From the NCBI GenBank assembly GCA_001604065.1, contig LVAO01000001.1, positions 1-64,000 on the forward strand: a stretch of 64,000 nt of DNA, written 5' to 3'. Origin of the DNA: Clostridiales bacterium Firm_09. GTDB lineage: Bacteria; Bacillota; Clostridia; Christensenellales; DTU072. The position numbers were made by a program, and so were the translations under genes. Each line of letters opens with the position of its first letter. Position 1 is the stretch's first letter. Positions 1 to 64,000 of this stretch are shown here, one piece after another. Under the pieces are notes generated by a model, which saw nothing but the letters and a program-made list of their open reading frames with translations, was not told the DNA's origin and did no database searches.

Positions 1-211
1 GAATAAAAATGGTTTTAAGTCTTATGCTTTTGTACGGGTACATAATCACCTGCAAAATTGTTTGAATTGAAATCTGAAAATGTTTTCTCAATTATACCAT
101 CATCCGATCATGAATGGAAGACAAATCCGCAAATATTTGTATATTCCGACCTCAAATCGCCCATTGACAAGGGAAAATCAATCTTTTATCATATAGAAAC
201 AGGAGGATTTT

Positions 212-1129
212 ATGAAATATTCCTATTTATTGCCCAAAGCGGTATGTCTTTTCAATGAACGTTTGGGTCAACTGACTCTGTACAGGCCGGGAAAGGCAAA
301 AAACGTTGTCTATTCCAGAAAGATACGGTATTCCGAAGATAAAAAACTCTATCTGAATCTATGTACTCCCGCGGAGCTTCCCGCAGGCAGGCTTCCCGTA
401 TTTGTGTATATCCATGGCGGAGGCTATGTTTCGGGCAGTCCCGAACAGAGAGAAACTTTTGTGTCCAGGATAGCTGCGGCCGGCTTTTTTACGGTCAATA
501 TTTTTTACGGCTATGCGCCCGCATACGGACATCCCCATTCGATACGCAATATTTACGATGCGCTTGCATGGCTAAAAAACAATCAGGATAAGTATAATAT
601 CGACCTGGACAGGCTATATATGGGCGGAGAGTCGGCGGGCGCCTATTTTACAGCAATGGCGGGGGCTGTGTCCTCCAATGAGGAGTACAGAAATCGGCTC
701 CATCTTAATCCGGTATCGCAGGGCCTAGTTTTCAAGGGGCTTATCCTCAATTGCGGCATCTACGATATAAATGACGCCTTGTCAAGCGGCTTCCCGTTTA
801 TGAAGGCATTTATGGAAGCTTATTATGGGAAACCCCTTAAATATCTCAAGAACGATCCCGACGCGGATCTGCTGTCTCCCGCAAGGTTTTTGACCAAGGA
901 TTTTCCTCCGTCGTTCGTTCTTGTCGCCCAGCACGATCATCTGAAGGGCGGAGGTATATCCTTTGCCAAAAAGCTGGATGAACTTGGTGTCCGCAACGTC
1001 TACCATATGGGCACCGGATTTTTTGCCGTTCATGCTTTTCTTGTCGCCCAATGCCTGCCGCCAAGCAAGATTGCCATGCCGAAGGTAATGGAATTTCTTT
1101 TATCCGGCCAGTCTGAAACAAAATCATAA
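212..1129 (+). CDS. alpha/beta hydrolase (HSL-like esterase/lipase family)
   Basis: HGGGY oxyanion motif, GGESAGA nucleophile elbow, late HAF histidine; SD aggagg upstream of ATG. Confidence 0.85.
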   Translation: MKYSYLLPKAVCLFNERLGQLTLYRPGKAKNVVYSRKIRYSEDKKLYLNLCTPAELPAGRLPVFVYIHGGGYVSGSPEQRETFVSRIAAAGFFTVNIFYGYAPAYGHPHSIRNIYDALAWLKNNQDKYNIDLDRLYMGGESAGAYFTAMAGAVSSNEEYRNRLHLNPVSQGLVFKGLILNCGIYDINDALSSGFPFMKAFMEAYYGKPLKYLKNDPDADLLSPARFLTKDFPPSFVLVAQHDHLKGGGISFAKKLDELGVRNVYHMGTGFFAVHAFLVAQCLPPSKIAMPKVMEFLLSGQSETKS

Positions 1130-1276
1130 GAAAAAGGAAAAGTTCCCTTGTTCAGGCAAATTGAACGCCTTTTCTGCCCGGATTCGGTCGTTCTCCTTGT
1201 GACGCGTCGAGCCCGTCCGAACCGAACGAAAAATTCATTTCGCTTTGCGCGGGGTATTTATGAGGTTTGTCCTTGA

Positions 1277-1314
1277 ATAAAAAAAGCGCGGAGATGTACT
1301 ATGCATCTCCGCGC
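1277..1314 (-). terminator. Rho-independent terminator of fba
   Basis: GCGCGGAGATG/CATCTCCGCGC hairpin followed on the minus strand by a T-run. Confidence 0.85.
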
Positions 1315-1336
1315 AGATCTGTTTTGTTCGGCTTGC

Positions 1337-2266
1337 TCAGGCTTTGTCGTTGCATCCCAACACTTCAATGATTTTGTGCTTGACGATATCTCTGACCGCC
1401 AGTCTGGCCGGTCCGAGATATTGTCTGGGGTCAAAGTGCGAGGGGTTCTCTGAGAAATATTTGCGGATGGTGGCAGTGACAGCCATGCGGAGATCGCTGT
1501 CGATATTGATTTTGCAGACCGCCATCGACGCTGCCTTGCGGAGCATTTCTTCCGGCACGCCGCGTGCGCCGGGCATGTTGCCGCCGTAAGCATTGATTTG
1601 TTCAACAAGGTATTGAGGCACACTGGAGGCGCCGTGCAATACTATCGGGAAGCCTGGAAGACGTCTGCCGACTTCTTCCAGAATGTCAAAACGGAGTTTG
1701 GGTTCACCCTTGAATTTATATGCGCCATGACTGGTGCCGATGGCAATGGCAAGGCTGTCCACATTGGTTCTGGAGACAAACTCCTGCACCTGCGCGGGAT
1801 CGGTGTAGCAACTGTCTTCTGCAGAAACATTGACAGCGTCTTCTATACCGGCAAGCTTACCGAGCTCTGCTTCTACAACAACACCGTGATCATGGGCATA
1901 TTCTACAACGTTTTTGGTGATTTTGATGTTGTCGGCAAAGCTGTGGCTGGATGCGTCGATCATTACCGAGGTAAAGCCCTTGTCGATGCAGTCTTTGCAA
2001 AGTTCAAAGGTATCGCCGTGGTCAAGATGCAGACATATGGGCAACCCGGAGTCCTCAACGGCCGCTTCGACCAGTTTTTTGAGGTAAATCGGATTTGCGT
2101 ATTTGCGGGCGCCGGAAGAAACCTGAAGAATGAGCGGAGCATTGACTTCTTTGGCCGCCATGACGATGCCCTGAATGGTTTCCATATTGTTAACATTAAA
2201 GGCGCCGATGGCGTATCCGCCCGCGTAGGCCTTTTTGAACATTTCTGTGCTTGTGACGAGTGGCAT
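1337..2266 (-). CDS. fba: class II fructose-bisphosphate aldolase
   Basis: MPLVTSTEMFKKAYAGGYAIGAFNVNN N-terminus, LHLDHGD and VLHGASSVP motifs; SD ggaggtaa upstream of the ATG at 2266 (the ORF track starts further upstream). Confidence 0.93.
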   Translation of the reverse strand: MPLVTSTEMFKKAYAGGYAIGAFNVNNMETIQGIVMAAKEVNAPLILQVSSGARKYANPIYLKKLVEAAVEDSGLPICLHLDHGDTFELCKDCIDKGFTSVMIDASSHSFADNIKITKNVVEYAHDHGVVVEAELGKLAGIEDAVNVSAEDSCYTDPAQVQEFVSRTNVDSLAIAIGTSHGAYKFKGEPKLRFDILEEVGRRLPGFPIVLHGASSVPQYLVEQINAYGGNMPGARGVPEEMLRKAASMAVCKINIDSDLRMAVTATIRKYFSENPSHFDPRQYLGPARLAVRDIVKHKIIEVLGCNDKA

Positions 2267-2366
2267 GGTATTACCTCCATATATTTGTCCTGAAATTTGT
2301 CTCATATATTATATCACCAAAGATTGAGAAAATCCAGCAGCGAGCATCATATTTTGTCGATAGGAT

Positions 2367-2396
2367 TTGCTAAATTATATCTTATTAAGGTATAAT
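2367..2396 (+). promoter_or_regulatory. sigmaA-like promoter (TTGCTA-N18-TATAAT)
   Basis: -35 at 2367-2372, -10 at 2391-2396; ATG only 6 nt after the -10. Confidence 0.6.
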
Positions 2397-2402
2397 ACAA
2401 CT

Positions 2403-3152
2403 ATGCTGAAGCAGAACGAACGTCTGGATTATTTGGAATGCAGGGACCTGCGGATCATACAGGATAAAAACGGCTATGCGTTTACTACAGATGCCGTGCT
2501 GCTTGCCAATTTTGTAAAAGCTTCTGCAAAGGAGCGCCTTCTTGATTTCGGCACAGGCTCGGGCATTGTGCCTATTCTGTGTTCGGCAAAAACCAATGCA
2601 AAAGAGCTTATAGGTATCGAACTGCAGGACAGGCTTGCCGATATGGCGGAGAGGTCGGTAGCTTATAATAATTTGTTTCCGAGGGTGAAAATCATCAAAG
2701 GAGATATCAAGGATGCTCCCGCTCTTTTCGGTGCGGGTACTTTTGACGTTGTCACTTCCAATCCGCCGTATATGACCTATTCCGGTGAAAAAGGAGCAGC
2801 CTCAGAAGAAGATATATGCAGACGTGAAGTGTTTATTACCGTTGCGGAGTTGATGGAGAGCGCGGGGAAGATGCTTAAGTTCGGAGGACGTGCCTATTTC
2901 GTGTATAAAGCGGAACGTCTGACCGATTTGCTTGCCGCCATGCGCAAGAACGGGATAGAACCGAAATCGCTGACATTAATCTATCCAAAAGCCATCAAAG
3001 AGGCGGATACGGTCATTGTAGAGGGAAGAAAGGGCGGGAAGCCCGGACTGCGCATCCGCAAACCTCTGGTCATTTGCCGACAGGATGGAAGCTATACGGC
3101 CGAAGCCGCAAAAATATACAAACCCTGTGAGCGCGGAGGAGAAAAGCGATGA
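2403..3152 (+). CDS. trmN6: tRNA1(Val) (adenine(37)-N6)-methyltransferase-like (YfiC/YabB family)
   Basis: ERLDYLECRDLRIIQ N-terminus, DFGTGSGIVPI SAM motif, TSNPPYM catalytic NPPY. Confidence 0.85.
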   Translation: MLKQNERLDYLECRDLRIIQDKNGYAFTTDAVLLANFVKASAKERLLDFGTGSGIVPILCSAKTNAKELIGIELQDRLADMAERSVAYNNLFPRVKIIKGDIKDAPALFGAGTFDVVTSNPPYMTYSGEKGAASEEDICRREVFITVAELMESAGKMLKFGGRAYFVYKAERLTDLLAAMRKNGIEPKSLTLIYPKAIKEADTVIVEGRKGGKPGLRIRKPLVICRQDGSYTAEAAKIYKPCERGGEKR

Positions 3153-3961
3153 GCGCAACCTGCTATCTGGTCGGCACACCGATCGGGAATCTGAAAGACA
3201 TCACCCTGCGCGCGTTGGAAATACTGAAGACCGTCGATGCCATTGCCTGCGAAGACACGCGCAAGGCTTCGGTATTGTTGAATGCTTACGACATAAAAAA
3301 ACCTCTCATACGTTATGACATGCATAGAGAATATGAGGGTACGGCGGCAATTCTCAGACTGCTGGATGAAAACAGAAGCGTCGCCCTTATATCGGACGCA
3401 GGGATGCCCGGCATCAGTGATCCGGGTGCCGTCCTTGTGCGCAGGCTTCGCGCCGGAGGCTATAAGGTAGAAAGCGTGCCGGGACCCACCGCCGTCGCGA
3501 CGGCGGTCAGCCTGGCGGGCCTTACGCAGAACGGATATGTCTTCGCGGGTTTTTTGCCGGAGAAACGCCGCGAGCGCGACAGAATAACAGAGCGTCTCAA
3601 AAATCTGCCTTTTCCGCTGGTATTCTATTGCGCGCCGCATGACCTGGATGACACGCTGTCCTATCTGTATGAAAAACTGGGCATACGCAAATTATGCGTT
3701 GTCAAAGAGCTTACCAAGCTTTTTGAAACCGTGTATGAAGGTGAATTGGGTTCAATCGAAATCGGGAACAAAAAGGGAGAATTCGTTTTGATTGTTGACG
3801 GTGCTTCGGAAGGCGGCTCCGCCCCGACGGATACAGATGTCGAAACAATGCTGAAGGACTTGATAAATGGCGGAATGAGTAAGTCTGAAGCCGTAAAATA
3901 TGTAGCCAAAGCTACCAATTTGCCCAAAAATGATATCTATGCGATTACACTGAAATTATAA
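3149..3961 (+). CDS. rsmI: 16S rRNA (cytidine(1402)-2'-O)-methyltransferase
   Basis: YLVGTPIGNLKDITLRALEIL, ACEDTRKA, ISDAGMPGISDPG motifs. Confidence 0.95.
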   Translation: MSATCYLVGTPIGNLKDITLRALEILKTVDAIACEDTRKASVLLNAYDIKKPLIRYDMHREYEGTAAILRLLDENRSVALISDAGMPGISDPGAVLVRRLRAGGYKVESVPGPTAVATAVSLAGLTQNGYVFAGFLPEKRRERDRITERLKNLPFPLVFYCAPHDLDDTLSYLYEKLGIRKLCVVKELTKLFETVYEGELGSIEIGNKKGEFVLIVDGASEGGSAPTDTDVETMLKDLINGGMSKSEAVKYVAKATNLPKNDIYAITLKL

Positions 3962-3966
3962 GGCAA

Positions 3967-4467
3967 TCAAAATATCTTGCATAGCAGGCAGGCAAGAAAG
4001 GTTGCGGCGAGAGATACAAAAACGGAGATGGGGATGGCAAGCCCTGTCTTTTTGTTTTTGGAAGTGGAAAAATAGACGGCGACAACGTACATAATGGTGT
4101 CCGTGCTGCCCATAATGACGCTCGCCACCCGTGCGGGATAGCTGTCCACGCCGTAATTATCGTATATTTTTTGGAGTATCACCAGACTTCCGCTGCCGGA
4201 CAAAGGACGAAGTATTAGCAGTTCCGACAACTCTTTCGGTATCCCAAGATACATAAATGGCTTTTCGAGAAGCTCTGAAAGCAGGACGGAGAGTCCGCTT
4301 GCACGCAAAAGCTCAATTGCAAAGAAGATTGTCATAAGATATGGAAGAATGTTGATCATCAGTTGGAAAGCGGAACGGATGCCCTCGGCGAAGCTGTCGT
4401 ATAAGCTGACCTTTTTTGCAAAGGCAATCGCAAAGGTTATAATCAGCAGAACGGGCAAAGTATACAT
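3967..4467 (-). CDS. spmB: spore maturation protein B
   Basis: Gate-domain membrane protein with RPLSGSGSL and MGSTDTIMYVVAVYF motifs; overlaps spmA. Confidence 0.88.
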   Translation of the reverse strand: MYTLPVLLIITFAIAFAKKVSLYDSFAEGIRSAFQLMINILPYLMTIFFAIELLRASGLSVLLSELLEKPFMYLGIPKELSELLILRPLSGSGSLVILQKIYDNYGVDSYPARVASVIMGSTDTIMYVVAVYFSTSKNKKTGLAIPISVFVSLAATFLACLLCKIF

Positions 4468-4997
4468 TATTTTCTGACCAGCAGGGAAACGAGGGCAACG
4501 GCGGTGACAGTTGAAGCGATATTGACGATAAGGGTGGGGAGCATGATGTCTTCGGTTGCGCCCATTGCCGCGCGCATAGACAGGATGGTTGTGGGTATCA
4601 GCTGTATTGAGGTTGCATTGATGACGACGAGCATGATCTTGTTTTTCTGGTTTTCCATTAATTCTACGGCGCGTATCCCCAACGGTGTTGCCGCGCCGCC
4701 CATGCCAAGCAGATTTGCAGAAAGATTCAGATTGATATTCTTATAGCATTCTTCGCTTTCGTTTTTGAAAAGCCGCTTTGTGATGGGATTGAGCAGTCTT
4801 GCCACCCATATGTCGAGTCCGCTTTTTTCCAAAACCTTCATGACGGACATCCAGACCGCATAAATGACAAAGAGTTTGACAGAGAAGGTAAGGCTTGCCA
4901 TGCCGCCGTCCATAAATGTATTTATGATCCCCCCGGGTGAGGTAAAAAGCATATAGCATACACAGGCTGTGATGATAATCGAAAATACAACGTTCAT
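4467..4997 (-). CDS. spmA: spore maturation protein A
   Basis: NLLGMGGAATPLGIRAVELM and SIQLIPTT motifs; start set at MNVVFSII (4997). Confidence 0.88.
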   Translation of the reverse strand: MNVVFSIIITACVCYMLFTSPGGIINTFMDGGMASLTFSVKLFVIYAVWMSVMKVLEKSGLDIWVARLLNPITKRLFKNESEECYKNINLNLSANLLGMGGAATPLGIRAVELMENQKNKIMLVVINATSIQLIPTTILSMRAAMGATEDIMLPTLIVNIASTVTAVALVSLLVRK

Positions 4998-5115
4998 GCA
5001 ATAATTATATTGGCGCGGACGGGGCATTATGTTCCGTCAGACGGGAAAACGGAGTCGCAACCGCGTTCGTCACGCTTTGCGCGCACTGGGAGAAATGGTT
5101 TTTGAATCTTATCGG

Positions 5116-5144
5116 TTGAAAACGCACAGAATTTATTATATAAT
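5116..5144 (+). promoter_or_regulatory. sigmaA-like promoter (TTGAAA-N17-TATAAT)
   Basis: -35 5116-5121, -10 5139-5144; uxuA ATG 7 nt after the -10. Confidence 0.75.
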
Positions 5145-5151
5145 GTTGATT

Positions 5152-6210
5152 ATGAAAATGACATTTAGATGGTATGGCGATAAGGACAGCATCGCCATCA
5201 GCAAAATTGCACAGATACCCGTCATTGACGGGATTGTTTCCGCTGTTTACGACGTGCCTGCGGGTGAGGTTTGGCCCGAGGCGAGCATCAAAAAGCTCAA
5301 GGATCAGGCAGAATCCTGCAATCTCAAATTTGAGGTCGTGGAGAGTGTCCCCGTCCATGAGGATATCAAACTCCGTGCGGCAGGTTGTGACAGGCTGATC
5401 GACAATTATTGCGAAAATATCCGTCGCCTGTCCAAATACGGCATTAAGGTGATTTGCTATAATTTCATGCCTGTTTTTGACTGGTTGAGAAGCGAAATGG
5501 CGCGGCCCCTTGCGGATGGCTCCAATTCGCTCGCATATGATGAAAAAACCGTGCTTTCGCTGAATCCCTTGACAAGCAACCTCTCTCTTCCAGGCTGGGA
5601 CGAGAGCTATACTAAGGCGCAGCTTGTGGAGCTGCTCAACCGCTACAGGGATGTCGACGAAGAGAAGCTCTGGTCCAATCTTGAGTATTTTCTTAAGAAG
5701 ATCATACCGGTATGCGAAGAGTGCGATATAAAAATGGCGATTCATCCGGACGATCCGCCATGGGGCATATTCGGTTTGCCCCGTATCATCACCGACCAGA
5801 AAAACCTCAGGCGATTTTTGGAACTGGTGCCCTCGGTTTATAACGGGGTGACCTTCTGTACGGGCAGTTTCGGTGCGGGACAGAACAATAACCTGATAGA
5901 AATGATTAAGCTTGCTCAAGGAAGAATCCATTTTGCGCATATCCGCAATATCCGGTATACGGGCGAAAGAAGCTTTCAGGAGAGCGCGCATCCGACCGTG
6001 TGCGGCAGCCTGGATATTTTCAATATCGTCAAAACGCTGGTGGAAACCGGATTTGACGGATATGTACGTCCCGATCACGGACGCATGATCTGGGGAGAGA
6101 CGGGCAAATACGGCTATGGTTTATATGACCGTGCGCTGGGCGCGATGTATCTTTATGGTCTATTTGAAGCAATACAAAAACAGAGAGGGGAACCGCATCA
6201 TGACGTCTGA
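5152..6210 (+). CDS. uxuA: mannonate dehydratase
   Basis: TFRWYGDKDSI N-terminus, CYNFMPVFDWLRSEMARPLADGS, HPDDPPWGIFGLPRI, RPDHGRMIWGE motifs. Confidence 0.95.
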   Translation: MKMTFRWYGDKDSIAISKIAQIPVIDGIVSAVYDVPAGEVWPEASIKKLKDQAESCNLKFEVVESVPVHEDIKLRAAGCDRLIDNYCENIRRLSKYGIKVICYNFMPVFDWLRSEMARPLADGSNSLAYDEKTVLSLNPLTSNLSLPGWDESYTKAQLVELLNRYRDVDEEKLWSNLEYFLKKIIPVCEECDIKMAIHPDDPPWGIFGLPRIITDQKNLRRFLELVPSVYNGVTFCTGSFGAGQNNNLIEMIKLAQGRIHFAHIRNIRYTGERSFQESAHPTVCGSLDIFNIVKTLVETGFDGYVRPDHGRMIWGETGKYGYGLYDRALGAMYLYGLFEAIQKQRGEPHHDV

Positions 6211-6323
6211 CAAGCTGTCTGCCGGCTGCCGTCCAGGATTGCATTTTGCGGGCGGCCGGTACTTTGTATGCTTCGTATCCACACATGTACGCAACAAAAT
6301 ATAGAAGAGGAAGAACCTGATAT

Positions 6324-7166
6324 ATGTCACAAGCAATTAATCTTACAGGGAAAAATATTGCAATCACAGGTGCGGGCGGCGTGCTCTGCTCAGGCTTTGC
6401 CGCTGCTCTTGCGGCAGTCGGCGCCCGCATTGCTCTGATCGATCTCAATCTGGATATGGCAGAAAAATTTGCAGCCGATATCCGCGCGAAGGGAGGGTTT
6501 GCCAAGGCATTCTTTGCAAACATCCTTGACAAAGCAAGCTTAGAAGCTTGCTACAGCAAGGTCATGGAAGAGCTGGGCGGTGTCGATATTCTGATTAACG
6601 GCGCGGGCGGCAACCATCCCAGTGCAACGACGGACAAAGAATATTTTGAAGCGGGGGATGAAGAAGCGACGGACCTGAAAACGTTCTTTTCTTTGCCCGC
6701 GGAGAGCATCAAAAAAGTGTTTGACATCAATTTCACGGGTATTCTGATGACCACGCAGGTCTTTGCCAAAGGGATGTTGAAAAAAGGCGGGAGCATCATT
6801 AATATTTCCAGTATGAATGCCTTCCGTCCGCTTACCAAAATACCCGCTTACAGCGCAGCGAAGGCTGCGGTTTCCAATTTTACCCAGTGGCTTGCCGTCC
6901 ATTTTGCGGGTGCGGGCATCCGCGTCAATGCGATTGCACCCGGCTTCTTTTCAACCAACCAGAACAAAGCGTTGCTTTACGACGCAGAAGGCAGACTGAC
7001 TGCGCGTTCGCATAAAATTTTATCCCATACGCCAATGGGACGCTTCGGAGAGCCTGATGACCTGATTGGCACTCTCTACTGGCTCGCGGACGATACCTTC
7101 TCCGGTTTTGTGACCGGCATCGTCGTGCCTGTGGATGGCGGCTTCAGCGCCTATTCCGGTGTATAA
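6324..7166 (+). CDS. SDR-family oxidoreductase, probable D-mannonate oxidoreductase (fructuronate reductase)
   Basis: TGAGGVLCSGFA Rossmann motif, NGAGGNHPSAT, YSAAKAAV catalytic motif; directly after uxuA, as SDR-type UxuB (YjmF) is in Bacillus. Confidence 0.8.
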   Translation: MSQAINLTGKNIAITGAGGVLCSGFAAALAAVGARIALIDLNLDMAEKFAADIRAKGGFAKAFFANILDKASLEACYSKVMEELGGVDILINGAGGNHPSATTDKEYFEAGDEEATDLKTFFSLPAESIKKVFDINFTGILMTTQVFAKGMLKKGGSIINISSMNAFRPLTKIPAYSAAKAAVSNFTQWLAVHFAGAGIRVNAIAPGFFSTNQNKALLYDAEGRLTARSHKILSHTPMGRFGEPDDLIGTLYWLADDTFSGFVTGIVVPVDGGFSAYSGV

Positions 7167-7184
7167 ACGCAAAGGAGGATAGCA

Positions 7185-8111
7185 ATGATCAAAGCAACCA
7201 TATCAGGATTTTATGATGAAGTCAGTTTCATGCTGGAGGATCAGCTTGCCGCGCTCAAAGAGCTTGGCGAGACGTTCATGTGTCCCCGCACAATTGACAA
7301 AAAGAATATCGGCAGTTATACGGCAGAAGATTTTGCCAAAACGGTAAAACCGCGGCTGGATGCCGCCGGCATCCGGTTCAGCTCGATCGGAAGTCCAATC
7401 GGCAAGGTGGCAATAGGCGATGAGGAGGGCTATCAGAAACAGCTCAAATCCCTTGCGGAACTGACCGGAATCGCCGAAATGATGGGCTGCAAATACATCC
7501 GCATATTCAGCTTTTTGCTGCCAGCCCATGAGGATCCGGCGATTTACAGGGATCAGGTGATGGCAAAAATGCGCGGCTTCCTTGATGTCGTCAAAGGCAA
7601 AGATGTCATTCTTCTGCATGAGAACGAGAAGGGAATTTATGGCAATGTCGCTTCCCGTTGTGTCGATATCTATAGAACGCTCAATGACCCTCAACTCAAA
7701 TTGATTTATGATGCGTCCAACTTTGTGCAATGCAATGAGGACCCAGTCAACGCCTTTGAGATGCTGAAGGAATATGTCGTTTATTACCATATCAAGGACT
7801 GCGACAAAGAGACCAAGGTCGAGGTGCCCCTCGGCACGGGCGACGGCTGTTATGATTATATTTTTGCGGAGCTCAGCAAGAGAAATTACGAAGGTTTCAT
7901 GACACTGGAGCCGCATACCGGCAAATATGCCGTACTGCGCAAACCTGTTTATTTCTTTCCGTTCATGCCCCTCGCGCTTCCGAAATTCTATAAGGCGTTC
8001 CGCAAGATAGACAAGGCGCTTGGTAAGAGTCCGTTGGCCAAGGTCACGCGCAAGGATACCTTCATGATTCAATATCAGAATCTCAAAAAGATGCTCGGGG
8101 AGGTCGGATAA
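7185..8111 (+). CDS. sugar phosphate isomerase/epimerase (xylose isomerase-like TIM barrel)
   Basis: HENEKGIYG, YDASNFVQ, YYHIKDCD metal-site motifs; SD aaaggagg. Confidence 0.85.
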   Translation: MIKATISGFYDEVSFMLEDQLAALKELGETFMCPRTIDKKNIGSYTAEDFAKTVKPRLDAAGIRFSSIGSPIGKVAIGDEEGYQKQLKSLAELTGIAEMMGCKYIRIFSFLLPAHEDPAIYRDQVMAKMRGFLDVVKGKDVILLHENEKGIYGNVASRCVDIYRTLNDPQLKLIYDASNFVQCNEDPVNAFEMLKEYVVYYHIKDCDKETKVEVPLGTGDGCYDYIFAELSKRNYEGFMTLEPHTGKYAVLRKPVYFFPFMPLALPKFYKAFRKIDKALGKSPLAKVTRKDTFMIQYQNLKKMLGEVG

Positions 8112-8112
8112 T

Positions 8113-9267
8113 ATGGATACTGTCCGATATGGCATTATAGGCATAGGCAAAATGGGTTCGCTCCATTGCCTGCGTTTCAAGAGTAAGCTTATAAAGCATG
8201 GAATACTGACCGCCGTTTGCGATATTTCTCCCGAAAGAAGAGAATGGGCAGACAAGACGATTCCCAAAGTCAAATTTTTTGAAAATCATATCGAATTGTT
8301 GGAGAGCGGATTGGTGGATGCCGTGATTGTCGCGACACCGCATTACCTTCATCCCGAAATCGGCAAGGCTGCGCTTGCTCGCGGCATACACACCCTGATT
8401 GAAAAACCCGCCGGTGTCTATACTTCCGCGGTTAGAGAACTGAATGAATTTGCCGCGACAAAAAAAGATCTGGTCTTTGGCATCATGTACAATCAGCGAA
8501 CAAATCCGCTGTACCGCTATGCAAAAGAGCTGATTGACAGCGGCAGATTGGGCGAAATGAAGCGCATCAACTGGATTGTTACCGACTGGTACCGTCCGCA
8601 GGCATATTATGATCAGGGCGGCTGGAGAGGCACCTGGGTCGGCGAGGGCGGCGGCGCGCTTATCAACCAATGCCCGCATCAGTTGGATCTCTTCCAGTGG
8701 CTGGGCGGAATGCCCTCCAAGGTGGTAGGGTATGCGAAAGTTGGCGTGAAGCGAAATATCAATGTAGAAAACGATGTCACCGCCTATTTTGAGTACGAAA
8801 ACGGCGCGAGCGGCGTATTCATTACCTCCACCCATGATTTCCCGGGCACCAACCGGTTAGAAATTGACGGCGATAAAGGCAAACTTGTCATTGAGAACAA
8901 CAGACTTGAATTCACGGAGCTTGCCGTAGGAGAAACCGAATTCAATGCGGTCAACAAAAAATTCATGCCCAAAATCCCTGTCAAGAAAAAGATTGTCAAG
9001 CGCGTTACCAAGCTCGGGCTGCTTATGCAGCTTGTCTATGGCCAGCATACCGCCATCCTCCGCGGCTTCACTTCGGCGATCCTTAACGGTACGCCTCTTC
9101 TCGCCCCGGGGCAGGATGGAATCCGCGGCCTGACAATCTCCAATGCTATTCACCTTTCCAGCTGGACCGGCAAGCCGGTGGTTCTTCCCATCGACGAAAA
9201 GCTCTTTGAGGAAGAGCTGGCAAAGCGTATCGAAGAAGAAAAAGAGTTTAACAAAAAGAAAGTGTGA
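8113..9267 (+). CDS. Gfo/Idh/MocA family oxidoreductase
   Basis: YGIIGIGKMG NAD motif, ATPHYLHPEIG, EKPAGV motif. Confidence 0.9.
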   Translation: MDTVRYGIIGIGKMGSLHCLRFKSKLIKHGILTAVCDISPERREWADKTIPKVKFFENHIELLESGLVDAVIVATPHYLHPEIGKAALARGIHTLIEKPAGVYTSAVRELNEFAATKKDLVFGIMYNQRTNPLYRYAKELIDSGRLGEMKRINWIVTDWYRPQAYYDQGGWRGTWVGEGGGALINQCPHQLDLFQWLGGMPSKVVGYAKVGVKRNINVENDVTAYFEYENGASGVFITSTHDFPGTNRLEIDGDKGKLVIENNRLEFTELAVGETEFNAVNKKFMPKIPVKKKIVKRVTKLGLLMQLVYGQHTAILRGFTSAILNGTPLLAPGQDGIRGLTISNAIHLSSWTGKPVVLPIDEKLFEEELAKRIEEEKEFNKKKV

Positions 9268-9273
9268 CCAGCC

Positions 9274-9314
9274 GAAACAGGATTCACTCAATTTATTTGG
9301 GTGAATTCCGTTTT
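9274..9314 (+). terminator. putative terminator after the uxu-type cluster
   Basis: GGATTCAC...GTGAATTCC imperfect hairpin followed by gTTTTg. Confidence 0.55.
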
Positions 9315-9460
9315 GCCGGACTCAAAGGTCCGACGCCCGCGTAAACCTGAAGAGGCGGTCGCCATAACGCGACCGGGAGAACAAGCTTCTTCGCTTACAA
9401 TAATATCATAAGACAAAAAATTCTATTTAGTATTCGTCGGATTCTTTTCGGAGGATGCCT

Positions 9461-11134
9461 ATGAAAACACGTTGGTACAAGGATGCCGTATTTTATCAGA
9501 TTTATCCCCGCAGTTTTTGCGACAGCAACGGCGACGGGATAGGAGATATCCAAGGGATTATCAGCAAGCTGGATTATCTAAAGGAGCTTGGAATAAATGC
9601 CGTTTGGCTTTCTCCGGTGTATGCTTCCCCCAATGACGATAACGGCTATGATATTTCTGACTATAAAGCGATCAATCCGGAGTTCGGTACGCTGGAAGAT
9701 TGGAAGCAGATGGTAGCCGGCATGCATGAGCGCGGCATCCGTCTTGTGATGGATCTGGTTGTCAATCATACCTCGGATGAGCATTTCTGGTTTAGAGAAA
9801 GCCGCAAAAGCAAGGATAATCCGTACAGGGATTATTATATCTGGCGCAAGGGCAGAGGGAAGGACGGCAAAAAACCGCCCAACAACTGGACTTCACGTTT
9901 TACAGGTTCTGCCTGGAAATACGATGCGGCAACGGACGAATGGTATCTTCATTTGTTCAGCGAAAAACAGCCGGACCTGAATTGGGACAATCCCAAGGTC
10001 CGCAAAGAAGTGATCGATATCTGCAATTACTGGCTTTCTATGGGCGTGGACGGCTTCCGCTGCGATGTGATTACCTATATCAGCAAGGCGGAAGGGCTGC
10101 CTATGGGCAAGTTCAACCCGGTGATGTGCGGAGACGAGCATTTTGTGCTGGGACCGCATATCCACGAATACCTTAACGAAATCAACCGCGAATCGTGGAG
10201 CAAATACGATACGATGATTGTCGGCGAAGCGATCGGCTGCAAGGTGGGCGATGCTGCAAGTATTATAGCGGAAGAGAAGAACGAGCTGGACAGCGCCATT
10301 ACCTTTGAATTGATGGAAGTGGATATGAAGTTGAACTTCTTTCCCGTGAAGCTCAGACTGCCCAAATTCAAAAAGGTCATCTCCGCTTGGCAAAACCTTC
10401 CTCCCAGTTGCTGGAATACGCTGTATTTAGAAAACCATGATCAGCCGCGCTCCGTCTCGCGTTACGGAAACGGCGCGGGCATATACAGAAAAGAGCTTGC
10501 GAAGATGCTTGCGGTCACTCTCCATTTTCTTCGCGGCACGCCGTATGTGTATCAGGGGCAGGAAATCGGCATGACCAATATCGCGCTCAAAGAAGAAGAG
10601 TATATCGATATCATGGCGACCCGTATCTTTACGATTATCCGCAAGGTCTTCCCGCCACTCATGCCGCTCGCAAGGTGGGCAATGAGCAAGCGCGCCCGCG
10701 ATCATGCCCGGACGCCGATGCAGTGGTCCGGCAGACCCGGCGCGGGCTTTACCACCGGCAAGCCCTGGATGAAAATCAATCCGAATCACGTTGATATCAA
10801 TGTCGAGAACGAAAAAAAGAACCCCTCTTCTGTGCTGAATTTTTACAAGAAATTGATTTCTTTGCGTTTGGGCAACCAGATTCTACGCGACGGAAGCTAT
10901 AAAGAGTATTTTCCCAAAAACAGAAGCCTCTTTGTCTATGAGCGCGCCCTCGGCAAACAGCGCTATATTGTGATATGCAACTTCAAAGAAAAGAACGTCA
11001 ATCTTAACGCCATCGACATGGGCGCGAGAGGCGCAGAGCTTGTCTTGTCCAATTATAAAGATGCGCCCAAAGCGTTCACCGACGGACAGACCTTGAGACC
11101 ATATGAAGCGAGAGTATACTTGCAAATAAAATAA
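9461..11134 (+). CDS. GH13 alpha-glucosidase (oligo-1,6-glucosidase-like)
   Basis: WYKDAVFYQIYPRSFCDSNGDGIGD, GFRCDVITYISK (nucleophile Asp, DVI as in alpha-1,6 enzymes), VGEA, ENHDQPR. Confidence 0.92.
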   Translation: MKTRWYKDAVFYQIYPRSFCDSNGDGIGDIQGIISKLDYLKELGINAVWLSPVYASPNDDNGYDISDYKAINPEFGTLEDWKQMVAGMHERGIRLVMDLVVNHTSDEHFWFRESRKSKDNPYRDYYIWRKGRGKDGKKPPNNWTSRFTGSAWKYDAATDEWYLHLFSEKQPDLNWDNPKVRKEVIDICNYWLSMGVDGFRCDVITYISKAEGLPMGKFNPVMCGDEHFVLGPHIHEYLNEINRESWSKYDTMIVGEAIGCKVGDAASIIAEEKNELDSAITFELMEVDMKLNFFPVKLRLPKFKKVISAWQNLPPSCWNTLYLENHDQPRSVSRYGNGAGIYRKELAKMLAVTLHFLRGTPYVYQGQEIGMTNIALKEEEYIDIMATRIFTIIRKVFPPLMPLARWAMSKRARDHARTPMQWSGRPGAGFTTGKPWMKINPNHVDINVENEKKNPSSVLNFYKKLISLRLGNQILRDGSYKEYFPKNRSLFVYERALGKQRYIVICNFKEKNVNLNAIDMGARGAELVLSNYKDAPKAFTDGQTLRPYEARVYLQIK

Positions 11135-11343
11135 ACGCTCTCTTGCTGGTTTTGGTAAAGATGAATGGGGAGAGCACGGCAAATTCTTAAGAAAAATATC
11201 TTTCTGAAGACTTGTCAGAGTACAGAATGAAGAAGTAATTATTTCTCAAGGGGAATAACGGCGGCCGAATGTCTGGGTTTAACGCAAAACAGCATCTGTA
11301 CAAAGTATATAAGGTTCAAAATGCAACGTGGCCTATCGAAATC

Positions 11344-11377
11344 AAAAGGCACTCCCGCAACGGGAGTGCCTTTGTTT
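11344..11377 (-). terminator. terminator of gap, possibly bidirectional
   Basis: AAAGGCACTCCCG-CAA-CGGGAGTGCCTTT hairpin with flanking A/T tracts. Confidence 0.85.
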
Positions 11378-11390
11378 GATGACCGGAATT

Positions 11391-12410
11391 TTACTTTAAT
11401 TCGGCAAAATATTTGATCGTGCGGACCATCTGGCTGGTGTAGCTGTTCTCGTTGTCATACCAGGCAACGGTCTGAACCTGGGTGCAGTCGATGTCGGGGA
11501 TGTACTTGACCATGGTCTGGGTAGCATCGAAGAGTGAGCCGTAGGTCATGCCGATGACGTCAGAGGACACGATCTCTTCTTCTGTATAACCAAAAGAAGC
11601 GTTTGCGGCAGCCTTCATGGCGGCATTGACACCTTCTGCAGTCACTTTACCTTTGCAGAGGGATACGAGGATGGTGGTCGAGCCGGTGATCACAGGCACT
11701 CTCTGTGCGGAGCCGATCAGCTTGCCATTCAGTTCTGGGATAACAAGACCGATTGCCTTGGCGGCGCCGGTGCTGTTGGGGACGATGTTTGCAGCAGCGG
11801 CTCTTGCTCTGCGGAGGTCGCCCTTGCGGTGCGGTCCGTCAAGAACCATCTGGTCGCCTGTATAGGCATGCACGGTTGTCATGATGCCGCTCAGGATGGG
11901 GGCAAATTTATTGAGGGTTGCGGCCATGGGAGCGAGGCAGTTGGTTGTGCAGGAAGCGGCGGAAATGATGGTGTCGGTTGCCTTGAGGGTGTTTTCGTTT
12001 ACCGAATAAACGATGGTGGGGAGATCATTGCCTGCGGGAGCGGAAATGACAACCTTCTTTGCTCCGGCATCGATATGAGCCTGTGCGGCGGCTTTGGAAG
12101 TATAGAAGCCGGTGCACTCGAGCACGACGTCCACGTCAAGAGCCTTCCAGGGGCAGGTTTTGGCGTCTTTTTCTGCATAAATCTTGATTTCTTTGCCATC
12201 TACGACAATGGCGCCGTCTTTGGCGACAACTTTATCGCCGAGGGCATATTTGCCCTGTGCGGAGTCGTATTTGAGAAGATGAGCAAGCATTTTGGCATCG
12301 GTAAGGTCATTGATCGCGACAATGTCATAGCCCGGAGCCTGAAACATTTGTCTGAAGGCAAGTCTGCCGATTCTGCCGAAGCCGTTGATCGCTACTCTAA
12401 CATTTGCCAT
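11391..12410 (-). CDS. gap: type I glyceraldehyde-3-phosphate dehydrogenase
   Basis: [30 protein letters not shown] active site, [12 protein letters not shown]. Confidence 0.97.
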
Positions 12411-12541
12411 AATTTAGTCCTCCATAAGTTTATTTCTGTGTGTTATTTTATACTTATTATGTGTATTATGCAACCAAAATTACCCAGTAGAAAAATATTT
12501 CTCCAACGTAAATTTCAGTAAAAATCTGAAGGCAAGCTGAT

Positions 12542-14941
12542 TTATCGGACCACAAGGTTTATAATCTTATTGGGAACAAAAACAACTTTGAGGACGGTCT
12601 TTCCTTCCAGAAGTCCGGCTTTCTCGATTTCTGCCATCGCCTCGTCCTGTGTGGAATTCAGGGGAATTGTAATTTTTGCACGCAGTTTGCCCATAATCTG
12701 CACGGGAATTTCTACGGTATCGCTTACCAGCTTCGCAGGGTCGTATACAGGAAATCTTTGCTTCTCGATTTTTCCGCCTTTATTCAGAAGTTCAAAAAGT
12801 TCGCTGGTGAGGTGAGGGGCGACAGGATTGAGAAGCAGGAGCAAGGTGTTTATTTCGGATATCGTTGTTTTGCCGCGGGCATAGATGGTATTGAGCGCGG
12901 TCATCAGATAAGCAATGGCAGTATTGAATTTGACGTTCTCGTAATCATCGCCCACTTTTTTGATAAGCGCGTCCAGATTGAGATCACACGTGTTGCAATC
13001 CTCAACAACAAGATCCTGAAGGTTCCAGACCCGATTCAGAAAACGTGCGCAGCCTTTGATGCCGTCCGGGTTCCAGGGCGCGGGTTTCTCATAGTCGCCG
13101 ATGAACAGGATATAGGTTCTCAGAACATCCGCACCGTAAGTGTCCACGATATCATCAGGATTGACGGTGTTTCCGCGCGATTTGCTCATCTTTTCGCCGT
13201 CCGAGCCAAGGATTAGGCCCTGCGCGGAGCGGCGCTTGTAAGGCTCAGGATAGCCTACCACACCGATGTCATAGAGGAACCTGTTCCAGAACCTGGAATA
13301 GATAAGGTGTCTTGTTACATGCTCCATGCCTCCGTTGTACCAGTCCACCTGTCCCCAATATTTGTAGGCCTGAGGGTCGACAATGGCGGTATCGCAATGG
13401 GGACTCATGTAGCGGAGGAAATACCAACTGCTTCCTGCCCATTGGGGCATGGTGTCGGTTTCGCGCGTGGCCGGGCCGCCGCAGACAGGGCAGGTGGTAT
13501 TGACCCAGTCTTTGCACTTGGACAGCGGAGAAGAAGCGTCATCGGAAGGGCTGAAGTCCTCAAGATCGGGAAGGCGAAGCGGCAGTTGGTCTTCGGGGAC
13601 AGGCACCTGTCCGCACTTCGGACAATTGATGATCGGGATCGGTTCACCCCAGTAGCGCTGACGGTTGAACGCCCAATCCTTCATTTTATAATCAACCTTG
13701 GATTTGCCGATGCCGCGCGCTTCCATGATGCCGATCATTTTGGCAATTGCCTCTTTGACGGGGAGTCCGTTGATGAGCGGAGAGTTGACCATGGTGCCGC
13801 CGTCTTTCGCGGCATAGGCTTCGACGGTGACATCTCCTCCGGATATCACTTCGATAATGGGAAGGCCGAATTTTTTTGCGAAGTCCCAGTCCCTCTGGTC
13901 ATGTGCGGGCACCGCCATAATGGCTCCGGTGCCGTAGTCCATCATGACATAATCCGCCGTAAAAACAGGGATCCGGGTTCCCGTAATTGGATTAACGGCA
14001 TATATTCCTTCTACTTTTACACCGGTCTTGTCTTTTGCCATATGGACGCGGTCAAACTCGCGTTTGGTTTTTGCCTGCGCCTGATAAGCCTCGATTTCTG
14101 CCAGATTCGTTATGCTTTCTTTGTGCTCTGCAAGCAACGGATGCTCCGGAGACACTACCAAAAAGGTGACACCGTAAATGGTATCCGGACGCGTCGTATA
14201 AACGGTCAAAGGGTAATCCCCTTTTTTGGTCCGGACCTTGAAAATCAGTTCTGCGCCGGTGGAGCGGCCGATCCAGTTTTGTTGCTCGACCTTTATTTTC
14301 TCCGGGAAATCAACCTCGTTCAGACCTTCAAGAAGTTTTTCTGAGTAATCGCGTATTTTCAAAAACCAGACGTCTTTTTCTTTTTGGATAACCTCTGCGC
14401 CGCAGCGGTCGCAAACGCCGTTCTGACTTTCTTCGTTGGCGAGGACGACTTTACAGACGGGACAGAAGTTGACAAAGGTATTTGATTTATAAGCCAGACC
14501 GCGCTTGAACAATTGTAAGAAAATCCATTGGGTCCATCTGTAGTAGTCCGGATCGGTTGTATCGATGACGCGCGACCAGTCAAAACTGTACCCCACTTTT
14601 TTTAGTTGGGAGATGAACTTAATGATGTTTCTGTCGGTCACTATGCGCGGGTGCTGCTTGGTCTGCATAGCGAAGTTTTCGGTGGGAAGGCCAAATGCGT
14701 CAAAACCGATAGGGAAAAGAACGTTGAAGCCTTCGAGACGTTTTTTGCGGGCAATCACCTCAATGGAGGAGAAAGCGCGTATATGTCCGACATGCAGACC
14801 CGCTCCGCTGGGATACGGAAATTCAATCAGCCCGTAAAATTTGGGTTTGTCCGCGTCCTCTTTGACTTCAAAGAGCTTATTGTCATACCAATAGTTCTGC
14901 CATTTTTTTTCTACGGTCTTAAAATCGTATTCTTTTGCCAT
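12542..14941 (-). CDS. leuS: leucine--tRNA ligase
   Basis: FPYPSGAGLHVGH (HIGH-type), KMSKSRGN (KMSKS), CP1 editing domain motifs. Confidence 0.97.
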   Translation of the reverse strand: MAKEYDFKTVEKKWQNYWYDNKLFEVKEDADKPKFYGLIEFPYPSGAGLHVGHIRAFSSIEVIARKKRLEGFNVLFPIGFDAFGLPTENFAMQTKQHPRIVTDRNIIKFISQLKKVGYSFDWSRVIDTTDPDYYRWTQWIFLQLFKRGLAYKSNTFVNFCPVCKVVLANEESQNGVCDRCGAEVIQKEKDVWFLKIRDYSEKLLEGLNEVDFPEKIKVEQQNWIGRSTGAELIFKVRTKKGDYPLTVYTTRPDTIYGVTFLVVSPEHPLLAEHKESITNLAEIEAYQAQAKTKREFDRVHMAKDKTGVKVEGIYAVNPITGTRIPVFTADYVMMDYGTGAIMAVPAHDQRDWDFAKKFGLPIIEVISGGDVTVEAYAAKDGGTMVNSPLINGLPVKEAIAKMIGIMEARGIGKSKVDYKMKDWAFNRQRYWGEPIPIINCPKCGQVPVPEDQLPLRLPDLEDFSPSDDASSPLSKCKDWVNTTCPVCGGPATRETDTMPQWAGSSWYFLRYMSPHCDTAIVDPQAYKYWGQVDWYNGGMEHVTRHLIYSRFWNRFLYDIGVVGYPEPYKRRSAQGLILGSDGEKMSKSRGNTVNPDDIVDTYGADVLRTYILFIGDYEKPAPWNPDGIKGCARFLNRVWNLQDLVVEDCNTCDLNLDALIKKVGDDYENVKFNTAIAYLMTALNTIYARGKTTISEINTLLLLLNPVAPHLTSELFELLNKGGKIEKQRFPVYDPAKLVSDTVEIPVQIMGKLRAKITIPLNSTQDEAMAEIEKAGLLEGKTVLKVVFVPNKIINLVVR

Positions 14942-15047
14942 GTTTCACCTTTAAGATCCGCGCAATGCGCAATACATTTATTTCCATATAAGGATAGCAC
15001 AACACGCTTCTTTATGCAATGATTCTGCGTAAGCGTAAAAAATCGTC

Positions 15048-15076
15048 TTGAATCTTTTTTTATAAATTGTTATAAT
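15048..15076 (+). promoter_or_regulatory. sigmaA-like promoter (TTGAAT-N17-TATAAT)
   Basis: -35 15048-15053, -10 15071-15076, upstream of the lipoprotein gene. Confidence 0.7.
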
Positions 15077-15149
15077 AATAAAAAATATCGTTACTATCAT
15101 TTACTATCAATGCTCATACATTTTGTTTTGGTATGGAGGAAATGTCGGT

Positions 15150-18100
15150 ATGCGTTTCAGAAAATGTATTCTTTTATCGATTGTCGTCATGACAGTGATT
15201 CTTATGGCGGTTCTTGCCGCAGCCTGCAATAGAGAAACTGTGCAAAAAAACAATCAGTCCGAGCTGATTTCTGTAACAGGCGGCGCCGTAGGCGAGAACG
15301 GTGCGTATTTCGAGACGCCAAATACAACCGATACTCTGTCAATGGGCAGTCTTGTGTCGGTAAGCGAAGGCGCAACATGGCAGCTATGTTCGGACGAGGA
15401 TGGACAGATGCCCTACGCGACCAAGGATATTACGCAGCTTCAGAACGGCCTGAATACTTTTTATATAAAGGTCACGGCGGAGGATAACAGCCGGAGCAAT
15501 GTGTACAAGCTGGAAATTTATAAAAATTATTACGTGACCATCACCTACATGTACGGGCAGACGGTTTATCAGACCGAACAGGCGTTGACTCATACCGTTT
15601 TGGGAAGCGGCCCGGCAATCTCCAAAGAAGGATTTACTTTTTCCGGTTGGGGCTGTGAAGGTCATTTTGTCATCGGACCCGCCACTTTTTATGCATCATG
15701 GCTTGCCAATACATATATGATCAACCTGAATCCGGGAGAAGGAGAAGTATCTGCGGCTTTTGCAGAAATCTCGTATGACTCCGTCTATCAGTTGCCTGTA
15801 CCCACGAGAGAAGGCTACGGCTTTGCCGGATGGTACTACGGCAACACGCAAATGACGGACAGCAGCGGATACGGCATCAGCCGCTGGAACATCGCGGACG
15901 ATGCAACCCTGACGGCAAAATGGGCCGCCAACTTTTATAACGTAACGGCGAATAAGAATATTTCTGCCGCGGGAACGGTAGCCGGAGCAGGAAGCAAGGA
16001 ATATCTTTCTTCGGTTACGCTGACGGCCTCTGCCAATGCGGGTTACACCTGGCTGGGCTGGTATGACGGCGATACTCTTCTGACGGCAGAAGAAGAATAC
16101 AGCTTTACGATGCCGATGAATGACGTTGCGTATACGGCCAAATGGGCAAGCTACGGCGTGACGATCAATAAAAATATTTCGGTCGCGGGAGGAGTAAGCG
16201 GAAATGCTCTCCGGGTGACGGCAGGCCAACAGCATACTGTTGAAGCGACGACTCTGACTGGATATACGTGGCTGGGATGGTATGAGGACGGTGAACTTGT
16301 CTCAGAAGAAAGGGTCTATCAGTTTATCATGCCCGCGAAAAATGTCGTTTTGGTTGCGACCTGGGGACATTTTTCGCTTGCCTTTTCTGCCAATATTTCT
16401 GCCGCAGGTTGGGTAGGCGGCGACAGCGGCTTTATCTCTGCAGGAACGTCCTGTAATGTTTCCGCCACCACATATTCAGGCTACACCTGGCAGGGGTGGT
16501 ACGAAGGAGAAACCCTTGTCTCGACAGATCAGACTTATTCTTTCCTTATGCCCGCACGCAACTATATTCTTCAAGCGACATGGGGAGATTACAGCATTAC
16601 CGTAATTAAAAATATCCCCGCAGCGGGCAGTATCAGCGGAGCCTCCGGAAGAACCGAAGCCGGCACAAGCTGTTTTAACCAAGCTTCCACCGTCGAGGGA
16701 TACACCTTCCTCGGCTGGTATGAAGGAAATGATTTGCTGAGCAGCGAGATCCGTTATGAGTATACGATGCCTTACAGGAATTTTGTTCTGACGGCATGTT
16801 GGGAAGCAAACATCTATCAGGTCATTCTGGACGCAAACGGCGGCGGCGCGCTGGATCCGGATACCTTTGACATGACATTCGGCGAAGATTTTTCTTTGCC
16901 CGTTCCCGTTCTCCGATACTATGCATTCGCCGGATGGTATTATGTAAACGGTTCATACACTATGCAGGTTACGGATAGCGAAGGCGGCTGTTTTTCAGGA
17001 TGGAACATCGCGGAGAATGTCACGCTGACTGCGTTGTGGAGCGCCGACACGATGGATGAGTATATCGTCGATGCGGATGATCTGAAAGCGATCTCCTTGA
17101 CCGGAAGCTATGCACTCCTCAACGATATCGACCTGGGCGGCGAAGAATGGGAACCCATCGGCGACAATTATTCTCCTTTTTCGGGCACGCTGGAAGGGAA
17201 CCATCATACCATATCCGACTTCAAAATAACGGTGAACACATCCTATTGCGGATTGTTCGGCGCCCTGACAGGCACGGTGAGCAATCTGAACCTTGAGGAT
17301 GTCATTATCCTGCAGAATATGCCGGAAAATATATTTGCCGGATGTCTGGCGGGATGTTTCAACGGCACGATAGCAAATTGCGGCGCGGAAGGAGAGATGA
17401 CAATCAGTGCGAATACCGCCGGAATTTATGTTTATATTAACGCGGGAGGTCTTGTCGGCAAATGCGAATCGGAGGGTGTCATAATCGACAGCCGAGCCGA
17501 TGTGGATATTGCCGCGGCGATTTATCAAGCAGATCGCTCTTATTTAAGAGTCGGAGGACTGGCGGGCATAAGCGGGGGCGAGCTGATTGACTGTAACGCA
17601 TCGGGGGATATACAGTCCGAGTTGTATCAGAGACATTATAATTATGCCGGCGGGCTTGTAGGCGACAATACGGGAACGATTGACGGCTGCCATGCGGAAG
17701 GGGATGTATCCACGAATGCGCCGGTATCCCTGTCAACTGCTATAGAAGTCTATGCCGGCGGAATCTGCGGAGACAACGGCGGTGTGATTTCGGACAGTTA
17801 TTACGATACCGGGAATGTGCTTGCGCAGGGCGCAAATGCGACGATATACGCCGGAAACATCGCCGGGCGCAGCAAAGCATCTTCCACTGTCCTACGCTGC
17901 GCGGCCGTCAGCGGCATCCGAGCAAAAATGTCCAATAAAAATACAAGTATCATAAGCAATGTTTATGTCGGCGGATTAATCGGTTATACCGCAGGCACAT
18001 TAGAAAACAGCTATCATGCAGCCGGTACCGTCGAAGGGGAAATAAATTACTCGTTCGGCAATCTTTATGCAGGGGGTGTATGCGGTTATATGAATGGCGG

Positions 18101-18758
18101 AAACATAGCGCGCTGCTACTCGACAGGCAGTGTGGCATGTACGGGAAGCGATCTCAACACCAAAGAAATTTATGCGGGCGGTTTTGCGGGATACAATCTT
18201 GCCGGTCTTATATCGGACTGTTATGCAAAAGGCAATGTCAGCGTCAATTGTTCAACGACAGGGAGCTATAATGATGCATACGCATTTGCCGGCGGATTCT
18301 CGGGCTATTGCAACGGAAATATAATTTGTTCATATTCTACGGGCACTGTATCCGCCGTAGCAGACTCTGTTATGGATACAAGAAGCTACGCTTACAGCGG
18401 AGGCTTTGCGGCTTACTATTTCAGCGGTGCGACAGGTTCTTGTTTTGCAACGGGCAACGTCTATACGGAAACCAGAATAGGTTCGCAAGCCTATGCGGGA
18501 GGCTTCACCGGACGGGAAATATCCGTCTGCAATGGTTACAGATGCTCTTCCCAAAGCATTACCAGCGGACCAAAAGGAGGCATATTCTCTATATGCGGCA
18601 CAGAGACAACCTTGCAGAATCTGCAATCCGAAGCCTATCTTACCGTTACAGTCGGATTCGGCAAATATCTCTCTGAGGAAGACAGGGCAGTACATCCCGG
18701 CAATGTCTGGAACTTTGCACCCAATCAATATCCCGTTTTATATTGGCAGTTGCAATAA
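15150..18758 (+). CDS. large surface lipoprotein with cadherin-like N-domain, InlB B-type repeats and GLUG repeats
   Basis: Signal peptide with LAAAC lipobox; repeated GY.W.GWY...YSF.MP.....ATW units; C-terminal GG..G...G.I..C...G GLUG-type motifs; SD ggagg. Confidence 0.85.
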   Translation: MRFRKCILLSIVVMTVILMAVLAAACNRETVQKNNQSELISVTGGAVGENGAYFETPNTTDTLSMGSLVSVSEGATWQLCSDEDGQMPYATKDITQLQNGLNTFYIKVTAEDNSRSNVYKLEIYKNYYVTITYMYGQTVYQTEQALTHTVLGSGPAISKEGFTFSGWGCEGHFVIGPATFYASWLANTYMINLNPGEGEVSAAFAEISYDSVYQLPVPTREGYGFAGWYYGNTQMTDSSGYGISRWNIADDATLTAKWAANFYNVTANKNISAAGTVAGAGSKEYLSSVTLTASANAGYTWLGWYDGDTLLTAEEEYSFTMPMNDVAYTAKWASYGVTINKNISVAGGVSGNALRVTAGQQHTVEATTLTGYTWLGWYEDGELVSEERVYQFIMPAKNVVLVATWGHFSLAFSANISAAGWVGGDSGFISAGTSCNVSATTYSGYTWQGWYEGETLVSTDQTYSFLMPARNYILQATWGDYSITVIKNIPAAGSISGASGRTEAGTSCFNQASTVEGYTFLGWYEGNDLLSSEIRYEYTMPYRNFVLTACWEANIYQVILDANGGGALDPDTFDMTFGEDFSLPVPVLRYYAFAGWYYVNGSYTMQVTDSEGGCFSGWNIAENVTLTALWSADTMDEYIVDADDLKAISLTGSYALLNDIDLGGEEWEPIGDNYSPFSGTLEGNHHTISDFKITVNTSYCGLFGALTGTVSNLNLEDVIILQNMPENIFAGCLAGCFNGTIANCGAEGEMTISANTAGIYVYINAGGLVGKCESEGVIIDSRADVDIAAAIYQADRSYLRVGGLAGISGGELIDCNASGDIQSELYQRHYNYAGGLVGDNTGTIDGCHAEGDVSTNAPVSLSTAIEVYAGGICGDNGGVISDSYYDTGNVLAQGANATIYAGNIAGRSKASSTVLRCAAVSGIRAKMSNKNTSIISNVYVGGLIGYTAGTLENSYHAAGTVEGEINYSFGNLYAGGVCGYMNGGNIARCYSTGSVACTGSDLNTKEIYAGGFAGYNLAGLISDCYAKGNVSVNCSTTGSYNDAYAFAGGFSGYCNGNIICSYSTGTVSAVADSVMDTRSYAYSGGFAAYYFSGATGSCFATGNVYTETRIGSQAYAGGFTGREISVCNGYRCSSQSITSGPKGGIFSICGTETTLQNLQSEAYLTVTVGFGKYLSEEDRAVHPGNVWNFAPNQYPVLYWQLQ

Positions 18759-18785
18759 TCCAGATTTTACACAACATCTTCACCG

Positions 18786-18816
18786 GGTCAACACGGCGGA
18801 CGTGTTGACCTTTTTT
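18786..18816 (+). terminator. Rho-independent terminator
   Basis: GGTCAACACG...CGTGTTGACC + TTTTTT. Confidence 0.9.
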
Positions 18817-18833
18817 ATACTCTATAGTATACT
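18805..18833 (+). promoter_or_regulatory. sigmaA-like promoter (TTGACC-N17-TATACT) overlapping the terminator
   Basis: -35 18805-18810 lies in the 3' arm of the terminator stem; -10 18828-18833; ATG 8 nt later. Confidence 0.6.
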
Positions 18834-18841
18834 TAGGATGC

Positions 18842-20407
18842 ATGAAACAACGGATATTTTTGCAAAAGAAACTGTTTGCAGTTGTTGCGCCTTTGGTGGC
18901 CATTGTTCTGATAGCTTCGCTTGTCATTGCTTCGGTCGTGCTGCAGAATCAGAATAAGGTCACTCCGGCGGGCAGGATCGGCAGAGGGCAGGACGGACAA
19001 GCGTACGAGATTATTTCGGATGCTCCTTTTCAGTACGATATTTCCGTATACACATCCGTGGCATCCGATGTCGAGAAATATCTTAAAATGCTGTTTGGCA
19101 TCGATACTGTAAATGCGATGACAAGCGTGGGCATCAGTGTTTCGCGCAGGGTAAGCGATATCATTATCAATGCCTTCCGGATGGCGCGTGTGCCTTCGGA
19201 AAAGGCATTGGCATTTGGACGATATCTTGCTTCCACCGCCCAAAAAGTCAATGATTATTATCAGTACGAAATGCCCGTCTTTGACGCGGGTGAATATACT
19301 TACACAATACCTTACAACCCCGAAACCGGCAGCGTTCTGATGATCTTCCTGTTCCGAATGTATGTTTATGAATTTCAAAAGGACGAACAGGGCAATCTTG
19401 TGCTGGATGAAGACGGAAGGCCGATTGTTATCGGTCAGAAATTCAATACGTCGCCCGCTCTTTTTGACAGCATGGTGAAAGGCTTGGACCTGGGCAGTAT
19501 TTATCAGGAAATCCTCAAGGAAACCGGCATGAATCCCGAAGAAGCGGGCAGAGTTCTTTATCAGATAGCCTTGGCATTAAGCGGAGAAGATGATCAGGAA
19601 CTTATACGCGAGCTTGGGGAAGAAAGCTTTGTTGTGCTGTTTTCGCGCACCGCGGTTGCGGCAAACGAAATCCCCCTTCTTTTGGCGGGCAGTTCTCTTG
19701 CGTCGGCGAGGATGGCAGCCGAACTTGTATATGAGCTGGGTGCGCAGTACCGCAAAATAATAGATACTTTTGGTGCGGAGAATCTCAATAAACTCTTTGG
19801 CGGAGTGATACTGGATAATTTTCTTGTTGATATGGAGCAGCCCGGTTATGCCGGATATGTGATGAAGATGATAGCGGAGACACAGAATATATTTGGCTAT
19901 TCTGTTGCGTTCATGTCAGAATTTTTCACATGCCTGGACAACAAGATTGCCTATTCTTATTATGATTTTGCCCTTGACGGCGGTGATAAAAGCAAAGCGT
20001 TGACTGCCCTTTATATCGGGAAGGCGGCGGCGAAGGCTTTTTCTTACGCATCGGCCGTTACAGGAATTTCTGCGGCCGAAGCGGGGGATAAGCTTGCCAA
20101 AATCAACACCTATCTCTATCTCATATCCAATGAGGAGCAGGAAAATGCGCCGGGTTATGAAGAAGTCTATGCCGCCGAGAGTGCAAAGACCGCCGCAACG
20201 CTTCATGCCATAGAACACCTTGCCGCCCTTGCCGAAGGCGGAGAAAAAGAAGAAATCATTGATGACGAAGCGCTTCTTGAAGAAATTCGAATCAGCACGG
20301 ATACCGTACTGGGATATACGCCGGAGATAGAAGAGGGGCTCAAAATGAGTGCGACGCTCATCGCATTCAATTATTTGGTTTACTATTTTATGTCGATGGA
20401 GGAATAA
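18842..20407 (+). CDS. uncharacterised exported/membrane-anchored protein
   Basis: Long ORF, N-terminal hydrophobic segment (LFAVVAPLVAIVLIASLVIASVVL); directly followed by ABC transporter genes. Confidence 0.75.
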   Translation: MKQRIFLQKKLFAVVAPLVAIVLIASLVIASVVLQNQNKVTPAGRIGRGQDGQAYEIISDAPFQYDISVYTSVASDVEKYLKMLFGIDTVNAMTSVGISVSRRVSDIIINAFRMARVPSEKALAFGRYLASTAQKVNDYYQYEMPVFDAGEYTYTIPYNPETGSVLMIFLFRMYVYEFQKDEQGNLVLDEDGRPIVIGQKFNTSPALFDSMVKGLDLGSIYQEILKETGMNPEEAGRVLYQIALALSGEDDQELIRELGEESFVVLFSRTAVAANEIPLLLAGSSLASARMAAELVYELGAQYRKIIDTFGAENLNKLFGGVILDNFLVDMEQPGYAGYVMKMIAETQNIFGYSVAFMSEFFTCLDNKIAYSYYDFALDGGDKSKALTALYIGKAAAKAFSYASAVTGISAAEAGDKLAKINTYLYLISNEEQENAPGYEEVYAAESAKTAATLHAIEHLAALAEGGEKEEIIDDEALLEEIRISTDTVLGYTPEIEEGLKMSATLIAFNYLVYYFMSMEE

Positions 20408-20410
20408 GCG

Positions 20411-21142
20411 TTGATTATTGCCGAACACATTACCAAAATCTACAACGGCAGCCAGAAGGTGCTGGATGACGTCAGTTTAGAAATCAGAAAAGGTGACTTT
20501 CTTTCGGTCATCGGCGCTTCCGGCTCCGGCAAATCGACGCTTCTCAGTATTCTGGGCGGCATTGATCGCCCGACCAGCGGCAAGGTGGTCATGGAAGGTG
20601 CAGAAATCAGCGCTCTGCCGCAAAAAGAGCTTGCGCGGTTGCGGAGGACGCGCATCGGTTTTGTCTTCCAATTTTTTAACCTCGCCCCGTATCTGACGGT
20701 GTATGAAAACATCATGCTTCCTCTTATTCTGGACGGCAAGCGCACCGCGGCGTATGAGAAAAAGACGCTGCAATTAATGGACTATCTTGGCATTGCCGCC
20801 CAAAAAGATAAACTTCCTTCTACGCTTTCGGGCGGCGAACAGCAGCGGGCCGCCATTGCCCGCGGACTTATTTTTGATCCGGAGGTAATCTATCTGGATG
20901 AGCCGACGGGCAATCTGGACAGCCGCACGGGCAAGGAGACGATGGAGCTTCTTGCGCGCATCAATAAAGAGATGGGCACGACGATTGTGCAGGTGACCCA
21001 CAGCATGGACAACGCTGCCTACGGAAACCGGATTATCGAAATAGCGGATGGAAGAATTGTCAGCAAAGAGCAGTCCGAAACGCCTTCTTCGGTTGCCCAA
21101 AAAGAAGAAATCAAGCATTCCGGAGAAGTGAGCGAATCATGA
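20411..21142 (+). CDS. ABC transporter ATP-binding protein (LolD/MacB-like)
   Basis: GASGSGKST Walker A, SGGEQQRAAIARGL signature, VIYLDEPTGNLD Walker B; TTG start with SD GGAGGAA. Confidence 0.93.
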   Translation: MIIAEHITKIYNGSQKVLDDVSLEIRKGDFLSVIGASGSGKSTLLSILGGIDRPTSGKVVMEGAEISALPQKELARLRRTRIGFVFQFFNLAPYLTVYENIMLPLILDGKRTAAYEKKTLQLMDYLGIAAQKDKLPSTLSGGEQQRAAIARGLIFDPEVIYLDEPTGNLDSRTGKETMELLARINKEMGTTIVQVTHSMDNAAYGNRIIEIADGRIVSKEQSETPSSVAQKEEIKHSGEVSES

Positions 21143-23655
21143 AACCGCTTCTCCGACATACCCTGAGAAGCGCATACGACAGTAAGGCGCAGGTAATAAT
21201 TATCGTCTTGACGGTTGCGGTTGTCACGGCGATGATGTTTGTTTCGCTGACGATTTCGGATGTTTTTTATCAGGTCAACATGATCGAAAACGAGCGTGTT
21301 TCGCAAGGTTCCGATATGCTTCTGGGCTCCAATCTCAGCATGCAGGAATATTTCAGCCGTGCAAGGGTAGAGAGCGTTCTGACAGAAGAGCCGCAGGATA
21401 TTGCCTTGGCAGAATATTTTCTCAAATTCACGACGGTTATGAAGTTTGAGGACAGCACAAGAGCGGTTCTGCTGGAAGCCACCGACCTCAATCAATATCT
21501 GGCATTGCATGATATCGGCTATATAGAAAAAGACGAAGGCAAAAGAGGTGCGTCCGGAGAAATGCCCGTAATCGTCGGCAAATCCTTTGCCGAAAATGCC
21601 GGACTTCATGCCGGAGACGAAATTGAGCTCTATATCGCTTCTTACAATAAGTATGTCCGGACATATATCGCTTATGTTGCCGCCGACGAGGGAATTTTCC
21701 GTTCTGCCGTCAACATAAATGTACTGGCGGATTTTTCTCTGGTCGGCAATTACGGCATGGTCAGCGCAGTGTATATCACGTTTTCCGATCCCGGTTTGTT
21801 TGAAAAATATGCAAATAGATTTGCGGAGATTCTGCCGTCAGTCCCATGTCTGGAAGGCAGTGATTATACCGGCGCAAAAAACATCGTGTTTAATAATACG
21901 CTGCTCTTTGCCATCGGCGTCGCCTTTGTGACGGCAACCATGTCGCTCATTTTAATGACGTCCTACATGGTTATTGCACGAAAGCGCACAAGAGAAATGG
22001 TTGTCTTTAAGGCGGCGGGAGCATCTCCCGCACAGACGGCTCTTATCATGCTGACAGAGGTCACGTTTTATGCCATGACAGGCGCCGCAATCGGTCTTGC
22101 GCTCGGCAGGTTATTGATGCAGATTATTATTCAAAACCTTGCTCCTTATTCTGTCAGCTTTTTCGCGTATCCCTTCTGGAAATTTGCGGCAAGCGCATTC
22201 ATTGCGGCAGGGGTAACCATTATATCATCATTGGTACCCATTATCCGCATCAGCAGACAAACGATACATGAGCTTCTTTCACAAAGCCCGCGTATTGCCG
22301 GATCGCCGAGGCCGATTGGCTTTCTTATTGCGACAGCATGTGCGGCCGGGCTGCTTGCCGCTACGTATTTTCTTGAAGGAATCTTGTTGGCGATCATCAG
22401 TCTGCTGGATATTGCCGCAATCATCCTATGGATTGTCTTGGCAGTCCCTTTGATCCTGAAGGGTGTGACGCTCCTGCTGTCAAAAATCAAAAAAGACGGC
22501 GGGTTTGGCTTAGGCGCGCTTACTCCGAATCGCAACAAAGCGATGCAGACCATTACCGCGCTCATTGCGGTCGTGATAGCTTTTTCTTTTATAGTGGTGC
22601 AAATTGTGGCTTTGGTCAAATATGCGGTTACGCCCTTTGAGGCAAGATATTCTGCCGATGCGGTTGTTCTGGTCGAAAGTGAAACGAGCATGGAACAGCG
22701 TTACAGGCTGTACAATTCGCTCTGGGACGAAGGTGTCTCGTTTGTTGGTTATATGCATGGAGTCGAGTTCAGGCTTCCCATGGGCAAAATGGATCTTGCG
22801 GACGGAGAAAAATTCTGCACTATATACGGAGTCAACAGTGCCGAAATGCTTGCGCACTGTGCGCCCGGTCTGCAGCCCGGTACATTGGAGCGTTGGGACT
22901 CATTGGAAAATCCCATTGTGCTTACACAAGACATGCTGTTGCGTTTGGGTCTGAAAATCGGGGATGAAATATCCTTTGTCCCATTTGATGAAGATTATCG
23001 GAGCAAGGTAAAAACCTTTACCGTTGCCGGCGTGGACACAACAGTAACCCGTTATGACAGAATCGGTTTTGTACGCTTTGAAGAACTGGAAGCTTTTCCC
23101 GGAGGGTTGACTTATTTTATTGATTACGGTGCGGGCGGCGCAGATACTTTATCCGACTTGATCCAGGCTGTTGATGCTCAGGACCTTACAAGATCGTTTG
23201 TTCTGACCTTTGAAGAATATGCAAGTGCCGGAGATGACAGCCTGGAAGGCATTTTGGGAATAATGACTTTTATGCAGTATGCGGTCATTGCAGTCGGGCT
23301 GATCGGCATGATCAATGTTGCGGTTGTAACCGTATTTGATCGAAAAACCGAGTTCGAACTATACAGGCTTTGCGGTTTATCCAGACGAGGTTACATGAGT
23401 TTTTCTGCCGCAGAAGGACTCTCCGTATCTTTTTCGGGTGGACTGATCGGATTTGCCGTATGTATTGTACTCAATCGTCTTTTGCCCGTTTTTGTAGGTA
23501 TTGTGGATAAATATCTCTATTTTGCGCCGGTATCCGCACTTTCCGCCGGATTGGCCGCATCAGGAATGGTTGTCTTTGCCGGCTGCTGGCAGCTGATTGC
23601 GGCCCTGAAAAGAGAAAACGTTGTGAGACCGATCAATGAACGCTATCTGCAATAA
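21139..23655 (+). CDS. ABC transporter permease, FtsX/MacB-like
   Basis: 838 aa with N-terminal TM, two extracellular regions and FtsX-type TM clusters; ATGA overlap with the ATPase gene. Confidence 0.88.
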   Translation: MKPLLRHTLRSAYDSKAQVIIIVLTVAVVTAMMFVSLTISDVFYQVNMIENERVSQGSDMLLGSNLSMQEYFSRARVESVLTEEPQDIALAEYFLKFTTVMKFEDSTRAVLLEATDLNQYLALHDIGYIEKDEGKRGASGEMPVIVGKSFAENAGLHAGDEIELYIASYNKYVRTYIAYVAADEGIFRSAVNINVLADFSLVGNYGMVSAVYITFSDPGLFEKYANRFAEILPSVPCLEGSDYTGAKNIVFNNTLLFAIGVAFVTATMSLILMTSYMVIARKRTREMVVFKAAGASPAQTALIMLTEVTFYAMTGAAIGLALGRLLMQIIIQNLAPYSVSFFAYPFWKFAASAFIAAGVTIISSLVPIIRISRQTIHELLSQSPRIAGSPRPIGFLIATACAAGLLAATYFLEGILLAIISLLDIAAIILWIVLAVPLILKGVTLLLSKIKKDGGFGLGALTPNRNKAMQTITALIAVVIAFSFIVVQIVALVKYAVTPFEARYSADAVVLVESETSMEQRYRLYNSLWDEGVSFVGYMHGVEFRLPMGKMDLADGEKFCTIYGVNSAEMLAHCAPGLQPGTLERWDSLENPIVLTQDMLLRLGLKIGDEISFVPFDEDYRSKVKTFTVAGVDTTVTRYDRIGFVRFEELEAFPGGLTYFIDYGAGGADTLSDLIQAVDAQDLTRSFVLTFEEYASAGDDSLEGILGIMTFMQYAVIAVGLIGMINVAVVTVFDRKTEFELYRLCGLSRRGYMSFSAAEGLSVSFSGGLIGFAVCIVLNRLLPVFVGIVDKYLYFAPVSALSAGLAASGMVVFAGCWQLIAALKRENVVRPINERYLQ

Positions 23656-23733
23656 AGGATGCGAAAACATATTATAAGCGGCATTTTTATATTATAAATT
23701 ATATCTTTATATCCGGTTTTACCGTGCTTTCGG

Positions 23734-23762
23734 TTGCAAAACATGTCAGGATATGCTACACT
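23734..23762 (+). promoter_or_regulatory. sigmaA-like promoter (TTGCAA-N17-TACACT)
   Basis: -35 23734-23739, -10 23757-23762. Confidence 0.5.
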
Positions 23763-23832
23763 TACCTAAATAGAATATGGAACATGCCAGAAACATATCA
23801 TAGGATATCAGAAAATTGGTGATTCCAAGTTT

Positions 23833-25080
23833 ATGAGGTGTCTTTTGGGAAAGGAACAACCGTCCCGGATAGTCAAACCGAGATACAAGAAACCCAATCT
23901 GTTTGTATACGTCATTCTTCTTATAGGAAGTTGGATTCTCAGCATAATTTTCCGCGCTCATATTGTTGACCGCAAAGCTTTGAAGGCAGTCCGCTCCATA
24001 AAGGGACCGGTCCTGGTGCTTGGTACGCATCATGCCGGGACAGATTTTCTATTCATGACCCGTGTCATGGCGCCCAAAAGGATGAGTTTTGTGATTGCCG
24101 CCAATATGTTTTATGATAAACGCTATGCCGGCGCAATCCGCTTGATGCGCAATTCCATTCCCAAAAAACAATTTACGGCGGATTACGAGTGTGTTCGTTC
24201 CATAAAGAAGATGGTAGAATGCGGCATCAGTATCGGATTGTATCCGGAAGGCCGAGTATCTGTGGACGGCACCGAATCCTATATAAGCATTTCTATCGCA
24301 AAACTGATAAAATGGCTTAACATCCCTGTCGTGATGGTAAAAAATCTGGGCGGATATCTGTCCATGCCCAGATACAATTTCAAATTCCATATCGGCAAAG
24401 TCGAAATAACGGCGAAGCCTCTGTTTACCGCAGAACAAACGAAGACCTTGACCGCGCAGGAAATTCATGAAGTGCTTCTCAAAGAAATGCGCTACAATGA
24501 ATTCGAATATCAGGAGAAAAATCATATTGCGTTCGGCGGCAAGCGTCCTGCACTTGGTTTGGACCGTCTCTTGTATAAATGCCCCCGATGCGGCGCGGAG
24601 TTCCAGATGAAATCGGACTTCAATACTCTTTGTTGCAAGGCATGCGGCAACACCGCAACCATCGATAAATATGGCAAGATAATGCCGGTCGGCGAGGGCA
24701 TTGCTTATCCCAGAGTGGACCTTTGGTACAGATATCAGAAGGAAGAGGTAGAAAAAGAAATAGAAGCCGATGCGGAGTATTCGCTCAAATGCGAGGTCGG
24801 TCTGGCGATAAACGATGAGGCCACGGGAGAATTCAACAGCATTGAGCGTGGTACGCTGACGCTCACCAGACAAGGATATCATTACCAAGGAGAAACAGGA
24901 AGAGAACTCAGGTTTTCGATTGCAGGCACTCCCTCGATTGCTTTTGTTGTGGGAACCTCCATAGATTTCTTTGAAGATAATGTAATTTATCGTTTTTGCT
25001 TTGATCAGATATTCATGTCTACCAAATACAATATCGCAACAGAATTGCTTCACAGGAAATTTTATAAAGAAATCAGCTGA
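23833..25080 (+). CDS. PlsC-like lysophospholipid acyltransferase with C-terminal zinc ribbon
   Basis: HHAGTD (HX4D), YPEGRVS; then CPRCG-X-CKACG zinc ribbon. Exact start uncertain. Confidence 0.8.
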
Positions 25081-25099
25081 TACGGAGATCGGAATTTAT

Positions 25100-26347
25100 A
25101 TGGCACAGAATATCATGGATACGCTTCGCGAGCGGGGATTGATCAAACAAACCGTTTACGAAGAAGAACTTTATGAAAAACTCGGCAAAGAAAGCATGAC
25201 CTTTTATGTGGGTTTTGATCCCACGGCGGATAGCCTGCATGTGGGGCATTTTCTTGCTTTGATGGTAATGGGGCATATGCAGCGTGCGGGGCACAGGCCG
25301 ATCGTGCTTTTGGGCGGAGGAACCGCGATGGTGGGGGATCCCACCGGCAAATCCGACATGCGCAAGATGATGACTAAAGAAACGATTGATTACAATGTGG
25401 GACGTTTCCGCGAACAGATGGCCCGCTTCTTTTCCTTTGAAGGCGAAAATGCTGCAATAATGGTCAACAATGCGGATTGGCTTCTCAAGCTGAACTATGT
25501 GGATTTCATCCGCGATATCGGCGTGCACTTCAGCGTCAACCATATGCTTGCGGCGGAGTGCTTCAAATCGAGGATGGAAAAGGGTTTAAGCTTCCTTGAA
25601 TTCAATTATATGCTGATGCAGAGCTATGATTTTTTGGAGCTTTATAAAAAATATGGCTGTCTCCTCCAGCTTGGCGGTGATGACCAGTGGTCCAATATTT
25701 TGGGAGGAGCAGACCTTATCCGCAAAAAAGAGGGTGTTACCGCTTATGCGATGACGTTCTCGCTTCTGTTGACCTCAGAAGGCAAAAAAATGGGCAAGAC
25801 GGAGAAGGGCGCCCTGTGGCTGGACAAAGAAAAAACCAGTCCCTACGATTTTTATCAGTATTTCCGCAATGTCGCAGATGCCGACGTAGAAAATTGCCTG
25901 AAATATTTAACTCTTTTGCCGATTGCCGAAATCGAGGCGATGACATCCTGCTATACAGAAGGTGAGCAGAACGGCAAAACCGTCCGCTTCTATGACAAGG
26001 CAATCAACCTTGCAAAAGAGCGCCTTGCCTATGAGGTTACCAAAATTGTCCACGGAGAGGCAGAGGCGAAAAAAGCGAGAGAGCAGGCGCGGGGTGCATT
26101 CGGCGATGGCGAAGAGATGCCTGAGGCAGTGATGCCGTCAGGGGTATCCAGGATTGTCGACCTTATAACGGCGCTTTCTCTTGCCCCTTCCAAAGGGGAA
26201 GCGAGGCGTCTTATTGAAGGCGGCGGAATCCGGATTGACGATGCCGTTGTCGACGATGTGGCGGCAGCGCTCACCGAAGAACAAATCAAAAAAGGCTTTG
26301 TTATCCATAAGGGCAAAAAAGTGCATCTCAGGGTGCGCCCTTCATGA
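25100..26347 (+). CDS. tyrS: tyrosine--tRNA ligase
   Basis: [36 protein letters not shown]-terminal S4 domain. Confidence 0.97.
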
Positions 26348-26967
26348 ACGATTATCTGAGCGTCGCGGGACTTTCGGAATACAGCTATGAAGTATCCCGC
26401 AGCCTCTTTGTCTGCCGGCTGTTTCCTGCGGATACTTTGGAAGAAGGTCAGAAGTCGGCAACCGGAATCCGGAAGCGATTTCCGGATGCGACTCACCATT
26501 GCTACGCCTTCATAGGACCTCCGGATTCTGGCATCCGCAAGTGCTCCGATGACGGTGAACCGCAGGGCACGGCGGGACAGCCGATTCTCGCCGTGCTGGC
26601 AAAGCATAATCTTTATGCGGTCTGTGCGGTTGTGACAAGATATTTTGGCGGCATAAAACTGGGTGCGGGCGGTCTGACCGGCGCGTACACCAAGGCAGCG
26701 GCGGGCGCGGTGGAGTCGGCAAAGATAATAAAATATGTCTGGTCGGCGGTATTCAGAGCAGAACTCACCTATGGCGAATACACAACGGCAGAAAAACGCT
26801 TCCGCGAAAGCAATATCAAAGTGTTGAAAACCATTTTTGACACACAGGTCACAACAGAATTTGCTGTTCCGTACGCAGAAGCAGAAAAAATCTCATGCTT
26901 TTTGGAGGAGCTTACTTCCGGGAAGCAGAGCCAACGGATTATCAACAACCAATATATCTTATATTAG
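26344..26967 (+). CDS. YigZ/IMPACT family protein
   Basis: [14 protein letters not shown] and [19 protein letters not shown] motifs. Confidence 0.93.
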
Positions 26968-26977
26968 AGGTATCATT

Positions 26978-28033
26978 ATGAAAGTAACATTGACGACACA
27001 AAAAAGAGAAAAACCGGATTTTGCAAAACTTGGTTTCGGCCGATATTTTACCGACCATATGCTCGTGATGGAGTACAATGACGGTGCCTGGCAAGAACCC
27101 GAAATCATTCCTTACAATGATTTCAGGCTTTCTCCCGCAACAACCGTTCTGCATTACGGGCAGGGCATTTTTGACGGACTCAAGGCATATAAGAATGCAG
27201 AAGGCAAGATCACGCTGTTCCGCCCTTACGACAACTTCAACCGCATCAATAATTCCGCCAGGCGCCTGTGCATGCCGCCGATTGATGTCAACAAGATGGT
27301 AGAATGCCTGAAGGAGCTCATCCGCATTGATGCGGACTGGATTCCGACCGCTCCCGGCACCTCTCTCTATATACGTCCAACGATGATCGGCGCAGACCCG
27401 CAGCTTGGTGTTCATCCCGCGCATCATTATCTTTTTTATATTATACTTTCTCCTGTGGGCAGTTATTATGCGGGCGGTCTGAAGCCCACAAAAATCATGG
27501 TGGAAGAACAATATGTCCGCGCGCCGATCGGCGGTACGGGTGAGGCGAAATGCATGGGCAACTATGCCGCTTCCCTGCTCGCGGGCGAACTTGCCAACAA
27601 AAAGGGTTATGATCAGGTGCTTTGGCTGGATGGCAAAGAACACAAGTATGTAGAGGAAGTGGGCTCAATGAATATGTTCTTTGTCATGGATGGTGTAGTC
27701 AGGACTCCTGCGCTTGTCGGCTCCATCCTTCCGGGCATCACTCGCGACAGTGTCATAAAAGTCTGCAAAAAGGCGGGTATTCCTGTAGAAGAATGCAGAA
27801 TTTCAGAAGATGAGGTTCTGGAAGCGTTGGAAAGGGGGACGCTGAGCGAGGCATTCGGCAGCGGCACCGCCGCAGTCATTTCGCCCGTCGGTGTGCTGCA
27901 TGCAAAAGGCCGCGATCATATTATCAACAATAATGAGATGGGCAAAATAACATCCTTCCTGTACGACAAAATTACCGGCATCCAGTACGGCAGACTTCCG
28001 GACGAATTCGGCTGGATTGTCAAGGTCAATTGA
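26978..28033 (+). CDS. ilvE: branched-chain amino acid aminotransferase
   Basis: LHYGQGIFDGLKAYKNAEGKITLFRP, YIRPTMIG, EEVGSMNMFFV, GSILPGITRDSVI. Confidence 0.95.
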   Translation: MKVTLTTQKREKPDFAKLGFGRYFTDHMLVMEYNDGAWQEPEIIPYNDFRLSPATTVLHYGQGIFDGLKAYKNAEGKITLFRPYDNFNRINNSARRLCMPPIDVNKMVECLKELIRIDADWIPTAPGTSLYIRPTMIGADPQLGVHPAHHYLFYIILSPVGSYYAGGLKPTKIMVEEQYVRAPIGGTGEAKCMGNYAASLLAGELANKKGYDQVLWLDGKEHKYVEEVGSMNMFFVMDGVVRTPALVGSILPGITRDSVIKVCKKAGIPVEECRISEDEVLEALERGTLSEAFGSGTAAVISPVGVLHAKGRDHIINNNEMGKITSFLYDKITGIQYGRLPDEFGWIVKVN

Positions 28034-28038
28034 AGTCG

Positions 28039-28665
28039 ATGAAAATCGAAGAGGTCAGATTTCACAAAAACACCGCCGACGTCACTGCCGGCGGTGTTGT
28101 ATATGAAAAGCTGCCGCTTTCTGAGGTCATCTATTATGCAGTGGACAAGGATAAGGAAATGGAAGAAGAGGAATTTCAGCAATTTCTTGTTTCCTGCGAC
28201 AGGACTGCGGCTAAGGACTATTTGTTTGCCATGCTTTCCCGCGGAGCAAAGACGGAGATGGAAGCGCGCATACGGCTCTGTCAGAAAGGTTATCGTTATG
28301 AGAGCATAACCAATGCCCTTGCTCTGGCAAAACAATACGGCTACATCAGCGACAGCGCCTTTGCGGAGACTTATGTGGAAATCAATAAGGCTTCCAAGGG
28401 CGGATATCGCATCCGATCCGAACTCAAATGCAGAGGCGTGCCGGACGAAATAATTTCACAAGCGACTGCGGGCATCAAGGAGACAGAAAAGGATTCGGCC
28501 GCGCGGATGGCGCAAAAGCTTGCCGCGGGAAAAGATTTGGCCGACAGAAAAACAAAAGAACGTCTTTTCCGCCAGCTTGCTTCGCGCGGATTTTCTTATG
28601 ACGCCATAAAAAAAGCGATTTCTGAGCTTGGCGCGGATGTTGCGGATTTTGAAGAAGACATTTGA
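28039..28665 (+). CDS. recX: RecX family regulatory protein
   Basis: Repeated three-helix units (YLFAMLSRGAKTEMEARIRLCQKGY; LFRQLASRGFSYDAIKKAI). A TTG at 28030 is an alternative start. Confidence 0.85.
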   Translation: MKIEEVRFHKNTADVTAGGVVYEKLPLSEVIYYAVDKDKEMEEEEFQQFLVSCDRTAAKDYLFAMLSRGAKTEMEARIRLCQKGYRYESITNALALAKQYGYISDSAFAETYVEINKASKGGYRIRSELKCRGVPDEIISQATAGIKETEKDSAARMAQKLAAGKDLADRKTKERLFRQLASRGFSYDAIKKAISELGADVADFEEDI

Positions 28666-28732
28666 AAGCGGGAAAAAACGGCATATTTGACAAAGCCAAA
28701 TACAATAACCTGATATTTCGGAGGAACGAACG

Positions 28733-30310
28733 ATGAATATTTTCACGATGCTTGCGGCAATCAATGCGTGGTCCTACGTCATCTTAGTGGTATACTTCGC
28801 ATTTCTGGTGGGAATTTCGGTATTTTCACACAAAAAAAGCAGTTCTCTCAACAGTTTTTATCTTTCGAATCGCGGCATGAGCGGATGGATGAGTGCGTTT
28901 GCTTACGGCACAACCTATTTTTCGGCGGTCATCTTTATCGGATATGCCGGCAAATTCGGTATGTTCATGGGATTGTCTGCGGTATGGATCGGAATAGCGA
29001 ACGGCATTATCGGTGCCTTTCTGGCGTGGAAAGTGCTCGCAAAACGTACCCGCGCGATGTCTCAGGCAATCGAGGCGCGGACGATGCCGGAATTTTTTGA
29101 AAAACGTTATGACAGCAAATACCTCAAGCTTTACAGCTCGCTGATCATCTTTATTTTTCTTATCCCATACAGCACTTCGGTCTATCAGGGACTCGCCTAT
29201 ATCATCGAAGCGGCATATGGCATTCCATTTGTCTGGTGCGTCATTATTATGGCATCCATTACCGCGGTTTATCTTTTTGTCGGCGGATATTTTGCAGAAG
29301 CGCTTTCTGACTTTATCCAAGGCATCATCATGATTCTCGGTGTGGTCGCCATGCTTGCTTTTATGTTGAATTCGCCGCAGGTCGGCTGGGCAGACGGTTT
29401 TCGGAAACTGACGGAAATGGGCTACGGATTGTTCCCAAGCTTTCAGAGCAGCGGGAAGTTTATCGACAGTCCCGGCTTTACGCTGATCATCATGTGTCTT
29501 CTGACCTCTTTCGGCATCTGGGGATTGCCGCAATCCATCCATAAATTCTACACCATCAAGGATAGCGCGGCTATCAAGCGCGGAACCGTCATCAGTACCA
29601 TTTTTGCCTTGGTCATTGGCGGAGGCGCTTATCTGAACGGCGGTTTTGCGCATCTCTTCTTTCTTGCCGGCAACCCGGCACCGGCGGCGGACAGAGTCAT
29701 TACGACCATGTTTGAGCAGGCAGGTATGCCCGCGCTCCTGTTGAGTTTCATCGCGGTTCTTGTTCTTTCGGCAAGCATGTCCACGCTGTCCGCGCTTTCT
29801 TTATCCAGCTCTTCTACGGTATCGATTGATCTCTATCGCGGCTATATACGCAAAACCGCGTCCGACAGCAATGTCAAAGTGCTGATGCGCTGCCTTTGCA
29901 TCGTTTTTATTGCCGTATCCGCAGCACTTGCCATCCTTCAGATTGACGTGATTGTCACTTTGATGGCGTTGAGCTGGGGCACCATCGCAGGTTCGTTCAT
30001 CGGTCCGTATATTTATGGATTATATTCGAAAAAGGTCAACAAGGTGGGCGTTTATGCATCGATAACCTTCTCTCTTGTATTGACACTGACACTCATTCTG
30101 GTTTTCGGCTTTGCAGAAACACCGTCGGGCACCGCCTTTGGCATGGTAATAAAGAAGGGCATCGGACGTTCTCCGATCATCGGCGTCAGCGCAATGGTAT
30201 CCTCGATGATCGTGACTCCTCTCGCGAGCCTGGTTGCATCAAAATGCAGACCTTCCGAAAAAACAATAAAGACCTGTTTTGACGCTGTAAAGAAAAATCA
30301 AACGGCGTAA
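28733..30310 (+). CDS. sodium:solute symporter (SSS family)
   Basis: ~13 TM protein, FYLSNRGMSGWMSAFAYGTTYFSAV, SMSTLSALSLSSSSTVSIDLYR motif. Confidence 0.9.
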   Translation: MNIFTMLAAINAWSYVILVVYFAFLVGISVFSHKKSSSLNSFYLSNRGMSGWMSAFAYGTTYFSAVIFIGYAGKFGMFMGLSAVWIGIANGIIGAFLAWKVLAKRTRAMSQAIEARTMPEFFEKRYDSKYLKLYSSLIIFIFLIPYSTSVYQGLAYIIEAAYGIPFVWCVIIMASITAVYLFVGGYFAEALSDFIQGIIMILGVVAMLAFMLNSPQVGWADGFRKLTEMGYGLFPSFQSSGKFIDSPGFTLIIMCLLTSFGIWGLPQSIHKFYTIKDSAAIKRGTVISTIFALVIGGGAYLNGGFAHLFFLAGNPAPAADRVITTMFEQAGMPALLLSFIAVLVLSASMSTLSALSLSSSSTVSIDLYRGYIRKTASDSNVKVLMRCLCIVFIAVSAALAILQIDVIVTLMALSWGTIAGSFIGPYIYGLYSKKVNKVGVYASITFSLVLTLTLILVFGFAETPSGTAFGMVIKKGIGRSPIIGVSAMVSSMIVTPLASLVASKCRPSEKTIKTCFDAVKKNQTA

Positions 30311-30336
30311 TTAAATTTGCTTTGTGAATTAAATTT

Positions 30337-30363
30337 GCCTCTGCCCCGGCAGAGGCTTTTTTT
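30337..30363 (+). terminator. Rho-independent terminator
   Basis: GCCTCTGCC-CC-GGCAGAGGC followed by T7. Confidence 0.92.
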
Positions 30364-30456
30364 ATTCCAATTTTTCTGTATTCAACTTGTATAAGAAAAT
30401 AAATCTGGCCAATAATCTCCGTATCACAGCAATGCAAAGTGGAGGTTTTGAGCATT

Positions 30457-31113
30457 ATGGACAAAAAATATGCAAGAAACGGAAAGGGTAAAGCTTTCCT
30501 GAAAAGAAATATGTACTACATCATTATGGGTGTATGTATTTTGGCAATCGGTGCAATGATTACCGTCGCGGTTATTTCCCAGAAAAAGGACTCCGTACCG
30601 GTTGACAATACGCCGGTCGTTGAAGACCCTGTCGATGATCCGGTTGATGATCCGGTCGATGATCCGGTCGATGATCCGGTGGTGCAGCCGGACCCCATCG
30701 TATTCAGTTTGCCTGTCGAATCCGGCACAGTAATAAAGGATTACGCTATGGATTCCCTTGTATGGTGGACAACCTTAAGACTTTATAAGGTTCATGACGG
30801 CATTGATTTTGGCGGCGAAGAAAACGAAGCCGTCAAGGCGGCTTACGGCGGCACGGTTTCGGAAGTAGGCTACGATGCCTTGAAGGGAAATTATGTCGTC
30901 ATCGATCACGGAAATGGGCTGAAGACATTCTATGGCTCATTGAGTGAACCCGTTGTTGTAAAGGGACAGAATGTTGCAAAAGGCGCGACGCTTGGCAATA
31001 TCAGCACCTCGGCAACCAACGAAATGAGCGACGGTCCCCATGTGCATTTTTCTGTAACCAAGGATGGCGCCATCGTGAATCCCTATGATTATCTCCCTTC
31101 CGGGGATAAATAG
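30457..31113 (+). CDS. M23 (LytM) family metallopeptidase, SpoIIQ-like
   Basis: Single N-terminal TM, HDGIDFGG (HxxxD) and HVHF (HxH) metal-binding motifs; (VDDP)n linker. Confidence 0.82.
   Translation: MDKKYARNGKGKAFLKRNMYYIIMGVCILAIGAMITVAVISQKKDSVPVDNTPVVEDPVDDPVDDPVDDPVDDPVVQPDPIVFSLPVESGTVIKDYAMDSLVWWTTLRLYKVHDGIDFGGEENEAVKAAYGGTVSEVGYDALKGNYVVIDHGNGLKTFYGSLSEPVVVKGQNVAKGATLGNISTSATNEMSDGPHVHFSVTKDGAIVNPYDYLPSGDK
30634..30681 (+). repeat. in-frame 12-bp tandem repeat (GATGATCCGGTN x4)
   Basis: Four near-identical units encoding DDPV. Confidence 0.9.
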
Positions 31114-31131
31114 CAAGGCAAGATAGGATGA

Positions 31132-31725
31132 TTAAATCCCGCCCAGAATCACGCCATAGTAGAGGATGCCTGCCCCGGCGGAAACAAGGATAACCAGGAT
31201 CGGATGCACCTTCTTCTGGATGCGGAGCGCTGCAAAGCAGAGCAGAAACCAGATAAGGGCAAACCAGCTGAAGGATTTCTGTTCCCCGCTGCCGACAACA
31301 AACGCGGACATTGCAACCGTCACAAAGGCGCTTGCGACAAGAGCGACCACTGTCGGACGCACGCATAAAAAGGCGTCTGTAAAATAGCGGTTTTTGGTAA
31401 GCCTTGCAGCCAGCTTATAGACTATCAGAATGATGACAAACGAAGGGATAAAGAGTCCCGCAACGGTGCATAAAACACCCAGGAGTGCCCCGCCGAAGCC
31501 ATGAAGCGCCGACTCACCCACTATGCTCCCTACAAAGGTAGCAACATTGATGGCAAACGGGCCGGGAGTGGACTCTGCAATCGCGATAAAGTCAATGAGC
31601 TGATCGGGCTGCAGCCATCCTTTTGTGATGACGGTATCCGAAATAAGAGGCAGCATCGCATATCCGCCGCCGATCGTAAAAAAACCTATTTTGAGAAAGT
31701 TGAGAAACAGCTCAAGAAAAATCAT
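31132..31725 (-). CDS. chromate transporter family protein (short ChrA half)
   Basis: FFTIGGGYAMLPLI, AIAESTPGPFAINVATFVG. Confidence 0.92.
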   Translation of the reverse strand: MIFLELFLNFLKIGFFTIGGGYAMLPLISDTVITKGWLQPDQLIDFIAIAESTPGPFAINVATFVGSIVGESALHGFGGALLGVLCTVAGLFIPSFVIILIVYKLAARLTKNRYFTDAFLCVRPTVVALVASAFVTVAMSAFVVGSGEQKSFSWFALIWFLLCFAALRIQKKVHPILVILVSAGAGILYYGVILGGI

Positions 31726-32369
31726 TTATCCGCCTCCTTTTCTCCGGGGGCGGATATTTGATGTTTTGAAGAAGATGGTTCCGCTGCGGTGTTCTTTGCC
31801 TGTTTTTTACGTTTGAAAAAGCCGTAAACGATGCCGGACAGCGCCGATGCAAGAAGGATGAAGACGATATCTACGGGGATGATTTTGAAAACAGAAAGCA
31901 AGGCGAGCGCAAAAGACACGGCCATGACAATGTAAGACACAACAGATTTTTCTATAGAGCGGAACAGCTTCCAGACAGCGTTGAGAATAAGCGCGGCGAT
32001 TGCCGAGCGGATCCCCCAGAATGCCCACTGAACATATTTATTGGTGCCGAATTTCTGCAATACCGGGGTAATTGCCATGATGATGATGACGGAAGGAAGA
32101 ATGACGGCGATTGAACAAGCAAGCGAACCCCAGAAACCGCCCAGCTTTGCGCCGACATAGGTTGCCGTATTAAGGGCAATCACGCCGGGCGTAGACTCTG
32201 CAATTGCGATAAGGTCGAGCATTTCTTTGTGGGTAAGCCAGGCGCGTTTTTCCACCACTTCGCGCTCAATAAGCGCAATCATGGCATATCCTCCTCCGAA
32301 GGTGAATAAGCCTATTTTGAAAAAGGTCGCGAACAGAATAAAAAGGGTTTTGGGTTTAGATGGATTCAT
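31722..32369 (-). CDS. chromate transporter family protein (short ChrA half)
   Basis: LFTFGGGYAMIALIEREVV, AIAESTPGVIALNTATYVG; ATG overlap with the downstream half. Confidence 0.92.
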   Translation of the reverse strand: MNPSKPKTLFILFATFFKIGLFTFGGGYAMIALIEREVVEKRAWLTHKEMLDLIAIAESTPGVIALNTATYVGAKLGGFWGSLACSIAVILPSVIIIMAITPVLQKFGTNKYVQWAFWGIRSAIAALILNAVWKLFRSIEKSVVSYIVMAVSFALALLSVFKIIPVDIVFILLASALSGIVYGFFKRKKQAKNTAAEPSSSKHQISAPGEKEADK

Positions 32370-33117
32370 CGTTCTCCGTAGGATGGCTGCAGTATTTCTG
32401 AGGAAACAGATTATATCGTTCTGCGTTGACAATTGCTTCAAACATTCTGTCCTTGGCAAACGGGATATCTTTTTTGATAGAATGGATAAGGTTTTTCATA
32501 TATTCCCGCTGGCTGAAATGGTTCATCGGACAGGGATTATTGACAATCGGGAAGTTCAGCCGCTTGGCCGCACCTTTGATGTCGGACTCCGATGCATAAA
32601 TCAGCGGACGTATCAGCGTGATTCCCGAGCGGCTCATGTAGGAGACAGGTTGGAAGGTGGACAGTCTTCCTTCATAAATGAAAGAAAGAAGAAAGGTTTC
32701 CAGCACGTCCTCGCTGTTGTGGGCAAGCGCAAGCTTGTTTGCGCCAATCTGCCGGCATTTGGTATTCAGCGCGCCGCGGCGAAGTTTTGCGCACAGGCTG
32801 CAGGGATTGCTTTCTTTTCGGATGTCAAAGACAATGGAGGCTATGTCCGTCTTTTCTATTATCAGTTGGACATCCAGATTGCGGCAGTATTCCTTAAGTG
32901 CTTCAACTTCTTCTGAGTTGGTGCCTTTGAACCCGCCGTCAATCATGACTGCCGTAAGTTCATAGTGCTCGGGCGAAAAACGCTGATAAAGCTTGAGTGC
33001 GGTCATCAGCGCAATGCTGTCTTTGCCGCCGGACAGACCGACTGCGATTTTGTCGCCTTCAGCAATCATATGATAATCTTTGATGGCCTTGCGCACGCAG
33101 CCAAGAATTTTTCGCAT
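32356..33117 (-). CDS. TtcA-like tRNA 2-thiolation PP-loop ATPase
   Basis: VGLSGGKDSIALM PP-loop, CSLCAKLRRG CxxC, NSEDVLETFLLS. Confidence 0.88.
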   Translation of the reverse strand: MRKILGCVRKAIKDYHMIAEGDKIAVGLSGGKDSIALMTALKLYQRFSPEHYELTAVMIDGGFKGTNSEEVEALKEYCRNLDVQLIIEKTDIASIVFDIRKESNPCSLCAKLRRGALNTKCRQIGANKLALAHNSEDVLETFLLSFIYEGRLSTFQPVSYMSRSGITLIRPLIYASESDIKGAAKRLNFPIVNNPCPMNHFSQREYMKNLIHSIKKDIPFAKDRMFEAIVNAERYNLFPQKYCSHPTENDESI

Positions 33118-33307
33118 CACAAAAGCTCCTCATTAAAAAGTATACAGCATTCTGTTCGGATTGTCCACTTTTGCCGGCATGCAACAATCGTTTCAAGATA
33201 TGGCAACATACAGATGGCATGAGAACAAAGAAAGAAGGTTTTTGCAAGCATGCAATCCCGTCCCTTTGCACAAAAAAAGACCGAACATTGCGTTCAGTCT
33301 CTTCTTT

Positions 33308-33381
33308 TGGCAGGAGCACTAAGAATCGAACTTAGATCAGAGGGGTCAGAGTCCTCTGTGCTACCTTTGCACCATGCTCCA
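33308..33381 (-). tRNA. tRNA-Gln(CUG), CCA encoded
   Basis: Cloverleaf: TGGAGCA/TGCTCCT acceptor, GTGC/GCAC D-stem, loop CTCTGAC (anticodon CTG), CTAAG-TTCGATT-CTTAG T-arm, GCCA end. Confidence 0.85.
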
Positions 33382-33406
33382 GTATACCGACGGAATCATG
33401 AGAGCA

Positions 33407-33610
33407 TCATTTTGTTTTGGCGGCCTCGTTGAGAGCTTTTACCATTTCTTCGGGGTCTACGCCATGTACGGCGGCGGCTTGCTCGATGGTCTCACCGCGT
33501 GCAAGCGCGCATCCGAGACAGTGCATACCGAAATTGTAAAGAACCTCGGCCATGGCATCAATATTGCCTTGCCTCAAGGCATCGGAGATCAGCATATCCT
33601 TTGTGATCAT
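33407..33610 (-). CDS. DUF1858 domain protein (hybrid-cluster-associated redox disulfide type)
   Basis: GMHCLGCALARGETIEQAAAVHGVDPEEMV; SD aggaggtgc. Confidence 0.9.
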   Translation of the reverse strand: MITKDMLISDALRQGNIDAMAEVLYNFGMHCLGCALARGETIEQAAAVHGVDPEEMVKALNEAAKTK

Positions 33611-33727
33611 GATCGCACCTCCTTCCAGACTATTGCTATTATATAGTATTATGCGGAAATTGACAACTATTTTAATTAAGTTACGGAGAATAAATTTACC
33701 TATTTTTTGTTTGGCACCGTGTCTGCC

Positions 33728-34687
33728 TTAAAAGACGATTCTTGAGAGTCCCAAAACAAGCGGGATAGTCAGGACAGAAAGCAGGGTGGAAATAAGAACG
33801 ATTTTTGCCGCGAGCTTGACATCCTTGTCATGGAGGGAAGAAAACATCATCAGATTGGTCGCGGTCGGCATGGCGGCAAAAGCGACAACGTTAAGAAGTA
33901 TCGCATCAATATTATAAAAAATCCTTGTAATGAACAGAATACAGAATGCGATGAACGGCGCAAGAATCAGTTTCAGTCCTGCCGAAAGGTAGGGCCGATA
34001 GTCCGACAGCAGCTCCTTGAACCTGATTTCAGAAAATTTAATGCCGAGCAGCGTCATCGACATGGGCCCGACAAGTTCGGCAAATAGCCGGCATACCTTT
34101 GCGACACCCTGCAGGCTGGCCGAACGGTTGAAATTCAGATTGAGCATGAACAGAGGAAGCGCAATAAGAAACGATATGGTCGGTGGGTTAAAGAAGGCTT
34201 TCTTCAGACTGATGAATTTTTTGTTCCTTGTAAGAATATAATTTCCCATTGTCCATGCCGCAAGGTTGAAGGCAACAATGGAGGCTGTCGCATACAGAAT
34301 TACCAAATTGTCCCCGGGCCGGAGTATTTGAAGAAAGGGAATGCACATATATCCGACGTTGCCGAAGGTCGCGGCATAGGGAATCATGCTTCGGACATCG
34401 GAATCCTTGCTTTTTATGAGAATGAGGCGCGAAAAAGAACATACTGCCACCATGATTACTGCGGTGACCAAAAATACCGCGATCAGATTGAACAGCACAG
34501 TCTGTTGATAATCCGTATTCAAAAACGAATTGAAGGTGATGAACGGCTGGCAGATATACAAAAGAAGAATGGAAATGAAGTTGATTGCGCCATCCGGATT
34601 TTTAAGCATTTTTAATTTTGCAACGATAAATCCGGGAATTGCCATGGCAAGAAGCAGCGCAACGTTTTCAAGTGAAGTAAGAAACAT
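33728..34687 (-). CDS. AEC family transporter (auxin efflux carrier-like)
   Basis: ~10 TM with YAATFGNVGYMCIPF and AFAAMPTATNLMMF. Confidence 0.88.
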   Translation of the reverse strand: MFLTSLENVALLLAMAIPGFIVAKLKMLKNPDGAINFISILLLYICQPFITFNSFLNTDYQQTVLFNLIAVFLVTAVIMVAVCSFSRLILIKSKDSDVRSMIPYAATFGNVGYMCIPFLQILRPGDNLVILYATASIVAFNLAAWTMGNYILTRNKKFISLKKAFFNPPTISFLIALPLFMLNLNFNRSASLQGVAKVCRLFAELVGPMSMTLLGIKFSEIRFKELLSDYRPYLSAGLKLILAPFIAFCILFITRIFYNIDAILLNVVAFAAMPTATNLMMFSSLHDKDVKLAAKIVLISTLLSVLTIPLVLGLSRIVF

Positions 34688-34690
34688 CCG

Positions 34691-35419
34691 TTATAATACC
34701 CCGTAGACAGTAAGAATATTTTTGATTTCGGAAAGCTCGCGGCGGCCAGGTCTGAAGTTTCCTAAGGTGTTTTTGAGACCTGTCCATAAAAGTTTGATGA
34801 GCAAGGGATTGCGCCCTTCAAGAACATAAATCATGCCTTTTATCATTTCGATATATTCTCTTCTTTTGTCCTCGGGCGTATTGTTGTCGCCTGCGGCAAT
34901 GTCCAGAAGCGCCTTGAGCCAATGTTCGCAATCTTCTTTTGCTTTGTCAGGAAAGGAATAAGGGGTCTGAAGTTTTTCTGCAAGCGTTTCGCTGACAGTA
35001 TCGGGTTCTCCCTTCAGACGCCTTGTAAAAGCATCAAAATAAGGCTTGATGATGCGTTCACAAAACATTCCGTAGGATGCATTCGAAGAGTCGGAAGGAA
35101 AAAATTTGGTGACAAAGTCGACAATGGAAATGGTGCCGTTGTCAAACTCATACATCAGGCCGGTCACCAGGGAAATCATCTGTTTGGTGCCTTGAGGCAG
35201 GAGCAGATAACTTCCGACGCCATCGCGCGAGACAGCTTTTTTGTATTCTGAAGGATAACTTGCGCTCTTTGCACAATCTTCAAGAATGGCAAGAAGATCC
35301 GGATTCTCCGTAAGTCCCTGAAGAAAACCGGAAATTACCCTTTCGACCAGAATAAGGCGCGACTCGCAGAACTCATGCTCGGACGCGCGTAAAAATTGCA
35401 GTGCTGCTTCTTCGGACAT
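34691..35419 (-). CDS. hypothetical protein (soluble)
   Basis: ORF tightly coupled to the AEC transporter gene; no family recognised. Confidence 0.7.
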   Translation of the reverse strand: MSEEAALQFLRASEHEFCESRLILVERVISGFLQGLTENPDLLAILEDCAKSASYPSEYKKAVSRDGVGSYLLLPQGTKQMISLVTGLMYEFDNGTISIVDFVTKFFPSDSSNASYGMFCERIIKPYFDAFTRRLKGEPDTVSETLAEKLQTPYSFPDKAKEDCEHWLKALLDIAAGDNNTPEDKRREYIEMIKGMIYVLEGRNPLLIKLLWTGLKNTLGNFRPGRRELSEIKNILTVYGVL

Positions 35420-35452
35420 ATGAAAAGTATAGCACAAAAATCGCCAAATGTC

Positions 35453-35481
35453 TTGCATAACGCTGTATTTTATTATATAAT
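35453..35481 (+). promoter_or_regulatory. sigmaA-like promoter (TTGCAT-N17-TATAAT)
   Basis: -35 35453-35458, -10 35476-35481, upstream of the Crp/Fnr gene. Confidence 0.7.
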
Positions 35482-35536
35482 GAAATAACATTTGTTGCTT
35501 TGGCTACAAAGTCATGTTTACCGAGGAGGAAGCCCT

Positions 35537-36220
35537 ATGAACATTGTAAGGCTGATAAAACTGAACAATTTGTTTTGTGATCTGGAAGACAAAGAAATCA
35601 ATGCTTTGTTCGATGTTCTCAAAAGCAGGATTGTCAGATACCCCAAAGGCAAGATAATTCTTCAAGAGGGTACCCGAATCGACAGCATCGGTATCCTGTT
35701 GAACGGGTTGCTTTTAAAATATGTTACCAAGGAGGATGGCAACCGTGTCGCGCAGGGAACCATCGAGCAGGGCGGCATGTTCGGCGAGGTGGACGGATTC
35801 AGCAAGGACGGCACGGCATCATTTTCCATTGTTGCCGCGGATGAGTCGGCCATTTTGTATATAACGCTGGAGTCATTGATCGCCGACGGAGGCAGAATGT
35901 CATCCGGATTGATGACCAATCTCATACGTTACTATGTGGGCAGGATTACCGCTATCAATAAAGATACAGAATATCTGATCATCAAAAGCATGCGTCTCAA
36001 GATATCCAAGCTTATTTATGATAAGTACATTGAACAGGGTACACTTTCGATAGAGCTTGGCCTGAACCGTAACGAAATGGCAGAATACCTCAATGTTTCC
36101 CGCCCTTCGATGTCCCGCGAAATGATGAGGATGCGCGACGAAGGGATCATCACGTTTTGGAAGGATAAAATCAATATCACCAATCTGTCCGCATTGGAAA
36201 AAATATTAAAAATTCAATAA
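35537..36220 (+). CDS. Crp/Fnr family transcriptional regulator
   Basis: N-terminal cNMP-binding fold (ILQEGTRIDSIGILLNGLL), C-terminal HTH GLNRNEMAEYLNVSRPSMSREMMRM; SD gaggagg. Confidence 0.9.
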   Translation: MNIVRLIKLNNLFCDLEDKEINALFDVLKSRIVRYPKGKIILQEGTRIDSIGILLNGLLLKYVTKEDGNRVAQGTIEQGGMFGEVDGFSKDGTASFSIVAADESAILYITLESLIADGGRMSSGLMTNLIRYYVGRITAINKDTEYLIIKSMRLKISKLIYDKYIEQGTLSIELGLNRNEMAEYLNVSRPSMSREMMRMRDEGIITFWKDKINITNLSALEKILKIQ

Positions 36221-36230
36221 GGAGAACATA

Positions 36231-36258
36231 AAATTGTCCCATATAATGGGCAATTTTT
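36231..36258 (+). terminator. terminator after the Crp/Fnr gene
   Basis: AAATTGTCCCAT...ATGGGCAATTTTT hairpin. Confidence 0.75.
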
Positions 36259-36277
36259 ATGTACTTTATTAATTTAC

Positions 36278-36306
36278 TTGACTAAAGCGCTAAAGTAAAC
36301 TATAAT
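36278..36306 (+). promoter_or_regulatory. his operon promoter (TTGACT-N17-TATAAT)
   Basis: -35 36278-36283, -10 36301-36306; SD and ATG of hisZ follow. Confidence 0.85.
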
Positions 36307-36329
36307 GGGGACAGTAAAAAGGAGAGAAT

Positions 36330-37454
36330 ATGGATTCCGTTTTGGATACACTGAAGAAAGAGGAACGTGTGGCGCTGTCGCTGCGGCAGTTGTATGAGCG
36401 TTTCGGGTACAAAAAATATAAAATGAGCCGATTTGAAGAATATGGCTTCTATATGGACAACAAAAGCTTTATTCCCGGCGGACAAATCATCTCTTTTACC
36501 GATCTGGATGGGCGCTTGCTTGCTCTTAAGCCCGATGTTACTTTGTCGATTGTCAAAAATGCCAAAGAACTGAAAGGTTGTTTTGACAAGCTTTATTATA
36601 TAGAAAATGTTTATAAACCGGCGAAGGGAGCGCATAAATTCAAAGAAATATCGCAGCTTGGATTGGAAGCGTTGGGGCCGGTGGATGGTTATACAACCCT
36701 GGAGGTTGTCACGCTTGCGCTCAGGAGTCTGCAATCGGTGGAGGATGATTTTGTATTGGATCTTTCACACATCGGCATTGTTACCGGACTGTTGGAGTCA
36801 TCGGAGCTTCCTGCCAATGCGGATAAAGAGCAGATCCTGCAATGCATTGTATCAAAAAACGTGCATGACCTCGGAAGACAATTGAAAGCCTGCAATGCGG
36901 GAGAGGGAATTGCCGCAAAATTGGAGAAGCTTATCACCATCAACGGTTCTCTGGGCAGCGCTCTGCCTGAAATTTGCAGCATAATTTCCGGAGGTGCCAT
37001 GGAAGAGGCGTATGAAGAACTTTCGGATATCTATAAAGCCATCAAGGGCGGCGAATACGAGAACAGGGTGCGCGTGGATTTTTCTATCATTAATGATATC
37101 AATTATTATTGCGGCATTATCTTTCACGGTTATGTCAGTCGTGTGCCCCGCATGCTCTTGTCCGGAGGGCGGTATGATAAACTCCTGCAGAAATTCGGCA
37201 AGGGTGTCGGCGCCATCGGATTTGCGTTGATTCTTGACGAAATTGCCGCTTATTATCCCGAGGACAAAGATCTGGACGCAGATGTGCTTATACTCTACGA
37301 AAAAGACGCGGATTGCAAAGGACTGCTGGAGGCCGTAACAAGGCTGGCCGAAAACGGCTTGAAAGTGAGAACGGAAACCTCTCTGCCGCAGGGACTTTCG
37401 TATGGCAGAATTGTCCGGTACGTTAAAGGAAAACTGGAGGAAACAGATGTTTAA
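36330..37454 (+). CDS. hisZ: ATP phosphoribosyltransferase regulatory subunit
   Basis: HisRS-like fold (LKPDVTLSIVKNAK, YYIENVYKP, LSGGRYDKLLQKFG) next to short-form hisG. Confidence 0.92.
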   Translation: MDSVLDTLKKEERVALSLRQLYERFGYKKYKMSRFEEYGFYMDNKSFIPGGQIISFTDLDGRLLALKPDVTLSIVKNAKELKGCFDKLYYIENVYKPAKGAHKFKEISQLGLEALGPVDGYTTLEVVTLALRSLQSVEDDFVLDLSHIGIVTGLLESSELPANADKEQILQCIVSKNVHDLGRQLKACNAGEGIAAKLEKLITINGSLGSALPEICSIISGGAMEEAYEELSDIYKAIKGGEYENRVRVDFSIINDINYYCGIIFHGYVSRVPRMLLSGGRYDKLLQKFGKGVGAIGFALILDEIAAYYPEDKDLDADVLILYEKDADCKGLLEAVTRLAENGLKVRTETSLPQGLSYGRIVRYVKGKLEETDV

Positions 37455-38067
37455 TATAGCGTTACCCAAAGGAAGATTGGCCGAAAAAGTATGCAGCCTG
37501 CTGGCGAAAATAGGCTTTGATACTTCAGGCATCAATGATGATAACAGGAAACTGGTCTTCGTCGATGAGAAGAACGGCGTATCCTATTTTCTTGTCAAAC
37601 CTTCGGATGTGGCAATTTATGTAGAATACGGCGCGGCGGATGTCGGAGTTGTCGGCAAGGACATCCTGCTGGAATACAAGCCGGATGTCTACGAACTTCT
37701 TGATCTCAATATCGGCAAATGCAGAGTGGCGGTTGCCGCAAAAAACGACTTCCGGGAGAATAAAGAGCGCCCCTTGCGCGTAGCAACCAAATTTGTCAAT
37801 ATTGCGGAGGAATATTACAGCTCTCTTAACCGTGAAATCGAAATCATCAGGCTGAACGGCTCCATCGAACTTGCGCCTATCCTCAATATGTCCGATGTGA
37901 TCGTCGACCTTGTCGAAACGGGAACAACGCTTAAAGAAAACAATATGAGCGTGATAGCAGAAATTGTCCCGATCAGCGCAAGGCTGATTGCCAACAAAAG
38001 CAGTTATAAATTCAAAACCGTAGCGATTGATTCACTCAAAGAGAAGCTGGCGGAGGTGATTGCATGA
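37447..38067 (+). CDS. hisG: ATP phosphoribosyltransferase (short form)
   Basis: NIALPKGRLAEKV, YGAADVGVVGKDILLE, DLVETGTTLKEN. Confidence 0.96.
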   Translation: MFNIALPKGRLAEKVCSLLAKIGFDTSGINDDNRKLVFVDEKNGVSYFLVKPSDVAIYVEYGAADVGVVGKDILLEYKPDVYELLDLNIGKCRVAVAAKNDFRENKERPLRVATKFVNIAEEYYSSLNREIEIIRLNGSIELAPILNMSDVIVDLVETGTTLKENNMSVIAEIVPISARLIANKSSYKFKTVAIDSLKEKLAEVIA

Positions 38068-39335
38068 TAAAGATTATGAATGCGGCAGAGGCGGGCGCGA
38101 TTATCAACAGAGAAAGGATAGATTACTCCGCCGTAGAAAAAACTGTGGCAACCATTCTTGCCAAGGTGCGCGAAGAAGGGGACAAAGCGCTTTACGAATA
38201 TACCGAACGCTTTGACAAAGTAAAATTAAATGCATTGCTGGTTACCGAAGAGGAGATTTCGGAAGCCTATAATAATGCAGACAGATATTTTATCGAAACG
38301 CTGAAGCAGGCGGGAAAGAATATTGCTGTATTTCACAAAAAACAGCTGCGTAAAAATTATGCGATAAAAAAGAAAGACGGAACGATTGTCGGCCAACGTT
38401 TTTTGCCTTTGGACAGTGTCGGGCTTTATATTCCCGGCGGTACGGCGGGGTATCCTTCTACCGTATTGATGAATGCAGTGCCAGCAAAGCTTGCGGGAGT
38501 CAGAGAACTTGCAATTGTGACCCCGCCCGGCAAGGATGGAAAGGTTAATCCCGATGTGCTTACCGCGGCGCGTATTGCCGGTGTGGACAGAATTTACAAG
38601 GTGGGCGGCGCGCAGGCGATTGCCGCGCTTGCCTACGGCACCCAAACCATAAAAAAAGTGGATAAGATTGTCGGTCCGGGCAATATGTATGTCGCAGCGG
38701 CAAAAAAGCAGGTGTTCGGCGAAGTCGGCATCGACATGATAGCAGGACCCAGCGAGATATTGATTATTTCCGACGGGAAATCCGATCCCGGCTGTCTTGC
38801 CGCCGATCTTCTTTCGCAGGCTGAACATGATAAGAACGCAAGCGCGATATTGATTACGGATTCTTCGGCGCTGGCAGAGAAGGTGAGTGCGGAACTTGAG
38901 AAGCAGCTTTCGGTACTTCCCCGTGAAAGCGTTGCCCGCGCTTCAATCGATGATCATGGCAGAATCCTTCTCGTATCCCGTCTGGAAGAGGCCGCAGAGG
39001 TTTCCAACAGCATCGCGCCGGAACACCTGGAGCTGTGCGTGGACGAGCCTTTTGCCCTTCTGGACAAAATCACTTCGGCAGGTTCGGTCTTTTTGGGGCG
39101 CAGCACTCCGGAGGCGACGGGCGATTATTTTGCGGGCGCCAACCATACACTTCCCACAAGCGGCACAGCAAGGTTTTCGTCTCCGCTTTCGGTAGATGAT
39201 TTTATCAAGAAGAGTCAATATATCTTTTATACCGCCGCGGCGTTAAAGAAGAACGGCAGGCGTATTGCCGATTTTGCAGAACGGGAAGGCTTGCAGGCCC
39301 ATGCGCGTTCTATCACCGCAAGAACGAAGGACTGA
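38064..39335 (+). CDS. hisD: histidinol dehydrogenase
   Basis: YIPGGTAGYPSTVLM, VGGAQAIAALAYGT, AGPSEILII, GANHTLPTSGTARFSSPLSV. Confidence 0.97.
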   Translation: MIKIMNAAEAGAIINRERIDYSAVEKTVATILAKVREEGDKALYEYTERFDKVKLNALLVTEEEISEAYNNADRYFIETLKQAGKNIAVFHKKQLRKNYAIKKKDGTIVGQRFLPLDSVGLYIPGGTAGYPSTVLMNAVPAKLAGVRELAIVTPPGKDGKVNPDVLTAARIAGVDRIYKVGGAQAIAALAYGTQTIKKVDKIVGPGNMYVAAAKKQVFGEVGIDMIAGPSEILIISDGKSDPGCLAADLLSQAEHDKNASAILITDSSALAEKVSAELEKQLSVLPRESVARASIDDHGRILLVSRLEEAAEVSNSIAPEHLELCVDEPFALLDKITSAGSVFLGRSTPEATGDYFAGANHTLPTSGTARFSSPLSVDDFIKKSQYIFYTAAALKKNGRRIADFAEREGLQAHARSITARTKD

Positions 39336-39467
39336 AAGAGAACTGCACCCCTAAAGGCAATTTCGGGGGCAGTATCAATCGTTCATCTTTCTTATGGATT
39401 ACCGTATTTTCGCCCTAGGGCATTGCTTCTTCCGGATACAATGAATTTAAGGAGGTATCAATCATCA

Positions 39468-40529
39468 ATGAGCAGATTTCTAACCCCGAAATACGCTGGA
39501 CTTGCGACCTATATACCAGGCGAACAGCCCAAAGGAATCCGATATATCAAACTGAATACAAATGAGTCGCCCTTTCCGCCTTCTCCGAAGGTAGCGGGCG
39601 CTATCAATCTGAGTGTCATTGACGGGCTGAAGCTTTATTCCGATCCGACAGCCGGAAAAATCAGAAAAGCGATTGCAGATTTTTATGGATTGAACGAAAA
39701 CGAGGTTGTCGCAACCAATGGTTCGGATGAAGCCCTTATGCTTGCGTACTTTGCGCTTTGCGGAGGCGGCGGCGACATTGTCGCGCCGGATGTTAGTTAT
39801 GGGTTTTATCCCGTGCTTGCGGGACTTCTCGGGCTACCCGGAGAGACCATACCGCTCAAAACGGATTTCACGGTCGATGTGGAAGCCTTTTGCAAGACGG
39901 ATAAGCATATTGTTCTTGCCAACCCCAATGCCCCGACGGGTATTGCATTGACGCTTGCGGAGATGGAAAAAATCATTTCTTCCAATCTTGACAGGGTAGT
40001 CATTGTTGACGAAGCCTATGTGGATTTCGGCGGCCAGAGTTGCATCCCGCTTATCAGAAAGTACGATAATCTGATTGTCGTGCAGACCTTTTCCAAGTCG
40101 CGTTCGCTTGCGGGCGCACGTCTCGGATTTGCGGCGGGGCAGGCATCGCTGATGTCCGATCTGGACAGGGTGCGCGATATGATGAATCCCTATAATATCA
40201 ACAGCATGACCGAGCTTGCAGGCATCGCCGCAATGGAAGATAAGAGTTATTTTGAGGCATGCTGCGCAAAAATTATAGAAAACCGTGGATTTTTATCAAA
40301 ATCGCTGGCCGCTCTGGGCTTTGAAGTGCTGCCTTCCTCAACCAACTTTGTCTTTGCGCGGCATAACCGTATTCCGGGAAAAGTGTTGTATGAAAGACTC
40401 AAGGCAGAGGGAATTCTCGTACGTCATTTTGACAAAAAGCGGATTGAAGATTATAACCGCATCAGTGTAGGTTCACGCGGAGATATGGAAACCTTAATAA
40501 AAAAATTATCCGAAATCCTCTTGCAATAG
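39468..40529 (+). CDS. hisC: histidinol-phosphate aminotransferase
   Basis: KLNTNESPFPPSP, NGSDEALML, DEAYVDFGG, FSKSRSLAGARLGF. Confidence 0.94.
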   Translation: MSRFLTPKYAGLATYIPGEQPKGIRYIKLNTNESPFPPSPKVAGAINLSVIDGLKLYSDPTAGKIRKAIADFYGLNENEVVATNGSDEALMLAYFALCGGGGDIVAPDVSYGFYPVLAGLLGLPGETIPLKTDFTVDVEAFCKTDKHIVLANPNAPTGIALTLAEMEKIISSNLDRVVIVDEAYVDFGGQSCIPLIRKYDNLIVVQTFSKSRSLAGARLGFAAGQASLMSDLDRVRDMMNPYNINSMTELAGIAAMEDKSYFEACCAKIIENRGFLSKSLAALGFEVLPSSTNFVFARHNRIPGKVLYERLKAEGILVRHFDKKRIEDYNRISVGSRGDMETLIKKLSEILLQ

Positions 40530-40598
40530 TGTACAATAGATGAAGGATCCCTTCATAGTTTATTGATTGGTTCTAAAAAGTATAAGGAAGGCAGAGAG

Positions 40599-41186
40599 AT
40601 GAGAACATCCGAAATTGTCCGAAAAACCAAAGAAACCGATATTTTCCTCTCCCTCAATCTGGATGGAAGCGGCAAAGCAAAGATTTCTACCGGAGTGGGT
40701 TTTTTTGACCATATGCTGGATTTATTTGCCGCGCACGGCAGATTTGACCTTACCGTCACATGCAAAGGCGATCTGAAGGTCGATGCGCATCACACCGTTG
40801 AGGATGTTGCCATAGCATTGGGCGGTTGTTTTAAGGAAGCACTCGGGGATAAGCGGGGCATCTGCCGCTATGGCAGTGTGACACTGCCCATGGACGAGGC
40901 GCTTGTGATGGTTGCGCTGGACTTCAGCGGCAGATCCTATCTGAATTATAACGTTGCGATTGCCGCAGAAAAGGTTGGAGAGTTTGACACAGAGCTGGGC
41001 GAAGAATTCATGGCGGCTTTTGTGAGAACGGCGGGTCTTACCCTCCACATCGAACAGTTGGAAGGCAGCAATGCCCACCACATCCTGGAGGCGGTTTTCA
41101 AGGCGCTTGCGCGTGCGCTTCGTCAGGCCATAGCTTATGACCCCGCCGCCAAGGACGAAATCCCTTCCACCAAAGGATTATTATAA
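40599..41186 (+). CDS. hisB: imidazoleglycerol-phosphate dehydratase
   Basis: STGVGFFDHMLDLFAAHG, DAHHTVEDVAIALG, NAHHILEAVFKALARALRQA. Confidence 0.97.
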   Translation: MRTSEIVRKTKETDIFLSLNLDGSGKAKISTGVGFFDHMLDLFAAHGRFDLTVTCKGDLKVDAHHTVEDVAIALGGCFKEALGDKRGICRYGSVTLPMDEALVMVALDFSGRSYLNYNVAIAAEKVGEFDTELGEEFMAAFVRTAGLTLHIEQLEGSNAHHILEAVFKALARALRQAIAYDPAAKDEIPSTKGLL

Positions 41187-41207
41187 GATTATTATAAGGA
41201 TAACAAT

Positions 41208-41816
41208 ATGATAGCAATCATCGACTACGGGGTAGGCAATCTTTTTTCCTTGAGCAGCTCACTGAATTATCTGGGGCTGTCCAATGCCGTCACCTCGGAA
41301 AAAAATGTCATTCTTGCTGCGGACAGAATCATTCTTCCCGGTGTCGGTGCCTTTGCGGACGCATATGCAAAACTGGAGGCAACCGGACTGATAAGCCTGA
41401 TAAAAGAAGAAGCCGCAGCGGGCAAACCGCTTCTGGGGATCTGTCTGGGTATGCAGATGCTGTTTGACAAGAGCTTTGAATACGGCGTGCATGCTGGCCT
41501 GGGATTTATCAGAGGGGAGGTTTGCCCCATTGCGGAGGATTTGACGGAACCTCTGAAAGTGCCGCATATCGGCTGGAACAGTCTGCATTTTGTCAAAGAC
41601 AGTCCGCTGTTCAAGTACAATAAAGAGGGGGATTACGTCTATTACGTGCATTCTTATTATGGAAAAAACTGCGCGGAGTCCGTCATCGCGACTTCCCTCT
41701 ACGGCATTGAGATCACGGGGGCGGTTGCCTGCGGCAACGTTTTCGGCACGCAGTTTCATCCGGAAAAAAGCGGAGAAGCCGGACTGCGGATATTAAAAGC
41801 ATTTTCTGAGGTATAA
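41208..41816 (+). CDS. hisH: imidazole glycerol phosphate synthase subunit HisH
   Basis: IDYGVGNLFSL, GICLGMQMLF, GTQFHPEKSG. Confidence 0.96.
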   Translation: MIAIIDYGVGNLFSLSSSLNYLGLSNAVTSEKNVILAADRIILPGVGAFADAYAKLEATGLISLIKEEAAAGKPLLGICLGMQMLFDKSFEYGVHAGLGFIRGEVCPIAEDLTEPLKVPHIGWNSLHFVKDSPLFKYNKEGDYVYYVHSYYGKNCAESVIATSLYGIEITGAVACGNVFGTQFHPEKSGEAGLRILKAFSEV

Positions 41817-41817
41817 G

Positions 41818-42540
41818 ATGGATATTTATCCCGCGATTGATATTCTGGGCGGCAAAGCCGTCCGTCTGACGAGGGGCGATTATGCAACGGGCGAGGTGTT
41901 TTCGGACGATCCCGTAAAGGTGCTGCAAGGCTTCAGAAAGCAGGGAGCACAGTTTTTGCATGTCGTCGATCTGGACGGTGCCAAGGACGGCAGCATTGCT
42001 AATTTTGCCATCATCCGCCGTTTGGCGGCAGAAGGCGGTGTATTCATGGAGGTCGGCGGCGGAATCCGCAACGAAGAACGCGTCAGAAGCTATCTGGAGT
42101 TGGGTGTCGGCCGCGTTATTCTGGGCACGGCGGCGGTCCGCGATTTTTCTTTTGCAGAGAAAATGGCCGCCAGGTATCCCGGCAGGATAGCCGTTGGTGT
42201 GGATGCCAAAGACGGATTTGTCGCGGTGGATGGCTGGAAAACGGTCACCGATACCGATGCCTATCTGTTTTGCGCGCGATGTGCGGAAGCAGGCATCGAC
42301 AAGGTCATTTTTACCGACATCGCTACCGACGGCGGGATGGCAGGCACCAATATGGAAGCATTTAGAAAGCTGTCCCAAATCAAAGGGTTGGATGTGATTG
42401 CTTCCGGCGGAATCTCGGACGAAACGGAGCTTCGCGCCCTTCGCGTGCTTTCTGTATCGGGAGCTATTTTAGGCAAGGCGATATACAAAGGTTTGATTGA
42501 TTTGTCGCGCGCGGTGCAGATAGGGAGGGGCGAATTATGA
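41818..42540 (+). CDS. hisA: ProFAR isomerase HisA
   Basis: YPAIDILGGKAVRLTRGDY, VGGGIRNEERV, TDIATDGGMAGTN. Confidence 0.96.
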   Translation: MDIYPAIDILGGKAVRLTRGDYATGEVFSDDPVKVLQGFRKQGAQFLHVVDLDGAKDGSIANFAIIRRLAAEGGVFMEVGGGIRNEERVRSYLELGVGRVILGTAAVRDFSFAEKMAARYPGRIAVGVDAKDGFVAVDGWKTVTDTDAYLFCARCAEAGIDKVIFTDIATDGGMAGTNMEAFRKLSQIKGLDVIASGGISDETELRALRVLSVSGAILGKAIYKGLIDLSRAVQIGRGEL

Positions 42541-43295
42541 TTACCAAGCGGATTATACCTTGTCTGGATGTGCGCAACGGGCGCGTAGTCAAGGGTGTCA
42601 ATTTTTCGGGTGTGCAGGACGTGGAAGATCCTGTTGCGATGGCGGCATTTTATAATGAGAGCGGCGCGGATGAATTGGTTTTCTACGACATTACCGCCTC
42701 TTTTGAAGGACGGGCGCTGTTCAACGATGTTCTGACCGAAGTTGCCAAGCAGATTTTTATTCCGTTAACGGTGGGTGGCGCCATCAACAGCGTTGCGGAT
42801 TTCGACCGGGTTCTCAAGTGCGGTGCGGACAAGGTCAGCGTCAATACGGGCGCTGTCCGCAATCCTTCGCTCATTACGGAGGCCGCAAAACGGTATGGTA
42901 ATCAATGCGTGGTGCTCTCGATGGACGTCAAGAGAGTGGACGGAAAATACACGATTTTCGCCAAAGGCGGCAGAGAAAACACCGGCATTGACGCATTGGA
43001 ATGGGCAAGACAGGGAGAAGACCGGGGAGCGGGCGAATTGGTGGTCAACAGTATCGATACCGACGGTGTCAAACGTGGCTTCGATACAGAACTTCTGGAA
43101 GAAATCGGCAGACGCGTATCTGTTCCCATCATCGCTTCGGGCGGGGCCGGCAGCAAGGAGGATTTTCTGAAGCTTTTCAAGACCCTTCCCAAGGTGGACG
43201 CGGGGCTGGCGGCATCCATTTTCCATTTCAAGGAAATCAATATCCGGGATCTGAAAAACTATCTGCGTTCAAACGGCGTGGAAGTGAGATTATAA
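42537..43295 (+). CDS. hisF: imidazole glycerol phosphate synthase subunit HisF
   Basis: KRIIPCLDVRNGRVVKGVNF, PLTVGGAI, NSIDTDGVKRGFD, ASGGAG. Confidence 0.97.
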   Translation: MITKRIIPCLDVRNGRVVKGVNFSGVQDVEDPVAMAAFYNESGADELVFYDITASFEGRALFNDVLTEVAKQIFIPLTVGGAINSVADFDRVLKCGADKVSVNTGAVRNPSLITEAAKRYGNQCVVLSMDVKRVDGKYTIFAKGGRENTGIDALEWARQGEDRGAGELVVNSIDTDGVKRGFDTELLEEIGRRVSVPIIASGGAGSKEDFLKLFKTLPKVDAGLAASIFHFKEINIRDLKNYLRSNGVEVRL

Positions 43296-43318
43296 AATTC
43301 TGAATCGGGAGAAAGAAT

Positions 43319-43966
43319 ATGCTGGACATCAAAGACATTAAGTTTAATCAGGACGGATTGGTTCCTGCCATCGTACAGGACTATTTTACAAAAGAAGTGC
43401 TGACGGTAGCCTATATGAATTATGAGAGTCTGTCAATCAGTATGGAGGAAGAAAAGACCTGCTTTTACAGCCGTTCGCGCAAGACACTCTGGCGAAAAGG
43501 CGAAACCTCCGGCAACTTTCAACACATTGTTTCCATCAAAGCGGATTGCGACAGGGATGCACTGGTAATCGAGGTTGTGAAAGATGGACCCGCCTGCCAT
43601 CTGGGCAATGAGAGCTGCTTTGTGGATAAGCTGTTCCAAAGCACGCAATACGGAGAATTTTCTTATGAAAAGCTGTTCGGACTCATCAAAAGCAGGAAGT
43701 CCGATCCGCAGGAAGGTTCTTATACTACTTATCTTTTTCAGAAGGGCATCGACAAGATTCTCAAAAAGGTGGGCGAAGAAGCAACCGAGGTCATCATTGC
43801 CGGCAAGGGCGGCAGCAAAGAAGAGCTTATTTATGAAATTGCCGATCTCACTTACCATGTCATGGTGCTGATGGCAGAACAAAATGTGACATTAAACGAG
43901 ATATTTGCAGAATTGTCTTCCCGCCATGTGATTGATAAGAAGGTCAAGCAAGAAAAGATGAAATAA
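43319..43966 (+). CDS. hisIE: bifunctional PR-AMP cyclohydrolase / PR-ATP pyrophosphatase
   Basis: [28 protein letters not shown] (HisI); [21 protein letters not shown] (HisE). Confidence 0.96.
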
Positions 43967-43987
43967 TCAAAAAGGCGCGCAAAGCAT

Positions 43988-44016
43988 TTGCATTTCAACA
44001 AGAGGTGTGTTATAAT
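43988..44016 (+). promoter_or_regulatory. pyr operon promoter (TTGCAT-N17-TATAAT)
   Basis: -35 43988-43993, -10 44011-44016. Confidence 0.85.
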
Positions 44017-44085
44017 ACCTCGAAAGGTTAAGAGCAATCAAAGGATACAAACCTCACAATGGTCTTTGCGAGAGGTAAATGAGTT

Positions 44086-44958
44086 ATGAGAGGCTTGCTG
44101 ACACTAAAGTCCTTATCCACGCAAGAAATAATGGACATCATTAATTTAGCCATCCGTTTCAAAAATGGGTTGACCGTAAATTTCTCGGGGAAGAAAATGG
44201 TCAACCTTTTTTATGAGAACTCAACCCGTACCCAATACAGCTTTCAGATTGCGATGCTCAATCTTGGTATCGCGCCCCTGAGCTTCAACCTTGCCACCTC
44301 CAGCGTCATCAAAGGCGAAACTCTTTACGATACGGTACGCACCTTTGAGAGCCTCGGTGTCGACGGCATTGTAATCCGTCATACGCAGGATGTTTATTAC
44401 AGGGAGCTTGAAACAATCAAGGTCCCTATTTTTAACGGCGGCGATGGTACCAGTGACCATCCCACACAGACACTTCTGGATCTGATGACGATATATGAAG
44501 AATTCGGCAAATTTCAAGGACTGAAAATCTGTCTGGTAGGGGATGTTTTACATTCCCGCGTCGCACACGGCAATGCGGAAGTAATGAAACGTCTTGGCAT
44601 GGAGGTCTATATCAGCGGGCCAGAAATATTCGCAGACCAGACAGGGCCTTATCTTCCTATAGACGAGGCGGTCGCAACATGCGATATCATCAATCTTCTC
44701 CGCGTTCAGTTCGAGCGTCACGAAAAAGAGATGAACATTACAAAAGAAGAGTATCATCGTCAATGGGGGCTTACCGTCGAGCGTGTCGCGGCAATGAAAA
44801 AGGGCGCAATCATCATGCATCCCGCGCCCATCAACCGTGGAGTAGAAATAGCTTCCGAAGTTGCAGAATGCGTATCGAGCAGAATTTATAAGCAGATGGA
44901 AAACGGCGTGTATGTCCGTATGGCGGTCATTACAATGGCGCTGGAGGGCAAGCTGTGA
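44086..44958 (+). CDS. pyrB: aspartate carbamoyltransferase catalytic subunit
   Basis: NLFYENSTRTQYSFQIA, GGDGTSDHPTQTLLDLMTI, MHPAPINRGVEI. Confidence 0.97.
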   Translation: MRGLLTLKSLSTQEIMDIINLAIRFKNGLTVNFSGKKMVNLFYENSTRTQYSFQIAMLNLGIAPLSFNLATSSVIKGETLYDTVRTFESLGVDGIVIRHTQDVYYRELETIKVPIFNGGDGTSDHPTQTLLDLMTIYEEFGKFQGLKICLVGDVLHSRVAHGNAEVMKRLGMEVYISGPEIFADQTGPYLPIDEAVATCDIINLLRVQFERHEKEMNITKEEYHRQWGLTVERVAAMKKGAIIMHPAPINRGVEIASEVAECVSSRIYKQMENGVYVRMAVITMALEGKL

Positions 44959-46172
44959 TACTTCTTAAGGGCGGTCAGACGCTCTGCGCGGGCAAGCTTG
45001 CGCCCATGGATGTGTTGATTGAGGGCAGCAGGATTGTCCGTGTTGCGCGGGATATCGATTCTCCGGGAGCAATGCTCTTCGATATGCACGGCTGCTGGGT
45101 CGCACCCGGCGCGGTGGATGTCCATGCGCACCTTAGAGAACCGGGCTATGCGCACAAAGAAACTATATACAGCGGTACGCGGAGCGCAGCAAAGGGTGGC
45201 ATTACGGCAGTCATGTCCATGCCGAATCTCGACCCTTGTCCGGACAGCATAGAGAATCTGGCTGTTCAAACGGCGATTATTGCGAAAGACGCTGCGATCA
45301 GAGTATATCCGTATGCTTCGCTTACTAAGGCAGAAAAAGGAGAGAGCCTGTCGGATATCCGTCAGCTCAGCAAGCTGGTCAAGGCATTCAGCGACGACGG
45401 GCGTTGTGTCAACAATATCCGGCTTCTCGAACAGGCCATGCGCATTGTCAGGGAATGCGGCGGCATCATCGCTTCACATTCCGAAGCCGCGGGATATGCT
45501 GGTACAGAAGCGGAGAGCGTCGCGGTAGAAAGAGAGTGCGAACTTGTCTGCAAAACAGGCTGCCGATATCATTTCTGTCATCTGTCCACCAAAAAAAGCT
45601 TTGATGCGGTGCGGCAAGCGAAAAGCGTCGGTGCGGATATAACCTGCGAAGTGATGCCTCACCATCTGTTTTTGGATGAAGAAGATGTGAAGGGCAACCC
45701 CAATGCCAAAATGAGTCCGCCGCTCAGAAGCAAAGAGGACAGGGAATATACGGTCCAGGCGCTTCTTGACGGCACCGCGGATATGATAGCGACGGATCAT
45801 GCGCCGCACGCCGCTGCAGAAAAGGCCATGGGCTTTGACAAGGCTCCCAACGGAATCATCGGCTTCGAAACGCTGCTGCCCCTGGTTTATACCGGTATGG
45901 TAAAGACAGGATATGCTGATTGCAAAATGATGCAAAAATGGGTAACAGAGTCTCCGGCATCAAGATTTGGTATCCCATATTCAATTATTGAAGAAGGTGC
46001 AGTCGCTGATATTGTTGCGCTGGATATAGCAGTTGAACGGGTTTATAAAATAGATTCAACCCTATCGAAAAGTAAAAATACTCCCTTCTCGGGAAGTGTG
46101 CTGTATGGCACACCGGTACTGACGCTCGCAGACGGCAGGATTGTATACGATACAGACAGGAGGATGCAATGA
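44955..46172 (+). CDS. pyrC: dihydroorotase
   Basis: DVHAHLREPGYAHKETIYSG, SHSEA, ATDHAPHAAAEK; GTG start, overlaps pyrB stop. Confidence 0.96.
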   Translation: MILLKGGQTLCAGKLAPMDVLIEGSRIVRVARDIDSPGAMLFDMHGCWVAPGAVDVHAHLREPGYAHKETIYSGTRSAAKGGITAVMSMPNLDPCPDSIENLAVQTAIIAKDAAIRVYPYASLTKAEKGESLSDIRQLSKLVKAFSDDGRCVNNIRLLEQAMRIVRECGGIIASHSEAAGYAGTEAESVAVERECELVCKTGCRYHFCHLSTKKSFDAVRQAKSVGADITCEVMPHHLFLDEEDVKGNPNAKMSPPLRSKEDREYTVQALLDGTADMIATDHAPHAAAEKAMGFDKAPNGIIGFETLLPLVYTGMVKTGYADCKMMQKWVTESPASRFGIPYSIIEEGAVADIVALDIAVERVYKIDSTLSKSKNTPFSGSVLYGTPVLTLADGRIVYDTDRRMQ

Positions 46173-47278
46173 AGGAAAGAATGTTGGTGCTGGAAAACGG
46201 GCGCGTCTTTTACGGCAACGGCTTTGGCAGCCGCGCGCAAAAGATTGCCGAAATCGTTTTCAATACCTCAATGGTTGGCTATCAGGAGATTATGTCCGAT
46301 CCGTCCTATTGCGGGCAGATGGTTGTAATGAGCTATCCGCTGATAGGAAATTACGGTCTGACAGATGATGATTATGAATCCAAAGGGATATATTTTTCGG
46401 GATTCATTGTACGCGAGTACAATGACAATCCTTCCAACTTCCGCTTCACCAAGACGCTCGGCGAAGTGATGGAGGACAACAACGCCTCAGGCATCAGCGG
46501 GGTGGATACCCGGGAGATTGTGCGGATCATACGCGACGAGGGTTCAATGAAGGCGATGATTTGCGATGCATCAAGAAATGTCGAAGAATGCGTCGCCCAG
46601 CTGAAGGCTGCAAAGCTTTCTACCAGACAGGTGGAAGAAGTCAGCGGCAAAAAAATATGGTTTTCGCGCACACGCAATCCTATATATACGGTTGTTGCGC
46701 TGGATTGCGGCATCAAGCACAACATCATCAACTGTCTCAACAAAATGGGCTGCAATGTGGTGGTTGTGCCTTATAATACGCCTAAAAATGTTGTTATGCA
46801 ATACAGGCCGGACGGACTCTTTTTGTCCAACGGGCCCGGAGACCCGGAGAATGTCAAAGAAGCTATCGAATTGGTGCGGCAGATGAAAGGCGTCGTGCCC
46901 ATCTTTGGCATCTGTCTGGGGCACCAGATCATCGGTTTGGCTTACGGCGCAAAAACATATAAAATGAAATTCGGTCACCGGGGAGGGAATCATCCTGTCA
47001 AGAATCTGGTAACCGGCAAGGTCGAAATCACTTCGCAAAATCACTCTTATGCAGTGAGCAAAGAGAGTCTGGAAGGCACCGGACTGATACTGACCCATAT
47101 CAATCTTCTTGATAATGAAGCGGAAGGCATGGCCGATTACGAAAACAGGGTGATGAGTGTTCAGTTTCATCCGGAAAGCGCGCCCGGTCCTCAGGACAGC
47201 GGATATCTTTTCGGACAATTCATTGAACTTATGAAAGCCGCGGGAGGAAATAAAAATGCCCAAGAGAACAGATATTAA
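46169..47278 (+). CDS. carA: carbamoyl-phosphate synthase small subunit
   Basis: [53 protein letters not shown]. Confidence 0.97.
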
Positions 47279-50200
47279 AAAAATAATGGTGATCGGTTCG
47301 GGTCCGATTGTCATCGGACAGGCTGCAGAATTCGACTATGCCGGCACGCAGGCTTGTCTTGCCCTTAAAGAAGAAGGTTATGAGGTTGTTTTGGTAAACA
47401 GCAATCCCGCAACAATCATGACGGATGTCAACATTGCGGATAAAGTTTATATGGAGCCTCTTGACCTGGAGTATGTTTCCAAAATCATTCGCCATGAGCG
47501 TCCGGATGGATTGGTAGGGAGCCTCGGCGGCCAGACCGGCTTGAATCTGAGCATGCAGCTCTATAGAAGCGGCGTGCTGGACGAATGCGGGGTAGAATTG
47601 CTGGGCACAGGATATGAGGCGATTGCCAACGCCGAAGACAGGCAGCTCTTCCGTGATCTCTGCGTCCGCATCGGTGAACCTGTACTCCAGTCGTTTACGG
47701 CGACAACCATAGAAGAGTCGCTCAAAGCCGCCAATATCATCGGGTATCCGATTATCGTACGTCCGGCATTCACGCTGGGAGGCACCGGCGGCGGCTTTGC
47801 GGACAACGACGAGGAGCTTAGGGAACTTGCCAAACATGCTTTGAAGCTCTCTCCCGTTTCTCAAATTCTTATAGAAAAATCCATCAAGGGGTTCAAGGAA
47901 ATTGAGTTCGAAGTCATGCGGGACAGCAACGATACGGCGCTGACGGTTTGCTGCATGGAGAATATTGATCCTGTCGGTGTTCATACAGGAGACTCATGGG
48001 TTGTCGCTCCCAGTCAGACGCTTTCCAATAAGGATTATCAGATGCTGCGCGACAGTGCCTTAAAGATTATCCGCGCACTTAAAATCGAGGGAGGCTGCAA
48101 TATCCAGTTCTCACTGGATCCTTTTTCATTCCAATATTATGTCATCGAAGTCAATCCCAGGGTGAGCCGTTCTTCTGCGCTGGCGTCCAAGGCGACAGGC
48201 TATCCCATTGCGAGGGTATCTGCGAAAATTGCTTGCGGCTTGCGGCTGGATGAAATCAGGATTGCCAATACTTTGGCATCCTTCGAGCCTGCATTGGACT
48301 ACGTTGTCGCAAAGATTCCCAGATTCCCCTTTGACAAATTCACCGATGCCAACCGCCATCTCTCAACACAGATGAAGGCAACCGGCGAGGTGATGGGCAT
48401 CGGACGGACGATAGAAGAAGCTTTATTGAAGTCAATCCGCTCTTTGGAGATCGGATTATGCCATATTGAGATCCCAAAACTCGCAAAACTATCGAATCAT
48501 GATCTTGTCGATCTGATAATAGAAAATACGGATGAACGCATGTATGCGATAGCGGAGGCAATCCGAAGGGATATCACGCTTGATTATCTTTATACGCTGA
48601 CCAAGATTGACAGGCTGTTCTTGGATAAGATAGCCAAGATAGTAGAATATGAGAAGGTCATCAAAAGCAGTCCTGGCGATATTTCTGTACTCAGAGAGGC
48701 AAAGCGCCGCGGGTTTTCGGATGAATATATCGGCAAGTGCTGGGGAATGAGTTTTGATAAAGTATATGCTCTCCGCAAACAGATCGGGCTTTATCCTGTT
48801 TATAAAATGATTGATACCTGCGCAAGCGAATTCAAGTCCTACATTCCTTATTTTTATTCGACCTATGAGAGCGAAAACGAATCTCGTGTGGGCAAAAAAG
48901 AAAAAGTGATTGTTTTTGGCAGCGGACCTATACGCATCGGGCAGGGCATCGAATTCGATTATTCTACGGTCCATGCGGTCTGGGCAATCCAGCAGGCGGG
49001 TTATGAAGCCATTATTATAAACAACAATCCGGAAACGGTTTCTACGGATTATACGCTCAGCGACAAGCTGTATTTTGAGCCTCTGACCTTCGAAGATGTC
49101 ATGAATATCGTTGACTATGAAAAACCGAAGGGAGTCATAGTTGCGCTCGGCGGCCAAACGGCAATCAATCTTGCGGAAGATCTTGCTGCGGCGGGTGTCC
49201 ATATTCTGGGCACCAGCAGCGAAAATATTGCAATTGCCGAAGACAGGGATAAATTTGAAAAATTGCTTAAAGATTTGGGGATTCCCATGCCCCAGGGCGA
49301 ATCTGTTTATGGATTAAAAGAAGGCAAGGAAGCGGCTTTGCGTATCGGCTATCCCGTTTTGGTACGGCCTTCTTTTGTTCTGGGCGGAAGGATGATGCAT
49401 ATTGTCTATGATGAAAACGCGCTCTGCACCTTCCTGACAGAGGCCGTCAAGCTGAACGAAAAACATCCGGTTCTGATCGACAAATATATTGAAGGCAGGG
49501 AGTGCGAAGTGGATGCAGTCTGCGACGGACATGAGGTTTTTATTCCCGGCATCATGGAGCATATAGAAAAGGCCGGAGTGCACAGCGGCGACTCGATGAG
49601 CGTCTATCCCACTTATTCGCTGTCAGAAAAGGTGCGTGAAACGATCATCGACTATACCAACCGTGTCGGCATTGCCAATGGCATCATCGGACCGTTCAAT
49701 ATCCAGTTCATCGTTGACAAATCGGATAATGTATATATCATTGAAGTCAATCCGAGAAGCAGCCGCACAGTACCCTTTTTAGCCAAGGTGACCGGAGCGC
49801 CCATTGCCAATATTGCCACCAAGGTAATGCTTGGGCAGACGCTCAAAGAGTTGGGATATACCGGAGTGCTTCCGCGTAAAAACAGATGGTTTGTCAAATC
49901 CCCTACTTTTTCTTTCTCCAAGCTGTCCGGTCTGGATGCTGTTTTGTCGCCGGAGATGAAATCGACCGGCGAAGCCATCGGGTATGACGACAATCTTAAT
50001 CGTGCTATCTATAAATCCATCAGTGCATCCGGCCTGCGCGTCAGCAACAGTGGTACGGTACTGGCGACCATCAGCGATGCCGATAAAGAAAAGACATTGC
50101 CGCTTATCAAAAGATTTTATGACCTCGGCTTCAACATTGAGGCGACAGAGGGCACGGCGATGTTTCTGAAATCTCATGGTATACGCACCAAGATAAGAAA

Positions 50201-50429
50201 GAAGATTTCGCAGGGCAGCGAAGAGATTCTGGAAGCGCTGCGTAAAGGCTATATTACGTATGTTGTAAATACCCTAAGCCAGGATGAGATAGCCGTCCGC
50301 CGCGACGGCATCAAAATCCGTCGGACTGCGGTAGAAAACAACGTACCGGTATTCACCTCGCTGGACACCGTCAACGCGCTTCTCAATGTTCTGGAAGATA
50401 TCACGATAGGAGTATCCACAATCGGATAA
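47256..50429 (+). CDS. carB: carbamoyl-phosphate synthase large subunit
   Basis: [25 protein letters not shown] and second-half [24 protein letters not shown]. Confidence 0.97.
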
Positions 50430-51154
50430 TGGAATGCAGAAAACTCATCATACAATCGAACCGCCCGCTCAATGCCGCCGTATGGGAAATGAAACTGTAC
50501 GGAGAAAACCTTACCTCCGCGCCCGGACAGTTTATTGAGCTGGAAGTTCCGGATTGCTGTCTGAAGCGTCCCTTCAGCGTGGCGGACTGCCGGGAGGACG
50601 TGCTGACAATATTATATAAAGTGGTCGGCGAAGGCACAAAGAAAATGACCGCGCTTGCAGAGGGCAATAAGGTCTGTGCGCTTACAAATCTCGGAAAGGG
50701 CTTTGACAGCTCTTCTTCCGTGCAGCCTTTGCTGGTCGGCGGCGGCATTGGCGCTGCGCCCCTGTATTTTCTTGCAAAAGAGTTTGCAAAAAAAGGCATT
50801 CAACCGGTAATTTTGCTTGCCTTCCGCTGTGCGGAAGAAATCTATTATATGGATGAATTTGATGAAGTTGGGAATGTCCTGATTTCTACCGATAACGGCA
50901 GTCTGGGATTCCAAGGCAATGCGTTGGATGCACTAAAAGAGTATTCTCCCAATTTCGATATCTATTTTGCCTGCGGGCCGCTGCCGATGCTCAGGGCACT
51001 TGCGGGTTTTTCGGATAAGGGACAGCTTTCTTTGGAGGCACGCATGGGCTGCGGCTTCGGCGCGTGTATGGGTTGCTCCATCATAACGGTTTCGGGACCG
51101 AAGAGGGTATGCAAAGAAGGACCGGTATTTGCGGCAGGGGAGGTAATTTTCTGA
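50429..51154 (+). CDS. pyrK: dihydroorotate dehydrogenase electron transfer subunit
   Basis: FAD domain KRPFSVADC, GGGIGAAPL, C-terminal [2Fe-2S] CGFGACMGC...C. Confidence 0.95.
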   Translation: MECRKLIIQSNRPLNAAVWEMKLYGENLTSAPGQFIELEVPDCCLKRPFSVADCREDVLTILYKVVGEGTKKMTALAEGNKVCALTNLGKGFDSSSSVQPLLVGGGIGAAPLYFLAKEFAKKGIQPVILLAFRCAEEIYYMDEFDEVGNVLISTDNGSLGFQGNALDALKEYSPNFDIYFACGPLPMLRALAGFSDKGQLSLEARMGCGFGACMGCSIITVSGPKRVCKEGPVFAAGEVIF

Positions 51155-52068
51155 TGGATACCTCTGTCAATCTTCTTGGATATCGGTTGGACAATCCTGT
51201 TATCCCTGCGAGCGGTACTTTCGGCTTCGGATATGAATTTGCGGAATTTTATGATATCAACTGTCTGGGTTCGATTTCACTGAAGGGAACAACGCTTGAG
51301 CCGCGTTATGGCAACCCGCTTCCACGCATTGCAGAATGCCCTGCGGGAATGCTCAATTCTATCGGGCTTCAGAATCCCGGCGTGCAGAAGGTTGTCGGCG
51401 AAGAGCTTGTGAAGCTTGCAAAAGTTTTCAAAAAAAAGGCAATTGCCAATGTCGGCGGCTCGTGCACAGAGGATTATGTTCAGACAGTTGAGTATTTCAA
51501 TCATGCGGACAATATCTTTGCAATCGAGCTCAATATCAGCTGCCCCAACGTGAAATGCGGAGGCATGGCGTTCGGTACCGATCCGACAGTGGCAGGTGGA
51601 TTGATTTCTGCAGTGAAAAAAGTATGCACAAAGCCGCTCATCGTCAAGCTTTCTCCCAATGTGACAGATATTTCCGTTCTTGCAAGAGCGGCAGAGGATG
51701 CGGGCGCAGATGCCGTCAGTCTCATCAATACCCTGCTCGGAATGCGCATTGACCTCCGTACGGGAAAGCCTATTTTATCTATGAAAGCCGGCGGATACAG
51801 CGGCAGAGGGGTCTATCCGGTTGCCCTCCGCATGGTTTATCAGGTCCGACAAGCCGTAAACATCCCGGTCATCGGCATGGGCGGCATCTCTACTGCCTAT
51901 GACGTGTTAGAGATGATGATGGCGGGAGCTTCTGCCGTCATGGTGGGCACCGCAAATCTTATCCATCCGTTTGCCTGCCGTGATATCATTGCCGCATTGC
52001 CGGGCGCCATGGAAGAGTATAAAATAAACAGCCTTGAAACGATCATCGGGAGGGCGCATCATGCATGA
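51154..52068 (+). CDS. pyrD: dihydroorotate dehydrogenase (NAD-linked, class 1B)
   Basis: NPVIPASGTFGFGYEF, LNSIGLQNPG, ELNISCPNVKCGG, GMGGISTAYDVLEMMMAGAS. Confidence 0.96.
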   Translation: MDTSVNLLGYRLDNPVIPASGTFGFGYEFAEFYDINCLGSISLKGTTLEPRYGNPLPRIAECPAGMLNSIGLQNPGVQKVVGEELVKLAKVFKKKAIANVGGSCTEDYVQTVEYFNHADNIFAIELNISCPNVKCGGMAFGTDPTVAGGLISAVKKVCTKPLIVKLSPNVTDISVLARAAEDAGADAVSLINTLLGMRIDLRTGKPILSMKAGGYSGRGVYPVALRMVYQVRQAVNIPVIGMGGISTAYDVLEMMMAGASAVMVGTANLIHPFACRDIIAALPGAMEEYKINSLETIIGRAHHA

Positions 52069-52750
52069 TGTCATTATTGCTTGTGATTTTTCTTCCAAAG
52101 AAGAATTGTATTCATTTTTGGATAAATTCGGTCCCGTCCGTCCTTTTCTGAAGGTCGGCATGGAGCTTTTTTATCAGGAAGGACCAGAAATGGTCAGAGA
52201 ACTTAAGAAAAAGGGTTATAAGATTTTTCTTGATCTGAAGCTTCACGATATTCCCAACACCGTCATGCGCGCGATGAAAAATATCGCAAGCCTCGGAGTG
52301 GATATCACCAATGTCCATGCCGCCGGCGGCATAGAGATGATGAAGGCGGCATTACGCGGCCTCAGGGAAGGCGCAAAGGGAGAAATCCCCAAATTGATTT
52401 CGGTTACACAACTGACTTCCATCAATGAAGAAATTCTGAAAAACGAGCTTTTTATTCATGCGGGACTTGCCGAAACCGTACGCGCCTATGCCCAAAATAC
52501 AAAAACAGCGGGTCTGGACGGTTGTGTCTGTTCGCCATTGGAAGCGCCCATCATTAAAGAGCTTGGTTTGCTGAGCGTGACGCCCGGCATCAGGATGGAG
52601 GGCGACTCTAAGGACGATCAGAAACGTTTTACGACGCCCGCAATGGCGAGAGAGCTCGGAAGTACCTATATTGTTGTCGGCAGAAGCATTACCGGAGCCG
52701 CGGATCCCATGGCGGCATATGAGAGATGCAAGAAAGATTTTGCGGGTTGA
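52061..52750 (+). CDS. pyrF: orotidine 5'-phosphate decarboxylase
   Basis: VIIACDFSSKEEL, FLDLKLHDIPNTV, TPGIRMEGDSKDDQKR, VVGRSITGAADP. Confidence 0.96.
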   Translation: MHDVIIACDFSSKEELYSFLDKFGPVRPFLKVGMELFYQEGPEMVRELKKKGYKIFLDLKLHDIPNTVMRAMKNIASLGVDITNVHAAGGIEMMKAALRGLREGAKGEIPKLISVTQLTSINEEILKNELFIHAGLAETVRAYAQNTKTAGLDGCVCSPLEAPIIKELGLLSVTPGIRMEGDSKDDQKRFTTPAMARELGSTYIVVGRSITGAADPMAAYERCKKDFAG

Positions 52751-52761
52751 GGAGATTGCAT

Positions 52762-53421
52762 ATGGAACAAAAAAATATTGAGATTGAGGTTGCAAAAGCG
52801 TTATTGTCTATCCGGGCTGTGTTTCTGAGTCCCAAAGAACCTTTTACCTGGGCAAGCGGTATAAAATCCCCGGTTTATTGCGACAATCGTCTGACTTTGT
52901 CCTATCCCGACATCCGTTCGCTGATTGAAACGGCTCTGGCAGAGACCATACGCCGTGAATATCCCGGTTGCGAAGCTGTTATGGGAACATCCACTGCGGG
53001 CATTCCGCATGCGGCGATTGTATCGGAGAAACTGAATCTTCCTATGGGTTATGTCCGCGCCGATGCAAAAACCCATGGACGCAACAACCGCATCGAAGGC
53101 GTACCTCCTGTGGGCAAAAAAGTGGTTGTGGTAGAAGACCTTATATCTACCGCGGGTTCTGCCATCGAAGTGGTGGAGGCGCTGCGTGAGATCGGCGCGG
53201 AGGTTCTGGGCATTGTATCCATATTTACCTATGGTATGAAAAAAGGTGCAGAGAATCTTGCCGCAGCGAATGTGAAGAATGTTTCTCTGTCCAATTTTCC
53301 CGTGCTTGCATCCGTGGCAAAGAACGAAGGGTATATTTCACAAAAAGAATACGATATGGTGATGAAATTTCAAAAAGATCCGTCTGACCCCGGCTGGATG
53401 GATGACAGGAACGAAGGATAA
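52762..53421 (+). CDS. pyrE: orotate phosphoribosyltransferase
   Basis: FTWASGIKSPVYCDNR, VVVVEDLISTAGSAIEVVEALRE. Confidence 0.96.
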   Translation: MEQKNIEIEVAKALLSIRAVFLSPKEPFTWASGIKSPVYCDNRLTLSYPDIRSLIETALAETIRREYPGCEAVMGTSTAGIPHAAIVSEKLNLPMGYVRADAKTHGRNNRIEGVPPVGKKVVVVEDLISTAGSAIEVVEALREIGAEVLGIVSIFTYGMKKGAENLAAANVKNVSLSNFPVLASVAKNEGYISQKEYDMVMKFQKDPSDPGWMDDRNEG

Positions 53422-53451
53422 TATCTTTCCCATAAAAGAGGTCCGCAGAAG

Positions 53452-53480
53452 AAAATCGCCTCCGGAAGAGGCGATTTTTT
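53452..53480 (+). terminator. pyr operon terminator (possibly bidirectional)
   Basis: AAAATCGCCTC-cggaa-GAGGCGATTTTTT. Confidence 0.93.
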
Positions 53481-53510
53481 AGTGCGGCGAACAGAAAGGA
53501 AAATCGGATA

Positions 53511-53894
53511 TTATATTCCCAGCCAGCCCGATACCGTACCAACATACGGCTGCAGAAACGTCCATACGGCAGGCCAGAAGATGACTGCAAGCACGGTCAG
53601 CACAACGCCGGGAATGACTATGAAAATAAGAAACATCCATAATACGGCGCGGGCAAAGTAGGATTTGCTGGCGGGAGCTTTGGTGCCCAGCGCCCACACA
53701 ACAAGCAGGATAAGATTGACGACCGGAACACACATCAGAAAAAAAGTACCGATCCATTGCGCGGTTGTAACGGCATTGTCGATCCGGCCGCGAAGAGGCT
53801 TTGCAGGTTGTCTGGGATAGGCGTATTTCATCCTTTCTGGCAAATTCATGCGGTTGCCTTCAGGCTGATAGGGTGTGTAACCGTAATAAGCCAT
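53511..53894 (-). CDS. small membrane protein of unknown function
   Basis: Two to three hydrophobic segments; Pro/Tyr-rich N-terminus; SD ggagga. Confidence 0.72.
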   Translation of the reverse strand: MAYYGYTPYQPEGNRMNLPERMKYAYPRQPAKPLRGRIDNAVTTAQWIGTFFLMCVPVVNLILLVVWALGTKAPASKSYFARAVLWMFLIFIVIPGVVLTVLAVIFWPAVWTFLQPYVGTVSGWLGI

Positions 53895-53910
53895 AGTTCC
53901 TCCGTTTCGG

Positions 53911-55590
53911 TTATTTGATGACGTAGACAAGCGCTTCATATGGCCTTAATATGCAATCAGCAATCTTCGGACGGTCGTATCCGTAATTGTGCAGTTTGAG
54001 ATCGCAGCATTCAAAAGACAAATCCTTGGGCATTCTGAAGGGAACTTCTGCATTTGCGAAATTGCAGATCACAAACAGTTTTTCACCATGCCACCAGCGC
54101 TCATAGCAGTATATCTGCTTATCGTCCGGATAATTTTCTTTATAAGTTCCATACTTGATTATATCATTATTTTTGCGGAATGCAATAAGTTTTTGATAAA
54201 AGCGGAGAATGGAATCAGGATCCTCCAAAGCTTCTTCTACATTGATATCCTTATAATTCGGATTGATTTTCATCCAAGGTTTGCCTGTTGTAAAGCCTGC
54301 CTGAGGCCCGGAAGACCATTGCATGGGCGTTCTTGCATTGTCGCGAGCGCGCTTTCTGAGAACATTGAGAACGATAGGGCGAATCAGGAATTCAAATCTG
54401 CCGAGCACATCGCGCACATATTTCACAAGCACGTCCTGAAATTCATCGAGGTTATCAAACGGGCAGTTTGTCATCCCGATTTCTTGTCCTTGGAATACGT
54501 AAGGAGTACCTTGCTGCATGTATATGGAAACAGCAAGCATTTTTGCCGCTTCTTTGCGATGTGTACCGAAGTCGCCTGTAAAGCGTCCTAGACTGCGGGG
54601 CTGGTCATGGTTTTCGTAATAGAGGCTGTTCCATCCGCGATCGCGTAGTCCGTATTGCCATTTGGAAAAAATTTTTTTGAGTCTGGGAAGAGAGAATTTC
54701 CTCGGTAAAATCTGGAAGTAGGTATCGCATGTGACATGCTCGAACATGAAGACGGTGTCCAGTTCGTTGCGGGACTCTCCGGTATAAAGCGCCGCTTCAT
54801 CCAATGTGACACCCGCAGCTTCGCCTACGGTCATGCAATCGTAATGGGACAGAACCTTTTGATTCAGCTCATTCAGATAGGCATGAATGTTCGGACCGTG
54901 CGTGAAGTGTTCATCTCCGACAAGACCTATCGCAAACTTTCCGTCCGGCAAACCCTCGCGTTTGCTGATGTACGTGATTACGTCACAGCGGAAACCGTCG
55001 CACCCAAGGTCAAGCCAATAGCGCACGAGGTCCTGCACTTCTTTTCGGACTTCAGGATTATCCCAATTCAGGTCGGGCTGCTTTCTTGAAAACAGATGGA
55101 GATACCATTCTCCCGTTGTATCATCATATGTCCAGGCCGGGCCGCCAAAACGAGAAGTCCAGTTGTTGGGAGGTTTTTTACCATTTTTGCCTTTGCCCTT
55201 GCGCCAGATATAATAATTCCTATAGGGGTTGTCCTTGCTTTTGCGGCTTTCTTGAAACCATCTGTGTTCATCCGAGGTGTGGTTGACCACAAGATCCATA
55301 ATGAGCCGGATGCCGCGTTCGTGCATGCCGGCAACCATTTCTTTCCAGTCCTCCAATGTGCCGAATTCATCCATGATATCCCTGTAATCGGAAATATCGT
55401 AGCCATTGTCATCATTGGGGGATTTGTAGCATGGCGAAAGCCATACCGCATCAATTCCTAAATCCTTCAGATAATCAAGTTTGCCGATGATCCCACGAAG
55501 ATCGCCTATGCCGTCGCCGTTGCTGTCGTAAAAACTGCGGGGATAAATCTGATAAATAAAAGCATCTTTGTACCATCTTGTCCGTTCCAT
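53911..55590 (-). CDS. GH13 alpha-glucosidase (oligo-1,6-glucosidase-like), paralogue of 9461-11134
   Basis: WYKDAFIYQIYPRSFYDSNGDGIGD, GFRCDVITYISK, VGEA, ENHDQPR. Confidence 0.92.
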   Translation of the reverse strand: MERTRWYKDAFIYQIYPRSFYDSNGDGIGDLRGIIGKLDYLKDLGIDAVWLSPCYKSPNDDNGYDISDYRDIMDEFGTLEDWKEMVAGMHERGIRLIMDLVVNHTSDEHRWFQESRKSKDNPYRNYYIWRKGKGKNGKKPPNNWTSRFGGPAWTYDDTTGEWYLHLFSRKQPDLNWDNPEVRKEVQDLVRYWLDLGCDGFRCDVITYISKREGLPDGKFAIGLVGDEHFTHGPNIHAYLNELNQKVLSHYDCMTVGEAAGVTLDEAALYTGESRNELDTVFMFEHVTCDTYFQILPRKFSLPRLKKIFSKWQYGLRDRGWNSLYYENHDQPRSLGRFTGDFGTHRKEAAKMLAVSIYMQQGTPYVFQGQEIGMTNCPFDNLDEFQDVLVKYVRDVLGRFEFLIRPIVLNVLRKRARDNARTPMQWSSGPQAGFTTGKPWMKINPNYKDINVEEALEDPDSILRFYQKLIAFRKNNDIIKYGTYKENYPDDKQIYCYERWWHGEKLFVICNFANAEVPFRMPKDLSFECCDLKLHNYGYDRPKIADCILRPYEALVYVIK

Positions 55591-55723
55591 TTTTCACCTA
55601 TATTATTGCTCAGATTATATAAAAGGGTTGTTCCTCGGCGGACACAACCCTGCATTTTTAGGAATAAAAACCAAGCCTGCCCAAAGCTTCTCAGGTCGAT
55701 TTACTTCAAACTAAAAAGAAGAT

Positions 55724-55748
55724 GGGCTGCGGCTCGTGTCCGCAGCCC
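55724..55748 (-). terminator. putative terminator of the YdbC-like gene
   Basis: GGGCTGCGG-N7-CCGCAGCCC with a T-rich tract on the minus strand. Confidence 0.7.
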
Positions 55749-55759
55749 CAAACCCGGTA

Positions 55760-55981
55760 TTATACTTTCGCTTTTGCGAGCAGGTCTCTTAAAACCTTTA
55801 CCTCTTCTTTGGACAGGGTAATGCCCTTGCCCATTCTCTCGTGACTTGGGGACCATTCGCGCAAGTCGAATCTTGGCTCCCTGTCGTTCCAGCTGATGAG
55901 ATTGAGTTCTTTGGTCCACCCTCTGCTGGATTCGCTAAGTACTCCGCAATTTTCTACTATTTCGTACTTGAGTTCTGGCAT
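55760..55981 (-). CDS. YdbC-like PC4/p15 family single-stranded nucleic-acid-binding protein
   Basis: GWTKELNLISWNDREPRFDLREWSPSHERMGKGITLS; SD aggagg. Confidence 0.88.
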   Translation of the reverse strand: MPELKYEIVENCGVLSESSRGWTKELNLISWNDREPRFDLREWSPSHERMGKGITLSKEEVKVLRDLLAKAKV

Positions 55982-56134
55982 TTTGAGCCTCCTTAAAATA
56001 TTAATATATATATTGTATATATTAAATATAATATAAACTATTATTAAATTAAAGGCAAGTTAAATAATTAAGATTTACTATAAATTTATGTCGAAGGAAG
56101 AAAAACGACGGATTATACCGCGATAATCCAGGAT

Positions 56135-57067
56135 TTATTCATTCTTGAATCTTAAATCTTTACCGTCAAGATGGATGATAAAAGAATTTTCTTTTGAACA
56201 AAGCCGTGAAGCAATCCGATGGCCGTACCGCTCTAGAAGTTGAATGGCATTCATGTTGGAAGTGAATCCTGTCAGCTTATCCGCGCGGAATACAAGCAAT
56301 TCATACAGATAGGTTTCTGTGACGTTCTTGATAAGGTTTTCTGCGCCCAGATCGTCTATCACCAAAAAATCGGCTTCCGTCAGAGGCTCAAAAATATCTT
56401 CTTTTTCTTCGACAGGCGCCAGATGATACCGCAAAAAAATCTCGTTGAGCTGAACGGAATTATAGAATAGTACGGTCGCGCAGGATTTCATCATGGCATT
56501 TGCCAGTACCGACAGAAGAAAGGTCTTTCCGGTTCCCTGTTTGCCGGAGAGCCCGATCACCGAAATTCTGCTTTGACCGTTCCTGTGAAGAAATCTGTCC
56601 AGGATATCCGCCGCTCCTTTGTATGCGGCCCGCGAAGCCTCGGGAACGAATGTGTAATCAATTTTTGTAAAATCATCAATCGAAGTAATCAATGCGCGGC
56701 AATTGTTTTTTAACGTCTTATAAGCCAATTGCCTTACGCATTCGCAAAGACGTCCCCGAACGAATCCCGTGTCCCCGCATTTTTTGCATGCGTATTGCGG
56801 AAGAAGCTCTTCCGGCTTAAGGTTCTTACTGCTCAGATAGCTTAAAAAATTTTTTTCGGCCTCTTCATATTTCTCTTTTAGGTGCCCAAAATCCGTGTTT
56901 TTGGATTTCAGTTTTGCTATTCCAAAACGAAGGATGTCCCGTTCCGCTTCGATTTGAGAAAATACGGGATCTTCTCTGAGAGCATCGAGAAGTTCTGCAG
57001 CTCTTAGTTCTGCGTCGGTCTTGCGGCTTTTTATGATGCTGAGTGCGGCGGCTTCTGCTTTGTTCAT
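56135..57067 (-). CDS. DnaC/DnaI-like helicase-loader ATPase
   Basis: GLSGKQGTGKTFLLSVLANAM Walker A, FLVIDDLGAE Walker B; N-terminal Cys cluster CKKCGDTGFVRGRLCEC. Confidence 0.9.
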   Translation of the reverse strand: MNKAEAAALSIIKSRKTDAELRAAELLDALREDPVFSQIEAERDILRFGIAKLKSKNTDFGHLKEKYEEAEKNFLSYLSSKNLKPEELLPQYACKKCGDTGFVRGRLCECVRQLAYKTLKNNCRALITSIDDFTKIDYTFVPEASRAAYKGAADILDRFLHRNGQSRISVIGLSGKQGTGKTFLLSVLANAMMKSCATVLFYNSVQLNEIFLRYHLAPVEEKEDIFEPLTEADFLVIDDLGAENLIKNVTETYLYELLVFRADKLTGFTSNMNAIQLLERYGHRIASRLCSKENSFIIHLDGKDLRFKNE

Positions 57068-57068
57068 A

Positions 57069-58532
57069 TCAGAAATCCAATTTATCCAGGTCTATTTCGC
57101 CGGGGTTGACGAATACTGAATCCAGTTGTTCTTTGGTATAAGTTTGCTTTTGGTAATCATCCCTTGGCGCGGCAGATTTTGCAGAGGGCTGCGAAAGCGC
57201 ATTCAGAAAGGATTCTGCTTCTTCTGCATCGCGTATCCCCCGTTCTTTGAGCAGGGCAAGCGTGCGGTTTATCTCGGACATGGGAAAAGCTTTGCCGGCC
57301 GCTCTCGCAGCGGCAAGCAGAATCGTCTGTTGGGGGAATCCCCAGACTTCGGCAAAGGTACGGTAGAATTCTCTGTCGCGGTTGGTGACATTCGCCGTGA
57401 CATTTGCCGCCGACAGAACTTCTTTAATTTGCGCATCGATGCTCATTTGCCGTGCGATGAAGCTTTCTATTCTTTCTGCGGTCAAAAAACCAAGATGATA
57501 AAAACGTTCGACAATGTCATTGACACCGTCCAAAGTTCTGACATTGCGCAAAAAACAGTATTTTGCAATCGCCCTCAAAGCATCGTCCTCGAAGCCTTTT
57601 GAAAGCCAAGGGAGGATATAGGTTTCGACGACCACATCGACATTTGCATAAAAACTGCCGATGCCGGACACAATGTCCTCCGCCAGCTTGCGGGCGGATT
57701 CTTTGGATTTGGCAAACGCATCCACTTCCTGAGCTGTGGTCACGCCCGCTTTGCGCAGCTCTTCGATGACCTGTTCAAGTTTGTGCATGCCGCCGCGGCG
57801 TTTGCAGAACCGCGCCGCCGTAAGGATAGCGTCCATTTGGAAGCCATATTCTTTGGTCCATTTGAGGTACAGCTGCCTGTCCTCGATGGAGGGGAGAGAA
57901 CGCATATTGAGCGCCTTGAAAATGGACCGGATATCGTCGCTGCTGCACTCAAGCTCCTCAATGTGTTCGGTCACCTCGGCTTCGGTCGTGATGCCTTGCC
58001 TCGCCCAATTATCGGCGACGGCAAGAATATAGGGTGTACTGGCAACGCCGCGGTAATCCATACAGTATTTGACAATCATGAGCATGGCATTGATATCCAT
58101 TTTGTAGGTGCGCAGCGCCTCCAGATAGGCATTGATTTCGTTGGGATGCAGGACGGTGTCCGGGAAAAGGCGCGCCATTTCTTCGACAAAAGTGGAATAT
58201 TCTCTTGCATTGTATTTGATGACAGGCGTTATGGGCTGACGAACCGAGCCGTAAACAATGTGCACCGGATGAGTTTTGCTTATGCTGACAATCCCCTGAT
58301 CTTCCCAGTAGCGGAAAGCCGCGATGACACGCTCTTCACTCAGGCGCAGAGAAAACGCGATATGTTCTATGGAATTGTCGGGCAAATCGCCTAGATATGC
58401 CAAATGAAGGCCATAAAGATATACTTTGACGTCGGTAGCGTCCGCAGCCGGAAGATACCCTTCCAAAAAGACGTTGTCTACCGGTGTATATCCGTTTTTT
58501 TGAAAATCGCTGCCGAAACTGCAAAAATTCAT
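57069..58532 (-). CDS. DnaD domain replication protein
   Basis: Repeated DnaD-type domains (Y...W...G...DAILTAARFCKRRGG...; W.F...TILLAAARAAGK), next to the dnaC-like gene. Confidence 0.87.
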   Translation of the reverse strand: MNFCSFGSDFQKNGYTPVDNVFLEGYLPAADATDVKVYLYGLHLAYLGDLPDNSIEHIAFSLRLSEERVIAAFRYWEDQGIVSISKTHPVHIVYGSVRQPITPVIKYNAREYSTFVEEMARLFPDTVLHPNEINAYLEALRTYKMDINAMLMIVKYCMDYRGVASTPYILAVADNWARQGITTEAEVTEHIEELECSSDDIRSIFKALNMRSLPSIEDRQLYLKWTKEYGFQMDAILTAARFCKRRGGMHKLEQVIEELRKAGVTTAQEVDAFAKSKESARKLAEDIVSGIGSFYANVDVVVETYILPWLSKGFEDDALRAIAKYCFLRNVRTLDGVNDIVERFYHLGFLTAERIESFIARQMSIDAQIKEVLSAANVTANVTNRDREFYRTFAEVWGFPQQTILLAAARAAGKAFPMSEINRTLALLKERGIRDAEEAESFLNALSQPSAKSAAPRDDYQKQTYTKEQLDSVFVNPGEIDLDKLDF

Positions 58533-58628
58533 TCAAAAGGCTCCTGTATGGGTTCAAATCGTTTTACGCCGCATCGGCATCGGAACGAAGTATTTGCGAA
58601 GAGCACCCTTTATTATTAATTTTATCTA

Positions 58629-58657
58629 TTGCAAATTTGCACTGTTAGTTGTATAAT
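58629..58657 (+). promoter_or_regulatory. sigmaA-like promoter (TTGCAA-N17-TATAAT)
   Basis: -35 58629-58634, -10 58652-58657; overlaps 12-bp palindrome TGCAAATTTGCA. Confidence 0.7.
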
Positions 58658-58772
58658 TAGATAACTCTTTGGATAACTATGCCGGATTGCAGAAATAAGT
58701 ATAGCACATTCTGCCGGAGTTGCCAACAATAAATTGCGGACATATAGATTCAAAATCCACTTGGAGGAGAAC

Positions 58773-61700
58773 ATGAAATTTATCCAACTAGCTTTCGAAA
58801 ACATCGGGGGACAAAGCAAAACCATTGATTTCGGCAACAAGATTTCCGGCTGTGTCATGGTTGCCGGCATGAGCGGCAGGCAGCTCAGCGAAGCGCTGCG
58901 TTATGCCTTATTCGGTGCGATGGGCGATTATGCCTCCCTGACCCTTCCCGCAAGAATTCTTCTTAAATTCGAAACAGGCGGAGAATCTTATACCCTCATT
59001 CGGTTGTTTGAAGCCGATGAGTCCGGATCTCCTTCAGAAAAGGCTGTTCTGTCGGATCTGAGCGAAATCAATATTATCGAAGAAGGCTCCCAAAAAGTCA
59101 ATTCTTTCGTATCAGAGAAACTCGGCCTATCGGCCAGAGCCTTCGAAAAGCTTTTTTATATGGACCGCAGCGCCGTCGGCTCGGCTTTGGCCGGTGATGC
59201 TTCGGCAAGAGAAAGTTTTGTGGCGGAAGCCGTGGGAGGCATCACAACCCTGGACGAAATCATTTCAAAAATCGACGCCCTAAAAACTGCAGAAAAAGCA
59301 ATTTTGGATCACATGGATGCTATAGAGCCTGTCACCCGCAAAGCGCTCAAGGAACAACGTTCGGTTACGGACGCAGATAAGGTCGCGGTGGACAGCCTGA
59401 AGAACGATATCGCTGCCGTTCATGCGCTTATCAACAAAGCGGCCCAGTACGAGGACGATCTTTCAAAGTACTATTTGGCCGTTGCGAAATTGGAAAAGCT
59501 TTCGGCGCAGTCGGAAGCAGTAGAAAAACTTGCAGAACGCAATGCTTTCTCACGCGAAGCAAACGCTCTGAGCGCCATTTACACGCAATATCAGACGGAG
59601 CAGCAAAAGATTTCGGTCCTGAAGAAATCTTTGGGAGACAAAAAAGCAGAAAAAGAGGCGCTGCAGTCAAAAATCAATGAGAGCAAACAAAGCATTAAAA
59701 AACTGGAACAGAAGTTTATTTATCATAACGAAAAAACCGCCGAGCTGGACAAAGCCCTTCGCAAGCTTTTAGCGGATGCCGCCAAAGATCCCGATTCGCT
59801 CAAAATTGACGAAATTATAGAAAATTATTATGCCGGCACCCGTAAAACGATGCAGGAACTTGAGCAAACCCAGAGCACACTGAATGCCAGGTGCAATGAG
59901 CTCAAAGCGCAATGTGAAGCATTGCAAGCGCGCAAGCTGGAGCTACGCAACAATCCAGAATATAAAAAAGCCGTCCAAGACGGCGCGGTGCTTGAAGCAA
60001 AAATGAGCCGTGTGAGCACCGAGATTGCAGCAGTCGCTGCCGATATCCAAAAACACGAAAAGGAACAGGCGCAGATATCCGAAAAGCTTTCCGCCCAGGC
60101 CGAAACGATCCGGGCGCTCCAGTTGCGCTGTGAAGAACTGGAGCGGGAGCTTCGCAATGGCAAGAAGAACCTTAACGAAGCAGAAAATGCTGTTGTCCTT
60201 TATTCCCAATCAATTTACGGCAAGCACATCATGGTGAGCAGCTACGAGGCAGAGATCAAGGCGATTGAACAAAAAATCGAGCGGCTCAAGGCGACGATAG
60301 AAAATTTCAATACAAAGCGCGGTGCCATTCTGCAAAGAAAAAAAGAAGTTCTTGCCCATATCGAAAAACTGGAAGGAAAACGCACTCTCCTCATGGACAA
60401 ACTGACCGCCTATATCGGTTACAATCGTCTCAAAGAATATTCCGACGCTATAGAATACGGCAGTCGTTGTCCGCTTTGCGACAATTTTGTCACGTTCAAA
60501 AAAGATATTCCTGTCAAGGATACCGGACTGATTCAGGAGCAGATTGATATTGTCGACAAAGAACTCGCCAAGGATAAACAGGCTCTGGCGGAGGCGGATC
60601 AGACCATAGAGCAATACGACACCAACCTGTCAATCAGCAATCAATATATTGCGGCTTTAAATGATACCAAGGCGCAGAAGCAGGCTGCCATTGCCGTCAT
60701 TCTGTCCGATTTCGGTGTAAAGACCACAGAAGAACTATATCAGAAGACAAGTGAAGCGGCAGAGGCATACAAGAAATTCCTGCGTGGCCTGAACGAATAC
60801 CACGAGACAGAGGCAGAACTGCGCAGGTTGTCCGAAAACAATGCGCTGACTCTGGCAAACTTCAACGTGCTGACCAAAGAAGTGCTTCCCGCTGCCAAAG
60901 AGCAGCTTGCGGTCCTCAATAAAGAGATTACAGAATTGGGATCAGAATACGAGAAAATTCTTCCCTTATTCAATGAAGAAACCGCGGCGGATATTCTGGT
61001 CAAACTCCAGATTCTTGAAACAGAATACGCCAAAGCAGAATCAGAACTGGAAGCCAAGCAGCAGGAGCTTGCAAAGGTCACTGCCGAATGTGAAGAAAAC
61101 CTCGAAATTCTGACTCTCGGTCGTCACAGGGCCGCACCCGTCATTCATAAGGGCGAGCGTTACAGCTACAAACAAGTGATTGTCAAGAGTGTGGCAGAAG
61201 TCTGCAATGTTTTGCTGGCGGAGATCGATGAGAATGAGGAACAAAAAGAAATTACAAAGGTAAGGCTGTCTGCGCTCAAGAAGCTCGCAGAGAAATACAA
61301 AGCACAGGCGGAAGAACTTGCGGTAGCCATTGCAGGTCTTGAGGCTTCTGTTGCCTCTGCAGAGTCCGTAGCAGAAGGCATATATGCCCATTATAGAGAA
61401 AAATTCGTGTCAATGGGCGTTGCTTCTCAAGAAGACCTTGAGGCGCTTGTCGTGGATCCAGAAATTCTCGCATCCAGAGAAAAAGAAGTGCTGGCCTTCC
61501 GCGACGAGATTTCACGCGCACAGGAATCTGTCAACAACTTTGCCGACAGCGTCAATTCCAATCTTGTTTACCATGACGAGCTGAATCAGAACAGAGAAAC
61601 GCTGGCGCTTTTGGAAGACAAGCTGCAGGATGCTACTGCAAGATTATCCGTTTCAAATGCAAAACTGGCGGATATGAGCGCGCGTTATGATGATCTTGTG

Positions 61701-62162
61701 GACAGCAACCGTAAGCTTTCTGTACTGCAGGAGAAGCTTCGCGCCCTGGAAGAACTTTCTTCTGCCATCAGCGACGGCGCAGTGATCGCCAAGGATTTTG
61801 CCAGACTTGTCATTGAGCGCGCCAGCAAAAAAATACAGCGCTGGACTTCCGACAGATATTCTTTGGAAATCAGCTCAAACGGCCAGGTTGCTCTTAGAAA
61901 CAACCTGAAGGGCAAGCCCGTAAGTCCTTCCAAATTCAACAAAGAAGAAAAAATGCTGTTGAGCATCGGTCTTTCCAATGCCTTGACAAGCGCACTGTCC
62001 GACCTTCTCGTGACAGATCTTACCACATCGATTTCAGTCAGTACCGATGAAACTGACAAGAGCAGTCTCGCTGTTATTCTGGAAGCAGCCAAAGAGAAAG
62101 ATATTATCGTTCTGCCGGAGGATGACAATATGTTCTTCCGCGCGGTCAGCAAACTTGCATAA
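58773..62162 (+). CDS. Rad50/SbcC-like long coiled-coil protein with CPLC zinc hook and degenerate ATPase motifs
   Basis: N-terminal AFENIGGQSKTIDF...ALRYALFG and C-terminal VSPSKFNKEEKMLLSIGLSNAL resemble SbcC/Rad50 heads; central CPLC in ~900 aa of coiled coil; SD ggagga. Confidence 0.85.
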   Translation: MKFIQLAFENIGGQSKTIDFGNKISGCVMVAGMSGRQLSEALRYALFGAMGDYASLTLPARILLKFETGGESYTLIRLFEADESGSPSEKAVLSDLSEINIIEEGSQKVNSFVSEKLGLSARAFEKLFYMDRSAVGSALAGDASARESFVAEAVGGITTLDEIISKIDALKTAEKAILDHMDAIEPVTRKALKEQRSVTDADKVAVDSLKNDIAAVHALINKAAQYEDDLSKYYLAVAKLEKLSAQSEAVEKLAERNAFSREANALSAIYTQYQTEQQKISVLKKSLGDKKAEKEALQSKINESKQSIKKLEQKFIYHNEKTAELDKALRKLLADAAKDPDSLKIDEIIENYYAGTRKTMQELEQTQSTLNARCNELKAQCEALQARKLELRNNPEYKKAVQDGAVLEAKMSRVSTEIAAVAADIQKHEKEQAQISEKLSAQAETIRALQLRCEELERELRNGKKNLNEAENAVVLYSQSIYGKHIMVSSYEAEIKAIEQKIERLKATIENFNTKRGAILQRKKEVLAHIEKLEGKRTLLMDKLTAYIGYNRLKEYSDAIEYGSRCPLCDNFVTFKKDIPVKDTGLIQEQIDIVDKELAKDKQALAEADQTIEQYDTNLSISNQYIAALNDTKAQKQAAIAVILSDFGVKTTEELYQKTSEAAEAYKKFLRGLNEYHETEAELRRLSENNALTLANFNVLTKEVLPAAKEQLAVLNKEITELGSEYEKILPLFNEETAADILVKLQILETEYAKAESELEAKQQELAKVTAECEENLEILTLGRHRAAPVIHKGERYSYKQVIVKSVAEVCNVLLAEIDENEEQKEITKVRLSALKKLAEKYKAQAEELAVAIAGLEASVASAESVAEGIYAHYREKFVSMGVASQEDLEALVVDPEILASREKEVLAFRDEISRAQESVNNFADSVNSNLVYHDELNQNRETLALLEDKLQDATARLSVSNAKLADMSARYDDLVDSNRKLSVLQEKLRALEELSSAISDGAVIAKDFARLVIERASKKIQRWTSDRYSLEISSNGQVALRNNLKGKPVSPSKFNKEEKMLLSIGLSNALTSALSDLLVTDLTTSISVSTDETDKSSLAVILEAAKEKDIIVLPEDDNMFFRAVSKLA

Positions 62163-62476
62163 AAGAGCCGAAGATCAGCAAGAATATAATAACGAATATA
62201 AATTTCGCACGTGTTACGGGGGATAACAACCCGTGCGGCACAGCTTATAAAAAAAATCAAGGATAACTTCAGAATGTAACATGGATAAATGGCCGGATGA
62301 AATATTTTCGGCCGTTTCAAAAGTTTTGTCGCAGGTCCGCCTTGTTCTTTTATCGTAAAACGAAATGCGCTTCAACATCGTTGGCCGGACAAAACATTTT
62401 ATGGCAAAGCGGCAATGAAGGTGTCTTGTGCAATCATTAAGGGCGGAAGACTCGAAAAGTCTTCTCAAGGAGAAGT

Positions 62477-63469
62477 ATGGGCGTAGTGCTTGAAGTAAAA
62501 AACCTGACCAAAGTATACAGCAGCCATAAAGGGTTGTCCCGCGCAAAGACTTTGCGGGCGGTGGACAATATTTCATTTGAAGTGCATGAGGGCGAAGTGG
62601 TTGGTTTTATCGGCCCGAATGGCGCCGGGAAATCGACAACCATCAAAATGATCACCGGTCTGGCAAAACCGACATCCGGCGAAATAAAGATATGCGGATA
62701 TTCGGTTGATAAGAATCATGTTGAAGCAATGAAGTATGTCGGCGGAGTCATCGAAACGCCGGATATGTACGGTGATATCAGCGGCGAAAACAATCTGAAA
62801 TATCTTGTCACCCTGCATCCCAGAGAAACGATGGTGGATATCAACGACCCAGCGCTTTCTTTGCTGACCAAAAAAGAGATTGACAAAAAACGCGTAGAGG
62901 ATGTGCTCCGCATGGTCGGCCTTTGGGAACGCAGGACCGACCTTGTACGCAGATATTCGCTCGGCATGAAGCAGCGGCTGGGCATCGCTCAGGCGCTGCT
63001 GAGCAAGCCCAAGCTTCTTGTGCTGGATGAGCCGGCAAACGGTCTGGACCCTGCCGGTATCATTTATATCCGGACCTTGTTAAGAAAACTTGCAGAGGTT
63101 TATAAGATGGGCATTCTGGTTTCCAGCCACCAGCTGTCCGAGCTGCAGCTTATGTGCACTCGTGTTCTTGTCATTTCCAATGGAAAAATCACAGCAGAAA
63201 AGAATATGGATGAGCTGGCGCAGGATGAGACAGGCGCTCATATCATCACGCTTGTGACAGACAGACCACAGGAATCCGCAGAGTTCCTGCAGACAAAATT
63301 TGGTCTGCATCCCCAAATAGAGGGCAGTCAGATCAAGCTGAACACTTCCATTGATACCGGCACGATTACCAAAGAACTGGTGCTGGCAGGTTTTAATGTT
63401 CTGGGTGTCAATATCGAGAAGGTGCGTCTGGAAGATCTCTTCATGAATGCCACCAAGGAGGCCCGTTAA
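62477..63469 (+). CDS. ABC transporter ATP-binding protein
   Basis: GPNGAGKSTT Walker A, YSLGMKQRLGIAQALL signature, LLVLDEPANGLDPAG Walker B. Confidence 0.95.
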   Translation: MGVVLEVKNLTKVYSSHKGLSRAKTLRAVDNISFEVHEGEVVGFIGPNGAGKSTTIKMITGLAKPTSGEIKICGYSVDKNHVEAMKYVGGVIETPDMYGDISGENNLKYLVTLHPRETMVDINDPALSLLTKKEIDKKRVEDVLRMVGLWERRTDLVRRYSLGMKQRLGIAQALLSKPKLLVLDEPANGLDPAGIIYIRTLLRKLAEVYKMGILVSSHQLSELQLMCTRVLVISNGKITAEKNMDELAQDETGAHIITLVTDRPQESAEFLQTKFGLHPQIEGSQIKLNTSIDTGTITKELVLAGFNVLGVNIEKVRLEDLFMNATKEAR

Positions 63470-63470
63470 G

Positions 63471-64000
63471 ATGTTCAAGCAGCTTTATCTGGGAGAACTG
63501 AAAAAGCTTTTCAGCCTGAAGACAGCCATAATCATGTTGGTTCTGTTTCTTGCCGGCTATGCCATCGTAGGATTTTCGATGAATGCAGTTTCTGAATTAT
63601 CGATCACCAATCTCGGTTCGGAAGTGGAAGAGGGCAGTGCAGAGCTCAGCAATGTCATCCGTGTCAGCGAGTCCGAAGCGCAGATTCATTTGGGAGTCAA
63701 CCGTACGCTTCTGGAGAATGCAGAAAAAGAAAAAAAGGAGCTTGGTTTCAAATATTATACTTCTTTCCTCAGCCATTCTGACAGCATTTATTACTATAAG
63801 AGCCAGATTGCCATCTATGAATATATCATAGAGAACGAATTATATGATACAGACATCGTATATTATGACAGCACGCTGTTTGCTCTCAACTTTTTGTCCG
63901 GACAAAACGCCGGCGGATATGCAATTGTCATGCTGGGCGTGTTTTCGTTTCTCCTGACAATTTATGCGTTAATCATTGGTTCGGGTGCATATGCCAACGA
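63471..64000 (+). CDS. ABC transporter permease (partial, runs off the window)
   Basis: MFKQLYLGELKKLFSLKTAIIMLVLFLAGYAIVGF... open to the window end; 1 nt after the ATPase stop. Confidence 0.8.
   Translation, partial: MFKQLYLGELKKLFSLKTAIIMLVLFLAGYAIVGFSMNAVSELSITNLGSEVEEGSAELSNVIRVSESEAQIHLGVNRTLLENAEKEKKELGFKYYTSFLSHSDSIYYYKSQIAIYEYIIENELYDTDIVYYDSTLFALNFLSGQNAGGYAIVMLGVFSFLLTIYALIIGSGAYAN

Follow-up and report, generated by a model that had tools for sequence, protein, structure and literature searches.

The window analyzed here, a 64,000-nt stretch of a Clostridia genome (Firm_09), carries at 58773..62162 (+) an open reading frame encoding an 1129-aa protein, which we call pseudo-SbcC. 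Profile searches place orthologs in 39 of the 40 genomes and in 11 of the 11 genera of the window's family. The start at 58773 is backed by a ribosome-binding site, GGAGG (58763-58767), and a promoter-like site for the gene, TTGCAA-17-TATAAT, lies at 58629..58657 (+). The divergent neighbor, kept across the family, is a dnaD-like gene with a DnaB_2 domain (57069..58532, -), which has a promoter-like site of its own (TTGGCA-17-TATACT, 58698..58726, -); both promoter-like sites are consensus matches only. A dnaC/dnaI-like AAA+ gene, also a conserved neighbor, occupies 56135..57067 (-). Near dnaC is a gene for a PC4-like protein of 73 aa (55760-55981, -) with 58-76% identity across the family; PC4-type proteins are single-strand-DNA/transcription cofactors, here encoded next to replication genes.

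Along the plus strand, pseudo-SbcC begins with the N-terminal half of a Rad50-type head (residues 1-170, 58773..59282), identified by hhalign, a PDB Rad50 profile, and AlphaFold, and continues into the ascending arm of a symmetric coiled coil (residues 171-555, 59283..60437). The putative zinc site, the hook CPLC, follows at residues 566-569 (60468..60479), and a descending arm (residues 585-994, 60525..61754; AlphaFold helices, as for the first arm) leads to the C-terminal half of the head (residues 995-1129, 61755..62159; hhalign and AlphaFold). Within the head, four regions are eroded: the P-loop, located by alignment with canonical SbcC (residues 28-48, VMVAGMSGRQLSEALRYALFG, 58854..58916, +); the Q-loop region, with no Gln at the canonical position (residues 128-139, 59154..59189, +); the signature region, where SPSKFNKEEKMLL replaces LSGGE (61923..61961, +); and the Walker B/D-loop region, TTSISVSTDETDKSS (62022..62066, +). 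A first, sequence-only reading had described the reading frame, its coordinates, the CPLC near residue 566, and the motif strings it quoted, and all of these are present in the sequence.

A Rad50/SbcC head without ATPase motifs

The head halves of pseudo-SbcC are Rad50/SbcC heads. The reference for hhalign was a set of ten canonical SbcC sequences from the window's order: the N-terminal half matched at E=2e-16 and the C-terminal half at E=4e-8, and a control in which the head halves were crossed with those of canonical SbcC gave no match. The family profile, searched against solved heads, matched Thermotoga maritima Rad50 over residues 1-203 (E=1.4e-16), and the C half gave another match, a weak one. 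The AlphaFold model, built with 31 sequences, has a mean pLDDT of 81 (84-94 in the N-terminal head and mostly 86-92 in the C-terminal head) and places two long antiparallel arms that join at the hook. The arms end in a short loop with CxxC instead of the globular hinge by which SMC proteins dimerize. Full-length Foldseek searches returned condensin, MukB, Smc5/6, and Rad50 at 1e-14 to 1e-20, values that are inflated by the coiled coil, and the heads alone matched Rad50 heads at about 1e-8 without help from the coiled coil. The layout that had been proposed from the letters alone, with a head half at each end, is borne out by hhalign, AlphaFold, and Foldseek. Other searches were far less informative. 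Neither the window protein nor any of 30 aligned orthologs matches a Pfam model at E 0.001, SMC/Rad50 matches in NCBIfam are all sub-threshold (a match to the archaea-specific SMC-related proteins is far under its cut-off), and single-sequence Pfam, PADLOC, and phmmer searches gave coiled-coil noise or marginal Rad50 matches only.

The nucleotide motifs are lost throughout the family, as the sequence-only reading had proposed for the single protein. Walker A (GxxxxGK[ST]), SGGE or SGGQ, and hhhhDE each occur in 0 of 31 aligned orthologs, and no homolog with canonical motifs, the case that would have made the window gene a single degraded copy, was found within the family. Where canonical SbcC has the P-loop GNSGSGKS, the loop is at least three residues shorter and has no GK[ST]; in one genus (g9) the C-terminal head half is reduced further. 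The only invariant residues in the family are M1, G48, R77, G563, C566, P567, C569, and K576. Head homology combined with family-wide motif loss agrees with the earlier proposal of a noncatalytic descendant of SbcC, and pseudo-SbcC is predicted to have lost ATP binding as well as catalysis. In the open-access papers searched, we found no bacterial Rad50/SbcC family described as lacking its ATPase motifs.

Selection, distribution, and host SbcCD

The full reading frame of pseudo-SbcC is under purifying selection. Between close pairs, dN/dS is 0.03-0.19 for the whole gene and lowest, 0.01-0.05, in the hook region, although near-saturation of synonymous sites makes the exact values rough. All 31 aligned orthologs have CPxC. 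The hook is the best-kept part of the protein in the window's family (conservation 0.36, vs. about 0.25 for the heads), and the order is reversed in canonical SbcC (heads 0.40-0.44, hook 0.28); the two sets are unequal in divergence, so the comparison is one of order within each set. The coils of the window's family are conserved about as well as the heads. These patterns make it hardly credible that the gene is a decaying pseudogene or chance reading frame. The loss of motifs does look like decay, as do the shrunken C-terminal head half of genus g9 and a shorter copy in one genome, G009, that lies away from dnaD, but a long reading frame persists in nearly all 39 genomes, dN/dS is well below 1, and the hook is invariant. 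The G009 copy (L128:2855-5374, -) encodes 839 aa with a CKIC hook and no recognizable C-terminal head half. Conservation of the hook points to Zn2+ binding and to dimerization through it, both of which we predict from sequence; the hook of Rad50 is an extremely stable zinc dimer module that can be swapped with an SMC hinge (PMC6969161).

BLAST alone detected the protein in 26 of the 58 genomes searched, all within the family, an underestimate relative to the profile search. The named relatives are Clostridia MAGs, e.g., Candidatus Stercoripulliclostridium and ‘Christensenellaceae bacterium’, and most of the genomes sampled are MAGs. A 341-genome sample of the class yielded no further such protein; the three partial matches in it were all canonical. 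One SbcC observed elsewhere, in G296 (L197:1501-4170, +), has the opposite combination, a motor minus hook, with intact Walker A, LSGGE, and DEGFGTLD and no CPxC.

The sequence-only reading had raised the coexistence of a canonical sbcCD in the same genomes, and this holds for a minority of them. Four genomes (G004, G012, G018, and G033) carry pseudo-SbcC together with an intact sbcCD at a separate locus, and in a head tree their SbcC clusters with other canonical SbcC at 100/100. In the remaining 30 of 34 family genomes, several of them >95% complete, SbcD is below cut-off, and the Firm_09 genome (79% complete) yielded neither an SbcC match nor an SbcD that passed the cut-off. Because four members also have an intact sbcCD, pseudo-SbcC is not simply the failed SbcC of its hosts, an explanation that we rejected.

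The same distribution bears on whether pseudo-SbcC regulates by heterodimerization, its dead head and hook pairing with an active SMC or SbcC and dampening or redirecting it. We regard this as unlikely. Pairing with an intact hook is possible in principle, and SMCL-1, which binds condensin SMCs without catalytic residues, provides a precedent (PMC5373644). However, an SbcC partner is missing from most hosts, pseudo-SbcC occurs with or without canonical SbcCD, and SMC proteins dimerize by the hinge rather than by a hook.

The dnaD slot in related families

As the sequence-only reading had noted for the window, no sbcD/mre11 gene adjoins pseudo-SbcC, and the gene is divergent from dnaD-dnaC; this orientation recurs in 31 of the 32 family genomes with a readable contig, G009 being the exception. 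A possible link to replication or segregation had been drawn from these neighbors, and it is not supported. In another family of the order (f19), an intact sbcD-sbcC operon occupies the identical divergent slot in both genomes examined (L121 and L214), so the neighborhood probably predates the loss of the ATPase and, being shared by intact sbcDC, is no evidence for a replication role. The slot also counts against a part in an SMC-like anti-plasmid or anti-phage system of the Lamassu or Wadjet type, a most improbable role. PADLOC gave weak matches to LmuB and JetC, but these are confined to the coiled coil and do not extend to the ATPase head; further, the gene is conserved beside dnaD family-wide, with no effector or system genes seen nearby, and defense genes are typically patchy in distribution.

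Homologs in a second related family (f14) are 1142-1256 aa long and only partially eroded, with the hook conserved. Their P-loop is either deleted or reads GESDSGKEV, GAHDSGKDV, or GASDGGRDA; LFLDGFD stands at Walker B and LDESDK at the signature. The P-loop-like strings GESDSGKEV and GAHDSGKDV, with a head fold that persists at confident pLDDT, might be taken to mean that the head binds a nucleotide or other ligand through a remodeled pocket. This is very unlikely for pseudo-SbcC, in which the P-loop is shortened by three residues or more and no member of the window's family has GK[ST], the signature, or Walker B. In f14 an SbcD homolog precedes SbcC, and its metal motifs are gone in 5 of 5 cases (DxH has become DxN, GD has become GN, and GNHD and GHIH are lost). 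These SbcD (Mre11) homologs, with all phosphoesterase metal motifs lost, lie at L208:10000-11103 (-), L209:9010-10083 (-), L210:8845-9975 (-), L211:8427-9515 (-), and L212:1995-3152 (+), each sharing an operon with a hooked, ATPase-dead SbcC and making up a catalytically dead Mre11-Rad50 pair. The dead pair is beside dnaD in G139 and G173 and elsewhere in G046 and G157. G046 also carries short fragments of standard sbcD and sbcC (G046:C69:38198-39286; L105, L235), apparently a decaying second locus apart from the dead pair.

In a third family (f20), a homolog of about 1050 aa occurs in the dnaD slot in 38 of 41 genomes (e.g., L124:2838-5996, +); among ten slots inspected, the neighbor is directly dnaD in nine and dnaC in one. 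Aligned with those of the window's family, its head halves score E=5e-10 (N) and 1e-6 (C); their matches to canonical SbcC are weaker. The AlphaFold model shares the topology but its arms end in a plain loop, and Foldseek again finds SMC and Rad50. None of 18 aligned f20 homologs has a CxxC. Arms and head fold are kept in these relatives with both hook and ATPase motifs gone, and dimerization in f20 must be different or absent. Since these hookless relatives are equally widespread, not every lineage needs the hook.

The probable origin of pseudo-SbcC is an ancestral sbcD-sbcC locus, itself divergent from dnaD, that lost catalysis and sbcD. More broadly, we somewhat favor the reading that one order of Clostridia turned Mre11-Rad50 (SbcCD) into a noncatalytic structural complex at one locus, perhaps repeatedly, and that the stages are still visible: f19 has the active pair, f14 a dead nuclease plus a dead ATPase that keeps its hook, the window's family (f1) just the dead SbcC with its hook, and f20 a dead SbcC that lacks the hook as well. 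Were this so, the SbcC architecture would have a selectable function independent of both ATP and a nuclease. The head tree has long branches and a p-AU of 0.16 for f1, f14, f19, and f20 as a single clade, and a DnaD+DnaC tree has an unresolved backbone, so these trees fit one loss of catalysis as well as several.

A candidate tether and its known relatives

SMC/Rad50 proteins are seen as having head engagement driven by ATP at their core. In the window's family, a near-universal gene has discarded the motor while selection maintains the architecture and the hook, a pattern suggesting that a repair motor of the ancestor turned into a tether without a motor. Our preferred explanation, to which we assign a probability of roughly 0.6, is that this SbcC descendant is a nucleotide-independent, hook-dimerized passive tether or scaffold, rather than a motor or nuclease. 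A Cys4 zinc hook would join two copies at the ends of their coiled-coil arms (about 390 residues each), both head folds would persist as ligand-binding ends whose engagement is not nucleotide-driven, and the constitutive dimer could hold two head-bound partners at distances of up to two arm lengths. Such a constitutive hook dimer would be the most economical account of an invariant hook and retained arms in a protein whose heads would no longer engage through ATP.

The partners bound by the heads would most likely be DNA or a DNA-bound protein, DNA being proposed from ancestry only. The best-conserved head residue, R77, aligns with R87 of T. maritima Rad50 and not with R94/K95, the DNA contacts of that protein, so the sequence lends DNA binding by the head no support; no partner protein for pseudo-SbcC was found. 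A competing explanation, which we consider doubtful but worth weighing, is that the SbcC architecture was reused for a spacer or filament of coiled coil with no connection to DNA, in the cell envelope or cytoskeleton. No DNA-binding signature was found, the coils are about as conserved as the heads, and the f20 relatives, though hook and motifs are gone, retain arms and head fold; against this, both head halves stay folded and conserved, and a spacer alone would have no use for that. The natural series of proteins, including a dead SbcD, makes a long-standing question testable, namely what the arms and hook do alone. With pseudo-SbcC there is also a new family that escapes Pfam, from gut and anaerobic Clostridia that keep a dead SbcC beside replication genes family-wide.

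Pseudo-SbcC resembles SbcC/Rad50 in its head split over both ends, its antiparallel coiled coil, its CPxC hook, and the slot that it shares with the f19 sbcC, and differs in lacking Walker A, Q-loop, signature, and Walker B and an adjoining SbcD gene. RloC shares a bacterial zinc hook and an architecture of the ABC-ATPase type but differs in having ABC ATPase motifs and in being an active tRNase that responds to zinc. The archaea-specific SMC-related proteins (ASRPs: ClsN/coalescin and Sph) are likewise SMC-related, with a zinc hook in most members, but retain Walker A and B (PMC9389158), both of which are absent throughout the window's family. SMCL-1 of Caenorhabditis keeps Walker A and is missing the hinge and coils (PMC5373644), the reverse of pseudo-SbcC. 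DMS3 of plants, in which the whole head is missing and the SMC hinge is kept (PMC6718625), is similar in being an SMC-derived dimer that works without an ATPase of its own, as the predicted pseudo-SbcC dimer would, and differs in that pseudo-SbcC keeps the head fold and would dimerize through a zinc hook.
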